DNA of 64,000 nt from Ktedonobacteraceae bacterium. Lineage in GTDB: Bacteria; Chloroflexota; Ktedonobacteria; Ktedonobacterales; Ktedonobacteraceae. Below are positions 1 to 64,000 of the stretch, piece after piece. The stretch spans positions 62,001 to 126,000 of the forward strand of contig DASRBN010000027.1 of the NCBI GenBank assembly GCA_035653615.1, written 5' to 3'. Position 1 is the stretch's first letter, and the number at the start of each line of letters is the position of its first letter. The notes beneath the pieces were generated by a model. That model searched no databases and had not been told where the DNA came from. It saw only the letters and a program-made list of their open reading frames with translations. The translations under genes and the position numbers were made by a program.

Positions 1-1
1 C

Positions 2-448
2 GCGGTTGGTGCCCGCGTTGATACCAGCGGCGAAAATATTCGCTCGCTGGTCACGCAATTGCCGGAAGCTGTCATCAGCGCGGGCGCGATCATACCTGAT
101 GAGCGGGAACAGATCGAGGCTACATTGATCGAGTGGTGCGATGAGAAGCATCTCAACCTGATCATCACCACCGGCGGAACCGGCCTCGCGCCTCGCGATG
201 TCACTCCGGAGGCGACAAAAGCGGTCATCGACCGCGAGGCGCCAGGTATTGCAGAGGCCATGCGCGCAATCAGCCTGCAACATACTCCCTTTGGTATGCT
301 TTCTCGGGGAGTCGCGGGCACACGCGGCCGCTCGCTGATCATTAATCTCCCCGGCAGCCCGAAAGCGGTGAAAGAGTGCCTCGAATATATCCTGCCTGTC
401 CTGCCCCATGCTGTGAATTTGCTGACCGGCGGGCCGAGGGAACACTAA
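2..448 (+). CDS. Molybdenum cofactor biosynthesis protein, MoaB/Mog family (5' end cut off)
   Basis: This protein binds molybdopterin and, in Mog/MoaB-type enzymes, adenylylates it during molybdenum cofactor synthesis in the cytoplasm. The frame is open from the window edge, so roughly the first 25 to 35 residues are missing. Seen: [11 protein letters not shown] at the left edge, then the ligand-binding [16 protein letters not shown] loop and a typical [16 protein letters not shown]-terminal motif ending NLLTGG. An internal TTG at position 59 could be misread as the start, but conserved sequence continues upstream of it. A molybdenum hydroxylase subunit lies 11 kb downstream, but nothing links the two beyond use of the cofactor. 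The family is clear; MoaB against Mog is not decided. Confidence 0.9.
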
Positions 449-450
449 AT

Positions 451-1356
451 TTGTCTAACGATAATTCTACAACCTCTCTATTCACCTACGCGGGCCATAC
501 GGACTACGTTTTTGCTGTTGCGTGGTCACCTGATGGCGTGTCTATCGCCTCGGCTTCGCAGGACACTACTGTGCGCACCTGGGATGCGGCAACGGGCGAG
601 GATAGATATGTCTACCGGGGGCATTCAAGCTGCGTGCTTTCCGTGGCGTGGTCGCCTGATGGTCACTACCTGGCTTCTGGCGATACGAGCGGCAGCATTC
701 ATGTATGGGAAGTTCGTACGGGCCGCGCTATTCTTACATATCGCGGCCACACGCGTTTTGTGAGAAGCATTGCGTGGTCGCCAGATGGCAAGTACATCGC
801 TTCGGGTGGCGACTTTGGGGACAGTACGACAAAAGTCTGGGAAGCTTTTAGCGGCGGCACGATTTATACTGACAAGAATCAGTACAGAGTGTTTGCCGTG
901 GCCTGGTCACCTGGTGGCAGCCGGCTCGCTTCCGCCAGCTTTGATGGCAGCGTGCATATCTGGGATGCCTTTACGGGTGGCAATCTTCTCCATTATAAAG
1001 GGCATGATGCCCCGGTTTACGCCATGAGCTGGTCACCTGGTGGACGATGTATCGCCTCCGCGGGCCAGGATACGACCGTGCGCACCTGGTCGGCGGCAAC
1101 AGGAGATACTCTTCGTATTTACAAGGGCCACACCCGGCCGGTCAAAGCCCTGTCATGGTCACCCAATAGCCGGTATATTGCGTCCGGCGGCGATGACTGG
1201 ACTATTCAGGTATGGGATGCTACTACGGGAAAGAGTCTTATCGAATATGGCCGTTATCCCAGATGGATACGTACCGTTGCATGGTCACCGGATGGCCGGT
1301 GTATCGCCTTTGCGTATGACCAGGCGGTGCGGATTGTGGAGGCACGTGTCCAGTAG
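451..1356 (+). CDS. WD40 repeat beta-propeller protein
   Basis: About 301 residues, almost entirely seven WD40 blades, which makes one closed propeller. Each blade carries the AWSPDG (or variants SWSPGG, SWSPNS) turn, a GH dipeptide before it and usually a VW/TW-D end. Blade 4 and the last blade lack the GH pair. Start TTG 451 is chosen because GAGGG sits about 10 bases upstream and the first blade begins just after it; a longer frame from 376 runs through the upstream Mo cofactor gene. Only 2 bases separate it from that gene's stop, so the two are probably cotranscribed. There is no signal peptide or catalytic domain, so it is probably a cytoplasmic protein-binding scaffold. The partner is unknown. 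Confidence 0.88.
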   Translation: MSNDNSTTSLFTYAGHTDYVFAVAWSPDGVSIASASQDTTVRTWDAATGEDRYVYRGHSSCVLSVAWSPDGHYLASGDTSGSIHVWEVRTGRAILTYRGHTRFVRSIAWSPDGKYIASGGDFGDSTTKVWEAFSGGTIYTDKNQYRVFAVAWSPGGSRLASASFDGSVHIWDAFTGGNLLHYKGHDAPVYAMSWSPGGRCIASAGQDTTVRTWSAATGDTLRIYKGHTRPVKALSWSPNSRYIASGGDDWTIQVWDATTGKSLIEYGRYPRWIRTVAWSPDGRCIAFAYDQAVRIVEARVQ

Positions 1357-1397
1357 GCAGCCGTTGTGGTTGCACTCCACGAGAGCGTACCGACCAG

Positions 1398-4300
1398 TTA
1401 GCCCTCATTATTCTCTAGTGGCAGCGAGAAGTAGAACGTGCAGCCCTCGCCGGGTTTGCTTTCTACCCACATGCGGCCACCCTGCCGCGCGATGATCTCG
1501 TGCGCGATGTAGAGTCCAAGGCCCAGGCCTGCAACTTGCTCCTCGTTGCCATTGGAAGCTCGGTAGAAACGTTCAAAAATACGGGCCTGGTCTTCCTGGC
1601 TAATACCTCGCCCTTCATCTTTCACGGAGACGACGACCTCTGCATCCTGTCGCTTCACTCCGACTACGACGGGTCGGCCCGCGGGACTATACTTAATGGC
1701 ATTGCTGACCAGGTTGTTCAGCACCTGCTCCAGGCGCTCTGCATCCCAGTTGCCGCTGATAGCTTCCTCATCTGCTTCGAGTTTCAGGGGATGATCATCC
1801 AGGTCAGAGTACGTTTCAATTACGCGGCGGGCCAGCGCCACAATATCGACATTTTCCTGCTTGTGTAGTTCGAACATGTTGACGCCAATACGTGTAATAT
1901 CTAGCATCTCATCAAGGAAGTGGGAGAGGCGATGAACCTGGCGGATGATGCTATCCAGAAGGCGAACCAGGTTTTCCTGCTCTGTAGCTGCTGCCCCGCG
2001 CGTGAGAAAACGTTTGACCATTTGCGTATTTCCCAGGATCGAGGTGAGCGGGTTGCGCAATTCATGGCTGGCGAGCGAGAGAAATTCATCCTTCAGCCTG
2101 TTGAGTTGCTCCATTTCCTCGCGGGCTTTTACCTGCTGGGTTATTTCAACCTTTGAGATCAAGACGAAATCCACAACATCTTCCCGCCTCGTATTCAAGA
2201 GGGGTATGAGATTGTAGTACCACACGGTTTCCTGTTCGTCCGGTGGAATTTTCAGGCGAACCTCAGGAAGATTTACCGGAATGTGAGTCTCAACCGCAGA
2301 TTTGAACAGTCGCTCTGCCTCCTCGCGAGAAGGTAGAACGGTCAATTCACTCCACTTGCGACCTATCAACTCATCGCGATTGAGCTGGCGTACCTGAGAC
2401 ACAATATCCAGGTAGCGCGGGCTTGCCATAAGCAGGTTGGTCGATTGCGCATCATAGAGGGCCAGTGGCACCATATCGACGTTGTCAAAAACGAGCCTGA
2501 GCCTCTGGAGCTCATCTACAGCTTCGCTGGCCTGCTGCTGTGTCTGGTCTGCCGCGTAAATAATTACGCCGGACACGCGACCCATGGAATCGTGTGAAGG
2601 AACAACGGTAAAAGCGAAGTAATTTTCGGTATATCCATTCTGGCCCGGTCCCTTTGGCAAGTGAACCTGCGTGCGGGATGTAGTACGCACCAGGTCCAGC
2701 TGGTAGGCCTCGCGCGCCAGGTGCATGATCGGTATCTCGAACTCTCTAAAGAATTCGGCGATTTCTTCAAGCGTGCGCCCATGCATCGGGATGCCTCTCT
2801 CCTCGAGCAGGTTCTCGAAACCGGGGCTGGCGGCTTCGACGACCAGGTTCGGCCCGCGCAGGACAAGGATATAGAAAGGAGCCAGCTCGACCATCTCTCC
2901 GAGGCGCATACGCTCGCTTTCAAGCATGCTGGTCGTTTCTTGCAGTTCATTTGTACGCGCCCGCAGCTCATCATTCGTCGTTTCCAGTTCCTCGTTGGTG
3001 GCCTGCAGTTCTTCGTTGCTGGTCTCCAGTTCCTCGTTGGTGGCCTGCAATTCTTCGTTGGTCGTTTCAAATTCTTCGATGGTAGCCTGAAGCTCCTCCT
3101 GCGTCAGCATCAGCTCTTCATTAGCGACCTGCAGTTCCTCGTTGGAATCCAGCAATTCTTTGTTTACATCGTTCAGGCGCTTATTGACCGTGCTGATTTC
3201 ATTCATGAGGTTATTCTGCTCGGCCTGAGCCGCCTCCAGCTGTCGTCGTATCTGCACCTGTTCGGTGACATCGTTCACGCTGATAGCCGCCAGGTCCTGC
3301 GAATTGCTATCCATATGCATCAGCGCTATCGAAAGCGAAATGAAGCGCCCGTTGCCGCCTGACGCATTATCCAGGCTAATTTCGTTCAGAGTGACGGTAT
3401 TGCGCTCGCGAAAGACGGTGTCAATGGCCGTGCGCACTTCGAGATAGGGGATACTGCGCACGGAATGCAAAAAATCCTGTTTATTCGTCGTATCACGCAA
3501 TCCCAGCAACAGGCGAGCAGCGTTGTTGGCCGATAATACGTGGTACGTGCGATCAATCACCACCACGCCAATGGGCAGAAAGCGCAGCAGCATCTCATTG
3601 AAGCGGCGCATCTGCCCCAATTCAGTGGTAGAATAGGAAAGCTCCTGTTCAATATTCTTTTTGCCCGCGGCGGGAAGAGTATTGGCCGGGTTATGCGTTT
3701 CTAGAGATCGCACGTTGAGTTCCAGCAAAGCGGGGCGACGGGCCATCGGCACAAGATTGCCTGTGCGGCGGTAGACTTTCCAATGCTTATTGACCAGCTC
3801 GAAATAGGATGAGGTGGGGCGAACGGTCTCAGCTTTGCCCAGGAAGAGATAGCCATTGGGAATGAGCGAGAAAGCGAACTGGTTGAGTACATATTCTTGA
3901 AGTTCTGGCGTGAAATAAATCAGGACGTTCCGGCACATCACCATGTCGATGCGTGGGAAAGGGGCGCTTCGGCTCAGATCCTGCTGCCCGAAGATCACCA
4001 TCTGCCGCAGGGTCTTGGAGATGCGATACCCCTGGTCAAAATGCTCGAAGAAGCGCTCGCGATATTCAGCAGGAACCGTTTTGAGCAGGGTCTCGGAATA
4101 CAGGCCGTGGCGCGCGAAGTTGATGGCTGCCTCGTCGAGGTCGGTCGCGAATATCTTCACGCTCCACTCGGGCAGTTCCGCGCCCAGTTGATCCGTCAAC
4201 AGCATGGCCAACGAGTATGGTTCCTCGCCCGAGGCACAGCCGGCGGCCCATAAGCGCAACACGCGGTCTCGCTCGCGCGCCTGCATAATGATGCGCGGCA

Positions 4301-5198
4301 AGATCTCATTCCTGATATACGTGAACGCTTCGGGATCGCGAAAGAACTGCGTGACGTTGATCAGGAACGCCTTGACAAGTTCTCTTACTTCCTCCGGGTG
4401 CGCTTCCAGGTACTCCGCGTAATCGCGCATCGTCTGGCAGTGTGTGACCGTCATGCGGCGTCCGATACGTCGTAGAATCGTGGTGGTTTTGTAGGGGCGA
4501 AAATCGATGCTGGCCTGGCGGCTCACGCGTTCGAGGATGACGCGTAGCACATCTTCGGTTTTGCCCTCGATACGAGGAAGTTCAATGCCGGTGAGCAGAT
4601 CGTAGAGCAGCGGGCCGATTTGTTCTACATCGACCTCGAAGTCTATCACGGCAGGCGGTAAAGCCAACGGCATAGAGGGATAGCGGGCCGTTTCAGGGTC
4701 CTGCACGATGACAATGCCACCTGCATCCTTCACATCTATGGCCCCGGCGGCGCCATCCGAACCTGAGCCGGTCAGGATGACCGCGATCAAATGGTCGCCG
4801 TAGATCTGCGCGGCGCTTGAAAGCAGCATATCTACTGAAGGCCGCGGGCGGAGCCGTTTCGTGCTATCCTCCTGCACGATCACACTGCTGTCCTGTATGG
4901 AAACCATCCGATTGGAAGGAACAACATAGATTTTTCCAGGTTCAAGATGGCTCTTCGTACTGACTAACTCGACTGGAAGAGATGTACGCCTACGTAAAAT
5001 ATAGTCCAGGGAACTGGGACGGTTGGGATCGAGATGCTGCGCCAGGACAATGGGAGCCGGAAAATCCAGGGGCAAATTGCTGACAAGGATCGAGAGTGCC
5101 TCAATCCCACCGGCAGACGAGCCGATGACAACCAGGTCGCCAGGATTTTTATTGGGGGTCTCACTTTCACCTGCGGGACTTAGTTCAACTTCGCTCAT
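1398..5198 (-). CDS. CheB-CheR-PAS-histidine kinase fusion protein
   Basis: A 1266-residue multidomain signalling protein. In order: a CheB methylesterase domain (about 20-205) with the Ser in IGSSAGG, the His in AQHLDPN and the Asp in GSGSDG; a CheR methyltransferase domain (about 215-480) with the SAM loop GCASGEEPYS and CRNVLIYF; PAS-type domains; a long coiled coil of near-perfect NEELQAT/NEELETT heptads; further PAS-like domains; then HisKA (about 1040, phospho-acceptor His in SHELRNPL) and HATPase (N box NLVSNAIKYS, G boxes DEGRGIS and GLGLGLYIA). There is no receiver domain and no membrane segment. AGGAAGG lies about 11 bases upstream of the ATG. The next gene upstream is another CheB, in the same direction. 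No chemoreceptor or CheA is nearby, so a role in general two-component sensing seems likelier than taxis. Confidence 0.93.
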   Translation of the reverse strand: MSEVELSPAGESETPNKNPGDLVVIGSSAGGIEALSILVSNLPLDFPAPIVLAQHLDPNRPSSLDYILRRRTSLPVELVSTKSHLEPGKIYVVPSNRMVSIQDSSVIVQEDSTKRLRPRPSVDMLLSSAAQIYGDHLIAVILTGSGSDGAAGAIDVKDAGGIVIVQDPETARYPSMPLALPPAVIDFEVDVEQIGPLLYDLLTGIELPRIEGKTEDVLRVILERVSRQASIDFRPYKTTTILRRIGRRMTVTHCQTMRDYAEYLEAHPEEVRELVKAFLINVTQFFRDPEAFTYIRNEILPRIIMQARERDRVLRLWAAGCASGEEPYSLAMLLTDQLGAELPEWSVKIFATDLDEAAINFARHGLYSETLLKTVPAEYRERFFEHFDQGYRISKTLRQMVIFGQQDLSRSAPFPRIDMVMCRNVLIYFTPELQEYVLNQFAFSLIPNGYLFLGKAETVRPTSSYFELVNKHWKVYRRTGNLVPMARRPALLELNVRSLETHNPANTLPAAGKKNIEQELSYSTTELGQMRRFNEMLLRFLPIGVVVIDRTYHVLSANNAARLLLGLRDTTNKQDFLHSVRSIPYLEVRTAIDTVFRERNTVTLNEISLDNASGGNGRFISLSIALMHMDSNSQDLAAISVNDVTEQVQIRRQLEAAQAEQNNLMNEISTVNKRLNDVNKELLDSNEELQVANEELMLTQEELQATIEEFETTNEELQATNEELETSNEELQATNEELETTNDELRARTNELQETTSMLESERMRLGEMVELAPFYILVLRGPNLVVEAASPGFENLLEERGIPMHGRTLEEIAEFFREFEIPIMHLAREAYQLDLVRTTSRTQVHLPKGPGQNGYTENYFAFTVVPSHDSMGRVSGVIIYAADQTQQQASEAVDELQRLRLVFDNVDMVPLALYDAQSTNLLMASPRYLDIVSQVRQLNRDELIGRKWSELTVLPSREEAERLFKSAVETHIPVNLPEVRLKIPPDEQETVWYYNLIPLLNTRREDVVDFVLISKVEITQQVKAREEMEQLNRLKDEFLSLASHELRNPLTSILGNTQMVKRFLTRGAAATEQENLVRLLDSIIRQVHRLSHFLDEMLDITRIGVNMFELHKQENVDIVALARRVIETYSDLDDHPLKLEADEEAISGNWDAERLEQVLNNLVSNAIKYSPAGRPVVVGVKRQDAEVVVSVKDEGRGISQEDQARIFERFYRASNGNEEQVAGLGLGLYIAHEIIARQGGRMWVESKPGEGCTFYFSLPLENNEG

Positions 5199-5371
5199 GC
5201 TCTACACCTTCCTCACAACATGCAGTAATACCGGCAAACCGGCGGAGGCAGCAAAGTCTAGAATAATGATGAAGATCTCTTTTCTTAATGATGCTGGCTT
5301 TTCCGAGGGCGAGCCAGTATTTTCTCGCCCGTTACTATAGCACATAAACAGGGGATATACAAGAGAAGAAT

Positions 5372-6391
5372 TTAATCCTGCGCTTCTACCACATCCATAG
5401 TCGTCTGCACCTTATTCCTGAACAGCGCTGAGCGAATCAACCCGGCGCGATGTTCGGCCTCGCGCACTCGCTGTTCAAAACGCTGAACTAACCAGTCCTG
5501 GCCGCGCTCGCGCGCCTGTTGAGCCAGGTTGCGAGAGAGATTCGCGCTTTCCTCAAGCGTCTTGAGCGCAGCCCAGAGCGCATCTTCTACCTGTTCGGCC
5601 TGCGCCGCCATGATGCTCTCGGTAGAGAACGCGTGACCGACGCGGCAGCGGTAGCGGGTTAACTCTCCATCTTTGATTTCCCATAGCACCCCGCCACATT
5701 CAGGGCACGAGAAAACTGAAGGGGTTCCAGCAGGGTTCCCATTGAATGCATCCATGTTCATTTCTGCCATTTTCACTTCTAGCTCCATATCTTCGGGCAC
5801 GGAATGAAGACCCTCCCTGGCTATGGGCTTGCTTGCCAGGCGCGCTATGAGAGGGGCCATTTCGGATAACGGTAATGTATAGTCTACTGCCACATGGCGC
5901 AGGGCATTGAGGGGCATACTTGGATAAAGAGCTTCTCGCGGGTCTTGAACAATGGCTACACCGCCAAGCCGTTTGATTGCCAGGAGTCCCGCCGTGCCAT
6001 CATCGAGCGAGCCGGTGAGTATGACTCCTACCACTCGCGCACCATAGGCGACTGCTGCCGAGCGAAATAAAGGATCAATGGCGGGCCGGCGGCGGTTCTC
6101 CCTGGGACCGCGCACAAGATGAATATGCTGATCCTCCAACAGCATGTGCAGGTCCGGCGGAGCCACATACATCCATCCATGCTCTATAACTTCGCCGTCC
6201 GAGGGATGGACGGCTTTGAGCGGACACGATCGGCTTAAAATTTCGGGCAGCAGGCTCGGACTGTGAGCCGGTATGTGAAGAATGATGAATATCGAAGCCG
6301 GTAGGTCCGCCGGAAGTTCGCTCGCCAGCTTCATTAACGCTTCCACACCGCCAGCTGATGCTCCTATAACGATGATATCGTGACCAGGCAT
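5372..6391 (-). CDS. CheB-type protein-glutamate methylesterase with C-terminal zinc-ribbon domain
   Basis: About 339 residues. The N-terminal half is a CheB esterase: catalytic Ser in GASAGGVEAL, His in LHIPAHSPS and Asp in GSLDDGTAG. CheB removes methyl groups from glutamates of chemoreceptors, but this copy lacks the usual N-terminal receiver domain. The C-terminal third has a four-Cys zinc ribbon (CPECGG, about 17 residues, then YRCRVGHAF, which supplies Cys and His) and a charged helical tail; this arrangement recurs in stand-alone CheB-like proteins. The ATG at 6391 is chosen because AGGAG lies 7 bases upstream; a TTG at 6424 is the longer alternative. It is 173 bases upstream of the CheB-CheR kinase and in the same direction, so the two may act in one pathway. 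Confidence 0.9.
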   Translation of the reverse strand: MPGHDIIVIGASAGGVEALMKLASELPADLPASIFIILHIPAHSPSLLPEILSRSCPLKAVHPSDGEVIEHGWMYVAPPDLHMLLEDQHIHLVRGPRENRRRPAIDPLFRSAAVAYGARVVGVILTGSLDDGTAGLLAIKRLGGVAIVQDPREALYPSMPLNALRHVAVDYTLPLSEMAPLIARLASKPIAREGLHSVPEDMELEVKMAEMNMDAFNGNPAGTPSVFSCPECGGVLWEIKDGELTRYRCRVGHAFSTESIMAAQAEQVEDALWAALKTLEESANLSRNLAQQARERGQDWLVQRFEQRVREAEHRAGLIRSALFRNKVQTTMDVVEAQD

Positions 6392-6424
6392 ATGTTTCTC
6401 CTGACCGCGTGCAGGTGGCAACAA

Positions 6425-6837
6425 ACATGCAACTCAACAGCAGTGCCTCTTCCGCGTTCCTTTCCATGATGCTGCCGCAAAACTTCTCCGCGCTATGACG
6501 AAATGCCCTCTTTAGTAATACGTAGTTGTTCACCTGTTCAGTGACAAAGAGTACGAGCGAACAGAGCTTCTTCCCCTTCGTTCCTCAGAGCTCCGGCTTC
6601 TTGCGCTCAGCATGAGACGCCTGAACTGGTTTTCAGTGGCTTGCTTGCTTGCTCTGTATTCATTTTGAAGTGAGGTCCGTATTATACGAGGGACGCACAT
6701 CGTTTAGCGCCCGCGGGTCACCACAGGCGATATGCGAAAGGCGGCCCGGCGAGAGGATCGGAGGGCATCCACCTGTGGGCGTCCTCCAAATCACGTAGAG
6801 CAACGTAGAGATAACTAGCAAAGGAGCTACAACACAC
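6425..6837. other. Intergenic region with a dispersed repeat
   Basis: About 410 bases between divergent genes (the CheB gene leaves to the left, the DUF892 gene to the right). It holds one copy of the TCATTCTGAG-family repeat (6565-6615, reverse orientation) and must contain both promoters. I could not pick out a convincing promoter pair. The small frame inside it (6075-6533, minus) is a shadow that runs into the CheB gene. Confidence 0.5.
6565..6615 (-). repeat. Dispersed intergenic repeat, TCATTCTGAG family
   Basis: Read on the minus strand it gives CTCATGCTGAGCGCAAGAAG, followed by CCGGAGCTCTGAGGAACG and AAGGGGAAGAAG. The same word order recurs near 44819, 47761, 49440 and 62759, and shortened perfect hairpins of the same family lie at 32861 and 34541. 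Confidence 0.75.
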
Positions 6838-7335
6838 ATGGCAATTCAAAGTGCGAAAGAACTTTTCTTGACAGAAATGGGCGATATGTACAGCGCGGAG
6901 CAGATGATCTTGCAGATGCTGCCGCAACTGGCAAAGGAAAGTAATAGCCAGCAGGCTGTCAAAGCCTATAACATGCACGAACAGCAGACAAGGCAGCAGA
7001 TCCAGAACCTGGAGCAATGCTTCCAGATTCTTGGCCAGCGGCCCCCCAATGTTGCCTGCTACGCCGTTGCAGGCCTGAAGCAGGAGCATGATACCTTTGT
7101 GAAGGAGAATCCCACGCAGGATATCCTGACGGCGTTCGACCTTGGAGCCGCGGCCAAAACCGAATATTACGAAATGGCTTGCTATAAAGGTCTGATCGAG
7201 AAAGCCAACATGATGGGGCAGTCCCAGGTTGCGCAACTCTTGCAGCAGAACTTCCAGCAGGAACAGGCCATGGCGCAGACGGTCGAGCAAATTTCACGCC
7301 AGCTTGGCCAGCAGATGGTACAGGAAACAAGGTAG
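6838..7335 (+). CDS. DUF892 (YciE/YciF-type) ferritin-like protein
   Basis: 165 residues, all helical, matching the DUF892 family in length and pattern. The first helix carries FLTEMGDMYSAEQMI and the later helices carry conserved Glu/His positions, including HEQQTRQQIQNLE and KTEYYEMACYKGL. The family has a ferritin-like four-helix fold that can bind a di-metal centre, and members are generally stress-induced; the exact reaction is unproven. Glutamine is unusually frequent towards both ends. AAGGAG precedes the ATG by 11 bases. It is transcribed alone and converges on the CopCD gene, with a shared hairpin terminator between them. Confidence 0.88.
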   Translation: MAIQSAKELFLTEMGDMYSAEQMILQMLPQLAKESNSQQAVKAYNMHEQQTRQQIQNLEQCFQILGQRPPNVACYAVAGLKQEHDTFVKENPTQDILTAFDLGAAAKTEYYEMACYKGLIEKANMMGQSQVAQLLQQNFQQEQAMAQTVEQISRQLGQQMVQETR

Positions 7336-7341
7336 AAAACA

Positions 7342-7391
7342 AACAGGCGATGAAACACTTCACAGTGCCGTGGGGTGTTTCATTGCCTGTT
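7342..7391. terminator. Hairpin between convergent genes (bidirectional terminator)
   Basis: AACAGGCGATGAAACAC (7342-7358) pairs with GTGTTTCATTGCCTGTT (7375-7391): 17 bases with one G-T pair and a 16-base loop. It lies just after the DUF892 stop and overlaps the stop codon of the opposing CopCD gene, so it can serve both transcripts. A-rich sequence on the left side gives a U-run for the minus-strand transcript. Confidence 0.75.
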
Positions 7392-9483
7392 ATGTTACTG
7401 TTACCTGGAATTGTACCTGCAGCGGCTGTTGCCCAGGGCGCTCGACGCGTACAAAGATATCCCACACACCTTCCATATCGAACGCCTCGCCGCTGGCGAA
7501 GGTCGCGACATAGGCGGGCTTCCCCCCTGAAATCGATTTGCTGGCCGTACCCATATCCATAATCTCCATGTTCGTGCTGAGCTGCACTTTCGCGTCCGTT
7601 ACCGGCCTGCCGCTGCTATCTTTCAGCGTTACTGTGACGGTGTTCGCCTCGTCAACGCGGGCCGGAGCTACCTGCAATGTGACCAGGAGGTTGCCCGCGG
7701 TCTTTGTCTGCGCGGCTGGAGGAGCGGCAGGCGAGCCTGGATTCTGGCTGTAATGAACATTCGGAAAGACTATCGGCGGCGCGAAGAATGACATCAGGGA
7801 CGCGCACAGCAGAACGGCAGCTCCCAGGCAGGCTGCTATCGCCAGCGCGCGCTTCAACCTGCGCCTGGTCTTTTCGAGAGCCGATTGACGAACGCGCCTG
7901 GCCGGCAGCCCGGCATTCACCACCGGCAGCAATGCTACCTGTCTTGCCAGCCGCGGAAGCAGGTAGTACAGGGCATAGGCCACCGGGATCAGCAGAAGGA
8001 GCGCGAGCCCGCCCCTGACCAGCAAGGCTCTACCGTATGGGTCGGCGAGCAGTTGGTGCGCGTTGCTCAGGGCTGTTTCGCCGAGGAAGAGGCCGCTGAG
8101 TAACGCTACCCCGGTCGCGCCTATCAACACGGGCGTATATCGCTGCAGCACGGTCACCAGCGATTTCCCATACTGACGCGATTCGCCGGCGGGCAAGTGC
8201 GGCAGCAGCACCAGCGCGAGGTAGGCAACACTGCCCAGCGATATGCCCTGAGCTACCAGGAAGATCCAGTTCAGGACGATGGTATTGGGCTGCGGCTGTG
8301 CCTGGGCCGCGGCATTACCCGAAAGCGCCAGCGTCAGGAGGATGAGCCCGGCCAGGATAAGCCAGGTGATCGCCTGCCATCGCGGTAGCGCGCTCGTTCC
8401 CTGCCCTGGCGGCGCAGCTCCCACGACGGGCGCCGTCTCCTTTTCCTGTCGCGCCGCCGTGATATCTTCACGTGTCTCGCCGGGAGGAGATGGAGTGGCA
8501 TCGCGCGCGGATTCCTGGCGCGAGGTGGTTGATGCCCTGAGCGCGGCCTGCTGGCGCGGCTTGTTAAAGTGACGCGTGCCGGTCGCACGGGCCGCGCGCC
8601 GCGATACACCTGCGCTAGCGGTAGTGGCCTGCTCGCGCGTTGTCCACCACAGCAATCCGAGGGCGGCGGCGACGAGGATGACGCGCGCCAGCCAGAGATA
8701 GCCATAATTCGTACCCAGAAGCACCTGGATGACCGTCGCCAGGTGAACGCCGTCGTTGCCCTGGAATTGAGTGAAGGTGGTGGCCCGCAAGAGAAGGTTG
8801 ATGATCTCGCCACATAGCAGCGCCAGCAGGCAGAGGCGCTGCACGGGGACGGACTGCTTCCTCAAGGCGAGCAATGGCAGGTCGTCTTCTTTCTGCCCGC
8901 GCGCCAGGACGAGTCCCTCTCCGACCAGGATGCCCAGCCAGAAGACGAGCGCGACCATTGCCAGCCAGTCCCAGGCGACGACCAGAATGCCCAGCGTATC
9001 GAGCTGCGGGAGAATATTGCTCGTACTGGGCCCCAGAATGACCTCGCCAGGCAGGCCCAGGCTGGAATGGCCGATATTGAAACCGATCACGCCGTGGGTG
9101 GCCCGCCCATCGACGCGCGACAGGGCCGTCCAGCGCACGATGTAGCTGCCCTGTGGCAGGCGGGCAGATGGCAGCAAGGGGGTATCCAGCTCGCGCGGAT
9201 TGCTGCTGGGGACGACGCTGCGCCCGCCATCCATCAATTGACCATCTGGCGCGAAAGAGATATGCGCGATGCTGGCCGGGCTGATCTCCTCGTTGAAGAA
9301 GATGCGTATGACTCTGGGCGCGCTATTGATGGTAGAGCCATCGACGGGGTCGGAGCCAATCACAAAGGACTGAGCGGCCGCCTCTGGGGGAGCCGCTAGC
9401 AATGGCAACCAGGTACAGGCAAGCAACAGGCCCAGGCCGGGCAGCGCCAGCAGCAGGAGCCAGGGAAATCGCCTTGATCGCAT
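7390..9483 (-). CDS. CopC-CopD copper resistance/transport fusion with C-terminal immunoglobulin-like domain
   Basis: About 697 residues from ATG 9483, chosen because the protein then begins with a clean signal peptide (Arg-rich start, LLLLALPGLGLLLA, AAAQS). A CopC domain follows (about 40-140: SDPVDGSTINSAPRVIRIFF); the first residue after cleavage is not His, so the classical N-terminal copper ligand is absent. Next are eight or so membrane helices of a CopD-type domain, broken by an approximately 90-residue charged cytoplasmic loop, and finally a periplasmic beta domain (about 600-697) of the FixH/YtkA type with TVTLKDSSGRPVTDAKVQL and MEIMDMGT. Fusions of CopC to CopD occur in Gram-positives and Chloroflexota and are thought to move copper across the membrane. 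A longer start at 9570 is possible but spoils the signal peptide. Confidence 0.88.
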   Translation of the reverse strand: MRSRRFPWLLLLALPGLGLLLACTWLPLLAAPPEAAAQSFVIGSDPVDGSTINSAPRVIRIFFNEEISPASIAHISFAPDGQLMDGGRSVVPSSNPRELDTPLLPSARLPQGSYIVRWTALSRVDGRATHGVIGFNIGHSSLGLPGEVILGPSTSNILPQLDTLGILVVAWDWLAMVALVFWLGILVGEGLVLARGQKEDDLPLLALRKQSVPVQRLCLLALLCGEIINLLLRATTFTQFQGNDGVHLATVIQVLLGTNYGYLWLARVILVAAALGLLWWTTREQATTASAGVSRRAARATGTRHFNKPRQQAALRASTTSRQESARDATPSPPGETREDITAARQEKETAPVVGAAPPGQGTSALPRWQAITWLILAGLILLTLALSGNAAAQAQPQPNTIVLNWIFLVAQGISLGSVAYLALVLLPHLPAGESRQYGKSLVTVLQRYTPVLIGATGVALLSGLFLGETALSNAHQLLADPYGRALLVRGGLALLLLIPVAYALYYLLPRLARQVALLPVVNAGLPARRVRQSALEKTRRRLKRALAIAACLGAAVLLCASLMSFFAPPIVFPNVHYSQNPGSPAAPPAAQTKTAGNLLVTLQVAPARVDEANTVTVTLKDSSGRPVTDAKVQLSTNMEIMDMGTASKSISGGKPAYVATFASGEAFDMEGVWDIFVRVERPGQQPLQVQFQVTVT

Positions 9484-9629
9484 TCTCTTTGTTTGTCTTA
9501 TCCTTATCACAGATCGCCTGAAAGGTTGTAGTATGTCATAATGAATGATCTCTGTGGATTGTACCTGCATTGGTGGATATGCGCAAGAGGTGACTATGAC
9601 GCCAGATGTCTCATTCGTTGCGTCTCAAT

Positions 9630-9659
9630 TTGTCTCTATGCCCTGATCCTCTTTATAAT
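9630..9659 (+). promoter_or_regulatory. Sigma70-type promoter for the glycosyltransferase gene
   Basis: TTGTCT at 9630-9635 and a perfect TATAAT at 9654-9659, 18 bases apart. The glycosyltransferase ATG is 35 bases after the -10 box. Confidence 0.6.
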
Positions 9660-9694
9660 TATGAAGAATACATTCTCTAGAATAGAGCAAACTG

Positions 9695-10966
9695 ATGAAA
9701 AAACAACGTTTCTGGTCCCTGTCGCGCCTGCTTCTATGGGGCCATATAGTGGGGATTGTCACCTTTTACCTTGCCCTCTGGCTGCGCACCAGGCCGCCCA
9801 AAGAAGAGCGCCTACAGCAATTGCCGCCCGCGTACCAGGCCCCTTTTTTCCCGGAACATCACCCGCTGGTCTCTATCATCCTGCCCGCTCGTGACGAGGA
9901 GCGCAACATCCGCCGCTGCGTTGAATCACTGCTCGCGCAAGATTACGACAACTATGAAGTAATCGTGGTTGACGATGGCTCGACCGACGCCACGCCGCAC
10001 ATCCTCGATGATCTGCTGGCAACTCACCCGCGCAGAAATCGCCTGTACGTGCTGCGATTGCGCGACGAGTTACCGGAGGGTTGGGCCGGTAAACCTCACG
10101 CCATCCATAAAGGCGCGCAGGAGGCGCGTGGCTCGTGGCTGCTTTTTACCGACGCGGATACCTGGCACGCGCCGGCGGCTCTGAGTACTGCCCTCGCGCG
10201 GGCAACCCGCGAGCAGATCGACATGCTCTCTTATGGCACGCAGCAGGAACTACCCGGCTTCTGGGAGAAGGTCGTGATGCCGCTTGCCTACATGGGCATC
10301 ATGATGCAGTATCCGCCGCGGAAGATCAACGATCCGCTCAGTTCTATTGCGCTGGCGAATGGGCAATTCATCCTGATACGCCGCTCCGTCTATGACATCC
10401 TGGGTGGCTATGCGCGCCCGGACCTGCGCGATACGCTGATCGATGACCGCGACCTGGCGCATATCGTCAAATGGAGCGGCTTTCGCCTGCGCATGTTCGA
10501 TGGTCGAGACCTGGTACACGCGCGCATGTATCGCGGGCTGCGAGACACCTGGCGCGGCTGGCTCAAAAATGCCTTCTTAGGCAGCCGCGGTGGCAATGCT
10601 TTCACGCTCTTGCAGCTTATTGGATTGCCCATGATTTCTATTGTACCGTTTCTTTTGCCGCTGCTGTTGTGGATAAGATGGTTAGGGACAAGGCTGGTTC
10701 CTGGGAAGGAGCAGACAGGGACGTTCCCACCCTGCACGAAGATTACCCCGGCCGAGTTGGGTGCGGTTACATTACTTGAACTGCTGCCCTTGCTCGCGTA
10801 CAAGAATTGGGTAGACAGAGAACTTCGGGTGCCCTGGTATTACGCGTTCACGTTTCCCCTGGCGGGCGCGATATTTGAGGGAATCGTGGCACAATCCGCG
10901 TGGCGCGTGCTTACGGGCAGGGGCGTAGATTGGCGCGGGCGGCGGTACTTCAAGACGAAAGCATAG
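9695..10966 (+). CDS. Membrane-bound family 2 glycosyltransferase
   Basis: 423 residues. One N-terminal membrane helix (LLLWGHIVGIVTFYLALWL), then a GT-A domain (about 55-290): VSIILPARDEERNIRRCVES, nucleotide-binding VVDDGSTD, metal-binding TDADTWH, acceptor-side GQFILIRRSVYDILGGY, and a DDRDL motif in place of the processive QxxRW. Several C-terminal helices follow. The layout matches membrane glycosyltransferases acting on lipid or carotenoid-like acceptors (HpnB/CrtQ-like groups); the acceptor cannot be told from sequence. No good ribosome binding site is visible, but a sigma70-type promoter lies just upstream. It is divergent from CopCD. Confidence 0.85.
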   Translation: MKKQRFWSLSRLLLWGHIVGIVTFYLALWLRTRPPKEERLQQLPPAYQAPFFPEHHPLVSIILPARDEERNIRRCVESLLAQDYDNYEVIVVDDGSTDATPHILDDLLATHPRRNRLYVLRLRDELPEGWAGKPHAIHKGAQEARGSWLLFTDADTWHAPAALSTALARATREQIDMLSYGTQQELPGFWEKVVMPLAYMGIMMQYPPRKINDPLSSIALANGQFILIRRSVYDILGGYARPDLRDTLIDDRDLAHIVKWSGFRLRMFDGRDLVHARMYRGLRDTWRGWLKNAFLGSRGGNAFTLLQLIGLPMISIVPFLLPLLLWIRWLGTRLVPGKEQTGTFPPCTKITPAELGAVTLLELLPLLAYKNWVDRELRVPWYYAFTFPLAGAIFEGIVAQSAWRVLTGRGVDWRGRRYFKTKA

Positions 10967-11017
10967 CTTCAGTGGGGCCATGTATGGTTTTTCACAGAGT
11001 ACAGCGGCAAGGGACGC

Positions 11018-11061
11018 GGGCCGATACATCGGCGCTGGGCGCGATCAATCGGCCCCTACGG
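11018..11061 (+). repeat. Dispersed intergenic repeat, GGGCCGAT family
   Basis: Two GGGCCGATNNATCGGC-like palindromes joined by GCTGGGC and ending CGGCCCCTACGG. A reverse-oriented copy with about five differences lies at 34446-34500, and a third copy sits inside a coding sequence at 27199-27239. Confidence 0.75.
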
Positions 11062-11131
11062 TATATTGTTTTCAGGCCGCCTGGCGTGCGATAATATCTT
11101 TGTCAAAATGCGGAACTAGAAAGAGAAATAG

Positions 11132-13582
11132 ATGCTGGAAACAAGTTTGCCACCTGAATTGCAACGACGCAGGGAAGACATTCCACTGATAACCGGCCAG
11201 GGACATTACGTGGATGATCTCAGACCCCCTGAAGGGCGACCGGCTATTTTGCATATGGCGGTAGTGCGCAGTCCCTATGCCCATGCCACGATAAAGCATA
11301 TGCAGCTAGATGCGGCACGAGCAGTGCCAGGCGTGGTTGCCGTCTTTTCTGGCGCGGAACTTGTGCGGAATATGCCCACGCTTTTTTCTATTCCCATGCC
11401 CGGCCTCAAGAAGCCGGAACGCCGGCCCATGGCCATGGACAGGGTACGTTATGTAGGCGACCCGGTTGCGGTCCTGGTGGCTGAGAGCCTGTATGCCGCG
11501 GAGGATGCTCGCGACCTGGTTGAGATAGACTACGAGCCATTGCCTGCTGTGACCGACCCGGAAGCCGCGCTGGCCCCGGACGCGCCGCTCCTGTATGACG
11601 ATTTCGGCTCGAATATGGCCGTCCTCGCGCCTGCCGGGGGCGGCGATATCGAGGCGGCTTTCAAGAACGCGGATGGGGTGGTGCGCCTGCGCGTGGTCAA
11701 CCAGCGTGTAGCTCCCAGCACTATGGAACCTCGTGCCTGTATGTTCGATTATGATCCGGCGAGCGGCCAGCTCACAGCCTGGTTATCCTCGCAAGCCATT
11801 TACACGGCGCGGGATACGCTGGCAAACTTCCTGGGTATCGATCGCGGTCGCATTCACGCATATAACGCCGATGTGGGTGGTGGCTTCGGCACGAAGTCGG
11901 GCTTCGTGGGCGAAGAGATTGTGGCAGCTTCCCTGGCAGTGAGGCTGGGACGGCCCGTCAAGTGGATCGAGACGCGCAACGAAAATTTGCAGGCCCAATC
12001 GCATGGCCGGGGCCAGATCAACTATATCGAGGCCGCTTACAAAAATGACGGACAACTACTCGGTATCAGGATACGTACCATTGCCGACCTGGGCGCCTTT
12101 CTGCTGGGTGTAACGGTCATGGTGCCGAACGGCACGCCGTATATGTTGAGCGGTCCTTATCGCGTGCAGGCGGTTGATAGCCAGGTGGCCGGCGTCTTTA
12201 CTAACAAAATACCGACGGCACCATACCGGGGAGCGGGCAGGCCCGAGGCAGCGTACGTCCTTGAGCGCACGATGGATCGTATCGCGCAAGAACTGCATCT
12301 CGATCCTGTTGATGTGCGGCGTCGCAATTTTATCCCGCCGGACGCCTTTCCTTATAAAACGGTGACAGGCCTGGAATATGATAGCGGCAATTACGTGCTG
12401 GCGTTGAATAAGGCGCTGGAACTGGCCGATTACGCGGGCTGGCGAGCGAAGCAGCAGGAGCAGCGCAAGACGAACAGTGCAAGGTTACTGGGCATCGGGC
12501 TATGTACGTTTGTCGAAAATTCGGGCGGCGCTATGAGCAGGCCGGGTATGCCGCAGGAAGCGGCGACGGTACGCATTCGCCGCGATGGGACAATACTGGT
12601 GCTCAGCGGTGTGGCAACCAATGGGCAGGGGCACTTCACGGCCTTCGCGCAGATTGCGTCCCAGACCTTCAACCTGCCCGCCTCGAAGATCGAGGTGCGC
12701 ATGAACGATACGGCGCTGCCAGCTTTCGGTATTGGCACCTTTGGCAGCCGCACGCTCCAGACATCCGGTTCAGCTGTGCTGCTGGCGGCGGAGGCGGTGC
12801 GCGACAAGGCGTTCTCGGTAGCGGCGCGCCAGCTGGAGGCCGACCCGGCAGACTTGATGATGGAAAATGGACGTGTGGTGGTGCGCGGTGTTCCCTCGCG
12901 AGCAATTGAACTGGGCGAGCTTGCACGGCTGGTGGAGGAGCAGCCGGATTTGATTGAAAACGAGGCTCCCAATCCGGCCAACGGTGTGCCTATCGAGGGG
13001 CTGGCGGCATGGCGCGAGTTCAGCCCGCCCAATTCGACGTTTTCTTCCGGCACGCACCTCGCGGTGGTCGAGGTAGATACGGATACGGGAGAAGTGCATT
13101 TCCGAAAGTTTGTGGCGGTCGATGACTGCGGGCGCGTATTCAATCCCTACCTGGTAGATGCGCAGGTGCATGGCGCGCTGGCGCAGGGCATCGGCCAGGC
13201 GCTCTACGAAGAGGTGCTTTACGACACGAATGGGCAGCTACTCACCGGTACGTTGATGGACTATACGATGCCCAACAGCGAGCAGATACCAGAATTTGTG
13301 ACCGTGACAGTGGAGACGCCCTCTTTCCGCAATCCTCTCGGCGCCAAAGGTGTGGGCGAGGGTGGCACTATCGGAGCGCCGCCCGCGGTCGTTAACGCTG
13401 TGCTGGACGCGCTGGCCCCTCTTGGCATCAAGACGATTGATATGCCGCTCAAGCCGGAGAAAATCTGGTCGCTCATCCAGGCGGCTCGCAATGGTACGCT
13501 GCAACAGGAGGTGCCCGAGCCGCCGCCCGTCTTTAAGGCCGGGACGGAGAAACCAAAAGGGGATGTGCCTGATTTTGCCTGA
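11132..13582 (+). CDS. Molybdenum hydroxylase large subunit (form II CoxL / xanthine dehydrogenase family)
   Basis: 816 residues, the length expected for the molybdopterin-binding subunit of xanthine dehydrogenase-type enzymes. The N-terminal hammerhead domain (about 20-130) is followed by the MoCo-binding domains. The active-site loop reads PYRGAGR at 364-370, the form II signature, not the AYRCSFR of true aerobic CO dehydrogenase; no loop Cys is present. The catalytic Glu is E743 in GVGEGG. These enzymes hydroxylate heterocycles or aldehydes at a Mo centre and need an FeS subunit and an FAD subunit; neither is adjacent. The last 30 residues are Pro/Lys-rich and look like a linker tail. The true substrate is unknown. 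A fragment of a Mo cofactor gene lies at the left edge of the window. Confidence 0.9.
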   Translation: MLETSLPPELQRRREDIPLITGQGHYVDDLRPPEGRPAILHMAVVRSPYAHATIKHMQLDAARAVPGVVAVFSGAELVRNMPTLFSIPMPGLKKPERRPMAMDRVRYVGDPVAVLVAESLYAAEDARDLVEIDYEPLPAVTDPEAALAPDAPLLYDDFGSNMAVLAPAGGGDIEAAFKNADGVVRLRVVNQRVAPSTMEPRACMFDYDPASGQLTAWLSSQAIYTARDTLANFLGIDRGRIHAYNADVGGGFGTKSGFVGEEIVAASLAVRLGRPVKWIETRNENLQAQSHGRGQINYIEAAYKNDGQLLGIRIRTIADLGAFLLGVTVMVPNGTPYMLSGPYRVQAVDSQVAGVFTNKIPTAPYRGAGRPEAAYVLERTMDRIAQELHLDPVDVRRRNFIPPDAFPYKTVTGLEYDSGNYVLALNKALELADYAGWRAKQQEQRKTNSARLLGIGLCTFVENSGGAMSRPGMPQEAATVRIRRDGTILVLSGVATNGQGHFTAFAQIASQTFNLPASKIEVRMNDTALPAFGIGTFGSRTLQTSGSAVLLAAEAVRDKAFSVAARQLEADPADLMMENGRVVVRGVPSRAIELGELARLVEEQPDLIENEAPNPANGVPIEGLAAWREFSPPNSTFSSGTHLAVVEVDTDTGEVHFRKFVAVDDCGRVFNPYLVDAQVHGALAQGIGQALYEEVLYDTNGQLLTGTLMDYTMPNSEQIPEFVTVTVETPSFRNPLGAKGVGEGGTIGAPPAVVNAVLDALAPLGIKTIDMPLKPEKIWSLIQAARNGTLQQEVPEPPPVFKAGTEKPKGDVPDFA

Positions 13583-13836
13583 GTTGCCACATTTTTGGCA
13601 TCCTCAAGCCAGAATTTTACCAGAAGTATGAGACAATCTTCAGATTTGAGCCTTCTACGAAGTAGGTATATTATATCTGGTGCGAGCTACAATGAAATCC
13701 TATCAATCACATTACCGCGAGGTCACCCTTCTGCTAGTCTGCGCCGCGCCCAATCGCTGGGAGTCCCGCCTGGGGTAGCACGTGGACGCGACGGCAGGAG
13801 GGGGTTTACGGAGTGCGCTCCGATGCCTGGCCCCGC

Positions 13837-14580
13837 TCAGGGGGTGTAGAGTTCAGCCGAGGCCAGAGCATCGCTATCACTTCCATATCCCCCGGCGACC
13901 AGGACGTTGCCATTGCTGAGTCTGGTGGCTGTGTGGAACACACGGGCATCATGCAGAGAACTAGTAAGCAACCAGATACCAGTATTGGGATCATAGAGTT
14001 CGGCCGAGGCCAGAGGGGGGCTGCTATCATCTGCCTGTCCTCCAACGACCAGGACGGTGCCGTTGGGGAGCAGGGTGGCGGTGTGTTCCTCACGGGCATC
14101 ATTCATGGAGCCAGTCTTTGACCAGTAGCCTTTCCTGGGATGATACAGTTCAGCCGATGCGTCGTTTCCCCAACCCCCGGCGACCAGGACTTTGCCATTA
14201 GTGAGTAAGGTGGCCGTGTGATTCCAACGGCCTGAGTGCAGGGAGCCAGTCTCCGACCAGGTACCGGTCCTGGGATCATACAGTTCAGCTAACATCCCTG
14301 GGTCAGGCCCGTCGTTTGAGAAGCCGCCAGCGACCAGGACGTGGCCGTCCGGGAGCAAGGTAGACGTGTGAAGAGTACGGTAAGTACTCATGAAGCCAGT
14401 ATACGCCCAGGTGCCATGCCTGGCATGGGGGATCGCTTCTGGCCGGGCCAGCACTCGCTCAGGCAACCAGGCAGCAAGCGTTGCTGCGGCCACGACTCCC
14501 ACCATGCTCCTCACGGCCTGGCGACGTGTCAATTTGTCATCCACTATCGTTGTGGTGAGGTCTTCCAACCACTGTGCCAT
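13837..14580 (-). CDS. Tat-exported Kelch-repeat protein, probably truncated
   Basis: 247 residues. The N-terminus has a twin-arginine signal (LTRRQAVRSMVGVVAAATLAAWLP). Four Kelch blades follow, each of the form HTATLLPNGKVLVAGG ... ASAELYDPxTGxW. Closed Kelch propellers normally have six or seven blades, and the frame stops inside blade 4, at AELYTP, where the other blades continue DPRTGTW. The protein is therefore either truncated or a half-propeller that dimerises; no clear blade remains downstream of the stop. AAGGA precedes the ATG by 8 bases. Function unknown; secreted Kelch proteins often bind carbohydrate or protein. Confidence 0.8.
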   Translation of the reverse strand: MAQWLEDLTTTIVDDKLTRRQAVRSMVGVVAAATLAAWLPERVLARPEAIPHARHGTWAYTGFMSTYRTLHTSTLLPDGHVLVAGGFSNDGPDPGMLAELYDPRTGTWSETGSLHSGRWNHTATLLTNGKVLVAGGWGNDASAELYHPRKGYWSKTGSMNDAREEHTATLLPNGTVLVVGGQADDSSPPLASAELYDPNTGIWLLTSSLHDARVFHTATRLSNGNVLVAGGYGSDSDALASAELYTP

Positions 14581-14780
14581 GATTATTTCCTTCTGTACTG
14601 AAAACGACGATAAGAATGCTGCTTGCTCATTCTACGATTTTGACGGCTCAGTTTCCATAAAGACCCCTGTTGAGTGGCGAGACCTTGAAGCAGTAATTGA
14701 TCGGCCCTTTCGTCCATGCTGGATTATTTTGTCAAACTCCATAATCTGGCCCCTATCACCCGTAGGCCGCCTTATCCCTC

Positions 14781-16280
14781 CTACCTCAAATTGATCCACA
14801 CCGTCTTCATCTGCGTATACGCATCCAGCACGGCGTGTCCCATTTCGCGACCGTAGCCGCTTTGTTTGTAGCCACCGAAAGGCGCGGCCGCGTCGAACAT
14901 GTTGTAGGTGTTGACCCAGACGACACCGGATTTGAGCAGCGCCGCCATGCGATGCGCTTTTTTGATATCGCTCGTCCAGACACCGGCGGCGAGGCCGTAG
15001 ATCGATTTGTTGGCGCGAGCGGCCACTTCCTCGATATCCTCGAACGGCAGGGCTACGACGACCGGCCCGAAAATCTCTTCGCGGGCGATGGTCATATCGT
15101 CGCGTACGTTATCGAACACGGTGGGCTGGACAAAGTAGCCTTGAGCCAGCTCACCGTCGAGTTTTGGACGCTCCCCGCCGCTGGTAACGACCGCGCCCTC
15201 ACGTTTGCCAGCATCGATGTAGCCGGTGACGCGCTCGAGTTGCTCCTGCGAGACGAGCGGGCCGATATCGGTGGCCTGGTCGATACCCGCTCCCAGATTC
15301 ATTTTGTTGGCCGCATCCGCCAATCCCTGCACTACCTGCTCATAGACCGACTTATGCACGAAGAGGCGACTGCCCGCCGTGCATACCTGGCCCTGATTGA
15401 AGAAAATCGCATTCATCGCACCGCGAATGGCATATTTCATATCGGCGTCTGGGAAGATGATGTCGGGCGATTTGCCGCCGAGTTCCAGCGTAACCTTTTT
15501 CAGGTTGCCCGCGCTGGCCTGCAAGATCTTCTTGCCGACCTCGGTCGAGCCGGTGAAGGCGATCTTGTCCACGTCGGGATGCGCGGCCAGCGCGGCCCCG
15601 GCCGTTTCGCCAAAACCGGGGACGATATTGACCACGCCCTCGGGAATGCCGGCTTCGAGCACCAGTTCTCCCAGGCGCAGGGCTGTGAGCGGCGTTTGCT
15701 CCGCCGGTTTGAGAACGGCGGTGTTGCCACAGGCCAGCGCGGGTGCCAGCTTCCAGGCCGCCATCTGCAAGGGGAAGTTCCAGGGGATGATCTGGCCCAC
15801 GACGCCGAGCGGCTCGCGCAGGGTATAGGTGAACATGTTGGGGATCGAAACCGGAATGGTATCGCCCTCCAGCTTGGTGGCCCAGCCCGCGAAATAGCGG
15901 AAGTGATCGGCGGTCAGCGGCACATCTCCACCTCTGGAATATTTGATGGGCTTGCCGTTGTCCAGCGTCTCCAGCAATGCCAGTTCCTCGGCGTGTTGCT
16001 CGATCAGCTCGGCGACGCGCCAGAGCAGGCGACCGCGTTGGGAAGGGGTGAGTCTGGGCCAGGGGCCGCTTTCGAAGGCCTTGCGCGCGGCGGAGACGGC
16101 GCGATTGATATCTTCGGCATCGCCCTCTGCGACTTTCGCCAGCACCTGCCCATTGGCCGGGTTGATGGTGTCGAAGGTTTTGCCGCTGGCCGCCTCAACC
16201 CATTGCCCGCCGATGAGCATTTTGACCGGTTGCTGCCGCAAAAAGGGGATCCGGGTCGTATCTGCTGTATTTGTTGTCAT
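14781..16280 (-). CDS. NAD(P)-dependent aldehyde dehydrogenase
   Basis: 499 residues, the full length for the ALDH superfamily. It oxidises an aldehyde to a carboxylic acid with NAD(P)+ in the cytoplasm. Catalytic C300 lies in GQVCTAGSR and the general-base Glu in LELGGKSP; the cofactor loop is FTGSTEVGK and the oxyanion Asn is in IPWNFP. The C-terminal FGGYKQSGYGREMG is typical of betaine aldehyde/ALDH1-type enzymes. AAGGAG lies 10 bases upstream of the ATG. It follows the big VPS10-like gene by 23 bases on the same strand, so both are probably one transcript. Substrate unassigned. Confidence 0.94.
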   Translation of the reverse strand: MTTNTADTTRIPFLRQQPVKMLIGGQWVEAASGKTFDTINPANGQVLAKVAEGDAEDINRAVSAARKAFESGPWPRLTPSQRGRLLWRVAELIEQHAEELALLETLDNGKPIKYSRGGDVPLTADHFRYFAGWATKLEGDTIPVSIPNMFTYTLREPLGVVGQIIPWNFPLQMAAWKLAPALACGNTAVLKPAEQTPLTALRLGELVLEAGIPEGVVNIVPGFGETAGAALAAHPDVDKIAFTGSTEVGKKILQASAGNLKKVTLELGGKSPDIIFPDADMKYAIRGAMNAIFFNQGQVCTAGSRLFVHKSVYEQVVQGLADAANKMNLGAGIDQATDIGPLVSQEQLERVTGYIDAGKREGAVVTSGGERPKLDGELAQGYFVQPTVFDNVRDDMTIAREEIFGPVVVALPFEDIEEVAARANKSIYGLAAGVWTSDIKKAHRMAALLKSGVVWVNTYNMFDAAAPFGGYKQSGYGREMGHAVLDAYTQMKTVWINLR

Positions 16281-16303
16281 GGTTGTTGGTCTCCTTGATA
16301 CGC

Positions 16304-19300
16304 TTACTTTTTGGGCGGCGTGGCGGTGGGGATGATGGCGGGGATGTCCGCCTGCCGCACGCGGTCGTTCAACGCTTTGACGTCGGTATCGATGATCTCC
16401 TGCAGGCGTTGCAGTTGCGCGTCGATACGGGCTACGAGGTCGTCAAACAGTTCGTACTCCTGCCGCGTTGGAGCGGCATCGGCGCTCGAGACGACACCGC
16501 CCAGGGTGGCGAGCTTGGCGTTGAGTTTGGCCGGATAGTTGAGCGTGTCCTGCCGGCTCCTGGCCTTGAACTGTATCAGTTCATCCTCGACCGGCAGCAG
16601 GTGATCCTTGATGGTTTTCCCTAGCCGGGCGATGGCTTCATGCTCCGGCAGTTCCTGCGTGCGCTGCTCCCAATCTTCCACCTGCCGGCGAATAGTGCGC
16701 AGCGTGTTGATGGCCTCGTGGGTCTGCGAAAGCTTCTCATGGATTTTCATACGCAGGTCGAACTGCGCTTCCAGCTCCTGCTGGGTTGCCGTTACGCGTG
16801 GGTCTTTGCGAATCTCGAACGACTCGATGAGCGACTGATCGCCAACGGTCAACCGCACGCGATAGACGCCTGGTGGCACGAGCGGGCCTGCAAGTGTGGC
16901 CTCGGAGGCTACATAGCCCTGCACGCGCTTCGCGTCCGGGTAGCGCATATTCCAGACGAAGCGATTCGCGCCCGACTCTTTGGGGATCGGCGGCCCTTTT
17001 TCTCCCGATTCCTGCTCCTCTTCCTTCGTATCGAGGGTTTCATCCGTATCGGCGGGTGGGTCGGTAAAGGTTGGTGGCGCGGTCGCCTCCAGTTCTTCCG
17101 TCTCGACCTTGCTGCTGAACGAGCGAATCTCCCTGTCCTGAGCATCCAGGAAGGTGAGTGTGATCTCCCCGGCGGGCTTTTCTTTGAGGTAATAGCTGAC
17201 AATCACGCCGTTGGGCGGGTTCTGGCCGGCATTGAGATTGCGTTCCACCTTTTTGCCGTCCGGCTGCACTTCGACACGCGCGGTAATCATGGTAGTGCCT
17301 GTGCCGCGGTAATATTTGCCCGATTCAGGCGCGCGGGCGTAGCCATAGTTGGTCTGGAAACGAGTGGTGGGACGAGGCCTGAAAAGGTACACCGGGCTAT
17401 TCTGGACATCCTGATCTACCTGGCGCAAGGGTGTGATGTCGTCCAGTATCCAGAACGAGCGCCCGTGGGTGGCGGCGATGAGATCGTCATCCTTGACTGC
17501 CAGGTCGTGAATGGGGACGATGGGCAGGTTGCGCTGCAGCGATTGCCAGTGCGCGCCATCGTCAAAGGAGACGAGGATGCCCAGCTCGGTTCCGGCATAG
17601 AGCAGGCCGCGCCGCTGCGGGTCTTCGCGAATGACGCGCGTGAAGGCATTTCCGGCGATGCCATTGGTGATCTTTGTCCAGGTCTGCCCGTAATTGTTGG
17701 TTTTATACAGGTAGGGCTGGAAGTCGTCGAGCTTGTAGCGCGTGGCGGCAAGGTAGGCCGTGGCCGGGTCGTGCGGCGATGGCTCGATGATGCTGATGAG
17801 CGCCCATTCGGGCAGGTCTTCAGGTGTGACGTTCTGCCAGCTCGCGCCGTTATCGCGCGAGATATGCACGAGGCCATCGTCGGAACCGGCCCAGAACAGG
17901 CCCTGTTTGAGTGGCGATTCGGCGAAGGCGAAGATGGTGCAGTAGTATTCCGCGCCGGTATTGTCTTTGGTAATGGGGCCGCCAGAGGCTTCCAACTTCG
18001 TGACATCGTTGCGTGTCAGGTCTGGACTGATGATCTGCCAGCTGCTGCCCTCGTCGGTTGAGCGGAAGACATGGTTGCCGGTGACATACAGCACGTTGGG
18101 GTCATGTGGCGAAATGAGGATGGGATAGGTCCACTGGAAGCGATATTTCTGGTCCTTCGCGCCCCAACCGGAGGCCAGTTCGGGCCAGACATCGATGTTG
18201 CGCTCCTGGCCGCTGCGATGGTCGTAACGGCTCAGGTAGCCCTGGTAGCTTCCGGCAAAGACGATGTTGGGATCGTCGGGCCGCACGGCGATGTAGCCGC
18301 TTTCGCCGCCGCCGATTTCATACGTATCGACCTCGGTAATGCCGGCAAGGTTTGAACGACTCGGCACGCTGATAGTGGAGTTATCCTGCTGGGCGCCATA
18401 CAGACGATAGGGCACCTGGTTGTCGGTGGTGATGTGATAAAACTCCACGGTGGGCTGGTTGTAGATGCTGGACCAGCTTTCTCCACCATTGAAGGTGACA
18501 GTCGCGCCTCCATCGTTGCCTTCAATCATACGCTGCGGATTGTGGGGGTCGATCCACAGGTCGTGGTGATCGCCGTGCGGTATGGAGACTTCAAAGAAGG
18601 TGCGCCCGCCATCGTTCGATTTCCAGGCCTGCACATTGAGTATCCAGAGCGTTTCGGGGTCCTGCGGATGGGCGTAGATATGCATGTAGTACCAGGGCCG
18701 ACCGCGCAGGCTGCGATCTTCGCTAAGCCGCTGCCAGCTCGCGCCTCCATCATCGGAGCGGAAGAGCGCGCCATCTTCGGCCTCGATAATAGCCCAGACG
18801 CGATCAGTTCTGGCGGGCGAGACGGTGATGCCGATTTTGCCCAGCAGTCCTTTTGGCAGGCCAGGGTTGCGGGTGATCTCCGTCCAGGTATCGCCGCCGT
18901 CGGTGGATTTGAAGATGCCGCTGCCTTCGCCGCCGCTGGTGAGCGTCCACGGCCATCTGCGCGCCTCCCAGAACGTGGCATAGAGGATGCGCGGATTGTT
19001 GGGGTCCATTGCCAGGTCGATGGCTCCGGCGTGCTCGCTTCTAAAGAGGATGTGTTCCCAGGTTTTGCCGCCATCCTTTGAGCGATAGACGCCGCGTTCG
19101 GGATTGGGTCCGTGGGCATGGCCCAATGCCGCTACGTAGACCAGGTCGGGATTATGGGGATGGATGCGCACCTTGGCGATGTGGCGGGTATTCTCCAGAC
19201 CGAGGTGTATCCAGGTTTTGCCCGCATCGGTCGATTTGTAGACGCCATCGCCATGCGAGACGTTGCCGCGAATAGTTGTCTCGCCCATGCCAGCGTAGAT

Positions 19301-19618
19301 GACGTTGGGATCGGAGGAGGAGACGGCTATTGCGCCGACGGAGGCGCGTTTGAAGAAGCCATCGGAGACGTTTTCCCAGATCAGGCCGCCATCGATGGTT
19401 TTCCAGACGCCGCCACCGGTAGAGCCGAAATAAAATACCTGCGCGTGCTGCGGGTCTCCGGCGACGGCGACGACACGCCCGCCGCGGAAAGGGCCGACCA
19501 GCCGCCATTCAAGCGAATTGAGCAGGTCGGGATCAATGATAGCTTCTTGAACCGCGGAATCGGTGACGGCGGGTGATTGTCCCTGCCGGGCCTGCCGCGA
19601 TTGCTGCTGGTGAGTCAT
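16304..19618 (-). CDS. Very large VPS10/BNR-repeat beta-propeller protein
   Basis: 1104 residues. The first roughly 720 residues are sortilin/VPS10-type propeller repeats with many Asp-box turns (STDGGDTW, SKDGGKTW, SDDGGASW, SNDGGRTF, SRDNGASW). WRLVGPFRGGRV near the N-terminus is typical of bacterial proteins annotated as glycosyl hydrolases of this group, although glycosidase activity has not generally been shown. The C-terminal third has a beta domain and a helical Glu/Gln-rich tail (about 930-1090). No signal peptide is visible: the start MTHQQQSRQ is polar, which is odd because most family members are exported. It may be cytoplasmic or the start may be misplaced. It leads a two-gene unit with the aldehyde dehydrogenase. 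Confidence 0.85.
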   Translation of the reverse strand: MTHQQQSRQARQGQSPAVTDSAVQEAIIDPDLLNSLEWRLVGPFRGGRVVAVAGDPQHAQVFYFGSTGGGVWKTIDGGLIWENVSDGFFKRASVGAIAVSSSDPNVIYAGMGETTIRGNVSHGDGVYKSTDAGKTWIHLGLENTRHIAKVRIHPHNPDLVYVAALGHAHGPNPERGVYRSKDGGKTWEHILFRSEHAGAIDLAMDPNNPRILYATFWEARRWPWTLTSGGEGSGIFKSTDGGDTWTEITRNPGLPKGLLGKIGITVSPARTDRVWAIIEAEDGALFRSDDGGASWQRLSEDRSLRGRPWYYMHIYAHPQDPETLWILNVQAWKSNDGGRTFFEVSIPHGDHHDLWIDPHNPQRMIEGNDGGATVTFNGGESWSSIYNQPTVEFYHITTDNQVPYRLYGAQQDNSTISVPSRSNLAGITEVDTYEIGGGESGYIAVRPDDPNIVFAGSYQGYLSRYDHRSGQERNIDVWPELASGWGAKDQKYRFQWTYPILISPHDPNVLYVTGNHVFRSTDEGSSWQIISPDLTRNDVTKLEASGGPITKDNTGAEYYCTIFAFAESPLKQGLFWAGSDDGLVHISRDNGASWQNVTPEDLPEWALISIIEPSPHDPATAYLAATRYKLDDFQPYLYKTNNYGQTWTKITNGIAGNAFTRVIREDPQRRGLLYAGTELGILVSFDDGAHWQSLQRNLPIVPIHDLAVKDDDLIAATHGRSFWILDDITPLRQVDQDVQNSPVYLFRPRPTTRFQTNYGYARAPESGKYYRGTGTTMITARVEVQPDGKKVERNLNAGQNPPNGVIVSYYLKEKPAGEITLTFLDAQDREIRSFSSKVETEELEATAPPTFTDPPADTDETLDTKEEEQESGEKGPPIPKESGANRFVWNMRYPDAKRVQGYVASEATLAGPLVPPGVYRVRLTVGDQSLIESFEIRKDPRVTATQQELEAQFDLRMKIHEKLSQTHEAINTLRTIRRQVEDWEQRTQELPEHEAIARLGKTIKDHLLPVEDELIQFKARSRQDTLNYPAKLNAKLATLGGVVSSADAAPTRQEYELFDDLVARIDAQLQRLQEIIDTDVKALNDRVRQADIPAIIPTATPPKK

Positions 19619-19884
19619 GTGCTACGGTTCTCTTTTCTAAGTGCTCGCGTTGTTCTAAAAAGCAGAAGCCAGGGCGACACCCGCGGTTGCCCTGGAGGGG
19701 GACGGCCCTTCAGTAATTTTATCATATCCTGCCTGGTCTGTGTCCGGGAAAGAAGTATTCTTTTTATCTCAGAAATACGTGTCAAATACAGCTACCCTGT
19801 GTATGTCAGGAAGTCTGGCCTTGCAGGATGATTGAGAGGAACCGGGGAGAAAAGCATGCATGTTGAAAGGAAAGGAAAGAACGT

Positions 19885-20748
19885 ATGAGGCCAAACGTTT
19901 CAACGGCGACGAGAAATGCGCATAGAGCGGAATACGCGGCGCGAGGGGCCGCGACCAGCCGGTGGATGACAGGATTTGCGCGCCTGGGCTACGCGGCTAA
20001 AGGAGTCGTGTACCTGATTATTGGAGGGCTGGCGCTAGAACTGGCAATCGGTCATGGAGGCGCGGCAACCGACCAGCGCGGCGCCTTGCAGACGATCTAT
20101 GAGCAGCCCTTTGGGAAATTTCTGTTGATTGTAGTCGGCATTGGGCTGGCAGGCTACGCCTTGTGGAGCTTTATTCAGGCCATTTTTGATACCGAGGGCA
20201 AGGGGAGAGACGCGAAAGGTATTCTAGCTCGTATTGGCTATGGCGCTGTAGGTGTCGCTTACGCTTTGATCGCGTTCGGCGCTTTCCAGCTGGCTTTGGG
20301 AACTGGCAGCGTGGGGCAACATTCGTCCACTTCGACGCAGGACTGGACGGCAAGGCTGTTGAAGTTGCCCTTTGGCCAGGCGGTGGTGGTGATTGTGGGG
20401 CTGATCGTGCTAGGTATTGCCTTTTACCTCTTCGCTAAGGCCTGGAACGCGAAATTCCAGAATCGGCTGGCTTTATCCGGGGTGGCCGCGCGCTTGAGAA
20501 GATGGATTGTGGGTTCTGGCAGGCTCGGCTATGGAGCGCTGGGCGTGGTTTTCACCATCATTGGCTTCTTCCTGATCGTGGCAGCGTTACAGCATAATCC
20601 GAGCCAGGCGAAGGGGCTGGATACCGCCTTACAGGAATTGTTGCGCCAGCCATTCGGCCCGGTGCTGCTGGGCATCGTAGCCTTCGGGCTGTTCTGCTAC
20701 GGCATCTATTCGCTGGTGGAGGCACGCTATCGACGCGTGGGCAGGTAA
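19885..20748 (+). CDS. DUF1206 membrane protein
   Basis: 287 residues with about six membrane helices arranged as three tandem two-helix repeats of the DUF1206 domain. Each repeat begins with a GYAAKGVVYLIIG-like helix (RLGYAAKGVVYLI, RIGYGAVGVAYAL, RLGYGALGVVFTI) and ends at a QPFGK/LPFGQ/QPFGP turn plus a GLAGYALW-like helix. The triplication suggests two internal duplications. Integral to the cytoplasmic membrane; function unknown. AAGGAAAGGAAAG just upstream provides the ribosome binding site. Confidence 0.88.
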   Translation: MRPNVSTATRNAHRAEYAARGAATSRWMTGFARLGYAAKGVVYLIIGGLALELAIGHGGAATDQRGALQTIYEQPFGKFLLIVVGIGLAGYALWSFIQAIFDTEGKGRDAKGILARIGYGAVGVAYALIAFGAFQLALGTGSVGQHSSTSTQDWTARLLKLPFGQAVVVIVGLIVLGIAFYLFAKAWNAKFQNRLALSGVAARLRRWIVGSGRLGYGALGVVFTIIGFFLIVAALQHNPSQAKGLDTALQELLRQPFGPVLLGIVAFGLFCYGIYSLVEARYRRVGR

Positions 20749-20867
20749 AGCGGGTTCTGGCAAAATAAGCCGGTGAGAGGGGCCGGAGATGAACGCTCGC
20801 GATCAACACCGGTAATGCAGACGTGGCTGTGACATGCTGGGGACTGTGACATCCCCGGCATGTTTGT

Positions 20868-20883
20868 ACGTAATCATCTTAGC
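20868..20883 (+). promoter_or_regulatory. 16-base element shared upstream of two paralogs (copy 1)
   Basis: ACGTAATCATCTTAGC is identical to bases 35563-35578, which precede the second paralog. The flanks are not similar. It may be a retained regulatory site. Confidence 0.4.
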
Positions 20884-20970
20884 GATGCGTGTTATACGAC
20901 CAATGAAAGCAGAGCGAGATGATATGATGCCGTTTCACAGCAGAATTTGCAGAGGCGAGGAAGAATACCC

Positions 20971-21001
20971 TGTAGGGACAGCGCCTGGCGCCTGCCCCGC
21001 G
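20971..21001 (+). repeat. Dispersed repeat, TAGGGACAG family
   Basis: TGTAGGGACAGCGCCTGGCG followed by CCTGCCCCGCG. Related copies lie at 22318-22340 (reverse, inside the gene), 34778-34804, 40937-40978, 44949-44984 and 47659-47712. Its presence in front of the next gene argues that translation of that gene begins after it. Confidence 0.6.
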
Positions 21002-21034
21002 CCGGGAGCGGTGGTCGCCCGTCTTTGCAGGCGA

Positions 21035-23746
21035 ATGTGGCTGTTCCTCTTCAACGGGGTATTGTTCCTGCTGTTCTGCCTGTCCCTGTTACCCGCTCAA
21101 CAGGCTTTTGCGTATAGCGCGGGCGGGCGTTCATCTCCCCCGGCGTTGCAGGTGAGCCTGGGCTTTCAAGCAACGTACAGGCTGGGCTTCTGGACGCCGG
21201 TATTTGTTACCGCAAGCAACGCGAGCCAGGCCGGTTTCTCAGGCACGCTTTCGGTCAGTACTTACGCCGGTTCGCCTCGCACCTCGAATAATGCCAGCGC
21301 CTATTGGACCTACGAGGAACCCGTTTCCCTGCGTCCAGGCGAGCAAAAACGCTATACATTGAATGTGCCGTTCTATTTTGGGGTGGGAGCGCGCGGCCTC
21401 ACCGCGACCGCTCGCCTGCTCGATGCCCAGGGGAGGCTTATCGCCACCCAGGATTCCCCGCGCAGCTATGAAGTGCAGCCCGGAGACCTCTTCATCGGCA
21501 CGCTTTCTGACCCGGGCGCGAACTTCAATGCCCTGGGCAATGCTCCTTTGCCGCACCAGGGCAGCTCGCCGACGCTGTCCGCGCTGGATGCCAGCACCAT
21601 GCCGGCGATGGAGTCAATGCTTGAGAATTTCGATGCCATCGTCCTGGAGAATTTCGCGACGAGTTCGCTCAGCGCGGTCCAGCTCGCGGCCCTGCAAACC
21701 TGGGTAAACCAGGGCGGCATATTGATCGAGATTGGCGGCGCGCGGTGGCAAAGAACCTTGAGCGCGCTCCCCCCGGGCTTATCGCCCGTGATCGCCAGCG
21801 GCACGCGTTCAATCCCGGCAGGAACGCACCTGTTGCCGCCCGGTAGCCCTGCCATTACGACCTACGATAACACGATCCTGAAAGATACGCTGCCTGCCGC
21901 CTTAGATGCCAGCACGGGGACGGTACGCGCGCGGGACGCGTTATTCAGCAGCGAGGTGCTGCTCGCTTACGGAACGACGCCGTTGATTGCGCGGGCGCGA
22001 GAGGGACAGGGGGCGATCTATTACCTGGCTTTTGATCCCACACAGGCCCCACTCGCGGGCTGGGTTGGCACGCCGACGCTGTGGGCCGCGCTGCTGGAAC
22101 ACGCGATGGGAGACAAGTTTCTCATTCCCGGCACAACACCGAACTATTACAGCGGGCCGGGCCAGTTGCTGACCCGCGGGGGCATTCTCAGCATCATAGC
22201 GCCGCGAACGCTTTTTGGCCCCTGGATATTGCTCGCGCTCCTGCTCGGCTACATACTCGTGATCGGGCCGGTACGCGTGCTGGTAGTGAGGCGCTTACCA
22301 CGACCGGCGGCGGGAGAGGCGCCAGGCGCTGCCCCTACGGCGCGGTTGCGGCGCGCGCGGCGCAGCTGGCTCATTATTTTGAGCAGTATTGTGCTTTTTT
22401 CCCTGCTGGCCTATGGGCTGGCGGCGATTGAACGGGGATCGGAGCTGAGCGATAACAGCGTCTCGATCATCGCGCTCAATGCCGATGGGTCGATGGCGCA
22501 TATTACGACCTATCACGGCATATTCTCACCTGCCAGGGGCGATGTGACGCTGCACATCCCTGGGAATAGCGCGGCCCAACCGGTGCCCAACTCGTTGTTG
22601 GAGAATAGCAACGCCGGTATACTCGACGATAACGCGGCCGCGTCGATTGTCTCCGGGCCGGGTGGGACGGATGTGACGCTGACCAACATTGGCCCCTGGA
22701 CATTTCACCCGGTTGTCAGCGAGGCAGACGAACGACTGCCAGGCGGTCTCGCGGCCCACCTGGCGCTGCAAAACAACCGGCTGGCGGGAACACTCACCAA
22801 TACACTGGCGACATCGCTGAGCGACGTGTATATCCTGTTTGCTTCGGGCGCGGTTGCCGTTGGACAGCTACCGGCGGGTTCGACGCGGCGGATCTCTTTG
22901 CCCCTGGACGGCTCTTTGCTACGTCCGGGCCAATCGCTGGCGGACGAGCTTGCCGGGCGCGGCGGGCTGGCGGTCCCCTACTTTCCTTACGCACAAAACA
23001 AGCAGCCGCGAACGGATTTCCAGCAACACATGGCGCTGCTGGCGGCGCTAAGCGGAGCCGGTTTTTCCTTCTCACCGTGCAAGGGTTCCTGCGCGATGCA
23101 CGCGATCGCGAGCCAGGGGAGCATCTTCATTACCGGGGGCAACGTACCCAACCCGGCGGCGATCAACCCGCCCGAACCATTGTTGCTGCCGGGCGCGCCT
23201 GCCACGCTGATCGGCTGGGCGGACGCATCCATTCCTGGCATAGACGATGTGACGATCAATGGCTCGCGGCCCGCGGGCCAGCATGAGAAACTGGTGCGGA
23301 TGCCGCTTGCTCTTTCCGCCGGCGCGTCGTCCCCCACGGGCGCGCTCGCGGGGGCGATCAGCGGCCAGCTGGTCGATATCGAAAGCTACGACGCCCGACT
23401 TGTGTTGCCCGGCACGTATGCGATGGGCCACGGCTACCTGACGTTTGAATTTTCGGTGCCGGCGGCGGCGAGCCAGCAGGCACGGGGTCTGACGATCAGG
23501 CAACCCGACCTGCTGGCAGCCAGCTCAGGTGCGGCGGCAGGCGCGACCGGTTATGTGCGGGCGCGTCTCTACAACTGGCAGGCGGGCGCGTGGGACGGCG
23601 TGTCGCTCAACGCGGAAACGCTCTCCACATCCGACGCGCGGGCATACCTCGGCCCGGGAGGTCGCGTTTTGATGCAGGTGTCCGGTCGAAGCGGCTTCCA
23701 GGGGGAGATCTATTTTGGGACGCCTGCTTTGAGCGTGATTGGATAA
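21035..23746 (+). CDS. Large exported membrane-anchored protein, paralog A
   Basis: About 904 residues from ATG 21035, chosen because it then starts with a signal peptide (MWLFLFNGVLFLLFCLSL ... QAFAYS) and because a dispersed repeat occupies the earlier reading frame; starts at 20924 or 20834 are possible. Seen: an Ig-like domain after the signal (LQVSLGFQATYRLGFWTPV), a flavodoxin/amidotransferase-like alpha/beta domain (about 140-330: DAIVLENFATSSLSAVQLAALQTWVNQGG is broken here for length, centred on WVNQGGILIEIGG), one or two central membrane helices (PWILLALLLGYILVIGPVRVLVVRR), a second helix, then a large beta-rich extracytoplasmic part. Similar topology occurs in uncharacterised Firmicutes and Chloroflexota proteins. 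It is about 45 percent alike, by eye, to the protein at 35646. Function unknown. Confidence 0.82.
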   Translation: MWLFLFNGVLFLLFCLSLLPAQQAFAYSAGGRSSPPALQVSLGFQATYRLGFWTPVFVTASNASQAGFSGTLSVSTYAGSPRTSNNASAYWTYEEPVSLRPGEQKRYTLNVPFYFGVGARGLTATARLLDAQGRLIATQDSPRSYEVQPGDLFIGTLSDPGANFNALGNAPLPHQGSSPTLSALDASTMPAMESMLENFDAIVLENFATSSLSAVQLAALQTWVNQGGILIEIGGARWQRTLSALPPGLSPVIASGTRSIPAGTHLLPPGSPAITTYDNTILKDTLPAALDASTGTVRARDALFSSEVLLAYGTTPLIARAREGQGAIYYLAFDPTQAPLAGWVGTPTLWAALLEHAMGDKFLIPGTTPNYYSGPGQLLTRGGILSIIAPRTLFGPWILLALLLGYILVIGPVRVLVVRRLPRPAAGEAPGAAPTARLRRARRSWLIILSSIVLFSLLAYGLAAIERGSELSDNSVSIIALNADGSMAHITTYHGIFSPARGDVTLHIPGNSAAQPVPNSLLENSNAGILDDNAAASIVSGPGGTDVTLTNIGPWTFHPVVSEADERLPGGLAAHLALQNNRLAGTLTNTLATSLSDVYILFASGAVAVGQLPAGSTRRISLPLDGSLLRPGQSLADELAGRGGLAVPYFPYAQNKQPRTDFQQHMALLAALSGAGFSFSPCKGSCAMHAIASQGSIFITGGNVPNPAAINPPEPLLLPGAPATLIGWADASIPGIDDVTINGSRPAGQHEKLVRMPLALSAGASSPTGALAGAISGQLVDIESYDARLVLPGTYAMGHGYLTFEFSVPAAASQQARGLTIRQPDLLAASSGAAAGATGYVRARLYNWQAGAWDGVSLNAETLSTSDARAYLGPGGRVLMQVSGRSGFQGEIYFGTPALSVIG
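22318..22340 (-). repeat. TAGGGACAG-family repeat inside a coding sequence
   Basis: GGCGCCAGGCGCTGCCCCTA plus CGG is the reverse complement of the 20971 repeat core. It encodes the EAPGAAPTA stretch of the cytoplasmic loop, a stretch absent from the paralog at 35646. Confidence 0.55.
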
Positions 23747-23823
23747 AGAGAAAAGGTACCTGAACTATCTCAAAACATTGCCGGAAGCCGCGATGATAGC
23801 CCATCCCGGGTTGGATAGACACA

Positions 23824-24528
23824 TCATAGTAACTGGTCAGGATCAATGCCTAAAGAGCGTAGTTTTTCGGCAAACATTCTTTTTTGCGCGGCCTCGGTTT
23901 CTGCTCTACGTTCCGCGGCCTCGGTCCTCGTTAGCCGCAGATTTCTATTGGAGTCATAGAGGCGCAACAACGCGCCCTCTGGCACCAGGTAGCTTTCGAG
24001 ATGCGGGCTCCACAGGCTGCCGTCAGGAAGAGAAGGGGCTTTGCGCATCTGACCGGTTCGCCCATCGCGATGCCAGCCAAACAATCGCCCGCCCTTACGC
24101 CTGCTCAAGGGTAATGGAGTCTTGTAGGGATCATAGGCATAGTATTCTTGCACCCCCATCGCGGCGTACGCGGCCGGTTTCTCTTCCAGGTCACGCGCCC
24201 GGGTTTTTGGCGAGGCGATCTCGAAGACGACCTGGGGAGGCGGCCCATCGACCCCCACGCGCCAGCTGATATCCGGGGTTTTAGTGACGCCTTTGATCAG
24301 AGCCACGTCGGGCGCCAGGGGATATTCATATTCATCAGGAGTTTGAAAGAAGTTGAGATTCTCATAGACCGCGCATGATTGGTCGCGAAAGAGCCATTCG
24401 AGCACCTGTTTCAGGTATTCGGCCAGGCTGCGATGCGCAGGCGATTCCCCCATCAAGTCCTCCCCGGTGGGGTGGCAGTCGTAGTAGTAGCGGACTGCTC
24501 CTGCGTCATTATTGGTTCGCTCGATCAT
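23824..24528 (-). CDS. Uma2 family (DUF820) nuclease-fold protein
   Basis: 234 residues. The PD-(D/E)XK-like Uma2 core spans about 20-180: PDVALIKG supplies the Asp, and VVFEIASPKTRARDLEEKPAAYAAMGVQEYYAYDP supplies the E-x-S-P-x-T-R-x-R-D block typical of the family (quoted here as key residues E, S, D and K). The C-terminal tail is a charged helix (TEAAERRAETEAAQKRMFAEKL). Family members are multicopy in Chloroflexota and cyanobacteria; nuclease activity is predicted from the fold and is unproven. AAAAGGAG lies 6 bases before the ATG. It converges on the large paralog A and stands alone. Confidence 0.88.
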   Translation of the reverse strand: MIERTNNDAGAVRYYYDCHPTGEDLMGESPAHRSLAEYLKQVLEWLFRDQSCAVYENLNFFQTPDEYEYPLAPDVALIKGVTKTPDISWRVGVDGPPPQVVFEIASPKTRARDLEEKPAAYAAMGVQEYYAYDPYKTPLPLSRRKGGRLFGWHRDGRTGQMRKAPSLPDGSLWSPHLESYLVPEGALLRLYDSNRNLRLTRTEAAERRAETEAAQKRMFAEKLRSLGIDPDQLL

Positions 24529-24845
24529 GGCGCGCTCCTTTTGTCTCTCGTCGCTTCGTTGCGTCCAGGTCGCTTTCCCCTCTGTACGCCTCGACCCCTA
24601 CCTTTTTCATGTAGAGTGACTTTTCGTGCAGCGATAAAGCCACCTGTCTTTATGGTAGCAGAATTGCATCCCCTCTACAAGCCCTTTTCTAGTAGAGCGG
24701 TTTAAAGAATACGTATGGCCCGCTCAAACGGCTGCGGCGCGGCTGTATACCTCTGGTTGATTTCTTGCGTGTCCTGCATAGAGGGGTGGTGGGAGCAAAC
24801 GCCAGGTGGTGCTATCGATGTTGAAATAGATGGGAGGATACATAT
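24529..24845. other. Intergenic region between divergent genes
   Basis: About 317 bases separating the Uma2 gene (minus) from the acidic small protein (plus). I see no repeat family member and no clear promoter pair; GGGAGGAT at the right end is the ribosome binding site of the next gene. Confidence 0.45.
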
Positions 24846-25289
24846 ATGCCAGATGAGGTCAGCAATTCGAACGAGCCACGCGCCGGGCAGGATCAGTATG
24901 CGAACCTTGGTTCGCAAGGAAACGACCAGCCCATAGCGCAATATGGAAGCAGGGATGGCACGGGGAAATTCGGCGACCAGGGCAGCGAGCCCGGCTATAG
25001 CCGCTTTGGGCCTCACGGCCTGGATAGGGGCGACGAGGAGCATATCGCCCCGGATGGTTACGGGCCGCAGGATCAATTTGGCGACCTGGACGACCAGGAC
25101 CCTTACAGCAACCTTGAGAATACCGATCCCGGTGAAAGCCCGGGCGGAGAGGGACTGTATGATATCGAGGATACGTTGTATGGCCTGGCCGAACCCCTTG
25201 CTAAGCCCGGCGATGAGAGCCTGAAAGAGCGCGATAAGGATTCGTTTGGAACGCGGGGAAGCCAGGATCAATACGGTTACCAGAAATAG
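24846..25289 (+). CDS. Small acidic low-complexity protein, unknown
   Basis: 147 residues, rich in Gly, Asp, Gln, Glu and Tyr, with no predicted membrane segment and little predicted fold (for example DQYANLGSQGNDQPIAQYGS and EDTLYGLAEPLAKPGDE). The start is supported by GGGAGG 7 bases before the ATG. It begins MPDE, like the next gene (MPDQ), and lies 33 bases before it, so the two are probably cotranscribed. An antisense frame of similar length exists, but it lacks a ribosome binding site. I do not recognise a family; the composition suggests a disordered or stress-related protein. Confidence 0.65.
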   Translation: MPDEVSNSNEPRAGQDQYANLGSQGNDQPIAQYGSRDGTGKFGDQGSEPGYSRFGPHGLDRGDEEHIAPDGYGPQDQFGDLDDQDPYSNLENTDPGESPGGEGLYDIEDTLYGLAEPLAKPGDESLKERDKDSFGTRGSQDQYGYQK

Positions 25290-25322
25290 CAGCAAAGCAT
25301 ATGATCATAGAGGGTGATTACG

Positions 25323-25808
25323 ATGCCAGATCAGGAACATTTGAATCTGCTTAAACAGGGTGCAAACGGTTGGAATGCCTGGAGGCAGGCACATCCAGAG
25401 GCCGAGCCAAATTTGAATGAGGCGGACCTGAGCAGTATCGAACTAAAAGGGGCCAATCTAAGCAGAACCAATCTGAGCGGCGCGAAGCTCACCAGGACCG
25501 TCCTGCGGGATGCAGACCTGGGCTGGTCGAGCCTTGTCGGAGCGGATCTGAGTGGAGCCGATTTAAGCAGGGCCAATTTGAGCGGAGCGGATCTGAGCGG
25601 GGCGATTATGCAGGAGGCAAACCTGAGTAACGCCAATCTCAGTAAAGCGATGCTTCTCGGTGCCAATTGTATTGGTGCTAACTTGAGCGAAGCGAACTTG
25701 CAAGACGCGAACCTGCAAGGCGCGTATCTGAGGCTGGCGGATCTGCGCGGAGCGATCATTTCGCAGGAACAGCTCAACCAGGCCCATTCGCCGGATGACA
25801 TCCCTTGA
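25323..25808 (+). CDS. Pentapeptide repeat protein
   Basis: 161 residues. From about residue 35 to 150 the sequence repeats A(D/N)LSx, such as ADLSGADLSRANLSGADLSG and ANLSEANLQDANLQGAYL: about 22 pentapeptides, enough for a right-handed quadrilateral beta helix of five to six coils. The N-terminal 25 residues (LNLLKQGANGWNAWRQAHPE) form the small helical cap common in this family. ATG 25323 is favoured by GAGGGTGA 7 bases upstream; a GTG at 25314 is the alternative. Pentapeptide proteins can mimic DNA or act as scaffolds; nothing here points to one role. It is directly followed by an oxidoreductase pseudogene. Confidence 0.9.
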   Translation: MPDQEHLNLLKQGANGWNAWRQAHPEAEPNLNEADLSSIELKGANLSRTNLSGAKLTRTVLRDADLGWSSLVGADLSGADLSRANLSGADLSGAIMQEANLSNANLSKAMLLGANCIGANLSEANLQDANLQGAYLRLADLRGAIISQEQLNQAHSPDDIP

Positions 25809-26043
25809 TCGCGTTTGATGTGGTGATCGTGGGCGTCGGCCTGCCGGATTGAGCGCCGCGTTGATTCTTGGGCGTTGTCGCCGCCATGTTTTGATCTGCG
25901 ATATGGGCCAGCATCGCATCGCGCCGGGCGAGTACGAAGAGACCGGCGTTCCCGGCCTCTTCGTAGCCGGTGATGCCTCGCGGCGGCGGAAAGGGCCGGG
26001 GCGGCATTCGCGATCAACGCGGTGTTGTTGAAAGCGGGCCTGG
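25809..26043 (+). pseudogene. Remnant of a thioredoxin-reductase-like FAD/NAD(P) oxidoreductase
   Basis: Translated across frames, it gives FDVVIVGVG, then, after a one-base deletion near 25842, PAGLSAALILGRCRRHVLICD, the N-terminal FAD-binding strand and helix. This runs directly into YEETGVPGLFVAGDAS, the C-terminal FAD motif of the same family. After a second frame change near 25995 comes AGAAFAINAVLLKAGLG, the closing helix. The roughly 200 central residues with the CxxC and NAD domain are missing. It is a decayed gene with one large deletion and two frameshifts. Its 3' end overlaps the end of the opposing peptidase gene. Confidence 0.82.
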
Positions 26044-28110
26044 GGCGATGTGTTGCTCGAACCAGGCGCGGATGTGCCGCAGGCGTTCGAGGCGCAATTT
26101 TGGATGCCCGCCGCGCGAAAGCCCGTGGCTCTGCCCCTCGAAGCGCGCGAAGAGCACCTCGCGCCCCAGGTATTTCAGGGCGGCGAATAGCTGCTCCCCC
26201 TGCTCTATATTGCAGCGCAGGTCGTTTTCGCTGTGAATGATGAGCAGCGGTGTGTGGATATGTTTCACATAGGTGATCGGCGACATGCGGCGGTAGAAGT
26301 CGGGATCATCCCAGGGCGCGGCGTCCACATGCTCCATGGTGAAGGCGGGGCCGATATCGCTGCTGCCGAAAAATGAGGCGCGATCATTGACGGCCCGGTC
26401 GCTCACGGCGGCTTTGAAGCGGTCGCTGTGGCCGATGAGCCAGCTGGTCATGAAGCCGCCATAGCTGCCGCCGATGACTCCCAGGCGTTGCTCGTCGATG
26501 TAGCCTTTTTGTAGCGCGGCGTCCACTCCTGCCATGATGTCCAGCGAGTCTTTGACGGCCCAGGCGTTTTGCACGGCCAGGGCGAAGTCCCGTCCATAGC
26601 CAATGCTGCCCCGCGGGTTGGTGAAGAGGATGACGTAGCCGGCCCCGGCGAGCATTTGCATTTCGTGCAGGAAGCCGTAGCCATACTGTGTGTTCGGCCC
26701 TCCATGGATCTCGACGAGTAGCGGGTATTTCCTGCTGGGATCAAAGTTGGGGGGCTTGAGCAGCCAGCCGTCGATGGGCCAGTCGTCCGCACCGCTATAG
26801 GGCAGGTATTCGGGGGTCGATAGCTCCAGCTCGGAGAATAGCTGGTCGTTGAACCCGGTGAGGCGCTGCACTTCGCCCGCCGGGGCCATGGGGCAGAGAT
26901 ATATTTCGCCGGCATGGGTGGGATTTTCGATCAGGGCGGCGATCTTGCCCGAGGCCTGGGCGGCGCTGAAGTCGAGGACGTGAATGTCGCCAGGGGTGAC
27001 GGTGGGCGGTTGCTTGCCGGCGCCCGTTTCGATGGAGATGGCGTAGATGCGCGATGAGCCGTGATATGCCGCCGGGGCGTAGAGGGTTTTGCCGTCGGAC
27101 GACCAGGCAGGTGGCGGCATGAGCTGGTCGTTGGTCATGTCGCTATTGGTGAGGCCGTCGAAGCTGCCGTCGAATTCGGCGGTGAGGTTACGGGGCGAGG
27201 GCCGATCAATCGGCGATGGGCGCGATAAATCGGCGGCTGTTGCTGCTGGGATGGTGAAGAGTTCGACGTGGTTGCCGTGGTGCATTTTGGGGGTGGCTAG
27301 AAATGCGATGGTGCTGCCATCGGGCGACCAGGATGGCGAGCTACAGTTCCGCGTTCCATCCGTTAAACAGTGCAACTGGCCGGGCGCGTTGCTTTCTATT
27401 GAGAGGATATACAGGTCGAACGTTGGTAGATACCAGCGGTCTTCTGCGCGGTTGGATGTGAAGGCAATGCGCGTGCCATCGGGCGACCAGGTGGCGTCTT
27501 TATCGTCCCAGTCGCCGTCTGTCAGCTGCCGCGGCTCGCCGCCTGCCGCGTCGATCAAAAAGAGGTGCTGGCGATGTTCGTGAATGAAGCCAACGCCGTC
27601 GCGGCGGTAGACAAGCCTGTCGATCACGCGCGCTTTGGGCAGCGGTTTTCCATCTTCTGTCTCCTCGTCGAGCGGCCCGACGGCGGCATTGAAGACGAGG
27701 CCGCGGCTATCGGGCGACCAGGCGGGATTGCCTGCTCCATGCGGCATGAATGTCAGCTGGTGCGCTTCGCCGCCGGCGGTAGGGAGCAGCCATAGCTGGC
27801 CCTTGCCTTTCCCGGCCTTGCGCGGCTCTTTCGCGTATTTCGCCGGCAGCTCGCCTTCGCGGTCGGATACGAATGCGAGCCAGCGCCCATCCGGCGACCA
27901 GGATGGACTATGCGCGTTGCCTGGCCCCTGGGTGAGGCGCCTCGCTTCTCCGCCGTCTGCTGGGGCGAGCCAGATGGCGGATTGATAGGTGTGCTTGCGC
28001 TCGTCGATGGTTGTGACGACGAAGGCAACGCTCTCGCCATCCGGTGAGATGCGCGGCCTGCTGAGAAATTTCAACTGGTAGAGGTCTTCGATTGTGATTG
28101 AACGTGACAT
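26014..28110 (-). CDS. S9 family prolyl oligopeptidase / acylaminoacyl peptidase
   Basis: 698 residues from ATG 28110 (GGAG 7 bases upstream; a TTG at 28122 would add four residues). The N-terminal beta-propeller (about 1-420) repeats SWSPDGRWLAF-like blades, and the C-terminal alpha/beta hydrolase carries catalytic S549 in GGSYGGFMTSW, the Asp in IIHSENDLR and the His in GQSHGLSRGG. It cleaves short peptides and removes blocked N-terminal residues; cytoplasmic, as there is no signal. A GGGCCGAT-family repeat is embedded in frame (27199-27239) and encodes DLSRPSPIDRPSP in a propeller loop. The last 10 residues are encoded opposite the decayed oxidoreductase, so the C-terminus may be secondary. 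Confidence 0.93.
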   Translation of the reverse strand: MSRSITIEDLYQLKFLSRPRISPDGESVAFVVTTIDERKHTYQSAIWLAPADGGEARRLTQGPGNAHSPSWSPDGRWLAFVSDREGELPAKYAKEPRKAGKGKGQLWLLPTAGGEAHQLTFMPHGAGNPAWSPDSRGLVFNAAVGPLDEETEDGKPLPKARVIDRLVYRRDGVGFIHEHRQHLFLIDAAGGEPRQLTDGDWDDKDATWSPDGTRIAFTSNRAEDRWYLPTFDLYILSIESNAPGQLHCLTDGTRNCSSPSWSPDGSTIAFLATPKMHHGNHVELFTIPAATAADLSRPSPIDRPSPRNLTAEFDGSFDGLTNSDMTNDQLMPPPAWSSDGKTLYAPAAYHGSSRIYAISIETGAGKQPPTVTPGDIHVLDFSAAQASGKIAALIENPTHAGEIYLCPMAPAGEVQRLTGFNDQLFSELELSTPEYLPYSGADDWPIDGWLLKPPNFDPSRKYPLLVEIHGGPNTQYGYGFLHEMQMLAGAGYVILFTNPRGSIGYGRDFALAVQNAWAVKDSLDIMAGVDAALQKGYIDEQRLGVIGGSYGGFMTSWLIGHSDRFKAAVSDRAVNDRASFFGSSDIGPAFTMEHVDAAPWDDPDFYRRMSPITYVKHIHTPLLIIHSENDLRCNIEQGEQLFAALKYLGREVLFARFEGQSHGLSRGGHPKLRLERLRHIRAWFEQHIAPGPLSTTPR
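27199..27239 (+). repeat. GGGCCGAT-family repeat within the S9 peptidase gene
   Basis: Begins GGGCCGATCAATCGGCGATG and ends GGCGCGATAAATCGGCGGCTG; about 36 of 41 bases match the intergenic copy at 11018. It keeps the peptidase frame open on the minus strand. Confidence 0.7.
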
Positions 28111-28129
28111 GTGTGACTCCAAAAAAGGG

Positions 28130-29239
28130 TTATATTACTCCTTCGCTTGTTTCCTGTATTAATTGGTCGACGACGGCTTTGAAGTCGCCGGTTCTTTGAT
28201 AGGTGGCCAGCTGGCGGTCGGCGCTCGAACCATTTTCCAGGATATGGTAGGCGTATTCGACTTCGTGGCGGCTGCCCAGTTCATCGACTACGTCGCCGAT
28301 AAACCATTCGATCAATTCACGTATCAGGTCGCGCGCCGGTAACTCCTGCTGCTTGCCGAAGTCGATCAGTTTCCCGTCCAGGCCATAGCGCACGGCGCGC
28401 CATTTGTTCTCTTCGATCAGGTCGACGGGATAGATGCGGAAGGTGAGGTTGTCGCGGCGCAAACGCCAGAGCTTGGCGATGATGGCCTGGAAGATGGCGG
28501 CGACGCACACGGCCTCTTCAATGCGCGTGCATACGTCGCAGATACGAAATTCAAGCGTGGGGTACGACCAGTTGGGCCGCACATCCCACCAGATTTTGCT
28601 GCCGTCGGGGATGGTATGGGTCTGTGCCAGCGTATTCACCATGTAGACGTACTCGTCCCAGGAGTTGAACACCCGTGGAATGCCGGTGCGCGGAAAGTTG
28701 CGGAAGATGATGCTGCGGTACGACTTGAGGCCGGTCACGCGCCCCATCCAGAAAGGCGAGCTGGTGGACAGGCACAAGACGTGGGGCATGAAGTAACGGG
28801 CAACATTCATGGCGTCGATCAGGAATTCGCGGTCTTCGATTCCAACATGAATATGCGTGCCGAAGATCAACAGGCGCTGCGCGAGTTCCTGCAAGTCCTG
28901 CTTGACGCCCATATAGCGCTCCATGGGCGTGATCTCCTGCTCCATCCACGAGGAAAAGGGGTGCGTTCCGGCGGCGGCGATCTTCAAACCGTTCTTGCCG
29001 GCCAGTTCCAGCAGCGCGCCCCGCAGGCGTGCCAGTTCGGTGCGTATTTGAGCCGGCGTCTGGCAGACGGATGACCCGACCTCAACAATGGATTGATGCA
29101 GTTCGGGTTTGACCTGCTCGCGAAGCAGTATCTTGCCCTCTTCAAGAATCTGGGTGATATACGAGCGCAGCTCGCGTGTTTGCGGATCGACGATTTGATA
29201 CTCTTCCTCGATGCCAAGGGTAAGCGAAGGTTCTTTCAT
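28130..29239 (-). CDS. Carboxylate-amine ligase, GCS2/YbdK family
   Basis: 369 residues, full length for the YbdK-type group of the glutamate-cysteine ligase superfamily. Seen: LTLGIEEEYQIVDP at the N-terminus (acidic metal-binding Glu cluster), ELHQSIVEVGSSVC, the GTHIHVGIED motif and RPNWSYPTLEFRICDVCT with the ATP/metal site. The superfamily joins the carboxylate of an acidic amino acid to an amine using ATP; E. coli YbdK has only weak ligase activity and its real substrate is unknown. AAGGAT precedes the ATG. It is the 3' member of a four-gene minus-strand set with two ATP-grasp ligases and an esterase-fold protein, which suggests a joint amide-forming pathway. Confidence 0.92.
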   Translation of the reverse strand: MKEPSLTLGIEEEYQIVDPQTRELRSYITQILEEGKILLREQVKPELHQSIVEVGSSVCQTPAQIRTELARLRGALLELAGKNGLKIAAAGTHPFSSWMEQEITPMERYMGVKQDLQELAQRLLIFGTHIHVGIEDREFLIDAMNVARYFMPHVLCLSTSSPFWMGRVTGLKSYRSIIFRNFPRTGIPRVFNSWDEYVYMVNTLAQTHTIPDGSKIWWDVRPNWSYPTLEFRICDVCTRIEEAVCVAAIFQAIIAKLWRLRRDNLTFRIYPVDLIEENKWRAVRYGLDGKLIDFGKQQELPARDLIRELIEWFIGDVVDELGSRHEVEYAYHILENGSSADRQLATYQRTGDFKAVVDQLIQETSEGVI

Positions 29240-29273
29240 ATCATCCTTGCCTTTCCGGGGTGACGACCCCTGT

Positions 29274-29322
29274 CGGGGGGGTGCAGGGCGACCGGTAGAG
29301 AGCCGATTGATCGCGCTCGTGG
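29274..29322 (+). repeat. Degenerate dispersed repeat (GGCGACC / GATTGATCGC type)
   Basis: GCAGGGCGACCGGTAGAGAG followed by CCGATTGATCGCGCTCGTGG and TCGCCCC. It shares the AGAGAGNCGATTNATCGC core with the 66-bp repeats at 30721 and 32999. Confidence 0.5.
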
Positions 29323-29337
29323 TCGCCCCAACCCGCG

Positions 29338-30690
29338 TCAGCGTTTTTCAACGATAAAGGTCGCGACAGCTGAGCCGCTGCCTGCTGAGACGTTGAGCAG
29401 GGCCTGAGTCGAGAGGCGCGAGAGGCAGCCGTCCACGTAATCGCCATAGAAGACGAGCGGGTTGGTATCGAGCATGCGATCAATCAACACAACCTGCCCA
29501 TCAATCCAGTTGGGATAGGGTTCGCTGGGAATGGCGACCCGCTCTTGCACGATATATGGTTGCTCCAGGGCAAGCTGGAGTGTCTTTGCCCATGTCTCCG
29601 CGTCCGCCTCCCAGCCCAGGACAATACCGTGGCCGCCGTAATCGTCGTTAGGCTTGAGCACGAGTTCCTCGCGATGCTCAAAAATGAACGGAACCAGGTC
29701 AACCGGTTTGCCACGATAGCTGGCAATGCGCTCCTCAACACGGCACGTCCAGGGGATATGTGCGTTGATGGCCTCCAATTCGCTGGTCGTGAAAAGTTCG
29801 GCGTTGCGTTCATCGCTCAGCACGGCCAGGCTGGCCTTTTTATGCAGGATTTTGCAGCGGGCGGGATTGACCATGCAGACGGCCCCATCGCGTACAGCTT
29901 GCAGGACGGGTTGCTCCAGCCCGCCGCGTTCCACCAGTTCGCTGAGCAGGACGCGCTTATAAATCAAGGTAATGGGAAAATCCCCGGCCATCAAGCGCCC
30001 TTCGCGATACTCGACTTCGCGCGGATCAGTGATGATGCATTCGATGCCCTGCGATTTGAAATAGTCGGCGAATAGCACAAACTCGCTATAGCTGGGCACT
30101 TCGCGCCAGTCCAGAATGGCGATGCGAGGTGCTTCGCGGCGTCCCAGCCATTGTTGAAACGAATCGATCAGCGCGTGCAGGACGCCATGGCGCGAGGGCA
30201 GCGGGCGAACCTCGTACTGGCGCAGGAATTCGCGCATCACCGGCAGGCCATAAAATACTTCCGCGAGAGCATCATTGTAGGCCGGGCTGGCCGGTGTCTC
30301 AGCGTTGTATTCGGTAAGGCGCAGGCCACCACGTTCGGTGACGAAGAATGTGTCAACGCGCGAAGTCGGGCTGGGGTCGCGAAAACCCGGGTTGTGCGCG
30401 ATCAGCGTCTCTTCCCAATCGAGCAGGCCAAATTGAGCGCGGAAAGCGGGGTTCTCGATGGCGACGGCATAGATTTTGTTGAAAGCGCCCATCAGCACAT
30501 GCACGCGTTTTTGCAGGAACAGGTATTGCTCCGGCGTCAAGAAGCGCGGGCGCAGCACATTGCAGAGCGGGCGCTGCCCAAAGAAGAGGCCGCGCACCCG
30601 CTGCTGGCTCTCAAGCTGGAATTGGGACTCGCCCGCCAGTTCGTCGGTGAGGAGATCGTGATAGCTGTTAATGGCTTCTCGTAGTGACAT
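29338..30690 (-). CDS. Circularly permuted type 2 ATP-grasp protein
   Basis: 450 residues, resembling the COG2308-like circularly permuted ATP-grasp proteins. Seen: an N-terminal QQRVRGLFFGQ region, the RVDTFFVTERGGLRLTEYNAETPAS segment (acidic E-N-E metal motif; key residues RVD, EYNAE), DWREVPSY, and the ATP-binding core VLKPNDDYGGHGIVLG, with the QERVAIPSEPYP loop near the end. Such proteins are predicted to form amide or peptide bonds using ATP. It lacks the C-terminal alpha-E partner found in other family loci, and none is next door. It lies about 100 bases upstream of the YbdK-like ligase on the same strand. Confidence 0.88.
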   Translation of the reverse strand: MSLREAINSYHDLLTDELAGESQFQLESQQRVRGLFFGQRPLCNVLRPRFLTPEQYLFLQKRVHVLMGAFNKIYAVAIENPAFRAQFGLLDWEETLIAHNPGFRDPSPTSRVDTFFVTERGGLRLTEYNAETPASPAYNDALAEVFYGLPVMREFLRQYEVRPLPSRHGVLHALIDSFQQWLGRREAPRIAILDWREVPSYSEFVLFADYFKSQGIECIITDPREVEYREGRLMAGDFPITLIYKRVLLSELVERGGLEQPVLQAVRDGAVCMVNPARCKILHKKASLAVLSDERNAELFTTSELEAINAHIPWTCRVEERIASYRGKPVDLVPFIFEHREELVLKPNDDYGGHGIVLGWEADAETWAKTLQLALEQPYIVQERVAIPSEPYPNWIDGQVVLIDRMLDTNPLVFYGDYVDGCLSRLSTQALLNVSAGSGSAVATFIVEKR

Positions 30691-30720
30691 TGGTGCTTCT
30701 GCTTTCTAACACACCGCACA

Positions 30721-30786
30721 GGCGGCAGGCGACCTGACGAGTGCGATGAATCGACTCTCTACCAATCCGCACGCTACCCCTACAGA
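30721..30786 (-). repeat. 66-bp inverted repeat, left copy
   Basis: Its reverse complement matches 32999-33064 at 65 of 66 positions (one T/C change). The pair points inward around the ATP-grasp and esterase genes. It starts GGCGGCAGGCGACCTGACGA and ends CGCACGCTACCCCTACAGA. Confidence 0.85.
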
Positions 30787-30802
30787 GCAAGGGGGCATCC
30801 AT

Positions 30803-31759
30803 TTATACACGAATATCAGATTCCAGACCTGCATTGGCCTTAAAAAGGGCGTCCCAGCGCAGTTCTTTCGCCTGCGAGCGCGGCTGCTTTGCCAGGCGGA
30901 TAGCCATATCCGCCATATGTTTGACGACCCAGTCGAAATAAAACGGTGTGAGTGAATAGATATCCATATCGGGCGCGGGGTTCATGAAATCGATGGCATA
31001 CGGGATGCCGTCGCGAATGGCCCACTCGAGGGAGTTCATGTCGTATCCCAGGGCCCTCACAAGCTTGAGCGAATCTTCTACGACGCGGCTGCCAAGCTCA
31101 GGAGAGAGGTGTTCGTGTTCGACATGATACTTGCGCTCGTGTGGGTCGTATTTAATGGGCAGCACTTCTTGCTGGCCCAGGGCGATGCAGCGCACGTACT
31201 GGTCCCACTGAATAAATTCCTGCACGATGCCGGTACGCAGGCCGAACTGGTTATAGTGATACAACAACTCGTCCAGCGAATGGCAGATGAAAACGTCTTT
31301 CCAGCCGCCGCCCAGGGCATCCTTAAAGACACAGGGCAGGCCGACATAATCGATGATTGCCTGCCAGTCCAGCGGGTAGAGCAGGTTGCGCAGGCTTTCG
31401 GTATGCACGATGCCGGGAACATAGTCTTTGTTGGGCAGCACGACGGTCTTCGGGCTGGCGATGCCTAACTTCGTGGCAAGCGCGGCCTCAAAAAACTTGT
31501 CATCGGCCGTCCACATGAACGGGTTATTGACGACGGTCACGCCCTGCAAAACGGCATATTTAAGATAGATGCGATAGTATGGTACCTCGTGCGAAATACG
31601 GTCGATGATGACGGAGTAAGGGCATGGCTCGTCCATGCGCGTACCACCCAGCTTCACTAACTCTGCTTCAACGCCTTCATCGCGGCGGTTGACCTCTTCT
31701 ATGAAAGCGGGCGGAAAAGACCATTCTCGTCCTATAATGAGACCAACTTTTAGGGTCAT
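30803..31759 (-). CDS. ATP-grasp ligase (RimK-like)
   Basis: 318 residues from ATG 31759 (AAGGA and AAGGAT just upstream; an upstream in-frame start at 31834 would overlap the esterase gene). Seen: N-terminal Rossmann-like strand MTLKVGLIIGREWSFPP, the DRISHEVPYYRIYLK region, NPFMWTADDKFFEAALATK before the ATP domain, VFKDALGGGWKDVF as the nucleotide loop, QEFIQWDQYVRC, and SLEWAIRDGIPYAIDFMNPAPDMD supplying the acidic metal ligands (key residues E, D and N). It probably activates a carboxylate as acyl phosphate for attack by an amine; the substrate is unknown. It follows the esterase gene by 32 bases. Confidence 0.88.
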   Translation of the reverse strand: MTLKVGLIIGREWSFPPAFIEEVNRRDEGVEAELVKLGGTRMDEPCPYSVIIDRISHEVPYYRIYLKYAVLQGVTVVNNPFMWTADDKFFEAALATKLGIASPKTVVLPNKDYVPGIVHTESLRNLLYPLDWQAIIDYVGLPCVFKDALGGGWKDVFICHSLDELLYHYNQFGLRTGIVQEFIQWDQYVRCIALGQQEVLPIKYDPHERKYHVEHEHLSPELGSRVVEDSLKLVRALGYDMNSLEWAIRDGIPYAIDFMNPAPDMDIYSLTPFYFDWVVKHMADMAIRLAKQPRSQAKELRWDALFKANAGLESDIRV

Positions 31760-31791
31760 ATCCTTTTCCTTTCGGTACGCAAATGCGGAAC

Positions 31792-32511
31792 CTAATCGTG
31801 ACCGCCGATATAGAGCTGGATCATCTGCTTCCACCAGGGCCAGTCATGCGCCCAGCCATCCCAGATACGCAGCGCGTGCCAGATATTTTTGTCCCAGAGG
31901 ATCTGTGACAGGTGCTCATTATTCGGGCATGACGGGTCATCACGCCCGATGGCCAGAATAATATCCATGTGCCGGAATGCCTGGAGCCGTTCCGGTTCGT
32001 GTTCGCCTTTCATGAAATCGCTGGGGCTGTTGAAATAGACGTTCTCGTCCGAGAAGCCGCCGGTGAAGCGCTTGATGTCATACAGGCCGCTCAGGCCGAT
32101 GACGCGATCAACCAGGTGCGGGTAGCGAAAGGCGAAGTTGACCGAGTGGTAGGCGCCGAAGCTGGTTCCAGCCGCGATCAGGTACGGGTTCGAGTTGTGC
32201 TGGACGGTGAAAGGTAACACCTCGCGCAGGAGATACTGGTCGTACTGCACGTGACGAAACGCGCGTTCAGACGGTGGCCGCCATTTGGCATACCAGCTTT
32301 CTGCGTCGACACTATCGACGCAGAACAATTGCAGGCCGCCTTCTTCCAACTGACCGCGCAGTGCATCGACCATGCCGGTATCTTCCCATTGGAAAAAACG
32401 ACCCTGGGAAGTGGGAAAGATCAAGGCGCGAGCGCCTGCATGGCCAAAGACGAGCAGCTCCATATCGCGCTGCAAAGAGGGACTATACCAACGATGATAC
32501 TCACGATTCAT
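31792..32511 (-). CDS. Esterase-fold (alpha/beta hydrolase) protein of the ATP-grasp cluster
   Basis: About 239 residues. The nucleophile motif is AGTSFGAYHS (GxSxG type, G-T-S-F-G), followed by FRYPHLVDRVIGLSGLYD, as in the esterase D/Fes-like putative esterases. The acidic residue is likely in AIGRDDPS and the His in WDGWAHDWPWWKQM. There is no signal peptide, so it acts in the cytoplasm. ATG 32511 is preferred to GTG 32523; neither has a strong ribosome binding site. It is the first gene of the four-gene ligase set. Esterases of this type recur beside ATP-grasp genes and may release or trim the product. Function is inferred from context only. Confidence 0.85.
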   Translation of the reverse strand: MNREYHRWYSPSLQRDMELLVFGHAGARALIFPTSQGRFFQWEDTGMVDALRGQLEEGGLQLFCVDSVDAESWYAKWRPPSERAFRHVQYDQYLLREVLPFTVQHNSNPYLIAAGTSFGAYHSVNFAFRYPHLVDRVIGLSGLYDIKRFTGGFSDENVYFNSPSDFMKGEHEPERLQAFRHMDIILAIGRDDPSCPNNEHLSQILWDKNIWHALRIWDGWAHDWPWWKQMIQLYIGGHD

Positions 32512-32860
32512 ACAATTATACACTCATATCCGGCTTCATGGCCGGCTCAACATTGTGGGACGGTTCGGCTGCGCACTTGCCGTTCTTAACCCGTCTTGCC
32601 AGCGTCGCTCGCTCGTTGGCCTTGTCCATCTTATGAACGCCGCTCGCTCGCGGCTTCGCCGTCACATGAGATGCAGGGCGGCTAGCGCTCGCACTCGGAC
32701 AAGACAAGCAGCTGTTTCAGGCGACAATCGGTGATCGGGGTGCCTGGCCAGGTAATAGAAAAAATGGGCAGAGGACAGACCATTGCCTGCGTAAAATCTT
32801 ATCACGCTTGTTAAGAGAATGTCAAATCGGAAGAAGCCGGTGATTCCTATAAGTGGGAGA

Positions 32861-32926
32861 GAGATGCTTCGTGGCACTCAGCATGACATGCCCCGCGCTG
32901 TCATGCTGAGTGCCACGAAGCATCTC
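32861..32926. repeat. 28-bp perfect inverted repeat (hairpin)
   Basis: GAGATGCTTCGTGGCACTCA plus GCATGACA (32861-32888) is the exact reverse complement of 32899-32926, with a 10-base loop TGCCCCGCGC. It is a REP/MITE-like palindrome related in layout to the one at 34541. Confidence 0.85.
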
Positions 32927-32998
32927 CCGCCCGACCGTCGCCCCGTACTCCATGGAACTATGATATAGTACATGTAATGATTTCGAATACCCGCGTGT

Positions 32999-33064
32999 TC
33001 TGTAGGGGTAGCGTGCGGATTGGCAGAGAGTCGATTCATCGCACTCGTCAGGTCGCCTGCCGCC
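32999..33064 (+). repeat. 66-bp inverted repeat, right copy
   Basis: Starts TCTGTAGGGGTAGCGTGCGG and ends CGTCAGGTCGCCTGCCGCC; mate of 30721-30786. It also lies inside the longest possible reading frame of the MFS gene, a reason to start that gene later. Confidence 0.85.
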
Positions 33065-33135
33065 TGCCTTCGTCCCCCGGTCGGGACAGGGACGGGCCGC
33101 TGCCCTTACAGAGCATGGTGCTAGCGGAGCTGATA

Positions 33136-34452
33136 GTGCAGAAAACAACCCCAATGCTCGCGGACGAACGAATTACTCTTCCCTGGCGTCGCTTCGTCGT
33201 CTGCGCCTTGATCGTCGCGGTAGGTTTCAATTTACGTTCGATTATGCTAGCCGTTCCACCGGTTTTGCCGCTGATCCAGCATGACCTCGGCCTTTCATAT
33301 ACGGAGACCGGCCTGCTTACGGCGCTGCCGGTGCTGGCGCTGGCATGCCTGGCATGGCCGTCGGGCTTCTTTATCGACCGGGTTGGCAGCCGGCCAGCGG
33401 TCATTATTGGTCTGACGCTGCTCGCGGGCGGCACTTTTTTGCGCGTTCTGAGCGTCCAGATCGCGCCGGAAGCAGGTGCGGCGCTACTTTTCCTCTTCAC
33501 ATTGCTTTTCAGCATGGGGGTCGCTTTGACTCAGACGACCATACCAGTGCTGATACGCCACTGGTTCCCGGCGCAGATCGGCTTTGTATCGGCGCTCTTC
33601 AGCGATGGGCTGATCATTGGAGAAGCGGTGGCGGCAGGGATCACCGTCCCGTTGATGCTGCAACTGGCGGGAAAAGATGGCTGGGCAGCAACCTTTATCT
33701 TTTGGGGCCTGCCAATAGTGGTAGTATTCGTCCTCTGGCTCTGGCTTGCTCCACCCGCGCATACCAGGCCGGTCAGAGCCGGTCGCGGACAGGCAGCAGG
33801 CGCTATCCCGACAGCGATGGAAGACGCGGCGGCGCAATCAGTAGCGATGAGCGATAGGCTTCCTGAAGATACCGGCAAAAGACCTCGTGTCAACGCGCTG
33901 CACCTCGGTATCCTGATCGGTGGGGGCAGCCTCATTTATTTTGGTATGAATGGCTGGATCGCGCCCTATAATGTGGCGATCCATGCCAGCGCCTTAACGC
34001 CGCCAGCGCTGGCGATCTTGAATGCCGCGCAATTGCCGGTCAGCCTGGCAGTCACACTTTTCGCGCAGCGACTGGCGGGCCGCCGCTTGCCCTTTATTAT
34101 CGCGGGCCTGGTCTGCGGCCTCTCAATTGCCGGCTGGCTACTGGCGCCGGCGACCCTGGAACCGCTATGGGCCGCCCTGCTGGGGGGAAGTTCCGCTTTC
34201 GTCTTCACACTCGGCATCGCGCTGCCGCCCCTGCTAGCGTTGCCTCACGAAGTAGCGCGCCTGACGGGCATCACTATCTCCCTTACCTACGCGGTCGCTT
34301 TCGTAGGGCCTTTCGCAGGCGGGGAGTTATGGGATATCCTGCACATACCCGCCATGGCCTTTCTGCCGGTAATCATTGCCTCCTTAATGCTCATCATTCT
34401 GGGCACATTGCTGCCCTCTCGCGCCCAGTTCGGATTGCAACCCGCCCCATAG
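33136..34452 (+). CDS. MFS transporter, CynX/NimT-like
   Basis: About 438 residues with 12 predicted membrane helices and a charged central loop (about 205-250). Seen: an early VGFNLRSIMLAVPPVLPLIQ helix, the GFFIDRVGSRPAVIIG loop-2 motif of the major facilitator superfamily, and GIALPPLLALPHEVARLTG near the C-terminus, typical of the CynX/NimT cyanate or nitroimidazole-type subgroup. GTG 33136 is chosen because GCGGAG lies 6 bases upstream and because earlier in-frame starts (33115, 32977) run through repeat DNA; ATG 33154 is another option. Substrate unknown. It is a single gene. Confidence 0.87.
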   Translation: MQKTTPMLADERITLPWRRFVVCALIVAVGFNLRSIMLAVPPVLPLIQHDLGLSYTETGLLTALPVLALACLAWPSGFFIDRVGSRPAVIIGLTLLAGGTFLRVLSVQIAPEAGAALLFLFTLLFSMGVALTQTTIPVLIRHWFPAQIGFVSALFSDGLIIGEAVAAGITVPLMLQLAGKDGWAATFIFWGLPIVVVFVLWLWLAPPAHTRPVRAGRGQAAGAIPTAMEDAAAQSVAMSDRLPEDTGKRPRVNALHLGILIGGGSLIYFGMNGWIAPYNVAIHASALTPPALAILNAAQLPVSLAVTLFAQRLAGRRLPFIIAGLVCGLSIAGWLLAPATLEPLWAALLGGSSAFVFTLGIALPPLLALPHEVARLTGITISLTYAVAFVGPFAGGELWDILHIPAMAFLPVIIASLMLIILGTLLPSRAQFGLQPAP

Positions 34453-34500
34453 GAGCCGATTCATCGTGCCCAGCGCCGATTGATCGGCCCCCGTCCCGGG
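34446..34500 (-). repeat. Dispersed repeat, GGGCCGAT family (reverse)
   Basis: On the minus strand it reads GGGGGCCGATCAATCGGCGC, TGGGCACGATGAATCGGCTC, CTATGGGG; it matches 11018-11061 with about five differences. It begins at the MFS stop codon. Confidence 0.75.
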
Positions 34501-34540
34501 ACGCCTGATGAATTTTTCCAAACGAATCGGGGTATCCGTT

Positions 34541-34614
34541 CGTGTCATTCTGAGCGCAGCGAAGAATCCGTGTCCATCGCGCCAGAGATTCTTCGCTGCG
34601 CTCAGAATGACACG
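34541..34614. repeat. 28-bp perfect inverted repeat, TCATTCTGAG family
   Basis: CGTGTCATTCTGAGCGCAGC plus GAAGAATC (34541-34568) is exactly complementary to 34587-34614, with an 18-base loop. A TGATGAATTTTTC ... ATCGGGGTATCCG leader precedes it, as at 47728 and 49390. Confidence 0.85.
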
Positions 34615-34659
34615 ACCTGGGCCGCTTAGATTACCGATTTTGATTGTTAAAATTGATTA

Positions 34660-34679
34660 GGGGCCGATTTATCGGCCCC
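34660..34679. repeat. Perfect palindrome GGGGCCGAT-TT-ATCGGCCCC
   Basis: Nine-base arms and a two-base centre; the minimal unit of the GGGCCGAT repeat family. With 34446 and 34541 it fills most of the gap between the MFS and phosphoribosyltransferase genes. Confidence 0.75.
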
Positions 34680-34777
34680 GGAGTTGATGACTTGCCTGCA
34701 AAACTGTAATGAAGTATGCTTTCTTTGAAAGAAGAAACTCCAACCCTGATTTTTTCCCTGGTGAATAGGGGAATGCT

Positions 34778-34804
34778 CCAGGGACAGCGGCTTGTCCCTG
34801 TCCT
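34778..34804 (+). repeat. TAGGGACAG-family repeat
   Basis: CCAGGGACAGCGGCTTGTCC CTGTCCT: imperfect palindrome of the same family as 40937-40978, here just upstream of the phosphoribosyltransferase gene. Confidence 0.55.
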
Positions 34805-34840
34805 GAACCCCCGGAGCAGGCAAGATCAATGGAGGGACCT

Positions 34841-35512
34841 ATGATGCAGCTGTATCGAGATCGAAGTGAAGCAGGACAGGAACTGGCGACCAGGCTGGCT
34901 GCATACGCGCATCGTCAAGATATTATTGTGCTTGCCTTGCCACGCGGGGGCGTTCCAGTGGCTTTCGAGGTGGCGAAGGCCCTGCACGCCCCATTAGATG
35001 TGTTTGTGGTACGTAAACTCGGCGTGCCCGGCCACGAAGAACTGGCTATGGGAGCCATCGCGACGGGGGGCGTGCGTTTTGTCAACCAGGAAGTGGTACG
35101 CATGCTGCGCATTCCTGATGCCGTAATCGACGCCGTGACGGCACGAGAGCAACAAGAGCTGGAGCGCCGCGAACACCTGTATCGCGATGACCTGGCACCC
35201 CCCGATGTGCGTGGCCGGGTGGTGATCCTGGTAGATGACGGCCTGGCGACGGGTTCGACCATGCGTGCCGCGGTAACGGCGCTGCGACAGCAACAGCCCG
35301 CCCGTATCGTCGTCGCCGTACCGGTAGCTGCCCCTTCTACCTGTGCGGAGTTGCGGGCCGAGTTGGATGAAATCATCTGCGCGCAAACGCCGGAGCCATT
35401 CTATGGAGTGGGCTACTGGTACGAAAATTTCGCGCAAACCAGCGAAGAGGAAGTACATGACCTGCTGGCACAGGCCGAGCAAGAAAGACCGGCCGTGAGG
35501 AGCAAAAAGTAA
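34841..35512 (+). CDS. Phosphoribosyltransferase domain protein
   Basis: About 223 residues, type I phosphoribosyltransferase fold. The PRPP-binding motif is [18 protein letters not shown], with PPi-loop residues in [13 protein letters not shown] and [17 protein letters not shown]. Proteins of this group are usually annotated as predicted phosphoribosyltransferases and their base substrate is unknown. GGAGGG lies 4 and 7 bases before the tandem ATGs at 34841 and 34844, so one of these is the start, not the ATG at 34829, which sits in front of the ribosome binding site. It is probably transcribed alone; the large membrane paralog B follows 133 bases later. Confidence 0.9.
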
Positions 35513-35562
35513 TCTCGCACGGATACAACCTGGATGCGACCGTGAAAAAAGCACCCGGTTGA

Positions 35563-35578
35563 ACGTAATCATCTTAGC
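35563..35578 (+). promoter_or_regulatory. 16-base element shared upstream of two paralogs (copy 2)
   Basis: ACGTAATCATCTTAGC, identical to 20868-20883. Here it lies 68 bases before the likely start of paralog B. Confidence 0.4.
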
Positions 35579-35645
35579 TGGTTCAGCAAGACGCATTCAC
35601 CCTCGTCATATAGAAGTTATTTATACGGCAGGAACGGGTACAAAG

Positions 35646-38375
35646 ATGCTTAAGCGGTATGCTGCCGGGCCACAGTTGAATGTTCTCCGCGTGCTACTGG
35701 CAGCATGCTGCCCGCTTTTGGCCGTGCTGCTCTTTCCTTCTCTCACGGCAGCGGATTCAACCCACGTAGCAGCACAACATATTTCGCTGCAAGTCAGCCT
35801 TGGATTTAACGAAAACTACCGCCTGAACCTCTGGTCTCCTGTTCAGATCGCGCTCACGAATAGCGGACCTGATTTTAGTGGAACAGTATCCGTCTACACC
35901 TTCAGTTCCCAGGCCCGCTCGAACTCCGCGCCGCCTGCTTATTCGCCCTGGAACTTTCAAGTACCTATCAAGCTCGCAAAGGCAACGCGGAAAGAGATTC
36001 ATTTGAACATCCCTCTCTACTACGTGAGCGCGAATTACCCGTTTGGCGTCGAAGCGCGCGTGCTTGATACACGGGGGCGCGTCGTCGCCACACGGCGGGA
36101 TGTCGCCAACTACCTGAATGCCAATGACATCCTGGTTGGCACTTTCTCCGCTCGCAACGCCGGATTCGGGCCTCTATCGACCGTCGCGCTGCCCAACCAC
36201 GCCAGTTCTATCGTCGTCACTTCCCTGGACGCAGCCAGCATGCCCTCATCTCCTGCTCTACTCGCCAACTTCGACATGCTGATAGTTGATGATGTGACGA
36301 CCGCGGCGCTCAGCGCGGCACAACGGGCCGCCCTCGTATCATGGGTCAACCAGGGCGGTGCGCTCATCGAGGTGGGTGGAACAGGTGCGCAACGCACGCT
36401 GGGCGGCCTGCCCCCTGAATTACTGCCCGTCCACCTGCTTGGCACCGCGATGCTTCCACCAGGCACGCACCTGCTGCCTGAAGAGGACAGGCCCCAGGCG
36501 TCGTCCCCACAGGGAAGCGACCAGCCCATGAATGATACGCTGCAACAACCCATTCCTATAAGTACAGCAACATTGAACGTGAAAGGAACAAATGGACAAC
36601 CACAAGGCGACGAGCAGGCCACCACAACAAACACCCCTACCGCTCTGGCCGTCCTTTCCTCTGGCGCCATCCCGCTGCTGGTAGAGGCGCAACATGGGCA
36701 GGGCACAATTTGTTACCTCGCCTTCGACCCTGCCGTACAGCCTTTCCTGGGTTGGTCCGCCATCACCGTCTTCTGGAAAAGCCTGCTAGTGCGCGCGCTC
36801 GCCGACCAGGCCTTGATCGGCAACGCGCCAAAATTCAGTAGCGGGCCGGGAGATGTGCTGGTAAAAGAGGGACTGGAACAGATGCTACAGCCACCCTATT
36901 TCTTCTCACCATGGATCGCCGCCGTACTGCTGCTGAGCTATATCCTGGTACTCGGGCCGGTCAGCATCCTGCTACTGAAGCGTTTGAAGCGCCCTCAATG
37001 GGTATGGCGTACCATCCTGGCCGGCATCGTCTTCTTCTCGCTTTTCTCCTATGGACTCTCATTTTACGCCCACGGCGCCGCCCTGCTGGATAATACCATC
37101 TCGCTGCTACAGCTGAACGCCGATGGTTCACCGGCCCATATCACCACCTACTCCGGCATTTTCACACCCGACGATGGCGACTTCATCATCCAATTTCCCG
37201 CCAATCAGCTGGTACTGCCCGTCTCATATCCCCTCGCCGCCTCAAGTCCTGTCTACTCGTCCGACGACCCGCACATCAGCCTCTCTCCAATCTCAGACAG
37301 CGTCATTGTGCGCGAGCCGGGAACAGGGCCATGGACCTTTCATGCCCTCGTCTCGCAACAGGACCTCCAGCTGCAAGGCAAGATCACCTCCGCTCTCACC
37401 TTGCAGCAAAACCGCCTCGTGGGATCAATCACCAATACGCTCGAAACCGCGCTCGATGATGTGTTCGTGCTGTTGCCACACACATTCGTCTCCATCGGTC
37501 ACCTGCCCGCCGGGGCAACCACGTCCGTTGATCTCCCGTTACAACACGCCGCAAAAGCCGGTACGACTCTGGCCGACGCCATTGCTATAGATAATGGCCT
37601 GCCCGCGTCGTATTTCCCGTACAGCAATAATGGTCAGGCCCCCAGCGATTTCCAGCGCCACATCGCCACCCTCGAAGCGCTCAGCGGTGCCGGAATCGCC
37701 TATACGCCCTGCGGCGGCCCCTGCATTACCCAGGCGCTTGTCAGCAAAGGCTCCGTCCTGACCGCGCCCCCCGGAACACCTGAAACCCTGCATCTACCCG
37801 TCAACAGTGATCCATTGCTGCTAAACGCGGCGCAGGCCACCCTTATAGGCTGGGCAGACGCCCCACTGGACGGCACAAACGCCATTACCATCAACCAGAA
37901 GCGCCCAAACGGCTTTCATGATAACCTGGTAGAAGTGCCGGTGGCCCTCGATTTTCCGCAAAATGCGAACGTGCCGCCCAACATCGTGCAGGGCAGGGTA
38001 ATAGACGAACAGAATAGCGACGTGGAATTGACCGCGCCCGACACCTACAGCCTGACGACGGGAGTGGTGAGCTTTGAGTTCGCGCTGCCCCTGTCCCAGG
38101 CTGCGGCGATTAGCAGTATGACCGTAACGGAACCGGATGCCATCTACGACCTCAGCCATCAAACCCACCCGCCTGTAGCCGGCGACGTGATACAGGCGAG
38201 CCTGTTTAACTGGCAAACGAACAAGTGGGAGAGGATAACGCTACACTCAGGAACCTTTACGACGGCAAATGCCGCCGCCTATATTGGGGCGGGCGGGCGC
38301 GTGCTCTTGCAGGTTGCCAACGCCGATCCATCGGGCCTGCTGCTGTTCGCGAAGCCATCGGTGAGTGTGCAGTAA
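35646..38375 (+). CDS. Large exported membrane-anchored protein, paralog B
   Basis: About 909 residues from ATG 35646, which places a signal peptide at the N-terminus (NVLRVLLAACCPLLAVLLFPSL; quoted part LLAACCPLLAVLLF). The domain order equals paralog A at 21035: LQVSLGFNENYRLNLWSPV, an alpha/beta domain with WVNQGGALIEVGGTGAQRTL, a helix pair around ILVLGPVSILLLKRLKRPQW, then the long beta-rich part with HITTYSGIF and YFPYSNNGQAPSDFQRH, all mirrored in A. No catalytic motif is obvious. It probably sits in the membrane with both large parts outside. The xylulokinase-like gene follows after 12 bases, so the two are in one transcript here, unlike at the paralog A locus. Confidence 0.82.
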   Translation: MLKRYAAGPQLNVLRVLLAACCPLLAVLLFPSLTAADSTHVAAQHISLQVSLGFNENYRLNLWSPVQIALTNSGPDFSGTVSVYTFSSQARSNSAPPAYSPWNFQVPIKLAKATRKEIHLNIPLYYVSANYPFGVEARVLDTRGRVVATRRDVANYLNANDILVGTFSARNAGFGPLSTVALPNHASSIVVTSLDAASMPSSPALLANFDMLIVDDVTTAALSAAQRAALVSWVNQGGALIEVGGTGAQRTLGGLPPELLPVHLLGTAMLPPGTHLLPEEDRPQASSPQGSDQPMNDTLQQPIPISTATLNVKGTNGQPQGDEQATTTNTPTALAVLSSGAIPLLVEAQHGQGTICYLAFDPAVQPFLGWSAITVFWKSLLVRALADQALIGNAPKFSSGPGDVLVKEGLEQMLQPPYFFSPWIAAVLLLSYILVLGPVSILLLKRLKRPQWVWRTILAGIVFFSLFSYGLSFYAHGAALLDNTISLLQLNADGSPAHITTYSGIFTPDDGDFIIQFPANQLVLPVSYPLAASSPVYSSDDPHISLSPISDSVIVREPGTGPWTFHALVSQQDLQLQGKITSALTLQQNRLVGSITNTLETALDDVFVLLPHTFVSIGHLPAGATTSVDLPLQHAAKAGTTLADAIAIDNGLPASYFPYSNNGQAPSDFQRHIATLEALSGAGIAYTPCGGPCITQALVSKGSVLTAPPGTPETLHLPVNSDPLLLNAAQATLIGWADAPLDGTNAITINQKRPNGFHDNLVEVPVALDFPQNANVPPNIVQGRVIDEQNSDVELTAPDTYSLTTGVVSFEFALPLSQAAAISSMTVTEPDAIYDLSHQTHPPVAGDVIQASLFNWQTNKWERITLHSGTFTTANAAAYIGAGGRVLLQVANADPSGLLLFAKPSVSVQ

Positions 38376-38387
38376 GGAGATATCGCT

Positions 38388-39839
38388 ATGGCCCTGCTGG
38401 GCATCGATTTAGGCACAGGCGGAGTAAAGGTCCTGATTCTGGATACCGGCGGGCAAACCTTGAGCGTAAGCAGGGCGGGCTACGAGGTCGCATCTCCACA
38501 GCCGGGCTGGGCAGAAAGCGATCCCGGTGCGTGGTGGCAGGCGACGGTAACTGCCGTGCGAGCGGCAACGGCACAGGTTCCAGGAGCGGAGATCGCCGCC
38601 ATTGGCCTCTCAGGGCAGATGCATGGAGTGGTTCCAACCAGCGAAAAAGGACGCCCAACACGACCCGCTCTACTATGGCCCGACACGCGAGCGGAAGAGC
38701 AACTTCAACGCTACTCGGCCCTGCCGCCTGCCCTCCTGGAGCACCTGGCAAACCCGCTCGTGCCCGGCATGGCCGGTCCGCTTTTGTGCTGGGTAGCAGA
38801 CCACGAACCGTCAGTCTATACTGCGACGCGTTGGGCGCTGCAAGCGAAGGATTGGCTTCGCCTCTGCCTGACAGGTTCCATCGCCGCCGACCCCAGCGAT
38901 GCCTCGGCCACCCTGCTCTACAATCTATCTGCTGATAGATGGGCGGATGAGGTGATAGATGCTCTTGGTCTGAGGCGCGAGCTATTTGCGCCCATCTCTC
39001 CATCCGCGGGGATTGCCGGGACGCTTTCCACACACGCGGCGCGAGAGCTTGGCCTGCCACCAGGCCTGCCCATCGCTACGGGAGCCGCCGATACAGCTAC
39101 CGCGGCACTCGGCAGTGGTTTGCTCGTTCCTGGTCCCATGCAACTGACACTTGGAACCGGCGCGCAGGCAGTGCAACTTATTGCTGAACCACTGGCCGAT
39201 CCTACGAGGCGCACGCATCTCTATCGAGCCGCCGGTGGAGCTAGCTGGTACCGGATGGCGGCGGTACAAAATGCCGGGCTCGTGCTCGACTGGGTTCGCG
39301 GAGCCTTGAATGCTACCTGGGAAGAACTCTACGGGACCGCAAATCGAGTGCCGCCGGGTTCTGCTGGATTGATATTCCTGCCCTACCTGACGCGCGAGCG
39401 CCCGCACCACCCCAATCCCGCCAGCACCGGAGCTTTTCTGGGTATGCGTATCGACCACGGGCGCGAACACCTCTTACACGCCGCGCTCCAAGGGGTGGCC
39501 TTCGGCATCCGGTCTGCCCTGGATGCCCTGCCGGGATCGAGCGCGGAGAATATGTTGTGCCTGGCCGGTGGTGGCAGCGTCCATCCCGCCTGGCGTCAAA
39601 TGCTGGCCGATATTCTGGGCCGTGAATTATGGACGGTCGATACGCCCGATGCTTCCGCTCGTGGGGCTGCCCTGCTGGCCGGTATCGCCAATGGCACCTG
39701 GGCCAATGCGGCGGCAACGGCTTCGATTGCTCCTGCTGTGCATCTCGCCGCGATGCCGGGTAGCACGAAAGCGGCTTACGACGAAGCCTACGCGAAGTTT
39801 CTTAGCTTGTCGGATGCAACTTTTGAGGCAAACAGATAA
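38388..39839 (+). CDS. xylB: Xylulokinase-like FGGY carbohydrate kinase
   Basis: 483 residues, full length. FGGY kinases phosphorylate sugars with ATP. Seen: the phosphate-binding LLGIDLGTGGVKVLILD at the N-terminus, substrate loop GLSGQMHGVV (the xylulokinase signature), catalytic Asp in ATGAADTATAALG, and the adenosine motif CLAGGGSVHPAWRQMLADILG. The SGQMHG motif favours D-xylulose as substrate, but no xylose isomerase or transporter is present, so the substrate is uncertain. AAGGAG lies 8 bases upstream. It overlaps the transcription unit of the membrane paralog B and precedes an aldo/keto reductase by 150 bases. Confidence 0.85.
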   Translation: MALLGIDLGTGGVKVLILDTGGQTLSVSRAGYEVASPQPGWAESDPGAWWQATVTAVRAATAQVPGAEIAAIGLSGQMHGVVPTSEKGRPTRPALLWPDTRAEEQLQRYSALPPALLEHLANPLVPGMAGPLLCWVADHEPSVYTATRWALQAKDWLRLCLTGSIAADPSDASATLLYNLSADRWADEVIDALGLRRELFAPISPSAGIAGTLSTHAARELGLPPGLPIATGAADTATAALGSGLLVPGPMQLTLGTGAQAVQLIAEPLADPTRRTHLYRAAGGASWYRMAAVQNAGLVLDWVRGALNATWEELYGTANRVPPGSAGLIFLPYLTRERPHHPNPASTGAFLGMRIDHGREHLLHAALQGVAFGIRSALDALPGSSAENMLCLAGGGSVHPAWRQMLADILGRELWTVDTPDASARGAALLAGIANGTWANAAATASIAPAVHLAAMPGSTKAAYDEAYAKFLSLSDATFEANR

Positions 39840-39989
39840 TCTGGCTATCGCGCCTGTTTTTCTGTACATCCCTTTCTGCTTCAGGAGCCATAGACTATGT
39901 GCTGGCCTGCGTACGCAACCGTGCCGCCGTTTCCGCCAATGTGCGGCATTTAATGGACGCGCTGCCGCCGTAATTAAAGAGGAAACATC

Positions 39990-40946
39990 ATGAACTACCG
40001 CAAATTGGGCCGTACAGGATTAAAAGTGTCGGCGCTCTGCCTGGGAACCATGCAATGGGGCTGGACGGCGAATGAACAGACAGCATTTGCCGTTATGGAT
40101 GCCTTCGTAGAGCATGGAGGCAACTTCCTGGACACGGCGGATTATTACTCGCGCTGGATACCCGGACATAAGGGCGGTGAATCCGAGGAAATTATCGGCC
40201 ATTGGATGCAATCGCGGCGCAATCGAGAGAGCATTATCGTGGCAACAAAGGTGCGCCAGCCAATGGGACCAGGCCCCAACGACCAGGGCCTTTCCCGCAA
40301 GCATATTTTGGAGGCGGTCGAAGCATCGCTGATGCGCCTGCAAACCGATTATATCGACCTCTACCAGATGCACGCCTACGATGCTGACACGCCCATTGAC
40401 GAAACGCTGCAGGCGCTTGATGACCTGCGGCGAGCAGGCAAAGTGCGCTATGTTGGTGCTTCGAACTACCCGGCGTGGCGGCTCGTAGAAGCCCTCTGGA
40501 GCGCCGGTGTCCATGCTACCGTGCGCTTTGACTCGCTCGAACCTCATTACAACCTCGTTCATCGCCAGGAGTTCGAGCAAGACCTCAAAACCATCTGCGA
40601 GCGGTACCAGATCGGCGTTATCCCCTACAGTCCCCTGGCCAGGGGCTTCCTCACTGGCAAGTACAGGCGCGGCGAGACTACCGCAAGCACATATGCTGAG
40701 ACCGTCGCGAAACGCTATGACCACGATAGCGCCTGGCGCATCCTGGAAGTTGTGAGGGAAATCGCACAAGAGACAAATAGCACTCCTGCTGCCGTCTCAC
40801 TGGCCTGGCTGCTGGCACAATCCGTCGTTACCGCGCCCATTGTAGGAGCAAATTCCGTGGAACAGCTGGAACAAAACCTGGCAGCAGTCGAGCTAACGCT
40901 TACGGAGGAGCAATTGTTGCGGCTCGATAAGGTATCGAGCTTGTAG
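39990..40946 (+). CDS. Aldo/keto reductase
   Basis: 318 residues, TIM-barrel NADPH-dependent reductase. Catalytic tetrad: Asp in [11 protein letters not shown], Tyr in the same motif, Lys in [11 protein letters not shown], and His in LYQMHAYD. The NADPH pocket is [17 protein letters not shown] and [17 protein letters not shown]. It is of the AKR11/YajO type, which reduces aldehydes, ketones or sugar derivatives; the substrate is unknown. AGAGGAAAC precedes the ATG. The stop codon lies inside a perfect 20-base-arm palindrome, so the terminator hairpin also encodes the last residues. Confidence 0.92.
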
Positions 40947-40978
40947 GGACAGCGGCTGGCCGCTGTCCCTACAAGCTC
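40937..40978. terminator. Perfect palindrome at the aldo/keto reductase stop (likely terminator)
   Basis: GAGCTTGTAGGGACAGCGGC (40937-40956), two bases, then its exact complement 40959-40978. The stop codon TAG (40944-40946) is inside the left arm. It belongs to the TAGGGACAG repeat family and probably ends the transcript. Confidence 0.7.
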
Positions 40979-41005
40979 TTCTCACCTGGTTGTGAAAAAC
41001 CGTCA

Positions 41006-41218
41006 TTATTTTCTGCCACGCCGGGTAATCTCATGCATCTCTTCGATGCTTTGACAATGCATAAGTTCGTGGCCGAGACCAGCCTTGATCCAGGCAGAGA
41101 TAGCCTGGGCATGCCGTGTATCGTTCCTGGTTCCATTTGGTTGCGGACCGCGTAAAAGGAAAGGCAGGTAGAGCCGCCTCAACCTCACTCCACCAGTACC
41201 GGTCACTATGCTCAACAT
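41006..41218 (-). CDS. Small protein, unknown (weak)
   Basis: 70 residues, basic N-terminal half (RLRRLYLPFLLRGPQPNGTR) and an Ile/His/Met-rich C-terminal helix (ISAWIKAGLGHELMHC). It stands alone between the aldo/keto reductase and the divergent RHH gene, with no good ribosome binding site, and could be random. The helix with HELMHC might be a fragment of a larger protein. I do not recognise a family. Low confidence. Confidence 0.28.
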   Translation of the reverse strand: MLSIVTGTGGVRLRRLYLPFLLRGPQPNGTRNDTRHAQAISAWIKAGLGHELMHCQSIEEMHEITRRGRK

Positions 41219-41268
41219 AGCTTACTTCTTTTTATACAGCGTGGCAAGAATCATCAGCCTATCACCTC

Positions 41269-41298
41269 TTGACATCGTGGTATATACCATGGTATTCT
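41269..41298 (+). promoter_or_regulatory. Promoter with overlapping palindromic operators
   Basis: TTGACA at 41269-41274 and TATTCT at 41293-41298, 18 bases apart. Between them lie two overlapping 12-base perfect palindromes, TGGTATATACCA (41278-41289) and ATACCATGGTAT (41284-41295). A further ATACC half-site occurs at 41321. The following gene begins with a ribbon-helix-helix-like segment, so it probably represses itself here. Confidence 0.7.
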
Positions 41299-41357
41299 TT
41301 GAGCGAATCTACCACCGTAAATACCATCGTAATATCGAAGAGAGACAGGAGTAAGCT

Positions 41358-41948
41358 ATGCCATCCAGTAAAGACCGCCAGCGCGTCGAAATTCCGCTTT
41401 ATTTCTATGAGCAACTGGTGAAGATCGCTGAGACGGAGGATCGCACAATCACCAGTGTCCTCAACCAGCTGCTATTTCAAGCGTTGCAGGACTACCGGCC
41501 GACGTGGATACCCGCTAAACATCTCAACCGCTTCAATGGGCATGCCCAGCATGTCCTCTCGCTCGCCCGCGAGGAGGCCCTGTCTTTCAATCACAACTAT
41601 ATCGGGACGGAGCACCTGTTATCAGGCCTGTTGCGCGAGCAAGGGAGCCTTGCAGCCCTGGCGCTGGAAAAATTGGGTGTCACTCTTGATTCCGTGCGTG
41701 CAGCTGTTGAAGAGAAAATTGGGCGTGGAGACCAGCCTGTTGAGGAAGAGATAGACTACGTGCCCCGAGCTCGCAAGGTACTCGCACTGGCGATGGACGA
41801 AGCAGAGCGGCAGGGAAGTGGCTATGTCCGTACCGAGCATATCCTGCTCGGAATTGTGCGCGATGGCGGCGGTGTCGGCGCGGATATTCTCGATACGCTT
41901 GGGGTTTTGGGAAAGGTACGCGCCCAGGTTTTCGAGCTGCTCGGCTAG
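41358..41948 (+). CDS. Ribbon-helix-helix-like domain fused to a Clp N-terminal domain
   Basis: 196 residues. Residues 1-50 (QRVEIPLYFYEQLVKIAETED, then TITSVLNQLLFQALQDY) fit a MetJ/CopG-type ribbon-helix-helix DNA-binding fold. Residues about 60-195 hold the two repeats of a Clp N domain: HVLSLAREEALSFNHNYIGTEHLLSGLL and VLALAMDEAERQGSGYVRTEHILLGIV (key words GTEHLL and RTEHIL). No AAA+ module follows, so it cannot be a Clp ATPase by itself. Clp-N domains bind substrates or adaptors, so this may be a regulator that senses proteotoxic stress or antagonises ClpC. AGGAG precedes the ATG by 7 bases. An operator-like palindrome lies in its promoter. Confidence 0.85.
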   Translation: MPSSKDRQRVEIPLYFYEQLVKIAETEDRTITSVLNQLLFQALQDYRPTWIPAKHLNRFNGHAQHVLSLAREEALSFNHNYIGTEHLLSGLLREQGSLAALALEKLGVTLDSVRAAVEEKIGRGDQPVEEEIDYVPRARKVLALAMDEAERQGSGYVRTEHILLGIVRDGGGVGADILDTLGVLGKVRAQVFELLG

Positions 41949-42028
41949 CACTTCGAAAATGAGGCAGCTTGTAGGGACAGGTTCCTATCCCCCGATTTGG
42001 TCGTCAACATTCATCAGGAGAAACAGCC

Positions 42029-42823
42029 ATGCGTGATTCCAGTGAAGTTTGGACCGGCAAAGCCAGCAGCTACGACCGGGCGCGCCCGGCACCGCCACCA
42101 GTTTTGCTCAATCTGCTGACGCAATTGATTCAGGCACCGCATCCCGCTCTGGTGGTGGATTTAGGCAGTGGTACCGGACTCTCTACCGCGATCTGGGGTG
42201 AGCGGGCCGGGCGGGTGATTGGGATCGAACCCAATGCCGGCATGCGAAAAGAGGCGCAGCGCAAACTCGAGGACTATCCCTACGCGGCACGTATCGAGTA
42301 TCGAGAGGGAGTTGCTCAACAGACCGGCCTGCCTGATGGGTGCGCTGACATTGTCACGGCTGCCCAATCGTTCCACTGGATGGAGCCGGCTGCGACGCTG
42401 GCCGAGATTGCTCGAATTCTGCGCCCCGGAGGACTCTTTGCGGCGTATGACTATGATTCACCGCCGGCAATTCATTGGGAGCTTGATCGCCTCGCTCAGG
42501 AGGAAAACTTGCGCTTCGTGAAGCTTATCCAGGAGCGCGGACTGGCGCACACTCTCAAAATCTGGCCGGAGAACAAATCTCTTGCCCCTCTACGCGAGTG
42601 CGGCCATTTTCGCTTCACCCGCGAGGTCTTGCTACATTCTATCGAGCAGGGAGACGCGGCGCGGTTTCTTGAGATGATGCAGAGCAGTGCGTTCAGCGGC
42701 CAGTTCCAGTTTTCCGAACAAGAAATCGGTTTTGATCGCCTCAGACAGGCCGCCCTCGAATATATCGGCTCCGAACCCATTCCCTGGTATTGGAGCTACC
42801 GGGTTCGGATTGGGATCAAGTAG
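42029..42823 (+). CDS. Class I SAM-dependent methyltransferase
   Basis: 264 residues with a Rossmann methyltransferase core: motif I VVDLGSGTGLSTAIWGE, the acidic strand end VIGIEPNAGMRKEA, motif with GLPDGCADIVTAAQSFHWM, and EIARILRPGGLFAAYDYDS. It is of the UbiE/YcgJ-like small-molecule group; the acceptor is unknown. AGGAG lies 8 bases before the ATG. It starts 80 bases after the RHH-Clp gene, with a TAGGGACAGG repeat remnant between, and converges on the P450 gene with a 65-base gap. Confidence 0.88.
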   Translation: MRDSSEVWTGKASSYDRARPAPPPVLLNLLTQLIQAPHPALVVDLGSGTGLSTAIWGERAGRVIGIEPNAGMRKEAQRKLEDYPYAARIEYREGVAQQTGLPDGCADIVTAAQSFHWMEPAATLAEIARILRPGGLFAAYDYDSPPAIHWELDRLAQEENLRFVKLIQERGLAHTLKIWPENKSLAPLRECGHFRFTREVLLHSIEQGDAARFLEMMQSSAFSGQFQFSEQEIGFDRLRQAALEYIGSEPIPWYWSYRVRIGIK

Positions 42824-42888
42824 AATATACTACTGTGAAAACGAAAGGACATAGCGCTTTTTCCTTTGCGCTTGCTTCCCCTGCGTTG

Positions 42889-44280
42889 CTACGCATCAGG
42901 CAATCGCAGCAGAAGCATGCCATCTGTATTGCCGGTTGTAGACATCAGGATCGATTGCAGGCCGTTTTTGGGGCGCAGGGTGATGAGTGCGTCTGGCTCG
43001 ACACGGAAGCCGGGGGCGGTGAAAGGCAGATATTGCTGCAAGATCGTCGCCAATAGCAGCCGAATCTCCAGTTGCGCAAAAGGCATACCGATGCAGATGC
43101 GCGGGCCGCCGCCGAATGGAAAGTACGACCAGGGAACAATTTTCTGTTCGCTGTCCGCGTCCCAGCGTTCGGGCCGGAAGATTTCAGAGTCGCCCCAGAT
43201 ATCTGGCAGGCGATGGATGATCCATTGGCTAAACATGACCATGGTTCCCGCCGGAAAATGTACGCCATCGAGATCAAATGCTTCGATTGCGCGCCTACCA
43301 AGTGTCCATGCCGGCGGGTAGAGGCGCATCGATTCGTTCATTACCCACTCGGTATAGGGCAGGTTGGACAAATCATCCACCGTCGGAGCGCGGCCACCAA
43401 GGACTGAATGTAACTCGGCCAGCAGTTTTTCGCGCGCGGCCGGATACTGGGAGAGCAGGTGGAATGTCCAGGTCAGCGCATTGGCGGTCGTCTCGTGTCC
43501 GGCGGCAAAAAAGGTCAGAATGTGATCGTGTACCTGCGTATCGCTAAGGATACCATCTTCATCATGTGCTGCCAGAAGCATGGAAAGCACGTCGCCGGTA
43601 TCGCCGCCCTCGGCACGCCGGCGCGCGATCAGGTCATAAATGAACGCGTCCACAGCGCGTTTGGCCGCCATGCGCCTGCCATAGGACGTTATGGGCAGGT
43701 CCAGGCGCAGGTGCAAGAAGCCCTCTGCAAGGGTGATGGGATTACTGATCATAGTGGTGAATGCTCGCCCCAGCGTATCCACCTGACCGGCAAGATCGAC
43801 GTTGAACAGGCATTTGGCGACGATGCGCATGGTGAGTTGCTGCATGGCCCTCGCTACATCGATGCGCTCGTCGGCATGCCAGTCTTGAAGCATCTCCTGC
43901 GTGTGCTGCACCATGATTCCGGCATAGCTCTCCACCCGTTTCTTGTGAAAAGCGGGCTGTACCAGGCGTCGCTGCTGCCGATGGGCCTCTCCATCCAGAG
44001 TGAGTAGCCCATTCCCAATCAGGTCGCGCAATTCCTCGTTAAACTCGGCGCTGGTAAAGTTGCGTGGATTTTCGGTCAGTACATAACGGACATATTCGGG
44101 CCGGTAGAGGATGATAACGGGTATGGGACCGAAATGTACCGTAACCATGTCGCCATAGGTGTGCTGGAGGTGTTGTAAATACTCCAGTTGATGCTGCCGA
44201 AAGGCGAGAATATTGCCAAGCAGTGGTAGAGACCTGGGACCTGGAGGTAAGATTGTATGTCCATGGCGCATCGTGTTCAT
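42889..44280 (-). CDS. Cytochrome P450
   Basis: 463 residues, full length. It is a soluble-type monooxygenase. The haem Cys is C396 in FGGGPRICIG, the I-helix oxygen motif is AGHETTAN, the K-helix ExxR is in MNESMRLYPP and the PERF-type region is FRPERWDADS. The N-terminal PPGPRSLPLLGN proline hinge is present but no strong membrane anchor. Layout resembles CYP102/CYP4-like bacterial fatty-acid or terpene hydroxylases; the substrate and redox partners are not in the window. The gene is 36 bases downstream of the zinc-ribbon membrane gene on the same strand, and converges on the methyltransferase. Confidence 0.93.
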   Translation of the reverse strand: MNTMRHGHTILPPGPRSLPLLGNILAFRQHQLEYLQHLQHTYGDMVTVHFGPIPVIILYRPEYVRYVLTENPRNFTSAEFNEELRDLIGNGLLTLDGEAHRQQRRLVQPAFHKKRVESYAGIMVQHTQEMLQDWHADERIDVARAMQQLTMRIVAKCLFNVDLAGQVDTLGRAFTTMISNPITLAEGFLHLRLDLPITSYGRRMAAKRAVDAFIYDLIARRRAEGGDTGDVLSMLLAAHDEDGILSDTQVHDHILTFFAAGHETTANALTWTFHLLSQYPAAREKLLAELHSVLGGRAPTVDDLSNLPYTEWVMNESMRLYPPAWTLGRRAIEAFDLDGVHFPAGTMVMFSQWIIHRLPDIWGDSEIFRPERWDADSEQKIVPWSYFPFGGGPRICIGMPFAQLEIRLLLATILQQYLPFTAPGFRVEPDALITLRPKNGLQSILMSTTGNTDGMLLLRLPDA

Positions 44281-44315
44281 GACACCAGTATATCATAGAA
44301 AGGTGGCAACATGAT

Positions 44316-44609
44316 TTATTTCACAGTCGTCACCTTTGGTACGCGCTTGCCGCAGTTCGGGCAGTACGAATCATCCGGCTGCATAAAATTACCGCAGTAG
44401 GGGCATTTTTTCAGCAAGTGCTGCCGCGATTCAAGCACCTGCTTGAAATGGACATTTTGACGGTAAAGCCACACGGAGAGGAAAAAGGCGAAGATGGAGA
44501 GGAAAATGACCAGGATCAAGAGCGTCACAGCCAGAAAATCCAGCCCGGCAAACACCGACCCGGCTGCGTAAACAATGGCGTCACAAAGCAACATCATGCC
44601 AGTATACAT
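44316..44609 (-). CDS. Small membrane protein with C-terminal zinc ribbon
   Basis: 97 residues from ATG 44609 (AGGAG 8 bases upstream; a longer in-frame start at 44642 is less likely). Two hydrophobic segments (CDAIVYAAGSVFAG and AVTLLILVIFLSIFAFFLSVW) are followed by a helix and a four-Cys zinc ribbon, CPYCGNFMQPDDSYCPNCGK. This is a common architecture for small bacterial membrane proteins of unknown role. The gene is directly upstream of the P450 on the same strand. Confidence 0.8.
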   Translation of the reverse strand: MYTGMMLLCDAIVYAAGSVFAGLDFLAVTLLILVIFLSIFAFFLSVWLYRQNVHFKQVLESRQHLLKKCPYCGNFMQPDDSYCPNCGKRVPKVTTVK

Positions 44610-45035
44610 GTGTTTCTCCTGGACATATTCCGTAGAAGTCAAGAATGCCTCCCCAAACCATTTTGATTATAGCACAATATATTTACATCGCGCTAGATGT
44701 TTTTGATAAAATACTCTACATTATTCTATAAAAACTCTACGTTAATCGTGTCAGGATGTACTTACCCTCGTCGGTTGCCTTCCGGCAAAAACGGCGATCT
44801 GCGCGATCCAGGCCGGGTTATGTTGAGCGCGCGAGCCGCAGCTCCGGGGAACGAAAGGGAAGAATCCGCGCCCTGCGAGCAAAATGCGTCCCTACAGAAC
44901 CTTTTTTTGTTGTGATACGTGTCTACAAGAGATAGGAAGAAAAAAGCTGATAGGGACAGCGCCTGGTGGCTGTCCTCCTCATGAACTCTCTTCCAATGTT
45001 GCTGGAATGTATGAATACCGGAATATGTGAAGCGA
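44610..45035. other. Intergenic region with repeats
   Basis: About 425 bases between divergent genes. A TCATTCTGAG-family relative lies at 44819-44873 (TTATGTTGAGCGCGCGAGCC ... GGGAACGAAAGGGAAGAATC) and a TAGGGACAGCGCCTGG copy at 44949-44984. The AT-rich stretch near 44665-44760 probably contains the divergent promoters. Confidence 0.5.
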
Positions 45036-47660
45036 ATGGCAAGATATTCAATCGAAGACGCGGCTAAAAAACTTGGCATTGATACGGAGACGTTAGGGCG
45101 CTGGATGGCAAGCGCCAATATGGCAGCCTCTCCAGACCCGGCCAGCCACGAATATGTGCTGGATGAGCAGCAGCTGGATCAGCTCGCGCGTGCGCATGGC
45201 TTGCAAAAGGACGCGCTCCCGGCGCAGAATACTCAGCAGGGAACGCCCTATTGGGGACAGCAGGCAGAAGGCATAAGTGGCGTTCCCACCATACATTTAC
45301 AGCAGAGTGATCAGATACATGCGCCCACGGACGGACGATCACAAGCGTCGCCCCTACAGAACGGGGTGGTGACCGGACAATCCGCTCCGCCCATGTCGCA
45401 GGATGCAGTGAACGAGCCAACTTTGAGTATGGATCAGAGGGGACGGGATCGTTCCGGGCAACCAGCGGACGCCCCGGATATCGTGCCAGAAATTCGCCCG
45501 ATTAAGCTTGAAGCGCCGGTTGTCACCATTGGACGCTTCCCCAATAATATGGTCGTGCTGAACAATCCCCAGGTTTCCGGCTATCACGCACGTATAGAGC
45601 AGTTGCCGCGTGGCGGCCATCACATCGTGGATTTGCGCAGCACCAATCACACTTACGTGAACTCGCAACAGGTGCGAGACCAGGTACTGAAACCAGGAGA
45701 TGAAATCAGCATTGGCGGCTACCAGTTTACCTACACCGGCGATGCGCTTGTGCAGGCGGGTGAGGGATATAGTATCCGCATTGATGCCCTGCACCTCAAG
45801 CAGTATGGCGGCTGGCGTGTCACGCTGCTGAACGATATTTCGCTGGATATCCCGCAGCATTCACTGGTGGCCTTAGTAGGTAGTTCAGGGGTAGGCAAGA
45901 CAACGCTCCTTGACGCGCTAAGCGGCATTCGACCGGCGGCTAAAGGGTTAGTGCTGTATAACGGGCGCGATTATTATCGCAATCTGGCCGCGTTTAATAC
46001 GCAGATCGGCTACGTGCCGCAGAGCGATATCATTCACAAGGATTTGACGGTGCAGCACGCGCTGTACTATACGGCCAGGATGCGCCTGCCCAGAGATTTT
46101 ACGCGCAAGCAGATCAAGGAGCGCATTAACGAAGTGCTGGATGAGGTGGAAATGACGCACCGGCGCAGGATGCTGGTGCGCAATCTCTCCGGCGGCGAGC
46201 GCAAACGCGTTTCCCTGGCGCTGGAGCTGCTGGCAAACCCCAGTGTCTTCTTTCTAGATGAGCCAACATCGGGTCTCGATCCCGGTCTTGATCTGAAAAT
46301 GATGCAGTTGTTGCGCAAGCTGGCAGACAAAGGACATACCATCATTCTGGTGACGCACGCGACGACGAATATTAATGTCTGTGATTTCGTCTGCTTCCTG
46401 GCCCGTGGTGGTCGCCTGGCGTATTTTGGCCCACCTGCCGAGGCGCTGCCCTATTTTGGCGTGCAGACATACGCCGAGGTGTATAATGCGCTGGACCCAA
46501 CGGACGATCATAAGGATGCGCCCAAAAAGGCCGAGGAACGCTTTAAGCACTCTCCCTATTACCAGCGCTATATCGCGGACCCCCTGAACCGCGAGATGGA
46601 GGCGAATCAAGACCTGGAAGAATTGAACCTGCCGGTCAAGAAGGCGAAGCGCGGCAGCCCCTGGCGGCAGTTTCGCATCCTGACCAGGCGCTACCTGGAA
46701 TTATTGAAAAATGATGTCGTGAACCTGGCAATTCTGCTGTTGCAGGCGCCCATTATTGGAGTGATCCTGTACTACCTGGCAAGCCCGACGACGTTTACAT
46801 CAACGAGCGTAGCGACGTGCCCTATACACGCCAACGCCTTGCAGCAGACGGGACCGATTGTATCCTACAGTTGCCAGCGCGTAATCGACTTTCTCAATTC
46901 GCCGCAGGGGGCGCAATTCGCCGCGCAGCAAGGGATGTCGAAACAGCAGCTATTGCAGGCCGCCATCGCGCCCAATTCAGGGGCCGATGCGCAGACGCTG
47001 CTATTCATCATGGCTTTTGCCGCGGTGATGTTTGGAGTGATTAACGGCGTGCGAGCGATTGTGCGCGAAGTGCCTATTTACCGGCGCGAGCGCATGGTCA
47101 ATCTTGGCATTGTGCCCTACATGTTCTCGAAAATCGTCGTGCTGGGCATCTTATCGCTGCTACAAAGCGCCGTTCTGGTGTACATCGTGAATCTGAAAGC
47201 GCCGTATCACCAGGGCATCATCTTGCCGCCTTTCGCGGAAATATATATCTCGATGGCGCTGACATCATTGGCAGGATTGATGATCGGCCTGCTGCTCTCG
47301 GCGCTGGCCCCCAACACTGACCGCGCAATGAGTCTGGTACCGCTCATCCTTATTCCGCAGGTAATCTTCTCAGGCGTGGTATTCAATCTGAACTCGCCCA
47401 TCCTGCAAGCGGTGGGAGCGCTGTTCGCCGCGCGCTGGGCTATTGCCGGCATGGGATCGACCATTGGCCTGCATGCCGACAAACTGGGAGTCGATAATTT
47501 TTCGTACCAGGGCACGCTCTATGTCACGCTCAATCCCGCCGATGCCTTGCCCGGAGCGATTGAACACCTCGCGATTGTCTGGGGCGCCCTGGTCATTATG
47601 ATCATTGTAATTGCCCTGGCTACCGCGCTCGCGCTGAAAAGCAAGGACGTAAGCCGGTAG
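45036..47660 (+). CDS. HTH-FHA-ABC ATPase-permease fusion (ABCG-type transporter)
   Basis: About 874 residues. Domains: a MerR-like helix-turn-helix segment (1-55, SIEDAAKKLGIDTETLGRWM); a low-complexity linker that includes a TAGGGGCGAC-type repeat; an FHA domain (about 160-235, IGRFPNNMVVLNNPQVSGYH; key RF, SGYH, N); an ABC ATPase with K288 in GSSGVGKTTL, signature LSGGERKR near 384 and Walker B LDEPTSGLD; and an ABC2-type permease with six helices (about 540-870). The half-transporter order, ATPase before permease, matches the ABCG/White family, and the FHA domain suggests control by phosphorylation. The start may be GTG 45027 or ATG 45036. Substrate unknown; membrane protein. Confidence 0.9.
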   Translation: MARYSIEDAAKKLGIDTETLGRWMASANMAASPDPASHEYVLDEQQLDQLARAHGLQKDALPAQNTQQGTPYWGQQAEGISGVPTIHLQQSDQIHAPTDGRSQASPLQNGVVTGQSAPPMSQDAVNEPTLSMDQRGRDRSGQPADAPDIVPEIRPIKLEAPVVTIGRFPNNMVVLNNPQVSGYHARIEQLPRGGHHIVDLRSTNHTYVNSQQVRDQVLKPGDEISIGGYQFTYTGDALVQAGEGYSIRIDALHLKQYGGWRVTLLNDISLDIPQHSLVALVGSSGVGKTTLLDALSGIRPAAKGLVLYNGRDYYRNLAAFNTQIGYVPQSDIIHKDLTVQHALYYTARMRLPRDFTRKQIKERINEVLDEVEMTHRRRMLVRNLSGGERKRVSLALELLANPSVFFLDEPTSGLDPGLDLKMMQLLRKLADKGHTIILVTHATTNINVCDFVCFLARGGRLAYFGPPAEALPYFGVQTYAEVYNALDPTDDHKDAPKKAEERFKHSPYYQRYIADPLNREMEANQDLEELNLPVKKAKRGSPWRQFRILTRRYLELLKNDVVNLAILLLQAPIIGVILYYLASPTTFTSTSVATCPIHANALQQTGPIVSYSCQRVIDFLNSPQGAQFAAQQGMSKQQLLQAAIAPNSGADAQTLLFIMAFAAVMFGVINGVRAIVREVPIYRRERMVNLGIVPYMFSKIVVLGILSLLQSAVLVYIVNLKAPYHQGIILPPFAEIYISMALTSLAGLMIGLLLSALAPNTDRAMSLVPLILIPQVIFSGVVFNLNSPILQAVGALFAARWAIAGMGSTIGLHADKLGVDNFSYQGTLYVTLNPADALPGAIEHLAIVWGALVIMIIVIALATALALKSKDVSR

Positions 47661-47994
47661 GGACAGCGGCTCGTTCCTGTTCTCAGCCCCTGGTGCCTGT
47701 CCTTTGCGGATGAGGACAGGCATCCCTGATGATTTTTAACGATCAAAATCGGCAATCCGAGGGGTTCAGGCCATGTCATTCTGAGTGAAATAAGCCGAAG
47801 CCCTGAGCAACGAAAGGGAAGAATCTCCGCTCAGCATGACATGGCCTGAACCTCTTGTTTTTCTCTTAATAGAAAAGTACCGGCAAGACCTTGCGCTTTT
47901 GACGACGCCTGACCCAATCTGCTATAGTTGCCATGGGGGACACATTTTGATGTATCCATGGCTTCAACCACTATTTTTGCTTCAGGAGGGTGTC
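47661..47994. other. Intergenic region, repeat-rich
   Basis: Holds a TAGGGACAG-family copy next to the ABC stop (47659-47712), a GATTTTTAACGATCAAAATCG leader and the large hairpin at 47761-47854. The region must also contain the promoter of the exported S51 gene. Confidence 0.5.
47761..47854. repeat. Long inverted repeat, TCATTCTGAG family
   Basis: Arms GGGGTTCAGGCCATGTCATT CTGAG (47761-47785) and its near-complement (47830-47854), two mismatches in 25. The loop holds the full GCCGAAGCCCTGAGCAACGA core of the family. Confidence 0.8.
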
Positions 47995-49338
47995 ATGTCT
48001 ACGCGGCTTCACGTGATATCACATACGATAGCGAAAGTGCTATTGTCAACACTTCTCTTCACGGGTTTATGTACTACCGGCTTCTTCGTCGCTCCTGCTG
48101 CCTATGCCGTCGGGCGGCATTCGGCACAAACGCAGGCCCCGGCCCACAAAGGCAGATTTCTCGTACTGGGCGGTGGCGCGCTATCCAATTTTAATGATCC
48201 TGTTTATAGCGAAGTTGTGAGCCTGGCCGGTGGAAAGGGCGTCGCAAGGATAGGCATTATCACTGCCGCCTCGTTTACGCCGCGCAAGGATGGGCAATTC
48301 TACGTAGACCTGTTTTTGAAACATTATGGGGTTGCCGATGCCGAATGGATACCCATTGATCGCGCGCACCTCAATAATACAAAATCTCCCAAAGTGATTG
48401 CCCAGATCAACAGCATGACCGGCTTCTTTTTCGGGGGCGGAGATCAATCCCGGCTGGTCTTTTGTATGTTTTACAATGGTACACCAGCTCCTGGCAATCA
48501 TCCCAGGCCATCGCCCGCACTGAAGGCCATCATCGCAAAATATGATGCTGGAGCGGTTGTTGGTGGCACGAGCGCGGGAACCGACGCTCTGGTGAAGGAT
48601 CCCATGATTACTGGCGGCGAGAGTTACGAGGCCATTCGCAACGGCGCATTTCCTTACATACAGGAAGATCACCTGAACGATCTCTCGTATGATCCCGCCG
48701 GCGGCTTCGGCATGTTTACCTATGGACTGCTCGATACCCATTTTACCGAGCGCGGACGCCAGGGACGCCTCATTCGCCTGGCGGCAGATACCCACACGCC
48801 GATGGGTTATGGCATTGACCAGGATACAGGCCTGCTGATTACGAATGCTGATAGCCCTCAGGCGCAAATGCAGGTCATTGGACAACACGGCGTCTATATC
48901 CTGGACCTCTCGAAAGCGACAATAGATAAGAAAGGTCCGTTCTGGTCTATCTTCAACGTCAAAGTGACCTACCTCACCGTCGGCGATTCATTCGATCCCA
49001 ACACGAAAACGGTCACAATCGCGAATTGGAAAACCCCGCTGGCAGGTCACGAACAGCATAATCATCCGCGACCCCCAACGCATGATATCTTCAGCAGCTT
49101 CCGCGATCATGGTGGTAAAAACGGCCAGGGAGTGCCCAATGCCTTCACCGTCTTTTCAACCAATCTTTTCGATAGTCGCGCCGCCACCACCTATGGCCTG
49201 ACATACGAGGACCACCCCACCTTCGAGGTGCAAATGATCAAATTGAAGGACGCGTCCGGCTACATCGGAGCATTCCAGGGCATGCAATACATCTCATACA
49301 TCAAGCTGACCGTAAACATTTTTACGTATCGCCAGTAG
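47995..49338 (+). CDS. Exported cyanophycinase-like S51 family protein
   Basis: 447 residues from ATG 47995, preceded by GGAGG 6 bases upstream. Signal peptide MSTRLHVISHTIAKVLLSTL ... AYA. The S51/cyanophycinase fold follows: LVLGGGALSNF, an RIGIITAASFTP strand and catalytic S193 in GGTSAGTDAL, with a GGGDQSRL loop before it. Peptidase S51 enzymes cleave beta-Asp-Arg dipeptides from cyanophycin; exported versions may digest external polymer. No cyanophycin synthetase is present. A C-terminal 100 residues of beta-sheet type extend the domain. Another S51-fold gene lies 1 kb downstream. Confidence 0.87.
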   Translation: MSTRLHVISHTIAKVLLSTLLFTGLCTTGFFVAPAAYAVGRHSAQTQAPAHKGRFLVLGGGALSNFNDPVYSEVVSLAGGKGVARIGIITAASFTPRKDGQFYVDLFLKHYGVADAEWIPIDRAHLNNTKSPKVIAQINSMTGFFFGGGDQSRLVFCMFYNGTPAPGNHPRPSPALKAIIAKYDAGAVVGGTSAGTDALVKDPMITGGESYEAIRNGAFPYIQEDHLNDLSYDPAGGFGMFTYGLLDTHFTERGRQGRLIRLAADTHTPMGYGIDQDTGLLITNADSPQAQMQVIGQHGVYILDLSKATIDKKGPFWSIFNVKVTYLTVGDSFDPNTKTVTIANWKTPLAGHEQHNHPRPPTHDIFSSFRDHGGKNGQGVPNAFTVFSTNLFDSRAATTYGLTYEDHPTFEVQMIKLKDASGYIGAFQGMQYISYIKLTVNIFTYRQ

Positions 49339-49439
49339 GGGCGGGGGTGGTGATGTGGTGTGGAGTGGGAGCTTGCTCTGCCCCGGGGCCGATGAAGAAA
49401 TTTCACGATCAAAACCGGCTGTCGAAGTGGTGTTAGCCG

Positions 49440-49532
49440 TGTCATTCTGAGCGCAAGAAGCCGAAGCCCTGAGCAACGAAGGGGAAGAATCTCAAGTGGT
49501 TCGCGGATTCTTCCCCTTCGCTCAGAATGACA
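49440..49532. repeat. Inverted repeat, TCATTCTGAG family
   Basis: GTGTCATTCTGAGCG begins the left arm and CGCTCAGAATGAC ends the right arm; GGGGAAGAATC and GATTCTTCCCC form the inner stem. The leader AAATTTCACGATCAAAACCG lies just before it. Confidence 0.75.
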
Positions 49533-49599
49533 GGCCCCGGTGCTGGAGCCAGGTAAACAACCTCTCCATCCCCCCATGCAAGAACATGGCGGTTGTATC

Positions 49600-50133
49600 T
49601 CACTGCTGCGGGTAGTTAGACGGGGGATTGCCATAGGGAGGATAGCCGCCCTGCTGGTTTCCATACTGCGGAGAACTGCCTTGCTGGTAACCCTGTTGCG
49701 GATAGCCATCCTGCTGGGGATAGCTTCCTTGTTGTGGATAGCCCTGCTGGGGGTAGCCCTGTTGCGGGTAGCCAGACGGCGCATACCCTGCCGCCGCAAC
49801 CTGCGGGGTTGCCGGTGTTGTCGGCCCGGCAAAGATGTAGACCAGCATCGTAATGCCCGATAGCAATAGCAGGCAAATGAACCAGCCCCAACGACCGAGT
49901 TGAGCAGTCTTCACCAGCGCCCCAATCCAGGCAACCAGGTTAATGATACCGGCGACAACAAACAAGAAGATCGATATTCCAAAGAGGGCAGGATTACCAA
50001 TCGACGCCTGTGTATATCCACTTGCATCGGTGTACGTCTGAGAGCCTGCAAGGCCGGCGAAGAGCAGTATGATGGCCACGATGGTTACTGCCAGGCCAAT
50101 CAGGTAGAGATTGCGACTGAGCGCTTTGCTCAT
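49600..50133 (-). CDS. Small membrane protein with Tyr-Pro-Gln-Gln repeats
   Basis: 177 residues from ATG 50133, with a strong AAGGAGGT 6 bases upstream. Three membrane helices (NLYLIGLAVTIVAIILLFAG, ALFGISIFLFVVAGIINLVA, WGWFICLLLLSGITMLVYIF) are followed by about 60 residues of low-complexity SGYPQQGYPQQGYPQQG-type repeats. Tails of this kind, rich in Tyr, Pro, Gln and Gly, occur in many small bacterial membrane proteins and may drive self-association. Function unknown. Transcribed alone, minus strand. Confidence 0.82.
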   Translation of the reverse strand: MSKALSRNLYLIGLAVTIVAIILLFAGLAGSQTYTDASGYTQASIGNPALFGISIFLFVVAGIINLVAWIGALVKTAQLGRWGWFICLLLLSGITMLVYIFAGPTTPATPQVAAAGYAPSGYPQQGYPQQGYPQQGSYPQQDGYPQQGYQQGSSPQYGNQQGGYPPYGNPPSNYPQQ

Positions 50134-50303
50134 GATGTACCTCCTTCGAGAGAAAAACAAGTAAGCCCAACTTTTGATCCGTTTGTGCTTATCTTTTTGA
50201 CCACATATCTTCTTAACGCTCCATTATATCTTTTTTAGAGAGTGAAATATAGGGATGGGATATGGTAAGATCAGAACAAAACGTTTGAAAGGATTCTCTC
50301 TCT

Positions 50304-51086
50304 ATGAGACAACAGCCTGTTTCGCATCCCACGCCTGGTGCTATTGCCCTGGTCGGCTCCGGCGAATACCTCGACGCGATGAACACGACCGATCTCTATC
50401 TTATGGAAACCGTGGGCGGAGTTCGCAATGCGCGGGTGGCATTGCTACCCACGGCCAGCGGCCTGGAAGAAAATGGGCCTGCCTACTGGAATGACCTGGG
50501 GCTGCGCCATTTCAAGCAGTTGGGCGTGCAGGATGTGCGACCTACGGCTATCATTGACCCTGCCAGCGCCAGGGACCCGCGACAACTGGCCTTGCTGGAA
50601 GGAGCCAATTTTTATTACTTATCGGGTGGCAATCCGCAGCATACCATTGAGACGCTGCGCGATTCCGCCGCCTGGGAGATCATCACTTCGGCCTATAGCC
50701 GAGGCGCGATACTTGCCGGATGCAGCGCAGGAGCAATGACGCTTAGCGCCTATACAATTGCGATACGACAGATGTTCATGGGTGAAAAGCCCGGATGGTT
50801 AACATCGCTCGGCGTCGTGCCGCGCCTGGTAGTCTTCCCGCATTTTGATCGTATGGCAAACTTCATCGACGACACAACGTTTCAGGAACTGCTCTCCACG
50901 CTCCCTGAGGGGATCATCGCCGTGGGTGTGGACGAAAATACCGCCCTGGTGCGTGTGGAAGCCAATCATACGGGCGACCCAATGGCAGCCGAGCGCTGGC
51001 AGGTCATGGGATTGCAAACCGTTAAGGTCTTTGTACGGGGAATGGAGCCGCGCATTATACACGTGGGAGAGGAAGTGATGCTGTGA
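50304..51086 (+). CDS. Cytoplasmic cyanophycinase-like (S51 / type 1 glutamine amidotransferase-like) protein
   Basis: 260 residues without a signal peptide. Begins with IALVGSGEYL, then VALLPTASG; the nucleophile is S141 in AGCSAGAMTL, the S51-type Ser-not-Cys elbow; FPHFDRMANF and GVDENTALV close the site. It is of the dipeptidase E/cyanophycinase superfamily and probably hydrolyses a peptide or isopeptide bond, substrate unknown. It overlaps the following SDR start by 4 bases (GTGA), so the two are translationally coupled. AAAGGA is upstream. Confidence 0.87.
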   Translation: MRQQPVSHPTPGAIALVGSGEYLDAMNTTDLYLMETVGGVRNARVALLPTASGLEENGPAYWNDLGLRHFKQLGVQDVRPTAIIDPASARDPRQLALLEGANFYYLSGGNPQHTIETLRDSAAWEIITSAYSRGAILAGCSAGAMTLSAYTIAIRQMFMGEKPGWLTSLGVVPRLVVFPHFDRMANFIDDTTFQELLSTLPEGIIAVGVDENTALVRVEANHTGDPMAAERWQVMGLQTVKVFVRGMEPRIIHVGEEVML

Positions 51087-51868
51087 TTACAATGAATGCG
51101 CAGAAAAAAGAAGAGCAACGGCTGGCGCGATTGTCCGGCGCTCTAGGTGATGCCGTGGTGATTGTCACGGGCGCCAGTTCGGGTATAGGGGCGGCGACGA
51201 CTAAGGAATTTGCGCGTCATGGCGCTCGGGTGGTGCTGGCTGCGCGGCGCGAAACTGAACTGGCGGCTCAGGTCAGCGCGATTACCGGCGCGGGGAACCG
51301 TGCGCTTGCCATCCCCACCGATATTACAGATGAGGCGCAGGTTACGCGCCTCGTCGAGCAGACGATAGAGCAGTTCGGGCGCGTCGATGTGCTGGTTAAT
51401 AATGCCGGTATTGGGCAGTCGAAGCCGTTTGATAAGCAATCAATCGAATATATTAATCGCGCTCTCGATACGAATCTGCGCGGCGCAATGCTCGCGACAC
51501 ATGCCGTGCTGCCGGGTATGCTGGAACGGCGGCATGGCGCGATAATCTCGGTAGCCTCGGTGGCGGGCCTTATCGCCATTGACCCACTCTATTCGGGCAC
51601 CAAGTACGGCTTGCGCGGCTTCTCATTATCGCTCCGCAGGCAACTGCGGCGCACCGGCATCTCGGTTTCGCTCGTTTCACCCGGCTACATCAAAACAAAT
51701 ATGAATCGCGGTATGCGCTTTCCCATGCCAGGGCCGGACCTGGTGGCGCGTGCAATTGTTGACCTGGTGGTGCGGCCACGGCGTGAGGTCATCGTACCTG
51801 GATACTACAGGCCGCTCGTTGCCATCGCCACTGCCTTACCCTGGCTGGTCGATCTTGCGATACGCTGA
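51083..51868 (+). CDS. Short-chain dehydrogenase/reductase
   Basis: 261 residues (GTG 51083, or ATG 51092). Classical SDR: cofactor motif VTGASSGIGAATT, NNAG in VLVNNAGIGQS, active-site Ser in ISVASVAGL, Y170 and K174 in YSGTKYG, and a C-terminal loop SPGYIKTNMNRG. NADP(H) preference is suggested by AARRETEL after the second beta-strand. Substrate unknown. Its 5' end overlaps the S51-type gene by 4 bases. Confidence 0.92.
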   Translation: MITMNAQKKEEQRLARLSGALGDAVVIVTGASSGIGAATTKEFARHGARVVLAARRETELAAQVSAITGAGNRALAIPTDITDEAQVTRLVEQTIEQFGRVDVLVNNAGIGQSKPFDKQSIEYINRALDTNLRGAMLATHAVLPGMLERRHGAIISVASVAGLIAIDPLYSGTKYGLRGFSLSLRRQLRRTGISVSLVSPGYIKTNMNRGMRFPMPGPDLVARAIVDLVVRPRREVIVPGYYRPLVAIATALPWLVDLAIR

Positions 51869-51880
51869 GGTATAGAATCC

Positions 51881-52096
51881 ATGACTACCACGATGCATGC
51901 ATATTCAGAAGCAGATCGGCAGTGCGTCATCGACTTTCGACGCGCATGTATCACCGTCGAAAATAGCAATGATTACCCTACCGTCCTTGACCTGTATGAA
52001 CTGCTGGATGTCTCGCTGGCCGGCCAGGCGGTGCGAACCACCCTCTGGGAAGATAGCAGCGGGAAGCTCATCGCTTATGCCATAGTCGAGACAGCG
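51881..52096 (+). pseudogene. Remnant of a GNAT-like acetyltransferase N-terminus
   Basis: ATG 51881 with GAGG upstream opens MTTTMHAYSEADRQCVIDFR and TTLWEDSSGKLIAYAIVE, which resembles the N-terminal part of GNAT acetyltransferases, but the acetyl-CoA motif (Q/RxxGxG/A) is missing. The frame then runs on into unrelated DNA and ends at 52321. This looks like the 5' end of a gene joined to another truncated gene. It lies 13 bases after the SDR. Confidence 0.6.
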
Positions 52097-52106
52097 ATAC
52101 CTGGAA

Positions 52107-52605
52107 CAAGCAGCGAAAACGCGGCTGCGCAATCTGTTTCTGCTTCAGCAGGCTTCCATATCCGCGCAAGGCCTGGCGGCCATCTCGGCAAATACTGTGT
52201 GGGCCGTCGGCTCCTACTACAATACTCGCATACAGCAAACGCGGACCCTGATCGAGCATTGGGACGGCACGAGCTGGAGTATAGTTTCCAGTCCGAACGT
52301 GGGAAAAGGTGCCTCTCATGACAATTACCTGGTTGGAGTAGCAGCCGTCTCCGGCAACGCCAGTGACATCTGGTCCGTGGGAAAATACTACAATCCCGGT
52401 ACCCCGCATGGGTACCATACCCTGGTCGAACACTGGGACGGCAGCAGTTGGAGAGTGGTGAAGAGCCCGGACCCGGGAGGAATGGGAGGCAATCCTATCC
52501 TGTATGCAGTAGCGGCAGCCTCTTCGCACAACGTGCAGGGCCGTGGGCTACTACCAGACCGACGTCTTTATGCCAACTGTGACGCTTGCTGAAGCATATT
52601 GTTAG
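52107..52605 (+). pseudogene. Truncated, frameshifted EHWDGTSW-repeat protein
   Basis: In the frame of 52197, translation gives ISANTVWAVGSYYNT, TLIEHWDGTSWSIVSSPN, and then a second repeat TLVEHWDGSSWRVVKSPD, with a DIWSVGKYY link. A one-base insertion near 52540 shifts the final blade: the other frame continues WAVGYYQTDVFMPTVTLAE and stops at 52603-52605. Proteins with these WAVG...EHWDG blades are abundant in Ktedonobacteria-like genomes. The N-terminal part is lost at the junction with the GNAT remnant. Confidence 0.75.
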
Positions 52606-52647
52606 CAGGTGGGGTCCTGGTTCCTTTGACGCCGGGATAGGCAGTTT

Positions 52648-53808
52648 CTAGAAGAGGCTCAGTTGGGCTAGTGGCTTTCGTCCACTCAAGAGGATATAGG
52701 GAGATGCTTGCTGGGGCGCACGAATGCCAAGTTTCCCTAAGTCAGTAAGAGAGGTCAGCTTGCCCTGGCGACGCGCTTTGAGAATGGCATCGGCTCCAAC
52801 GGGGCCAATTCCTGGGATGCGCAGGAGTTCGTCCCGTCTTGCCGTCATTAGTTCAACAGGAGCTTCCCGTAGATAGCGTTCTGCCCATGCTCGCTTCGGA
52901 TCCATATCGAGCTGCATATTCCCATCCGGCAAAAATGGCAAATCTTCCACTTTCCAGCCATAATCGCGCAGCAAAAAGCTGGCCTGGTACAAACGGTGTT
53001 CACGCAGGGGATTTGTCGGGGGCAGGTTTTCAAATGGAGTTTGAATCACCGGACTGAAGCCCGAATAATAAGCCCGTGTCACATGATATTGCCGGTACAG
53101 GCGGTTGCTGAGCGAGAGCAATTCGTGATCTGTATCGCCGACCGCCCCCACTACAAACTGCGTCACGGTACCGGCCAGCTTTTCGTAAGGATGGGCGCGG
53201 CGTATCTGTTCAGCCAGTTGCAGCATACTGAGCAATTCACGCTGAAAATCTTTCTTTGGTGCCAGCGCGTCTAGACGTTCCTGCGTTGGGCCTTCCAGGT
53301 TGACCGAAACCCGGTCCGCCAGTTGCATCAAGCGGTACAGTTGATCGTATTCAATCCCTGGCATGACTTTGAGGTGTAAATAGCCCTGGTAATGGTAGCG
53401 CTTGCGCACGATCTCTGCCGTATCGATGATCTTATCCTGCGTCGTCACGCTGCCCCGGATGATACCTGATGAGAGGAACATTCCCTCGACCTGCCCCGCG
53501 CGTTGCAGTGTATCCAGACCCGCCGCCAGTTCATCCGGCGTGAAGGTAAGACGCTTCGCCTTACTGCGCCCGGCTCGAAAGGGGCAATAATTGCAATTTC
53601 TTTCGCAAGCCGTGGTTACCATTGTCTTGAGGATAGGCTTGCTCCCTTTAGGGGTAGACACATTCGTAATGCATTCTGCCAGGCTATGAGACTGGTAAGG
53701 CACGCGTTTCTGTTCCGCCTGTGGTTGGTCGCCAGCCGGTTCGTATTCTGTGGCATCGCCCATCAGTGCCAGCTTTGTCAGCGTATCAGGAAGCGTTTGC
53801 ACTAGCAT
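52648..53808 (-). CDS. Radical SAM protein with helix-hairpin-helix C-terminus
   Basis: 386 residues from ATG 53808. The [4Fe-4S]/SAM motif CERNCNYCPF (CX3CX2C) occurs near residue 78, followed by GGIG-like SSGIIRGSVTT and VNLEGPTQERLDAL in a TIM barrel. The C-terminus has a helix-hairpin-helix, RIPGIGPVGADAIL, for DNA binding, as in proteins annotated as putative DNA modification/repair radical SAM enzymes. There is no Shine-Dalgarno sequence; the promoter -10 box is only 6 bases away, so the mRNA is probably leaderless. A longer start at 54006 would cross the promoter and is rejected. Confidence 0.88.
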   Translation of the reverse strand: MLVQTLPDTLTKLALMGDATEYEPAGDQPQAEQKRVPYQSHSLAECITNVSTPKGSKPILKTMVTTACERNCNYCPFRAGRSKAKRLTFTPDELAAGLDTLQRAGQVEGMFLSSGIIRGSVTTQDKIIDTAEIVRKRYHYQGYLHLKVMPGIEYDQLYRLMQLADRVSVNLEGPTQERLDALAPKKDFQRELLSMLQLAEQIRRAHPYEKLAGTVTQFVVGAVGDTDHELLSLSNRLYRQYHVTRAYYSGFSPVIQTPFENLPPTNPLREHRLYQASFLLRDYGWKVEDLPFLPDGNMQLDMDPKRAWAERYLREAPVELMTARRDELLRIPGIGPVGADAILKARRQGKLTSLTDLGKLGIRAPQQASPYILLSGRKPLAQLSLF

Positions 53809-53814
53809 GGATAT

Positions 53815-53843
53815 AGTATAACGAACTTGTGTTCTATAGTCAA
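53815..53843 (-). promoter_or_regulatory. Promoter of the radical SAM gene, suggesting a leaderless transcript
   Basis: On the minus strand: TTGACT (53843-53838), a 17-base spacer, and TATACT (53820-53815), then ATATCC and the ATG at 53808. Transcription would begin at or next to the A of the start codon. Confidence 0.7.
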
Positions 53844-54169
53844 TAGGCGGCGCATAAAATTCCAGGCTTGCGTTCTGCGAAATATTTAACATATTGAAAC
53901 CAGGAAACGAGTACGACCATGTACTCTTTTGATAAGGAATGAAGGTCGTCTGATTGCTCAAACCCTCGACAGTAGGGGCGACCATGGCGGTCACCCTGGA
54001 GTTCAATCTTTACGAACACTTCTTCCTTCTCAGCCTTGCATTCGTCACATGCAAGAGTTCTCATAGAACGATGCGCGAACGAGCTGAAAAGCAGGTCATC
54101 CATCCTTCTCTTATTAGGAACAACATGAAATGGATATGACCTGACAACATGAAGAAAGGAGGTACATAC

Positions 54170-54601
54170 ATGGGTCGTTTTCTTAATGGCGTCTTCATCG
54201 GTATAGGAATAGGACTGCTGGTCGCACCGATGAAAGGTGAAGAGATGCGCCGTCTGCTGAGCGCACGCTACCAGGTGTTGCGTCGTAACCTGCCAGACAA
54301 TGAGCAACTGAAGCAGGTAGGACAACAGGTAGTGGCAACGACGACGCAGACGGCTGGCCAGTTAAAAGGCTACGCGCAGCAGGCGACATCACAGGTCAAG
54401 GCCACTGGCAGCAGCTTAGCTGACCTGGCCCAGCAAGCTGCCACCAACGTGAAGCAGACCGGGCAGGATGTTGCCAACGCTACCAAACAGGCCGCGACAT
54501 CTCTCATGCCAGGCGGGCAGCAGTCTACAACCACTGCTGAGGAAGAGCCTGAAAAAGAGATTGTCTTTATCGACGACATGGCTCTTGATGAGACGCCATA
54601 G
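54170..54601 (+). CDS. YtxH-like protein
   Basis: 143 residues from ATG 54170, with AAGGAGGT 8 bases upstream. An N-terminal Gly-rich hydrophobic helix (NGVFIGIGIGLLVAPMKGEEMRRLL) matches the YtxH domain, and the rest is a long coiled helix rich in Gln, Ala and Thr (TQTAGQLKGYAQQATSQVK). It ends with an acidic tail EEEPEKEIVFIDD. Family members are general stress or envelope proteins; function is unclear. It is the first gene of a likely stress operon with the membrane and DUF2382 genes that follow. Confidence 0.82.
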   Translation: MGRFLNGVFIGIGIGLLVAPMKGEEMRRLLSARYQVLRRNLPDNEQLKQVGQQVVATTTQTAGQLKGYAQQATSQVKATGSSLADLAQQAATNVKQTGQDVANATKQAATSLMPGGQQSTTTAEEEPEKEIVFIDDMALDETP

Positions 54602-54643
54602 GCCTGGTTTTGGAACGTTTCATCGAGCTAGAAGGAGGAGAAC

Positions 54644-55423
54644 ATGATTACGAATTGGGGCACAGCGATATTTAACGCGTTAAGTAACGCCGTCAACCTC
54701 ATCCTCACTTTCATCCCCAGGTTGATCGGGTTTCTGGTCATCCTGGTCGTTGGACTGATCATTGCCACATTGGTTAGCAAAGCGTTGACCTTCCTGTTGC
54801 GCAAGATCGGTTTTGACCGGCTCTCGGATCGCATTGGTCTGACGCGCTTCGAGCAGCGCATGGGTGTGCGGATGGATGCTGCCGGCATTTTAGGCAAGAT
54901 CGTGTACTGGTTCATCCTGCTGATCTTCCTGGTTCCTGCGGCGGATGCGCTCGGTCTTCCCACCGTGAGCAACATTTTGAACACCCTGGTGGCCTACATT
55001 CCGAATGTCTTTGTGGCCATTTTGGTGCTGTTCCTGGGCAGCCTGGCCGCCACCGTCGTGGCTGACCTGGTACGCGGAACGGTGGCTTCCGCCAACATTG
55101 GCAATCCCAACATCCTCGCGGGCATTGCGCGCTGGGCCATCATCGGCTTCGCCGCGCTTATCGCGCTGGAGCAGTTAAAGATTGCCCCGGCCCTCATCAA
55201 CGAACTGTTTGGTGCCATGGTAGCCGCGCTGGCGATTGCATTTGGCCTGGCCTTTGGACTGGGCGGACAGGATGCAGCCCGCCGCTGGCTCGCGCGCGGT
55301 GAAAGCACAGTGAGCAATGCTGCCGAGCAGATCGACCCGCAACAGGTCAAGGAGCAGGCACGTGCTGCCGCGCAGGTGCAGGAAGATCAGATGCGGCCAG
55401 GAGTCAGACGCGTTAGCCGGTGA
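54644..55423 (+). CDS. Conserved TM-helix (small-conductance channel-like) membrane protein
   Basis: 259 residues with about four to five membrane helices, including PRLIGFLVILVVGLIIATLV and IPNVFVAILVLFLGSLAATV, each followed by a repeated-type segment. It resembles the conserved TM helix repeat proteins related to mechanosensitive channels (CmpX-like), but no MscS beta domain follows. A long Gln/Ala-rich cytoplasmic tail ends the protein. AAGGAGGA precedes the ATG by 6 bases. It may help the cell with envelope tension or osmotic stress; a paralog with a complete MscS domain is at 59538. Confidence 0.84.
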   Translation: MITNWGTAIFNALSNAVNLILTFIPRLIGFLVILVVGLIIATLVSKALTFLLRKIGFDRLSDRIGLTRFEQRMGVRMDAAGILGKIVYWFILLIFLVPAADALGLPTVSNILNTLVAYIPNVFVAILVLFLGSLAATVVADLVRGTVASANIGNPNILAGIARWAIIGFAALIALEQLKIAPALINELFGAMVAALAIAFGLAFGLGGQDAARRWLARGESTVSNAAEQIDPQQVKEQARAAAQVQEDQMRPGVRRVSR

Positions 55424-55505
55424 GACGACACCTGGTGGCCTTGCTGCTTGCAGGTTGGAAGCACGAGGCAGGCTTGCCAAAACGTCTTCTGAAAGGAGCA
55501 TATGC

Positions 55506-56300
55506 GTGGCAACGACGGAACGTCCCATGGTGCTGGGCGTCTTTCGAGATCGCTCCCTGGCGCAACAGGCCATCGATGAACTCCGACACGCGGGTTTTCG
55601 AGACGATGAAATCTCGGTAAATGGGCATGCGGCCAGAGCTGGAGGTCTTATCGACCATCTAGCAAGCGCAATCACCGGGCATGAGGCGGCAAATGGGCAG
55701 CTTTCTGCTGAACTGGTAAGCAAGGGCGTGCCCGAAAATGAAGCGGACTACTATCAGCACGAGTTAGAGGCTGGCGCTACCGTGGTCGCGGTCGAGTCCT
55801 ATGGACACCAACAGCAAGCTCAGAACATCCTGCACCGCTTTGGCGCCTATGACAGCAGTTCTCTCCGCGAGGAGGGTGATCGCGTCATCCCGGTACGCCA
55901 GGAGGAACTGCAGGTTCATAAGCAGGCAGTGGTCACCGGTGAGATCATTGTTCGCAAAGAGGTCATCACCGAGGAAAAAACCATCACCGTGCCTGTGACC
56001 CGCGAGGAACTGGTCATTGAGCGCCGTCCTGTTCCTGGTCAGCCATCGGATCAACCGGTGTACCAGGGTGAAGAGATGCCTATCGAGGTTCTCAAGGATG
56101 GCGGAACGCTCAGGATTGTGCTGCGCGAGGAACAGGTACGCGTTGAAAAGCAGACTGTGGTGAAGGAAGAGGTCTTCATCAGCAAGCGACCGGTCCAGGA
56201 GCTTAAACGCGTCCAGGAAACACTGCGACGAGAGGAAGCGCATATCGAGCGGACCGGTCAGGTAAACATGCATGGGAATGATGTGGAGGATGTCTCATAG
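55506..56300 (+). CDS. YflT/DUF2382 stress protein, copy 1
   Basis: 264 residues from GTG 55506 (AAAGGAG 7 bases upstream; upstream frame overlaps the preceding gene and has no homology). N-terminal domain (about 1-115) resembles the general stress protein 17M/YflT type: MVLGVFRDRSLAQQAIDELR and NEADYYQHELEAGATVVAV. The C-terminal DUF2382 domain (about 125-250) has IPVRQEELQVHKQAVVTGEI, LVIERRPVPGQ and KQTVVKEEVFISKRPVQ. DUF2382 proteins (AvaK/YsnF-like) are thought to act in stress or DNA/photosystem-related binding; role unknown. A tandem paralog follows 125 bases later. Confidence 0.85.
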   Translation: MATTERPMVLGVFRDRSLAQQAIDELRHAGFRDDEISVNGHAARAGGLIDHLASAITGHEAANGQLSAELVSKGVPENEADYYQHELEAGATVVAVESYGHQQQAQNILHRFGAYDSSSLREEGDRVIPVRQEELQVHKQAVVTGEIIVRKEVITEEKTITVPVTREELVIERRPVPGQPSDQPVYQGEEMPIEVLKDGGTLRIVLREEQVRVEKQTVVKEEVFISKRPVQELKRVQETLRREEAHIERTGQVNMHGNDVEDVS

Positions 56301-56301
56301 T

Positions 56302-56330
56302 AAGGGCGCACCCTTGAGATCGCCCTTTTC
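56302..56330 (+). terminator. Hairpin after DUF2382 copy 1
   Basis: AAGGGCG (56302-56308) pairs with CGCCCTT (56321-56327), followed by TTC. The loop ACCCTTGAGAT also recurs in the repeat near 58318, so this may be a repeat copy that acts as a terminator. Confidence 0.55.
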
Positions 56331-56425
56331 TCCTGCCTTTCCCCACATCAGAGCTGAAGGCAGAGGGACTTCACTGTCTCCTGCCTTGCAAACGTAGTGA
56401 AACAACGACGAAAAGGAGCATACTG

Positions 56426-57211
56426 ATGACAACAATGAATCGTTCAACCGTGATGGGCGTCTTTGCAGATGACGCTCAGGCACAGCAGGCAATGAATGAT
56501 CTGCAGCAAGCTGGCTTTAGCTCGGATCAAATACGGTATTCGGTGCGTAGGGGCGGTAGTGGGATCACCGACTCGCTTGAGAATCTGGGCTTACCAGAGC
56601 AGGAAGCGACCTTCTATAACCAGGAGTTTGAGGCCGGGCGCACAGTGGTGATGGTCATGACGAATGATCGCCAGCAAGAAGCATATGATATTCTACGCCG
56701 CTATGGAGGGTATGACTTTAACGGCCAGGCTGCCCAGGCTGGTGGGTATGCTTCCACTCCAGCGAGTACGCAGACGGCGGACTACACTTCCACTGCAACA
56801 GGGACAGAGGTAGAGGATGCGCAGCGGCTCAAACTGCGTGAGGAGCAACTGCAGGTCCAGAAACAGCCGGTGGAAACCGGTGAGGTACGCCTGCGCAAAG
56901 ACGTGGTGGAGGAGCAAAAGAGCATCGATGTGCCCGTTACCCACGAGGAAGTCTACATCGAGCGGCGACCCGGCTCTGGGCAGCCCTCTGATGCGCCGAT
57001 TGGCGAGAGTGAGACCTATCGCATTCCGGTCCGTGAGGAACAGGTGACGACTTCCAAGCAGACCGTCGAGACGGGCGAGGTTGCTATTGGCAAGCAACCA
57101 GTCCAGGAGACACAGACGGTCTCTGATACAGTCCGCCGCGAAGAGGCACACATCGAGCAGGAGGGCGATGTCGATGTGCAGGGCACAGATGGGGAGTCCA
57201 TCTCAGGCTAA
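56426..57211 (+). CDS. YflT/DUF2382 stress protein, copy 2
   Basis: 261 residues, same two-domain layout as copy 1: STVMGVFADDAQAQQAMNDL, then a Gln/Ala/Thr linker, then the DUF2382 repeat with REEQLQVQKQPVETGEVRLR, VPVTHEEVYIERRPGSGQPS and a shorter tail. It lacks the upstream hydrophobic part. AAGGAG lies 8 bases before the ATG. The tandem pair probably arose by gene duplication and diverged in the linker. Cytoplasmic; function unknown, stress-related by family. Confidence 0.85.
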   Translation: MTTMNRSTVMGVFADDAQAQQAMNDLQQAGFSSDQIRYSVRRGGSGITDSLENLGLPEQEATFYNQEFEAGRTVVMVMTNDRQQEAYDILRRYGGYDFNGQAAQAGGYASTPASTQTADYTSTATGTEVEDAQRLKLREEQLQVQKQPVETGEVRLRKDVVEEQKSIDVPVTHEEVYIERRPGSGQPSDAPIGESETYRIPVREEQVTTSKQTVETGEVAIGKQPVQETQTVSDTVRREEAHIEQEGDVDVQGTDGESISG

Positions 57212-57276
57212 CTCTCCCAAGTAGGAGAAACCTCTGGGGAAGGCTTAGTGGCCTCTCGCCTCTTCTGCTGTACAGA

Positions 57277-57307
57277 ACAGGGAAGGATAAATTGCATCCT
57301 TCCCTGT
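57277..57307 (+). terminator. 12-base perfect stem-loop
   Basis: ACAGGGAAGGAT (57277-57288), loop AAATTGC, ATCCTTCCCTGT (57296-57307). It lies 65 bases after the second DUF2382 stop. No T-run follows, so the termination role is inferred. The rest of the gap to 57632 shows no gene or repeat that I can support. Confidence 0.55.
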
Positions 57308-57632
57308 CCATTATCGCGCTATTTCAAGCGTGACTGCCTTCGCCAGCACATCTTCACCACTCATCTCCGTAGCTGGTAGTAGCCTCTCCAACCTGTCATG
57401 AATCATTCTCCATATCCATATCCTCTATCAAGTGTGGCGCTTTCTTTCAAGCGGTGATTACGTTCCTATTGCCCCTCGCCGCTGCCATCTCCAGACCGGT
57501 CCGCACCAGCGTCACAATAGCAGGCGATACAGAGGACATATCGAGTGACTTTTTCAAAAAAAAGCCGTCTAATCGGAATATCCTACCCTTTCCACAAGAA
57601 GAATGAGTCATGGAAAAAGATAGGAGACACAG

Positions 57633-57995
57633 GTGGCCCTAAGCAAAGGAGAGTACCTGTTCAGCATGAGTTGTATTGACATTGACTATCAATGGTCGGA
57701 GATGAAAAGGATGGTTATGGTTCCCCAGAAGTCTAACACTGTGACATCACGCCAGGTTGAGGTGCTGGTAGTGGTGTCACGTTCTACCTCCTGTTCTATA
57801 GGAATGATTGCATCTGCCTTTGGTGTGAGTTATGCTGCCGCATCAAAAATGATTAATCGCCTGGAAGAGAAAGGCTTAGTGACCCGTTCTCTTCATGAGA
57901 TGGATAGACGCTCTACCGTTATACGGATTACAGGGAAAGGTACTCAGATCTTGCGCCTTTTTGATGTCCGTATCGATAAGGAAAAAAGTGAGTAG
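57633..57995 (+). CDS. MarR-type transcriptional regulator
   Basis: 120 residues. A winged helix-turn-helix is visible at about 45-100: SRQVEVLVVVSRSTSCSIGM, AFGVSYAAASKMINRLEEKG, and the wing LVTRSLHEMDRRSTVIRITGKG (key DRRS as in MarR family members). The N-terminal 35 residues have no clear family match. GTG 57633 is chosen because GGAG lies 7 bases upstream; ATG 57666 is a second choice. MarR proteins repress nearby genes and respond to small ligands. No palindrome is obvious in front of it. Confidence 0.78.
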   Translation: MALSKGEYLFSMSCIDIDYQWSEMKRMVMVPQKSNTVTSRQVEVLVVVSRSTSCSIGMIASAFGVSYAAASKMINRLEEKGLVTRSLHEMDRRSTVIRITGKGTQILRLFDVRIDKEKSE

Positions 57996-58007
57996 AAAAG
58001 ATATATT

Positions 58008-58292
58008 ATGGAACAGAAACAGAACATTCTGACATCAGCTCAGCAAACGTATCTTCCTGCCATACGCGATGCTTCTCCAGTATTTGAGCATTCGCTGCGC
58101 AGGATTCCTATCGTTGCGATAGACGCACCTGACATTGTATGCGGAGTAGCATACCGCATAGGAAGCACAGGAAAGAGCGGCAACGATCTGGCAATGTACC
58201 GCTTGAAGCTGAAGACGAGTTTTAGTAGCTTGAAGACAGCAACCCTTCCTGGCTTCTTCGTCATCGAGAATGGTATTTTTGTCGAGTTATGA
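58008..58292 (+). CDS. Small protein, unknown
   Basis: 94 residues, 12 bases after the MarR stop and in the same direction, so possibly cotranscribed. It has no recognised domain; GFFVIENGIFVEL ends it. No ribosome binding site is visible. A TAGGGGCG-type repeat (58318-58350) lies directly after the stop. Its reality rests on position and an uninterrupted frame only. Confidence 0.38.
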   Translation: MEQKQNILTSAQQTYLPAIRDASPVFEHSLRRIPIVAIDAPDIVCGVAYRIGSTGKSGNDLAMYRLKLKTSFSSLKTATLPGFFVIENGIFVEL

Positions 58293-58458
58293 AAGGTGTT
58301 TCCGGGGGGGCAGGTAGGGGCGTACCCTTGAGGTCGCCCGCCTGCCGCCCGTCTAGACAAGCCATATAACTAAGCGTATAATACTCCCGGTCATGGTTGC
58401 TCGTAAGCTCAGGCGTGTCGTGTCATTTCTGTCTCATTGTAAGGAAGTAGTTCACAGT

Positions 58459-59112
58459 ATGGCGGCACTCACGGATGAAGACCTGGTAGCGCGTTGCAAA
58501 TCTGAGTTGCCTCGGAATACTCGCAGTTATGAGATCCTGGTGCAACGGCATATGAACCGCGTCTATAGCCAGATTTACCAACTGGTTTCTAACAAGGAAG
58601 AGGCCGAGGACATCACTCAGGAAGTCTTCGTCAAGGTCTACCATGGCTTGCACAAATTCGAACAGCAGGCATCGTTTTCAAGCTGGTTGTACCGCATTAC
58701 CGCCAACACCACCATAGATGCGCTCGATAAAATCAAGCGTCGTCCTAAAACTATCCGTCCTGGAAATAACCGCAATGGGAGCGAACATGACGAAGATAAT
58801 GACCCCCTGGCATCTCAAGCCACGCCCATAGCAGGTCCTGAGGAGAGCGTCATGCGGGCGGAACTCAGAGAATGCATCAGGAATGTGCTTCAAAAGCTTG
58901 ATCGTGACCAGGCGCGTCTCCTGGTGATGCGTGATCTCAATGATGTCAGCTATGATGAGATTGCAAAAGCGCTTCAGGCAAGCCTGAGCGCCGTCAAGAT
59001 GCGCATTCACCGCGCGCGCCTGGCCTTCCAGGAAGCTTTCAACCAGCTCTGCGGCAGATATCTGAATTTCACCGTTCCCTCTCGCCTTAGTCCTAAGGAA
59101 AAAGCCAGATAA
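58459..59112 (+). CDS. RNA polymerase ECF-type sigma factor
   Basis: About 217 residues from ATG 58459; an ATG at 58393 would add 22 residues without similarity. Region 2 is DITQEVFVKVYHGLHKFEQQ, ASFSSWLYRITANTTIDALDKIKRR, and region 4 is LLVMRDLNDVSYDEIAKALQ, then SLSAVKMRIHRARLAFQEAF. It directs RNA polymerase to stress promoters. The anti-sigma gene follows after 14 bases and the mechanosensitive channel after that, so the channel probably belongs to the same regulon. No -35/-10 for self-activation was identified. Confidence 0.9.
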   Translation: MAALTDEDLVARCKSELPRNTRSYEILVQRHMNRVYSQIYQLVSNKEEAEDITQEVFVKVYHGLHKFEQQASFSSWLYRITANTTIDALDKIKRRPKTIRPGNNRNGSEHDEDNDPLASQATPIAGPEESVMRAELRECIRNVLQKLDRDQARLLVMRDLNDVSYDEIAKALQASLSAVKMRIHRARLAFQEAFNQLCGRYLNFTVPSRLSPKEKAR

Positions 59113-59126
59113 AAAGGAGTGAAACC

Positions 59127-59495
59127 ATGAACTGTGAAGAGTTAACTCAGTTATTACCGGATTTAGTTGACGGTACGCTTCCAGACGATCTGCGGGCCGA
59201 GGCCGAAGCCGCTCTATCTCAATGCCCAGACTGCCAGCGCGAGCTAGAAGCTGCTCGCCAGATTCGAACGTTATTTGCCGCGCTTCAAGCTGAAAATGTT
59301 CAACTTCATGTACCGGCCGGGTTTGAGGTCAGGCTACTGGCGCGCATCCACAGGCAACACAGCGGATTAGAATTGCTGGATTTGTCATCAAAAACCTTTG
59401 CCATGTGGGTGATAGAACTCATCAATCTGATAGGCGGTCTCGTTGCCCCGCCTTCTGTGCCAGGAGCAACCCGCTCTCAGGCGACTGGAGCCTGA
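59127..59495 (+). CDS. Zinc-finger-like anti-sigma factor
   Basis: 122 residues. The N-terminal ZAS-like domain has MNCEELTQLLPDLVDGTLPD and CPDCQRELEAARQIRTLFAA. The usual motif is HxxxCxxC; here the His position is Ala (AALSQCPDC), so one zinc ligand is missing and the finger may be non-canonical. A helix with hydrophobic residues near 90-105 (MWVIELINLIGGLV) could be a short membrane segment. AAGGAG lies 8 bases before the ATG. It binds and inhibits the upstream sigma factor, by family role. Confidence 0.82.
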   Translation: MNCEELTQLLPDLVDGTLPDDLRAEAEAALSQCPDCQRELEAARQIRTLFAALQAENVQLHVPAGFEVRLLARIHRQHSGLELLDLSSKTFAMWVIELINLIGGLVAPPSVPGATRSQATGA

Positions 59496-59537
59496 GAGCG
59501 CAATTATTTCCAAATTTGGAAAGGGGAAGGACCTGCA

Positions 59538-60428
59538 ATGGATTTTCAGCCACTTGTCAACTCACTTACCCAAACCTTTCTCGAAATCATTAATTTTATT
59601 CCACGCCTCATTAATGGCTTAATTATTCTCATTATTGGCTACCTGATAAGCTGGCTGGTGCGCTGGATTGTACGCTTTATCCTCCGGCACATCGGCTTTG
59701 AGCAAGTAGCCGAACGTACTGGCATCCACAACACGATGAGAGGAATGCGAGTAAACACAGGCTTGCCCGAAATAATAGCTCAAATCGTCTTCTATTTCCT
59801 GCTGCTGAGTTTTGCGGCATCGGCGCTACGCTTGATGGCGTTTACCGCGGTGGCCGACTTGCTGGACAATGTACTTAGCTTCTTACCGAGGGCCATCGGC
59901 GCAGCCCTGCTGATCATTTTTGGCTCAATGCTTGCGCGCTTCCTGGGCAATACCATCATGACCATAGCTGATAATGTGAATATCACATATGGCAGAGTGC
60001 TGGGCAGAATTATCGAATATATGGTGGTGGCATTTGTGATCGTGCTGGCAGTTTCAACGCTCGGAGTAGATACCACCATTCTCACCACCAGCCTCACCAT
60101 CATCATCGCCTCAGCGGGCCTGGCAGTGGCTCTCACCTTTGCATTGGGATCGCGCGAGTCAGCTCGCAACGTCATAGCCGGTTATTATGTAAGGCAAAAC
60201 TTTCAACCCGGCCAGCAGCTTACACTCGGTGATTATAGCGGTACGGTTCGCACGACTTCTGGCGCCTACACAGTCCTTGAGGTAACTGGCGAAGAGGGCC
60301 AGCTCAGAACAATTTCGCTGCCCAACTCTCTACTGCTGCAAAGTGCGGTTGCGGGCCAGGAAACCAGTTCTGAGGCCACGAACCAGGCGAATGACAAAAC
60401 TGAGGGGTCAGATAATCCAACTGAGTAG
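59538..60428 (+). CDS. Small-conductance mechanosensitive channel (MscS) family protein
   Basis: 296 residues with an N-terminal conserved TM helix, PRLINGLIILIIGYLISWLV, about five helices in all, and a C-terminal MscS-type beta domain (about 215-275: VIAGYYVRQNFQPGQQLTLG, YSGTVRTTSGAYTVLEVTG). Channels of this family open under membrane tension and release ions. It is a paralog of the gene at 54644, which lacks the beta domain. Sigma and anti-sigma genes lie upstream. Its last two codons and stop overlap the left copy of the tRNA-Leu attachment repeat. Confidence 0.88.
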   Translation: MDFQPLVNSLTQTFLEIINFIPRLINGLIILIIGYLISWLVRWIVRFILRHIGFEQVAERTGIHNTMRGMRVNTGLPEIIAQIVFYFLLLSFAASALRLMAFTAVADLLDNVLSFLPRAIGAALLIIFGSMLARFLGNTIMTIADNVNITYGRVLGRIIEYMVVAFVIVLAVSTLGVDTTILTTSLTIIIASAGLAVALTFALGSRESARNVIAGYYVRQNFQPGQQLTLGDYSGTVRTTSGAYTVLEVTGEEGQLRTISLPNSLLLQSAVAGQETSSEATNQANDKTEGSDNPTE

Positions 60429-60479
60429 GGCGGGAGGGAATCGAACCCTCACGGACTCACCGTCCCGGAGATTTTAAGT
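60421..60479. repeat. Left attachment-site repeat (partial tRNA-Leu copy)
   Basis: 59 bases identical to 62644-62702; 60426-60479 is a copy of the 3' part of the tRNA-Leu gene. It starts CTGAGTAGGGCGGGAGGGAA. It is the displaced original 3' end of the tRNA, as expected after tyrosine-recombinase integration. Confidence 0.9.
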
Positions 60480-60481
60480 TC

Positions 60482-60664
60482 TACCTTCAGCGCGGCGGTG
60501 AGGTCTTTAAGCTCTCGCGTGAGATGGGACATAGCACGGTACAGGTAACAGAAATCTATCTCAAAGATTATCGTAGTTCTGAAGCCCGGCGTGAACACAC
60601 GTCATATTCTCCTATTGCTGAGATTGACTCGGTGGGGAAGAAGAGGAGGAAAAAAGAGCAATAG
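60482..60664 (+). pseudogene. C-terminal fragment of a tyrosine recombinase/integrase
   Basis: In the frame of 60482 it reads YLQRGGEVFKLSREMGHSTV, then QVTEIYLKDYRSSEARREH. The GHSTVQVTEIYLKDY stretch carries the box II His and the catalytic Tyr (in IYLKDY) of tyrosine recombinases. All earlier catalytic residues are absent, because the frame begins directly at the attachment repeat. It shows that an integrase gene once lay at this edge of the element. Confidence 0.87.
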
Positions 60665-60699
60665 TGATTCCCGTTTACATGCGTTCTACATCCGCTACC

Positions 60700-60825
60700 T
60701 GTCCGATAATTTCATCAGACTTTTCCAATATCGGACATCAATTAACGGGCACGAAAAGTTCTAAAACGTAAAATATGTACAAAAAGAGAGGATATCGGAC
60801 AAGATATCGGACAAGGTATCGGACA
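60700..60825. promoter_or_regulatory. Five TATCGGACA sites (iteron- or operator-like)
   Basis: One TGTCCGATA (60700-60708) facing a TATCGGACA (60729-60737), then three direct copies at 60793, 60805 and 60817, spaced exactly 12 bases. They end about 100 bases before the AlbA_2 gene and are likely binding sites for its product or another element-encoded protein. Confidence 0.75.
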
Positions 60826-60921
60826 GGTGGCGATAAGGCGGGAGAAGGCTGTTTGAAGTTACTTGTTTCTGCTACAATGAAGCTGTTCAAGGACACCGGG
60901 TTTTATGCTGTGGAGGTCGCA

Positions 60922-62403
60922 ATGGCAAGGTTAAATGAAATAGCTCTCAGGCGTTTGATTAAAGGTGGTGAGACCGCTACCGTTGAGTTCAAAGTAGCGG
61001 TTCCCAGACCTGTCGAGATGGCTGAAAGATTGTGTGGTATGGCTAATGCCCAGGGCGGAATGATTATTATTGGAGTTGAGGATGCAGAGCGTAAAGTAGT
61101 GGGTGTCCCTGAAGAGCGCATGGCACTGACAAAGGATGTGATAGTAAGAGCTACTCGCCAGATCATTAAGCCTGCGCTGGTACTTGATCCCCCTGAGCCT
61201 GAAATTTATGAAATAGATGGAAAGCAGTTAGTAGTTGCCACAGTGCCCTCAAATAATGGATCTATCTATCAGTCAGGCGGAGTTTGTTGGGTGAGGCTTA
61301 GTACACATACTGTGCCATTAAGCGTGTCCGAATTAATCGAAATGGCCAATGACCGTGCGCTTATCCATTGGGAATTGCTGCCGGCTCGCAATGCTGTCAT
61401 GGAAGATATTGATTTAGAGAAAGTAGAAGTTTATTTACGACGGCGTTCGATGGGAGGCCGACAAACTGGTCGTTTTGAGGATATAGAGCAGGTATTGATC
61501 GGCATGGAGTGCGCTGTTGTCGTCGATGGAAAAGTAGTTCCTACGAACGCTGGCATATTGTTCTTCGGGCATGAGCCACAAATGCGAATAATGCAAAGCG
61601 AGATAGATTGTGTTTTATTCCGTGGAGCAATGGGGGCGAGCCGCTATACTGATAAGAAAGTCATCATGGGAACGGTGCAGGAATTAATAGATGGCGCAGA
61701 GACTTTCCTGCGGAGCTATATGCCAGTGGAGGGAAAGGTAGAGGGATGGAAGAGGGTTGATATACCGGAGTATCCAGTCGAGGCACTGCGAGAGGCGCTT
61801 GTAAACGCGGTCATACATCGCGATTATAGCCGGTACGGAGAAAGCATACGCGTGTTTTATTATGCCGACCGCATTGAAATACACAGTCCAGGTATGCTTC
61901 TTCCGGGGGTCACGGTTGAACAGATGGCAAAGGGGGAGGTGCAATCGAGGCTGCGCAATCCTGTGTTAGCGAATTTGCTGAGGGATGTTCCGGGTTATAT
62001 GGAGCGCATTGGAAGTGGCATTCGATTTATGTTGGACGAGACCAGACGTGTGGGGCTTCCCGCCCCTCAGTTTCGGGAAATGAGCGAGTTTATCGTTACT
62101 TTTCGCAGTGCTGCTATCTCACCTGGCTTGAGGACGCGAGAGCTGCGTATGAGCGAAACTTTGTGGGATGATGAACAGTTGCCGCCTTTGCCCACCTCGG
62201 CTGAGGAGCTTTCTGACCAGGAGCGAAGGCTAGCAAAAGCGATAGTGTATGTTCATGAACATGGCTTCATCACGAATGGTTTGTATAGAGAAATAACGGG
62301 TACGACAGAAAAAAGGGCTTTTCGTGATTTGGAAGTGCTAGTCGAGCGTGGAAGATTAAAGCGTATGGGCTCAAAACGGGGGAGGCGGTACGAACTACCA
62401 TAG
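60922..62403 (+). CDS. AlbA_2 (Schlafen-type) DNA-binding / ATPase-fold regulator
   Basis: About 493 residues from ATG 60922 (GGAGG 7 bases upstream). The N-terminal AlbA_2 domain (about 10-125) has ETATVEFKVAVPRP and GGMIIIGVEDAERKVVGVP. The middle (about 330-440) is the ATP-binding HATPase_c-like module found in COG2865 proteins: ALREALVNAVIHRDYSRYG, IRVFYYADRIEIHSPG, MERIGSGIRFML. A C-terminal wHTH-like segment (TNGLYREITGTTEKRAFRDL, VERGRLKRMGSKRGRR) may bind DNA. An upstream frame from 60775 only adds the YRTRYRTRYRT encoded by the repeats. Family members are accessory-element regulators of unknown target; this copy lies between attachment sites. Confidence 0.9.
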   Translation: MARLNEIALRRLIKGGETATVEFKVAVPRPVEMAERLCGMANAQGGMIIIGVEDAERKVVGVPEERMALTKDVIVRATRQIIKPALVLDPPEPEIYEIDGKQLVVATVPSNNGSIYQSGGVCWVRLSTHTVPLSVSELIEMANDRALIHWELLPARNAVMEDIDLEKVEVYLRRRSMGGRQTGRFEDIEQVLIGMECAVVVDGKVVPTNAGILFFGHEPQMRIMQSEIDCVLFRGAMGASRYTDKKVIMGTVQELIDGAETFLRSYMPVEGKVEGWKRVDIPEYPVEALREALVNAVIHRDYSRYGESIRVFYYADRIEIHSPGMLLPGVTVEQMAKGEVQSRLRNPVLANLLRDVPGYMERIGSGIRFMLDETRRVGLPAPQFREMSEFIVTFRSAAISPGLRTRELRMSETLWDDEQLPPLPTSAEELSDQERRLAKAIVYVHEHGFITNGLYREITGTTEKRAFRDLEVLVERGRLKRMGSKRGRRYELP

Positions 62404-62498
62404 GGAACATCGATAGGGATGGTTCCGGTGGTTAGGGCAGTACAGGAGAGGAGTAGGATGAAGGAAGAGCAATAGCAACTTCCCAGTAAAAAAGATGA

Positions 62499-62552
62499 AC
62501 AATAGCCCTCCACAGCGGAGATTGATGCGTCTCCGTTGCGGAGGGCTATTGT
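62499..62552. terminator. 23-base-arm hairpin after the AlbA_2 gene
   Basis: ACAATAGCCCTCCACAGCGG AGA (62499-62521) pairs with TCTCCGTTGCGGAGGGCTAT TGT (62530-62552), two mismatches, loop TTGATGCG. It lies about 100 bases after the stop and may end the transcript or be a protein-binding site. Confidence 0.55.
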
Positions 62553-62605
62553 CTCCATAACGGAGACTTTATAAAAATGCACAAAAAACAGTCCCCGTTG
62601 TGGAA
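62508..62605. repeat. Cluster of four CTCC-N5-GGAG palindromes
   Basis: CTCCACAGCGGAG (62508-62520), CTCCGTTGCGGAG (62531-62543), CTCCATAACGGAG (62553-62565) and the diverged CCCCGTTGTGGAA (62593-62605). The first three centres are 23 and 22 bases apart, about two helical turns. The repeats share an outer hairpin with the terminator-like arms. Confidence 0.7.
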
Positions 62606-62643
62606 ACTGTTCTTTGTGAATCGGCTCTAGAAGGGCTTCTAGC

Positions 62644-62702
62644 CTGAGTAGGGCGGGAGGGAATCGAACCCTCACGGACTCACCGTCCCGGAGATTTTAA
62701 GT
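62644..62702. repeat. Right attachment-site repeat, within tRNA-Leu
   Basis: Mate of 60421-60479 and 59 of 59 identical. It lies across the 3' half of the intact tRNA-Leu and five bases beyond, a typical layout for element integration into a tRNA gene 3' end. Confidence 0.9.
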
Positions 62703-62732
62703 CTCCTGCGTCTACCATTTCGCCACCGCCCC
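62649..62732 (-). tRNA. tRNA-Leu (TAA anticodon)
   Basis: 84 nt, minus strand. Acceptor stem GGGGCGG pairs with CCGCCCT (one G-T), T-arm GAGGGTTCGAATCCCTC, anticodon loop ACTTAAAAT reading TAA, and a long variable arm typical of leucine tRNA. The CCA end is not encoded. An integrated element lies directly downstream of the 3' end (towards lower coordinates). Confidence 0.93.
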
Positions 62733-62758
62733 TCGCTTGCCTGTCATTGTACCCACTC

Positions 62759-62822
62759 ATGTCATTCTGAGTGAGTGAGCCGAAGCCCTGAGCGCAGCGA
62801 ACGGGGAAGAATCTACGCGCCA
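62759..62822 (+). repeat. Dispersed repeat, TCATTCTGAG family
   Basis: ATGTCATTCTGAGTGAGTGA GCCGAAGCCCTGAGCGCAGC, then GAACGGGGAAGAATC. It lies between the tRNA and the HTH gene; no hairpin mate. Confidence 0.75.
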
Positions 62823-62867
62823 TGATAGTATCATGCTCCGCGAAATTCGTCAATCGTCTTCTTCCGC

Positions 62868-63863
62868 TTACTCCGACTTGAGCGGCAATTGCAACAGTTC
62901 ATCCTCTAACCGTTGCCACACGATGCGTTCGGCATCCATCACATTGATGGACCGACCGGCTTTATAGGACTCCAGCATCACCTCTGAGATGCGCTGCCGC
63001 AACTGGGCAATATATGCTTGCTGTTCTTCTAGCGAAGGCATGGGCAGCAGTTCAATATCCTCTGGCGCGTAGAATTCGTCTGCTTCAAAAGCCAGCACCA
63101 GCAGGTCTGCATAGTTCTGGATAAGCTGCAGGCGAAAGGGCAGGAAATAGTGCGGCTGTGTGCTTGAGACAAGCAAACAACCGGCTAGACGCCCTTGAAA
63201 TATAATCGGGCACGCAGCCGCACTTTCCTCAAATTCAGTCCATCTTTCGGTGAACTGAATCTGGCTCTCGTTGCGATCCTGGATCGTCATCAGGCGCTGC
63301 GAGGTCAGCGCGTATCCTGCCAGCGACTCTATCCCCAGGAACAGGGAGCGTTGCTCGATATTTGTGTTCCAGGGCCTGGTGCCGCGCCCTGTTCGTTCGC
63401 GCAAGCTCCGTACTTTACTGCCATGAGCCGGCGGCATGCATTGCGCTATCGTGATCTCCATACCCAGCAGATTGGAGTCGAGTTGTCCAAGTGCCTGCTG
63501 TAAAATAAGGTTGCTGATCGACCAGAAGCGCTGTTGCTTCACGGTTGTCGCGTGCGCCCGTAATACGCTTGTATAGAATGCCGAGGGAATCTCCTGCAGG
63601 GACTTCTCGTCTAGGGGGTCTTGTATCAGGCGCGCCATATCTGGAAATTCTACTATCAACAAATTTGTCATCGACTCGCGATATTTTGCAGGAATAGCCC
63701 GCAGGAGCTGCTGCAGATTCTGCACGCGTGGCTTCGTCTCATTGTTCGCCCAGCGAATTAAAGTCATCGGGTTCATACCCAATTCGTTCGCAATGCGTTG
63801 CCGTTCCTGGCTATCTGAAATAATGGTTCCCAGCAATGCACGCCATGTTTGCGTTTCTTGCAT
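62868..63863 (-). CDS. HTH DNA-binding / GAF-like sensor transcriptional regulator
   Basis: 331 residues. An N-terminal XRE-like HTH (about 10-60: ISDSQERQRIANELGMNPMT, LIRWANNETKPRVQNLQQLL) is followed by a GAF-like sensing domain (about 110-270: FWSISNLILQQALGQL, SLFLGIESLAGYAL, AAACPIIFQGRLAGCLLVSS) and a C-terminal helical segment. This composition is found many times in Ktedonobacteria-like genomes. No clear ribosome binding site. It is transcribed away from the right window edge; its target genes are unknown. Confidence 0.82.
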   Translation of the reverse strand: MQETQTWRALLGTIISDSQERQRIANELGMNPMTLIRWANNETKPRVQNLQQLLRAIPAKYRESMTNLLIVEFPDMARLIQDPLDEKSLQEIPSAFYTSVLRAHATTVKQQRFWSISNLILQQALGQLDSNLLGMEITIAQCMPPAHGSKVRSLRERTGRGTRPWNTNIEQRSLFLGIESLAGYALTSQRLMTIQDRNESQIQFTERWTEFEESAAACPIIFQGRLAGCLLVSSTQPHYFLPFRLQLIQNYADLLVLAFEADEFYAPEDIELLPMPSLEEQQAYIAQLRQRISEVMLESYKAGRSINVMDAERIVWQRLEDELLQLPLKSE

Positions 63864-64000
63864 ATAAATTCACTCTTTGCCCTAATAACCCCTGGTTGCT
63901 CCTGTTGGGGATAATGATAGCAGAAAAGGCAGCATCTCGCAAGGGGAAGCGGTTCTCTTTCCGTCTCATGGATATTGACGGATGATAAGGACAGGAGCAT

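Follow-up and report, generated by a model that had tools for sequence, protein, structure and literature searches.

Mycobacterial ClpC2 (Rv2667) is the closest described precedent for the locus analysed here, and its self-repression and release by cyclomarin are documented by pull-down, reporter and gel-shift experiments (PMC10030653), with further coverage of the protein in PMC12913811. As presented in the first of these reports, the N-terminal domain of ClpC2 is a four-helix bundle while contact with DNA is placed in the Clp_N domain, the operator CGTCAAC-n5-GTTGACG lies 1-2 nt before the open reading frame, and cyclomarin is contacted by F96, F172 and E181 (PMC10030653). Within the open-licence PMC literature, we found no Clp_N self-repressing antibiotic sensor described besides ClpC2, and no description of a fusion between an RHH (MetJ/Arc/CopG) segment and Clp_N, the papers that treat RHH together with ClpC being mostly concerned with toxin-antitoxin systems.

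The window, by which we mean the whole stretch of DNA analysed, comprises 64,000 nt of the Ktedonobacteraceae bacterium assembly GCA_035653615.1 (contig DASRBN010000027.1, positions 62,001-126,000, forward strand). It encodes a 196-aa protein with two Clp_N repeats (Pfam, E 4e-29), in which Pfam detects no ATPase domain over the full 196 residues. An earlier sequence-only reading had described this product as an RHH-like segment joined to a double Clp_N without ATPase, a description borne out by the Pfam match and by profile comparison. The features of the locus are as follows:

41269-41274, plus strand: -35 box TTGACA, from the sequence, with TTGA unchanged in all 14 self operators
41279-41294, no strand assigned: operator array 1, GGTA-nn-TACC-nn-GGTA, half-boxes 6 bp apart, containing both palindromes (sequence and ortholog alignment)
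41293-41298, plus strand: -10 box TATTCT, from the sequence, with TATAAT at the same place in locus L093
41310-41331, no strand assigned: operator array 2, TACC-nn-CGTA-nn-TACC-nn-CGTA, half-boxes 6 bp apart (ortholog alignment)
41347-41351, plus strand: ribosome binding site AGGAG, located by eye
41358-41948, plus strand: gene of the RHH-Clp_N protein, 196 aa
41370-41501, plus strand: RHH-like segment, residues 5-48, a coil or strand region followed by two helices (profiles and models)
41565-41723, plus strand: Clp_N repeat 1 (Pfam)
41790-41930, plus strand: Clp_N repeat 2 (Pfam)
42029-42823, plus strand: class I SAM-dependent methyltransferase, the second gene of a conserved pair (Pfam Methyltransf_11, E 4.9e-21)

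Repeated sequences were also observed around these genes. The gene start region (AGGAGTAAGCTATG, window 41347-41360) is mirrored on the other strand 117 nt upstream, at 41216-41229, where it precedes a 70-aa open reading frame (41006-41218, minus strand) that, among the loci examined, is present only in copies of the RHH-Clp_N locus. A dispersed repeat with the core TAGGGACAG occurs in the window at 40944-40977, 41972, 20973, 44951 and 47658; one inverted pair lies behind an aldo/keto reductase gene, and one copy lies between the repressor and methyltransferase genes.

The -35 and -10 boxes are separated by a spacer of 18 nt, between which the sequence-only reading had placed two overlapping 12-base palindromes. 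Both are exact (TGGTATATACCA at 41278-41289 and ATACCATGGTAT at 41284-41295), the second extending 3 nt into the -10 box. The pair alone is unremarkable, since the window holds 21 palindromic 12-mers against 21.2 expected and an overlapping pair arose in 14 of 100 Markov-1 simulated windows; its significance comes from conservation among the orthologs. There, perfect palindromy does not hold up as a conserved feature, several orthologs breaking the palindromes, and the alignment instead reveals a unit of GGTA or TACC half-boxes (or relaxed forms of them) repeated at a 6-bp step in alternating orientation, of which the window's perfect palindromes are, on this alignment, one realisation. The earlier reading had found the region of array 1 but overlooked both array 2, which spans about +5 to +27 on the inferred assumption that transcription starts 7 nt past the -10 box, and the methyltransferase partner.

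Conservation of this promoter was quantified across 12 of the 14 genomes that carry the gene (66 pairs, the near relatives L092 and L093 being left out). Mean pairwise identity reaches 0.78 over the 26 nt running from the -35 box through array 1 and 0.72 over the 22 nt of array 2, against 0.27 in the 60 nt just upstream, which places the promoter, as judged by alignment, among the best-conserved features of the RHH-Clp_N locus. Counted from the first base of the -35 box, the first box of array 1 begins at an offset of 10 nt in 15 of 15 operators, including a second site in genome G035, and the distance between the arrays differs by 6 nt among operators. Co-variation of the box pattern with residues of the strand was considered and dropped as too weak.

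A search for the fusion in other genomes, which had been suggested along with the sequence-only reading, recovered full-length orthologs (residues 1-196, 77-88% identity); of 47 class genomes, 14 carry one, counting the source genome. Among the best 80 of 537 relatives, the named orthologs include those of Ktedonobacter racemifer, Dictyobacter arantiisoli and Ktedonosporobacter rubrisoli, and the six full-length named loci within these best 80 of 537 are identical in their upstream sequence to six of the 14 ortholog genomes. When 400 genomes of the phylum were searched with the RHH part, 15 gave a match, namely the 14 and a shortened relative from a different family (L196:1498-1998, plus strand). 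In this shortened protein the RHH strand and first helix lead directly into Clp_N, and TACCACC...AAATAC...GTA stands immediately 5' of its start codon. Two further candidates for RHH fusions, L035 and L074 (matched from residues 6 and 28), proved to be ordinary ClpC proteins with N-terminal extensions, and a single-repeat paralog in G012 (L176 779-1198) was rejected as an operator-controlled gene, the operator being absent before it.

The two-array operator pattern is found in precisely the 14 of 47 genomes that have the gene and in 0 of the 33 that lack it, with 1 match in the reversed control. Beyond the 14 self sites, the pattern matched at G035:C1:1174194 and at G013:C11, the latter dismissed as chance because a sequence-model search did not confirm it. 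This model, built from the 14 operators and run over the 47 genomes, gave strong sites beyond the self sites at G019:C454 (E 6.7e-13) and G035:C1:1174183 (E 3.8e-12). Its weak matches were discarded, one (G045:C116) lying inside a coding frame and the other (G021:C26) being an extended perfect palindrome of a different type; this palindrome (L211:390-452) has GGTATTTAC in common with the operator. Single array-1 motifs elsewhere in the source genome were likewise set aside as carrying no signal (20 with at most one mismatch, versus 48 in the reversed control), and exact array-1 matches number 15 across the 14 genomes, self sites included. The earlier proposal that the protein represses itself through sites in its promoter therefore gains strong support from comparative genomics, in the contrast between 0.78 or 0.72 and 0.27 and in the confinement of the operator to the same 14 of 47 genomes, and we regard autorepression at both arrays as very likely.

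The nature of the presumptive DNA-binding segment was assessed by profiles and by structure prediction. In Pfam searches of N-termini, RHH_5 matched 12 of 13 orthologs at E<=1 (best 9e-6) and Arc matched 11 of 13; the one N-terminus in which RHH_5 was absent at this threshold is the window's own copy, of which a 51-aa fragment has a weak Arc match (E 0.22). In three proteins with RHH_5 listed, its scores were 17.7-22.7 against a Pfam cut-off of 26. These matches are complemented by an hhalign comparison, with a query profile built from 13 of the 14 orthologs, against curated RHH_1 segments of the same class (14 of 26 places in the class genomes, 20 having been considered and near-identical ones removed), which gave 91.5% probability over 45 gapless columns, compared with 0.1-0.3% for five Clp_N windows taken as controls. 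Structure prediction of the N-terminus, proposed earlier as a check, was less informative: AlphaFold monomers gave pLDDT 37-57 by block for residues 1-55 in the full-length model and pTM 0.34 for the domain alone, with two helices (at about 15-24 and 29-43, or 14-24 and 31-44, depending on the model), no strand, and no RHH match in a structure search of these low-confidence models. The strand of RHH proteins arises solely in the dimer. The RHH assignment is backed by profiles (91.5% in hhalign, RHH_5 in 12 of 13) and lacks a structure match in the monomer; profile comparison gives good grounds for reading residues ~1-50 as an RHH fold.

The genes placed under these operators provide insight into what the protein may control. 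The methyltransferase gene lies directly downstream of the RHH-Clp_N gene in 13 of 14 ortholog loci; in the fourteenth (G019), its first 13 codons remain, followed by a stop and then by a TnpB/IS605-type open reading frame, and no copy of the enzyme was found in the G019 genome at E<=1e-40. The transposase-like frame occupies L095:2-1464 (minus strand), directly past the remnant. Homologs of the methyltransferase at E<=1e-40 occur in 23 of 47 genomes, 13 with an intact repressor gene and 10 without, which shows that the enzyme can occur independently of the repressor, and it matches broad methyltransferase families only. In G021 the situation is inverted, residues 146-196 being all that was found of the RHH-Clp_N frame, beside an intact methyltransferase.

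Both extra operators sit directly before FAD monooxygenase genes (L210 2664-4232 in G019 and L177 5316-6884 in G035) whose products are orthologous and 77% identical, which indicates retention of this operator ahead of a shared second target gene in two genera. This link concerns 2 of the 14 ortholog genomes; the source genome has no such monooxygenase gene at E<=1e-100, and 10 of 10 more distant homologs have no match to the operator model. Both enzymes belong to PRK06184 (546 and 569 bits, NCBIfam), and their lower-scoring NCBIfam neighbours include rifampin monooxygenase, below its cut-off, and aklavinone hydroxylase, which is no proof of an antibiotic substrate. By eye, the monooxygenase region of G019 (L210:1-7001) also contains two methyltransferases, a P450, and IclR-like and TetR-like regulators.

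These same enzymes bear on a metabolic alternative, in which the protein would sense a compound that the methyltransferase consumes or makes in ordinary metabolism, with no toxin involved. Such feedback would suit the retention of the operon pair, the enzyme's broad family matches and its occurrence apart from the repressor, but it fits poorly with the patchy presence of the gene across the class and with a second target in PRK06184, whose profile neighbours include rifampin monooxygenase below its cut-off; we consider it unlikely. With a methyltransferase and FAD monooxygenases as targets, a response to a small molecule or toxin is better indicated than the ClpC or misfolded-protein signal proposed in the sequence-only reading.

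The Clp_N half was examined as the candidate sensor. Residues 57-196 find their best match among solved structures in ClpC N-domains (profile E 3.9e-44), with agreement in fold (Foldseek E 1.9e-11 to 8ibo), and the same genome encodes a host ClpC whose N-domain is 55% identical to residues 56-195. For comparison of the groove, 81 ClpC-type proteins were used (81 of 91 loci examined, from related bacteria, collected by similarity to the RHH-Clp_N protein). At the three positions aligned with cyclomarin contacts, the repressors carry L56 (14 of 14, versus F in 81 of 81 ClpC-type proteins), Y134 (14 of 14, versus L in 81 of 81) and S143 (13 of 14, with A143 in the other, versus E in 81 of 81). 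Because three known contacts are changed, cyclomarin itself is an unlikely ligand, and since L rather than F stands at the second contact in the related ClpC proteins, cyclomarin may also fail to target ClpC in these hosts. The groove changes follow a single consistent pattern, suggesting, at the level of sequence, one conserved ligand other than cyclomarin.

Other residues aligned with known ClpC sites are retained, and they bear on a proteostasis switch, the view taken in the sequence-only reading, in which Clp_N would bind unfolded or tagged proteins or MecA-like adaptors and so titrate the repressor off DNA under stress. E85 and E160, aligned with glutamates that have a role in phosphoarginine binding by B. 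subtilis ClpC (PMC12583610), are kept in all 14 repressors and throughout the ClpC-type set, and a rise of about twofold in ClpC2 mRNA on heat shock is reported (PMC10030653). Glutamates of this kind are, however, general ClpC residues and do not discriminate between readings, the regulon consists of a methyltransferase and FAD monooxygenases with chaperones and proteases absent, and we judge a switch of this kind improbable. A search for arginine kinase families matched none of the 47 genomes, but neither did the control set, so that this result speaks neither for nor against such a switch. A protease-coupled switch, with Clp_N docking the repressor to ClpC or its adaptors for degradation (or delivery of a partner) under stress, is very unlikely: RHH antitoxins are commonly cleared by Clp or Lon proteases and a host ClpC with a 55% identical N-domain is at hand, but no toxin-like gene is adjacent, as a type II toxin-antitoxin system would have it, the conserved neighbour being the Methyltransf_11 enzyme, and Clp_N is conserved at full length with its own fixed residues, exceeding the needs of a degradation tag.

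We therefore favour a one-component autorepressor of a small enzyme regulon with the ClpC N-domain groove as its sensor, an explanation that, as a whole, we hold to be reasonably likely. By analogy with the self-repression of ClpC2 and its release by cyclomarin, we infer a mechanism for the computed features of the locus (domain anatomy, conserved operator, one-to-one gene match, operon partner, second target and groove changes) in which the RHH segment would dimerise and its dimers would bind the GGTA/TACC half-boxes of both arrays. The bound arrays would cover the -35/-10 spacer and the transcript start, blocking RNA polymerase and shutting off the operon of rhh-clpN and the methyltransferase gene, and in at least two genera also an FAD monooxygenase gene that lies elsewhere. 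A ligand fitting the groove of the ClpC-type N-domain would loosen DNA binding; the likeliest candidates would be a natural product, peptide or peptide-like toxin for which ClpC is another target, or else a compound on which the induced enzymes act. Upon release, more RHH-Clp_N would be made, which could also soak up the ligand as a sponge, and enzymes modifying small molecules would be produced alongside the repressor. RHH-Clp_N thus probably switches off its own and the neighbouring enzyme genes until a signal arrives; as for that signal, a small-molecule or peptide toxin is plausible, though our confidence in it stops a little short of even.

Ktedonobacteria are described as soil bacteria, actinomycete-like and rich in biosynthetic clusters (PMC6497799), a lifestyle that fits a setting of chemical warfare and proves nothing. 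ClpC1 is an antibiotic target. Should the favoured explanation be true, the locus would represent a second, differently built version of the ClpC2 logic and would make Clp_N a reusable sensor module. It would also imply ClpC-directed natural products in soil that are yet to be discovered, the promoter and protein would form a ready reporter for screening ClpC-directed compounds, and the induced enzymes would become candidates for resistance determinants.

Clp_N repeats recur in further arrangements. A 1237-aa protein encoded in the source genome (L237:957-4670, plus strand, contig 4) combines a CHAT protease-like part with Clp_N and a ClpB/ClpC-type AAA+ pair, an unusual composition that is possibly defence-related. 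Stand-alone proteins consisting largely of several Clp_N repeats, as seen by eye at L236:584-1591 (plus strand), L238:388-2085 (minus strand) and L239:76-1572 (minus strand), are numerous in Ktedonobacteria.

Set beside known systems, the RHH-Clp_N protein combines elements of several. It shares with the ClpC/Hsp100 N-terminal domain a double helical repeat, by sequence and by fold, but has no AAA+ domains and has several groove positions fixed otherwise. With RHH (MetJ/Arc/CopG) repressors it shares an N-terminal 45 residues that match RHH_1 members of the same class without gaps and short tandem half-boxes over the promoter; it differs in its box step of 6 bp and in its fusion to a ClpC-type N-domain, with a toxin neither fused nor adjacent. 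A further fusion is encoded in its own genome (L234:962-1636, minus strand, contig 39), where HTH_17 (E 4.1e-13) is followed by two Clp_N repeats without ATPase. The two proteins have in common a DNA-binding-type domain and the ATPase-free Clp_N pair, an HTH_17-type helix-turn-helix standing where RHH-Clp_N has its RHH segment, and the existence of both suggests that Clp_N may serve more generally as a sensor module.

The likeness to ClpC2 extends to the Clp_N pair without ATPase, an extra N-terminal dimer domain (dimerisation being proposed for RHH-Clp_N), conserved pseudo-palindromic sites over the -35/-10 region of the own gene, autorepression (demonstrated for ClpC2 and proposed here) and a groove homologous to the cyclomarin site. 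The differences are nevertheless defining: in place of the four-helix N-domain there is an RHH-like segment of ~50 residues, the ClpC2 operator is absent at 41269-41358, where the GGTA/TACC arrays are found, and the two phenylalanines and the E181-type glutamate give way to L56, Y134 and S143/A143. With N-domain, operator and contact residues all failing, the protein is not a ClpC2, and its putative regulon also takes in a methyltransferase. We raise, tentatively and with some doubt, the broader idea that one-component transcription factors have on more than one occasion taken up the ClpC N-domain as their ligand-sensing part, the RHH version with its re-shaped groove sensing a ClpC-directed natural product and inducing tailoring enzymes (methyltransferase and FAD monooxygenase) along with itself as a sponge, in convergence with ClpC2.

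Follow-up and report, generated by a model that had tools for sequence, protein, structure and literature searches.

The closest solved structure to the protein studied here is the COG2865-type protein DIP2311 (PDB 3lmm), by sequence (6.7e-20, the best PDB match) as well as by fold (7.8e-22, Foldseek), and the two share a three-part architecture of AlbA_2, HATPase_c_4 and winged helix. AlbA_2 and HATPase_c_4 are likewise combined in TrlG of the Photorhabdus temperature-restriction operon, which includes a separate regulator gene, trlR (PMC7554251). BREX-associated Schlafen RNases with a minimal histidine kinase and a wHTH have the same domain order as our protein and, in the part of the published account drawn on here, are proposed to be backup antiviral effectors; that part treats the protein domains and makes no mention of DNA repeats at the genes (PMC12839542). 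For no COG2865-type member did we find an operator or repeat array described in the open-licence literature.

Direct-repeat arrays that are bound cooperatively by small DNA-binding proteins are familiar from ParR/parC, TubR/tubC and iterons. The locus described here resembles these systems in having several repeats, spaced by about one helical turn, next to the gene of their proposed reader. It differs from them in that a large ATPase-like protein is proposed to do the reading, through a tethered winged helix, that the unit varies among relatives and that the array often lies within coding sequence. A coupling of such arrays with a winged helix was not found in any published report in the open-licence literature, preprints excluded. 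Here we analyse an array at 60700-60825 of a 64-kb stretch of DNA (the window, meaning the whole stretch) and propose, with a probability of about two in three, that it acts as a cooperative autoregulatory operator read by the winged helix of the protein encoded next to it.

A repeat array ahead of an AlbA_2 gene

The sequence-only reading of this DNA had described five exact sites of TATCGGACA, a 9-base word, ahead of an AlbA_2 gene, and all five were found upstream of the gene's promoter (Table 1). The geometry that it gave is borne out by the coordinates: sites 3, 4 and 5 lie 12 bp apart, start to start, and the inverted pair formed by sites 1 and 2 ends 55 bp ahead of them. The outermost copies are part of a longer, 16-nt inverted repeat (94%). 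No further exact copy occurs within the 64-kb window, and the array score of 20.5 was matched in none of 200 dinucleotide shuffles of the upstream region (shuffle mean 0.1).

A genome-wide scan for clusters outside the element, suggested in the same reading, gave a clean positive result, with clustering at the window element only. Across the 6.59-Mb genome the word occurs 34 times and the reversed control word 85 times; 29 of the 34 copies are isolated, the array at 60700-60825 is the sole cluster, and a second direct-orientation pair no more than 30 bp apart is found nowhere in the genome. The 29 isolated copies could serve an unrelated factor, and it is conceivable that a host regulator other than the AlbA_2 protein binds the array. 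We consider this highly improbable, because the word is less frequent than its reversed control and forms a cluster nowhere else, and because the units of relatives and paralogs change as the winged helix of the AlbA_2 protein changes. As a candidate widespread signal, the word was rejected: 13 viral contigs carry a pair of copies at 12-bp spacing, but their contexts are unrelated, and among the matches listed the reversed control word gives a similar number at spacing 12. An exact TATCGGACA array was present in 0 of 200 relatives. The word is private to the window gene, whereas the architecture is common to the family.

The array sites span -222 to -97 relative to the AlbA_2 start codon, leaving 47 bp between the end of site 5 and a -10-like box. 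The start that had been proposed at 60922 is backed by homologous N-termini (MGKLSE, MPKLSD and so on), by the GGAGG ahead of it and by the -10-like box itself, which is conserved 45-55 bp ahead of the start in the window gene and eight relatives and was not picked up by a generic promoter scan. The longer frame said to encode YRTRYRTRYRT does read through the repeats, giving MYKKRGYRTRYRTRYRTGG. Because the start at 60922 holds, the repeats are upstream non-coding DNA and the YRTRYRT reading is accidental.

The encoded protein passes the family cut-offs for both Pfam SLFN_AlbA_2 (PF04326; 60970-61320, 1.8e-16, 61.1 bits against a curated cut-off of 25.3) and HATPase_c_4 (PF13749; 61837-62103, 6.8e-24, 84.1 bits against a curated cut-off of 26), and its AlbA_2 domain has fold similarity to Schlafen N-domains (Foldseek). 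The full AlphaFold2 model (mean pLDDT 85.5) comprises a confident core, a disordered segment at residues 399-429 and a winged helix at residues 432-491, which is built as helix-helix-helix-strand-strand and reaches a pLDDT of 90.9 when modelled alone. Pfam HTH families (DeoR-like or DIP2311-C) match this winged helix in relatives only.

Table 1 Positions, within the window, of the array, the AlbA_2 gene and the features around them
Feature	Position	Strand	Basis or remark
Left att-like repeat, displaced 3' half of tRNA-Leu	60421-60479	not assigned	perfect 59-bp direct repeat of 62644-62702
Tyrosine-type integrase C-terminal remnant (LSREMGHSTVQVTEIYLKDY)	60480-60664	+	open frame and motif by eye; abuts att copy
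Outer arm CGCTACCTGTCCGATA	60693-60708	-	extended inverted unit copy holding site 1
Site 1, TATCGGACA	60700-60708	-	exact copy
Site 2, TATCGGACA	60729-60737	+	exact copy
Site 3, TATCGGACA	60793-60801	+	exact copy
Site 4, TATCGGACA	60805-60813	+	exact copy, 12 bp past site 3
Site 5, TATCGGACA	60817-60825	+	exact copy, part of the 16-nt arm 60817-60832
16-nt arm TATCGGACAGGTGGCG	60817-60832	+	extended site 5, inverted partner of 60693-60708
Probable extended -10 box, TGC-TACAAT	60873-60878	+	-49 from start; counterparts in eight relatives
Ribosome-binding site, GGAGG	60912-60916	+	sequence
AlbA_2 - HATPase_c_4 - winged-helix protein, 493 aa	60922-62403	+	Pfam, AlphaFold2
Disordered linker, residues 399-429	62116-62208	+	pLDDT <50
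C-terminal winged helix, proposed array reader	62215-62394	+	AlphaFold2; Pfam matches of relatives
Inverted repeat past the gene, possible bidirectional terminator	62499-62552	not assigned
tRNA-Leu(TAA)	62648-62732	-	holds right att-like repeat 62644-62702

Promoter arrays in close relatives

Promoter-proximal repeats, with differing units, were found in 10 of 11 close relatives (47-71% identity), at scores reached in no more than 4 of 200 shuffles. Ahead of their AlbA_2 genes, L251 carries five copies of ATCCGCCATCC at 11 bp spacing, L004 four copies of TTCAGACATTTC at 12 bp and L284 three to four copies of AATCTCCCCAT at 11 bp; two- or three-copy upstream repeats are present in L253, L255, L280, L281, L282, L283 and L285. 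The eleventh relative, L252, has irregular copies recognized by eye (units ATYTCCYCAT), and by eye L301 and L302 also have irregularly spaced copies, on both sides of the -10 box. The last copy stops 6-7 bp upstream of the -10 box in L252, L253, L284 and L285, which is the classical position of a repressor. Judged from these sequences, the place and architecture of the array are conserved among close relatives and the word is not. A universal core word, WTG-NNN-GAW, which was noticed post hoc, fits several of them, fails or is weak in L252, L281, L258 and L284, and amounts to a hint only.

Arrays are not universal. Several subfamilies are without them, including distant Chloroflexota homologs (at 30-33% identity, n = 20 and most reaching into the winged helix, an array was found in L263 only) and most phage homologs (n = 44, with arrays in 7 of the 38 long ones and none in the other 31).

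Arrays across the wider family

For the wide sample, a single scan covering 84,980 species supplied 80 homologs, 26-53% identical and distributed over many bacterial phyla and archaea. Their gene regions (141 kb in total) contained 44 tandem arrays with a period of 9-12 and the flanks (363 kb) contained 5, an enrichment of about 20-fold, with detection thresholds that vary slightly between scripts. A neighbouring paralog accounts for one of the 44, and three of the five assigned to flanks are themselves inside genes for AlbA_2 or winged-helix proteins. Arrays were present in 43 of 60 full-length members, counting as full-length L357, whose winged helix is in a shifted frame, compared with 1 of 13 short members lacking the winged helix. 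The short plasmid homologs of TrlF operons (L382 and L383) differ from the window gene in that array and winged helix are both absent. Beside the short member L379, an array lies ahead of a transposase-like gene.

Within the family, arrays occur upstream of the gene, in the codons of the HATPase-to-winged-helix linker, over the stop codon and downstream. Linker arrays in relatives fall in DNA coding for the disordered linker, a predicted feature that should tolerate a sequence imposed by a DNA signal. Most of them have a period of 12 and encode VNEG- or TTQK-type repeats there, as would be expected of an origin at the level of the protein or of mutation, in which the repeats are tetrapeptide linkers or slippage minisatellites with no part in DNA binding and the window array arose by chance or by decay of a coding linker. 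The HsdS subunits of type I systems, which carry tetrapeptide spacer repeats, provide a precedent. Several features make this origin distinctly unlikely in our estimation. A non-triplet period is found in 10 of the 33 linker arrays, being 10 in L337, L338, L354 and L365 and 11 in L334, L349, L362, L364, L415 and L417, and in Poribacteria the stop codon belongs to the repeat itself; because periods of 10 and 11 scramble the encoded peptide and the repeat can hold a stop codon, we argue that selection acts on the DNA. Other arrays run over stop codons or lie downstream or upstream, the window array is outside its gene, and the unit goes with the winged helix whatever the position of the array.

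Two contigs carry further variants. On an Elusimicrobia contig (L341, 1596-5967), three tandem AlbA_2 paralogs have linker arrays that are all different (GGGAGAAAACTA, CCCCCCAGAGTG and AAACTAGGGAAG). An 'upstream' array in L341 that was considered as position-independent evidence is actually the linker array of the neighbouring paralog, and was excluded from the Mantel test described below. L340 (3418-4900) encodes a zinc-ribbon and PD-(D/E)XK-like protein with a TGGYYLT-like winged helix at its end and a GGTGTAAATGGC array before the winged helix, indicating that the pairing of winged helix and array is not confined to AlbA_2 proteins.

Co-variation of repeat unit and winged helix

Winged-helix classes, drawn by eye and noticed post hoc, go with different words: the GGHWEV type with ACT-nnn-GAGAAA-like words at 12 bp, the TGGYYLT type with TGA-n-GG-n-RTAA at 12 bp, the KYRLT-KG type with AGTnnGnACC, mostly at 11 bp, and the GRSTYY type with CGATTA-like words at 10 bp in linkers. 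Among the seven array-bearing phage-borne homologs, which were added after the classes had been drawn, word and period are as expected from the class in L401, L415 and L417, fit it partly in L405, L407 and L418, and do not fit in L413. A search of 400 Chloroflexota genomes for genes with TGGYYLT-type winged helices returned four weak matches.

Co-variation was tested independently of the by-eye classes, using partial Mantel correlation on 53 arrays, 33 of them linker arrays, which takes the tree into account only in part. Word similarity correlated with winged-helix similarity given the core of the protein (0.38, 0 of 2,000 permutations), and its correlation with core similarity given the winged helix was -0.01. 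Co-variation of linker arrays can partly reflect linker and winged helix having been inherited jointly. Pairs whose arrays lie at different positions (n = 744) are informative because joint inheritance cannot explain them; their partial correlation was 0.146 (1 of 2,000 permutations), a small effect. The repeat unit tracks the winged helix and shows no such link to the remainder of the protein, a pattern suggesting that this protein recognizes its own gene.

A model for autoregulation

In the autoregulatory operator that we propose, several AlbA_2-HATPase proteins would sit side by side on the recognition words of the array, which lie about one helical turn apart and upstream of the gene's own promoter. 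Each protein would make contact through its C-terminal winged helix, tethered by a flexible linker of about 30 residues to the AlbA_2-HATPase assembly. We infer that this binding is cooperative, and the inverted copies at the outside may assist in looping the complex or closing it. Once bound, the protein would most likely repress its own promoter, an effect that we favour because several relatives have a last copy that overlaps the -35/-10 spacer. The last site of the window array lies too far upstream of its -10 box, at the 47 bp given above, for simple steric repression to be obvious, and activation or looping is therefore possible. Release would follow when the AlbA_2 part (a Schlafen-like nucleic-acid module) and the GHKL ATPase part sense a putative signal.

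A broader proposal, which we hold to be evenly poised between right and wrong, is that winged helix and helical-turn-spaced array together form an 'address' module of Schlafen-like AlbA_2-HATPase proteins in bacteria as well as archaea. Such a module would be mobile, would use a private word in each lineage, with word and winged helix diversifying jointly, and would occupy whatever position the gene can accommodate (promoter, linker codons, stop codon or 3' flank), in other protein families too. If true, a large and poorly understood Schlafen-type family tied to mobile elements and antiviral islands would gain a concrete DNA target, readable directly in the sequence of the gene itself, and tetrapeptide repeats in Schlafen-type proteins would be explained as DNA-binding sites, not protein features. 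The family would also offer a natural series of pairs of winged helix and recognition word for decoding winged-helix specificity.

A tRNA-Leu element around the array

The array lies in a 2.2-kb segment bracketed by 59-bp repeats of the 3' half of tRNA-Leu(TAA), whose content is an integrase remnant, the array, the AlbA_2 gene and the tRNA-Leu. The remnant (61 aa), which was identified by eye, has no Pfam match and no second copy in the genome. It is fused directly to the att-like tRNA copy, with its open frame continuing through the tRNA fragment, and the junction looks like the product of a deletion or an aberrant recombination that truncated the gene at this point. The genome holds one other AlbA_2 gene, 61% identical to the window gene and provided with a TTCAGACATTTC array, in a 2.6-kb segment between 132-bp repeats that begin in the 3' end of a tRNA-Leu(CAA) gene. 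Both genes are flanked by tRNA-Leu, suggesting that the gene travels in small tRNA-Leu elements, which are now probably non-autonomous.

A tRNA-Leu was near 6 of 10 extended loci with the own-genome paralog counted (5 of 10 fetched regions plus the window). In the window and in L387, L388, L389, L390 and L393, the AlbA_2 gene lies near a tRNA-Leu whose 3' end faces it; the anticodons are TAA or CAA, and no other tRNA type occurs near these genes in the stretches covered. Human SLFN11 cleaves tRNA-Leu(TAA); the proximity seen here may be an insertion-site preference or more than that. The streptococcal satellite phage L384 has a distant homolog flanked by the integrase and a repressor gene, and no array was found there.

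This setting raises the alternative that the array serves the mobility of the element, as arm-type integrase or excisionase (directionality factor) sites near an att end. The array is 220-400 bp inside the left att-like repeat and beside the integrase remnant, the own-genome paralog is likewise in a tRNA-Leu-flanked segment, and an integrase adjoins AlbA_2 in L384 and in L388, where the homolog lies between integrase and tRNA-Leu(TAA). We nevertheless think a mobility function unlikely, as equivalent arrays stand with no nearby tRNA (L251, L301, L302 and L253) or integrase (L251), arrays are also found in coding linkers and at 3' ends, and the unit varies with the winged helix of the AlbA_2 protein.

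The sequence-only reading had offered 'an iteron or cooperative operator', and its first half, in which a complex of protein and array would replicate or partition a parent element in the manner of an iteron or centromere-like site, now seems very unlikely. A homolog does adjoin parA/parB in two Candidatus Chlorohelix plasmids (L385, 2004-5095; L394, 8516-12060), and the winged helix is weakly similar to the centromere-binding protein AspA (Foldseek, E about 0.01). However, the majority of close relatives sit on chromosomes, and the stretches covered around these showed neither rep nor par genes. The window element is chromosomal, being placed between tRNA-Leu att-like repeats, and it lacks a replication gene. 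Of the two readings the cooperative operator is preferable, strengthened by the different yet equivalent promoter-proximal arrays of relatives and by the co-variation of the unit with the winged helix.

Upstream of the AlbA_2 gene in L385, ATGGCGGAT-like copies lie 12 bp apart, accompanied by an inverted copy. Elsewhere in the window, two mechanosensitive-channel-like membrane proteins are encoded at 54644-55423 and 59538-60428, the second with a Pfam MS_channel_1st_1 match, and two proteins with repeated conserved domains are encoded between 55317 and 57211.
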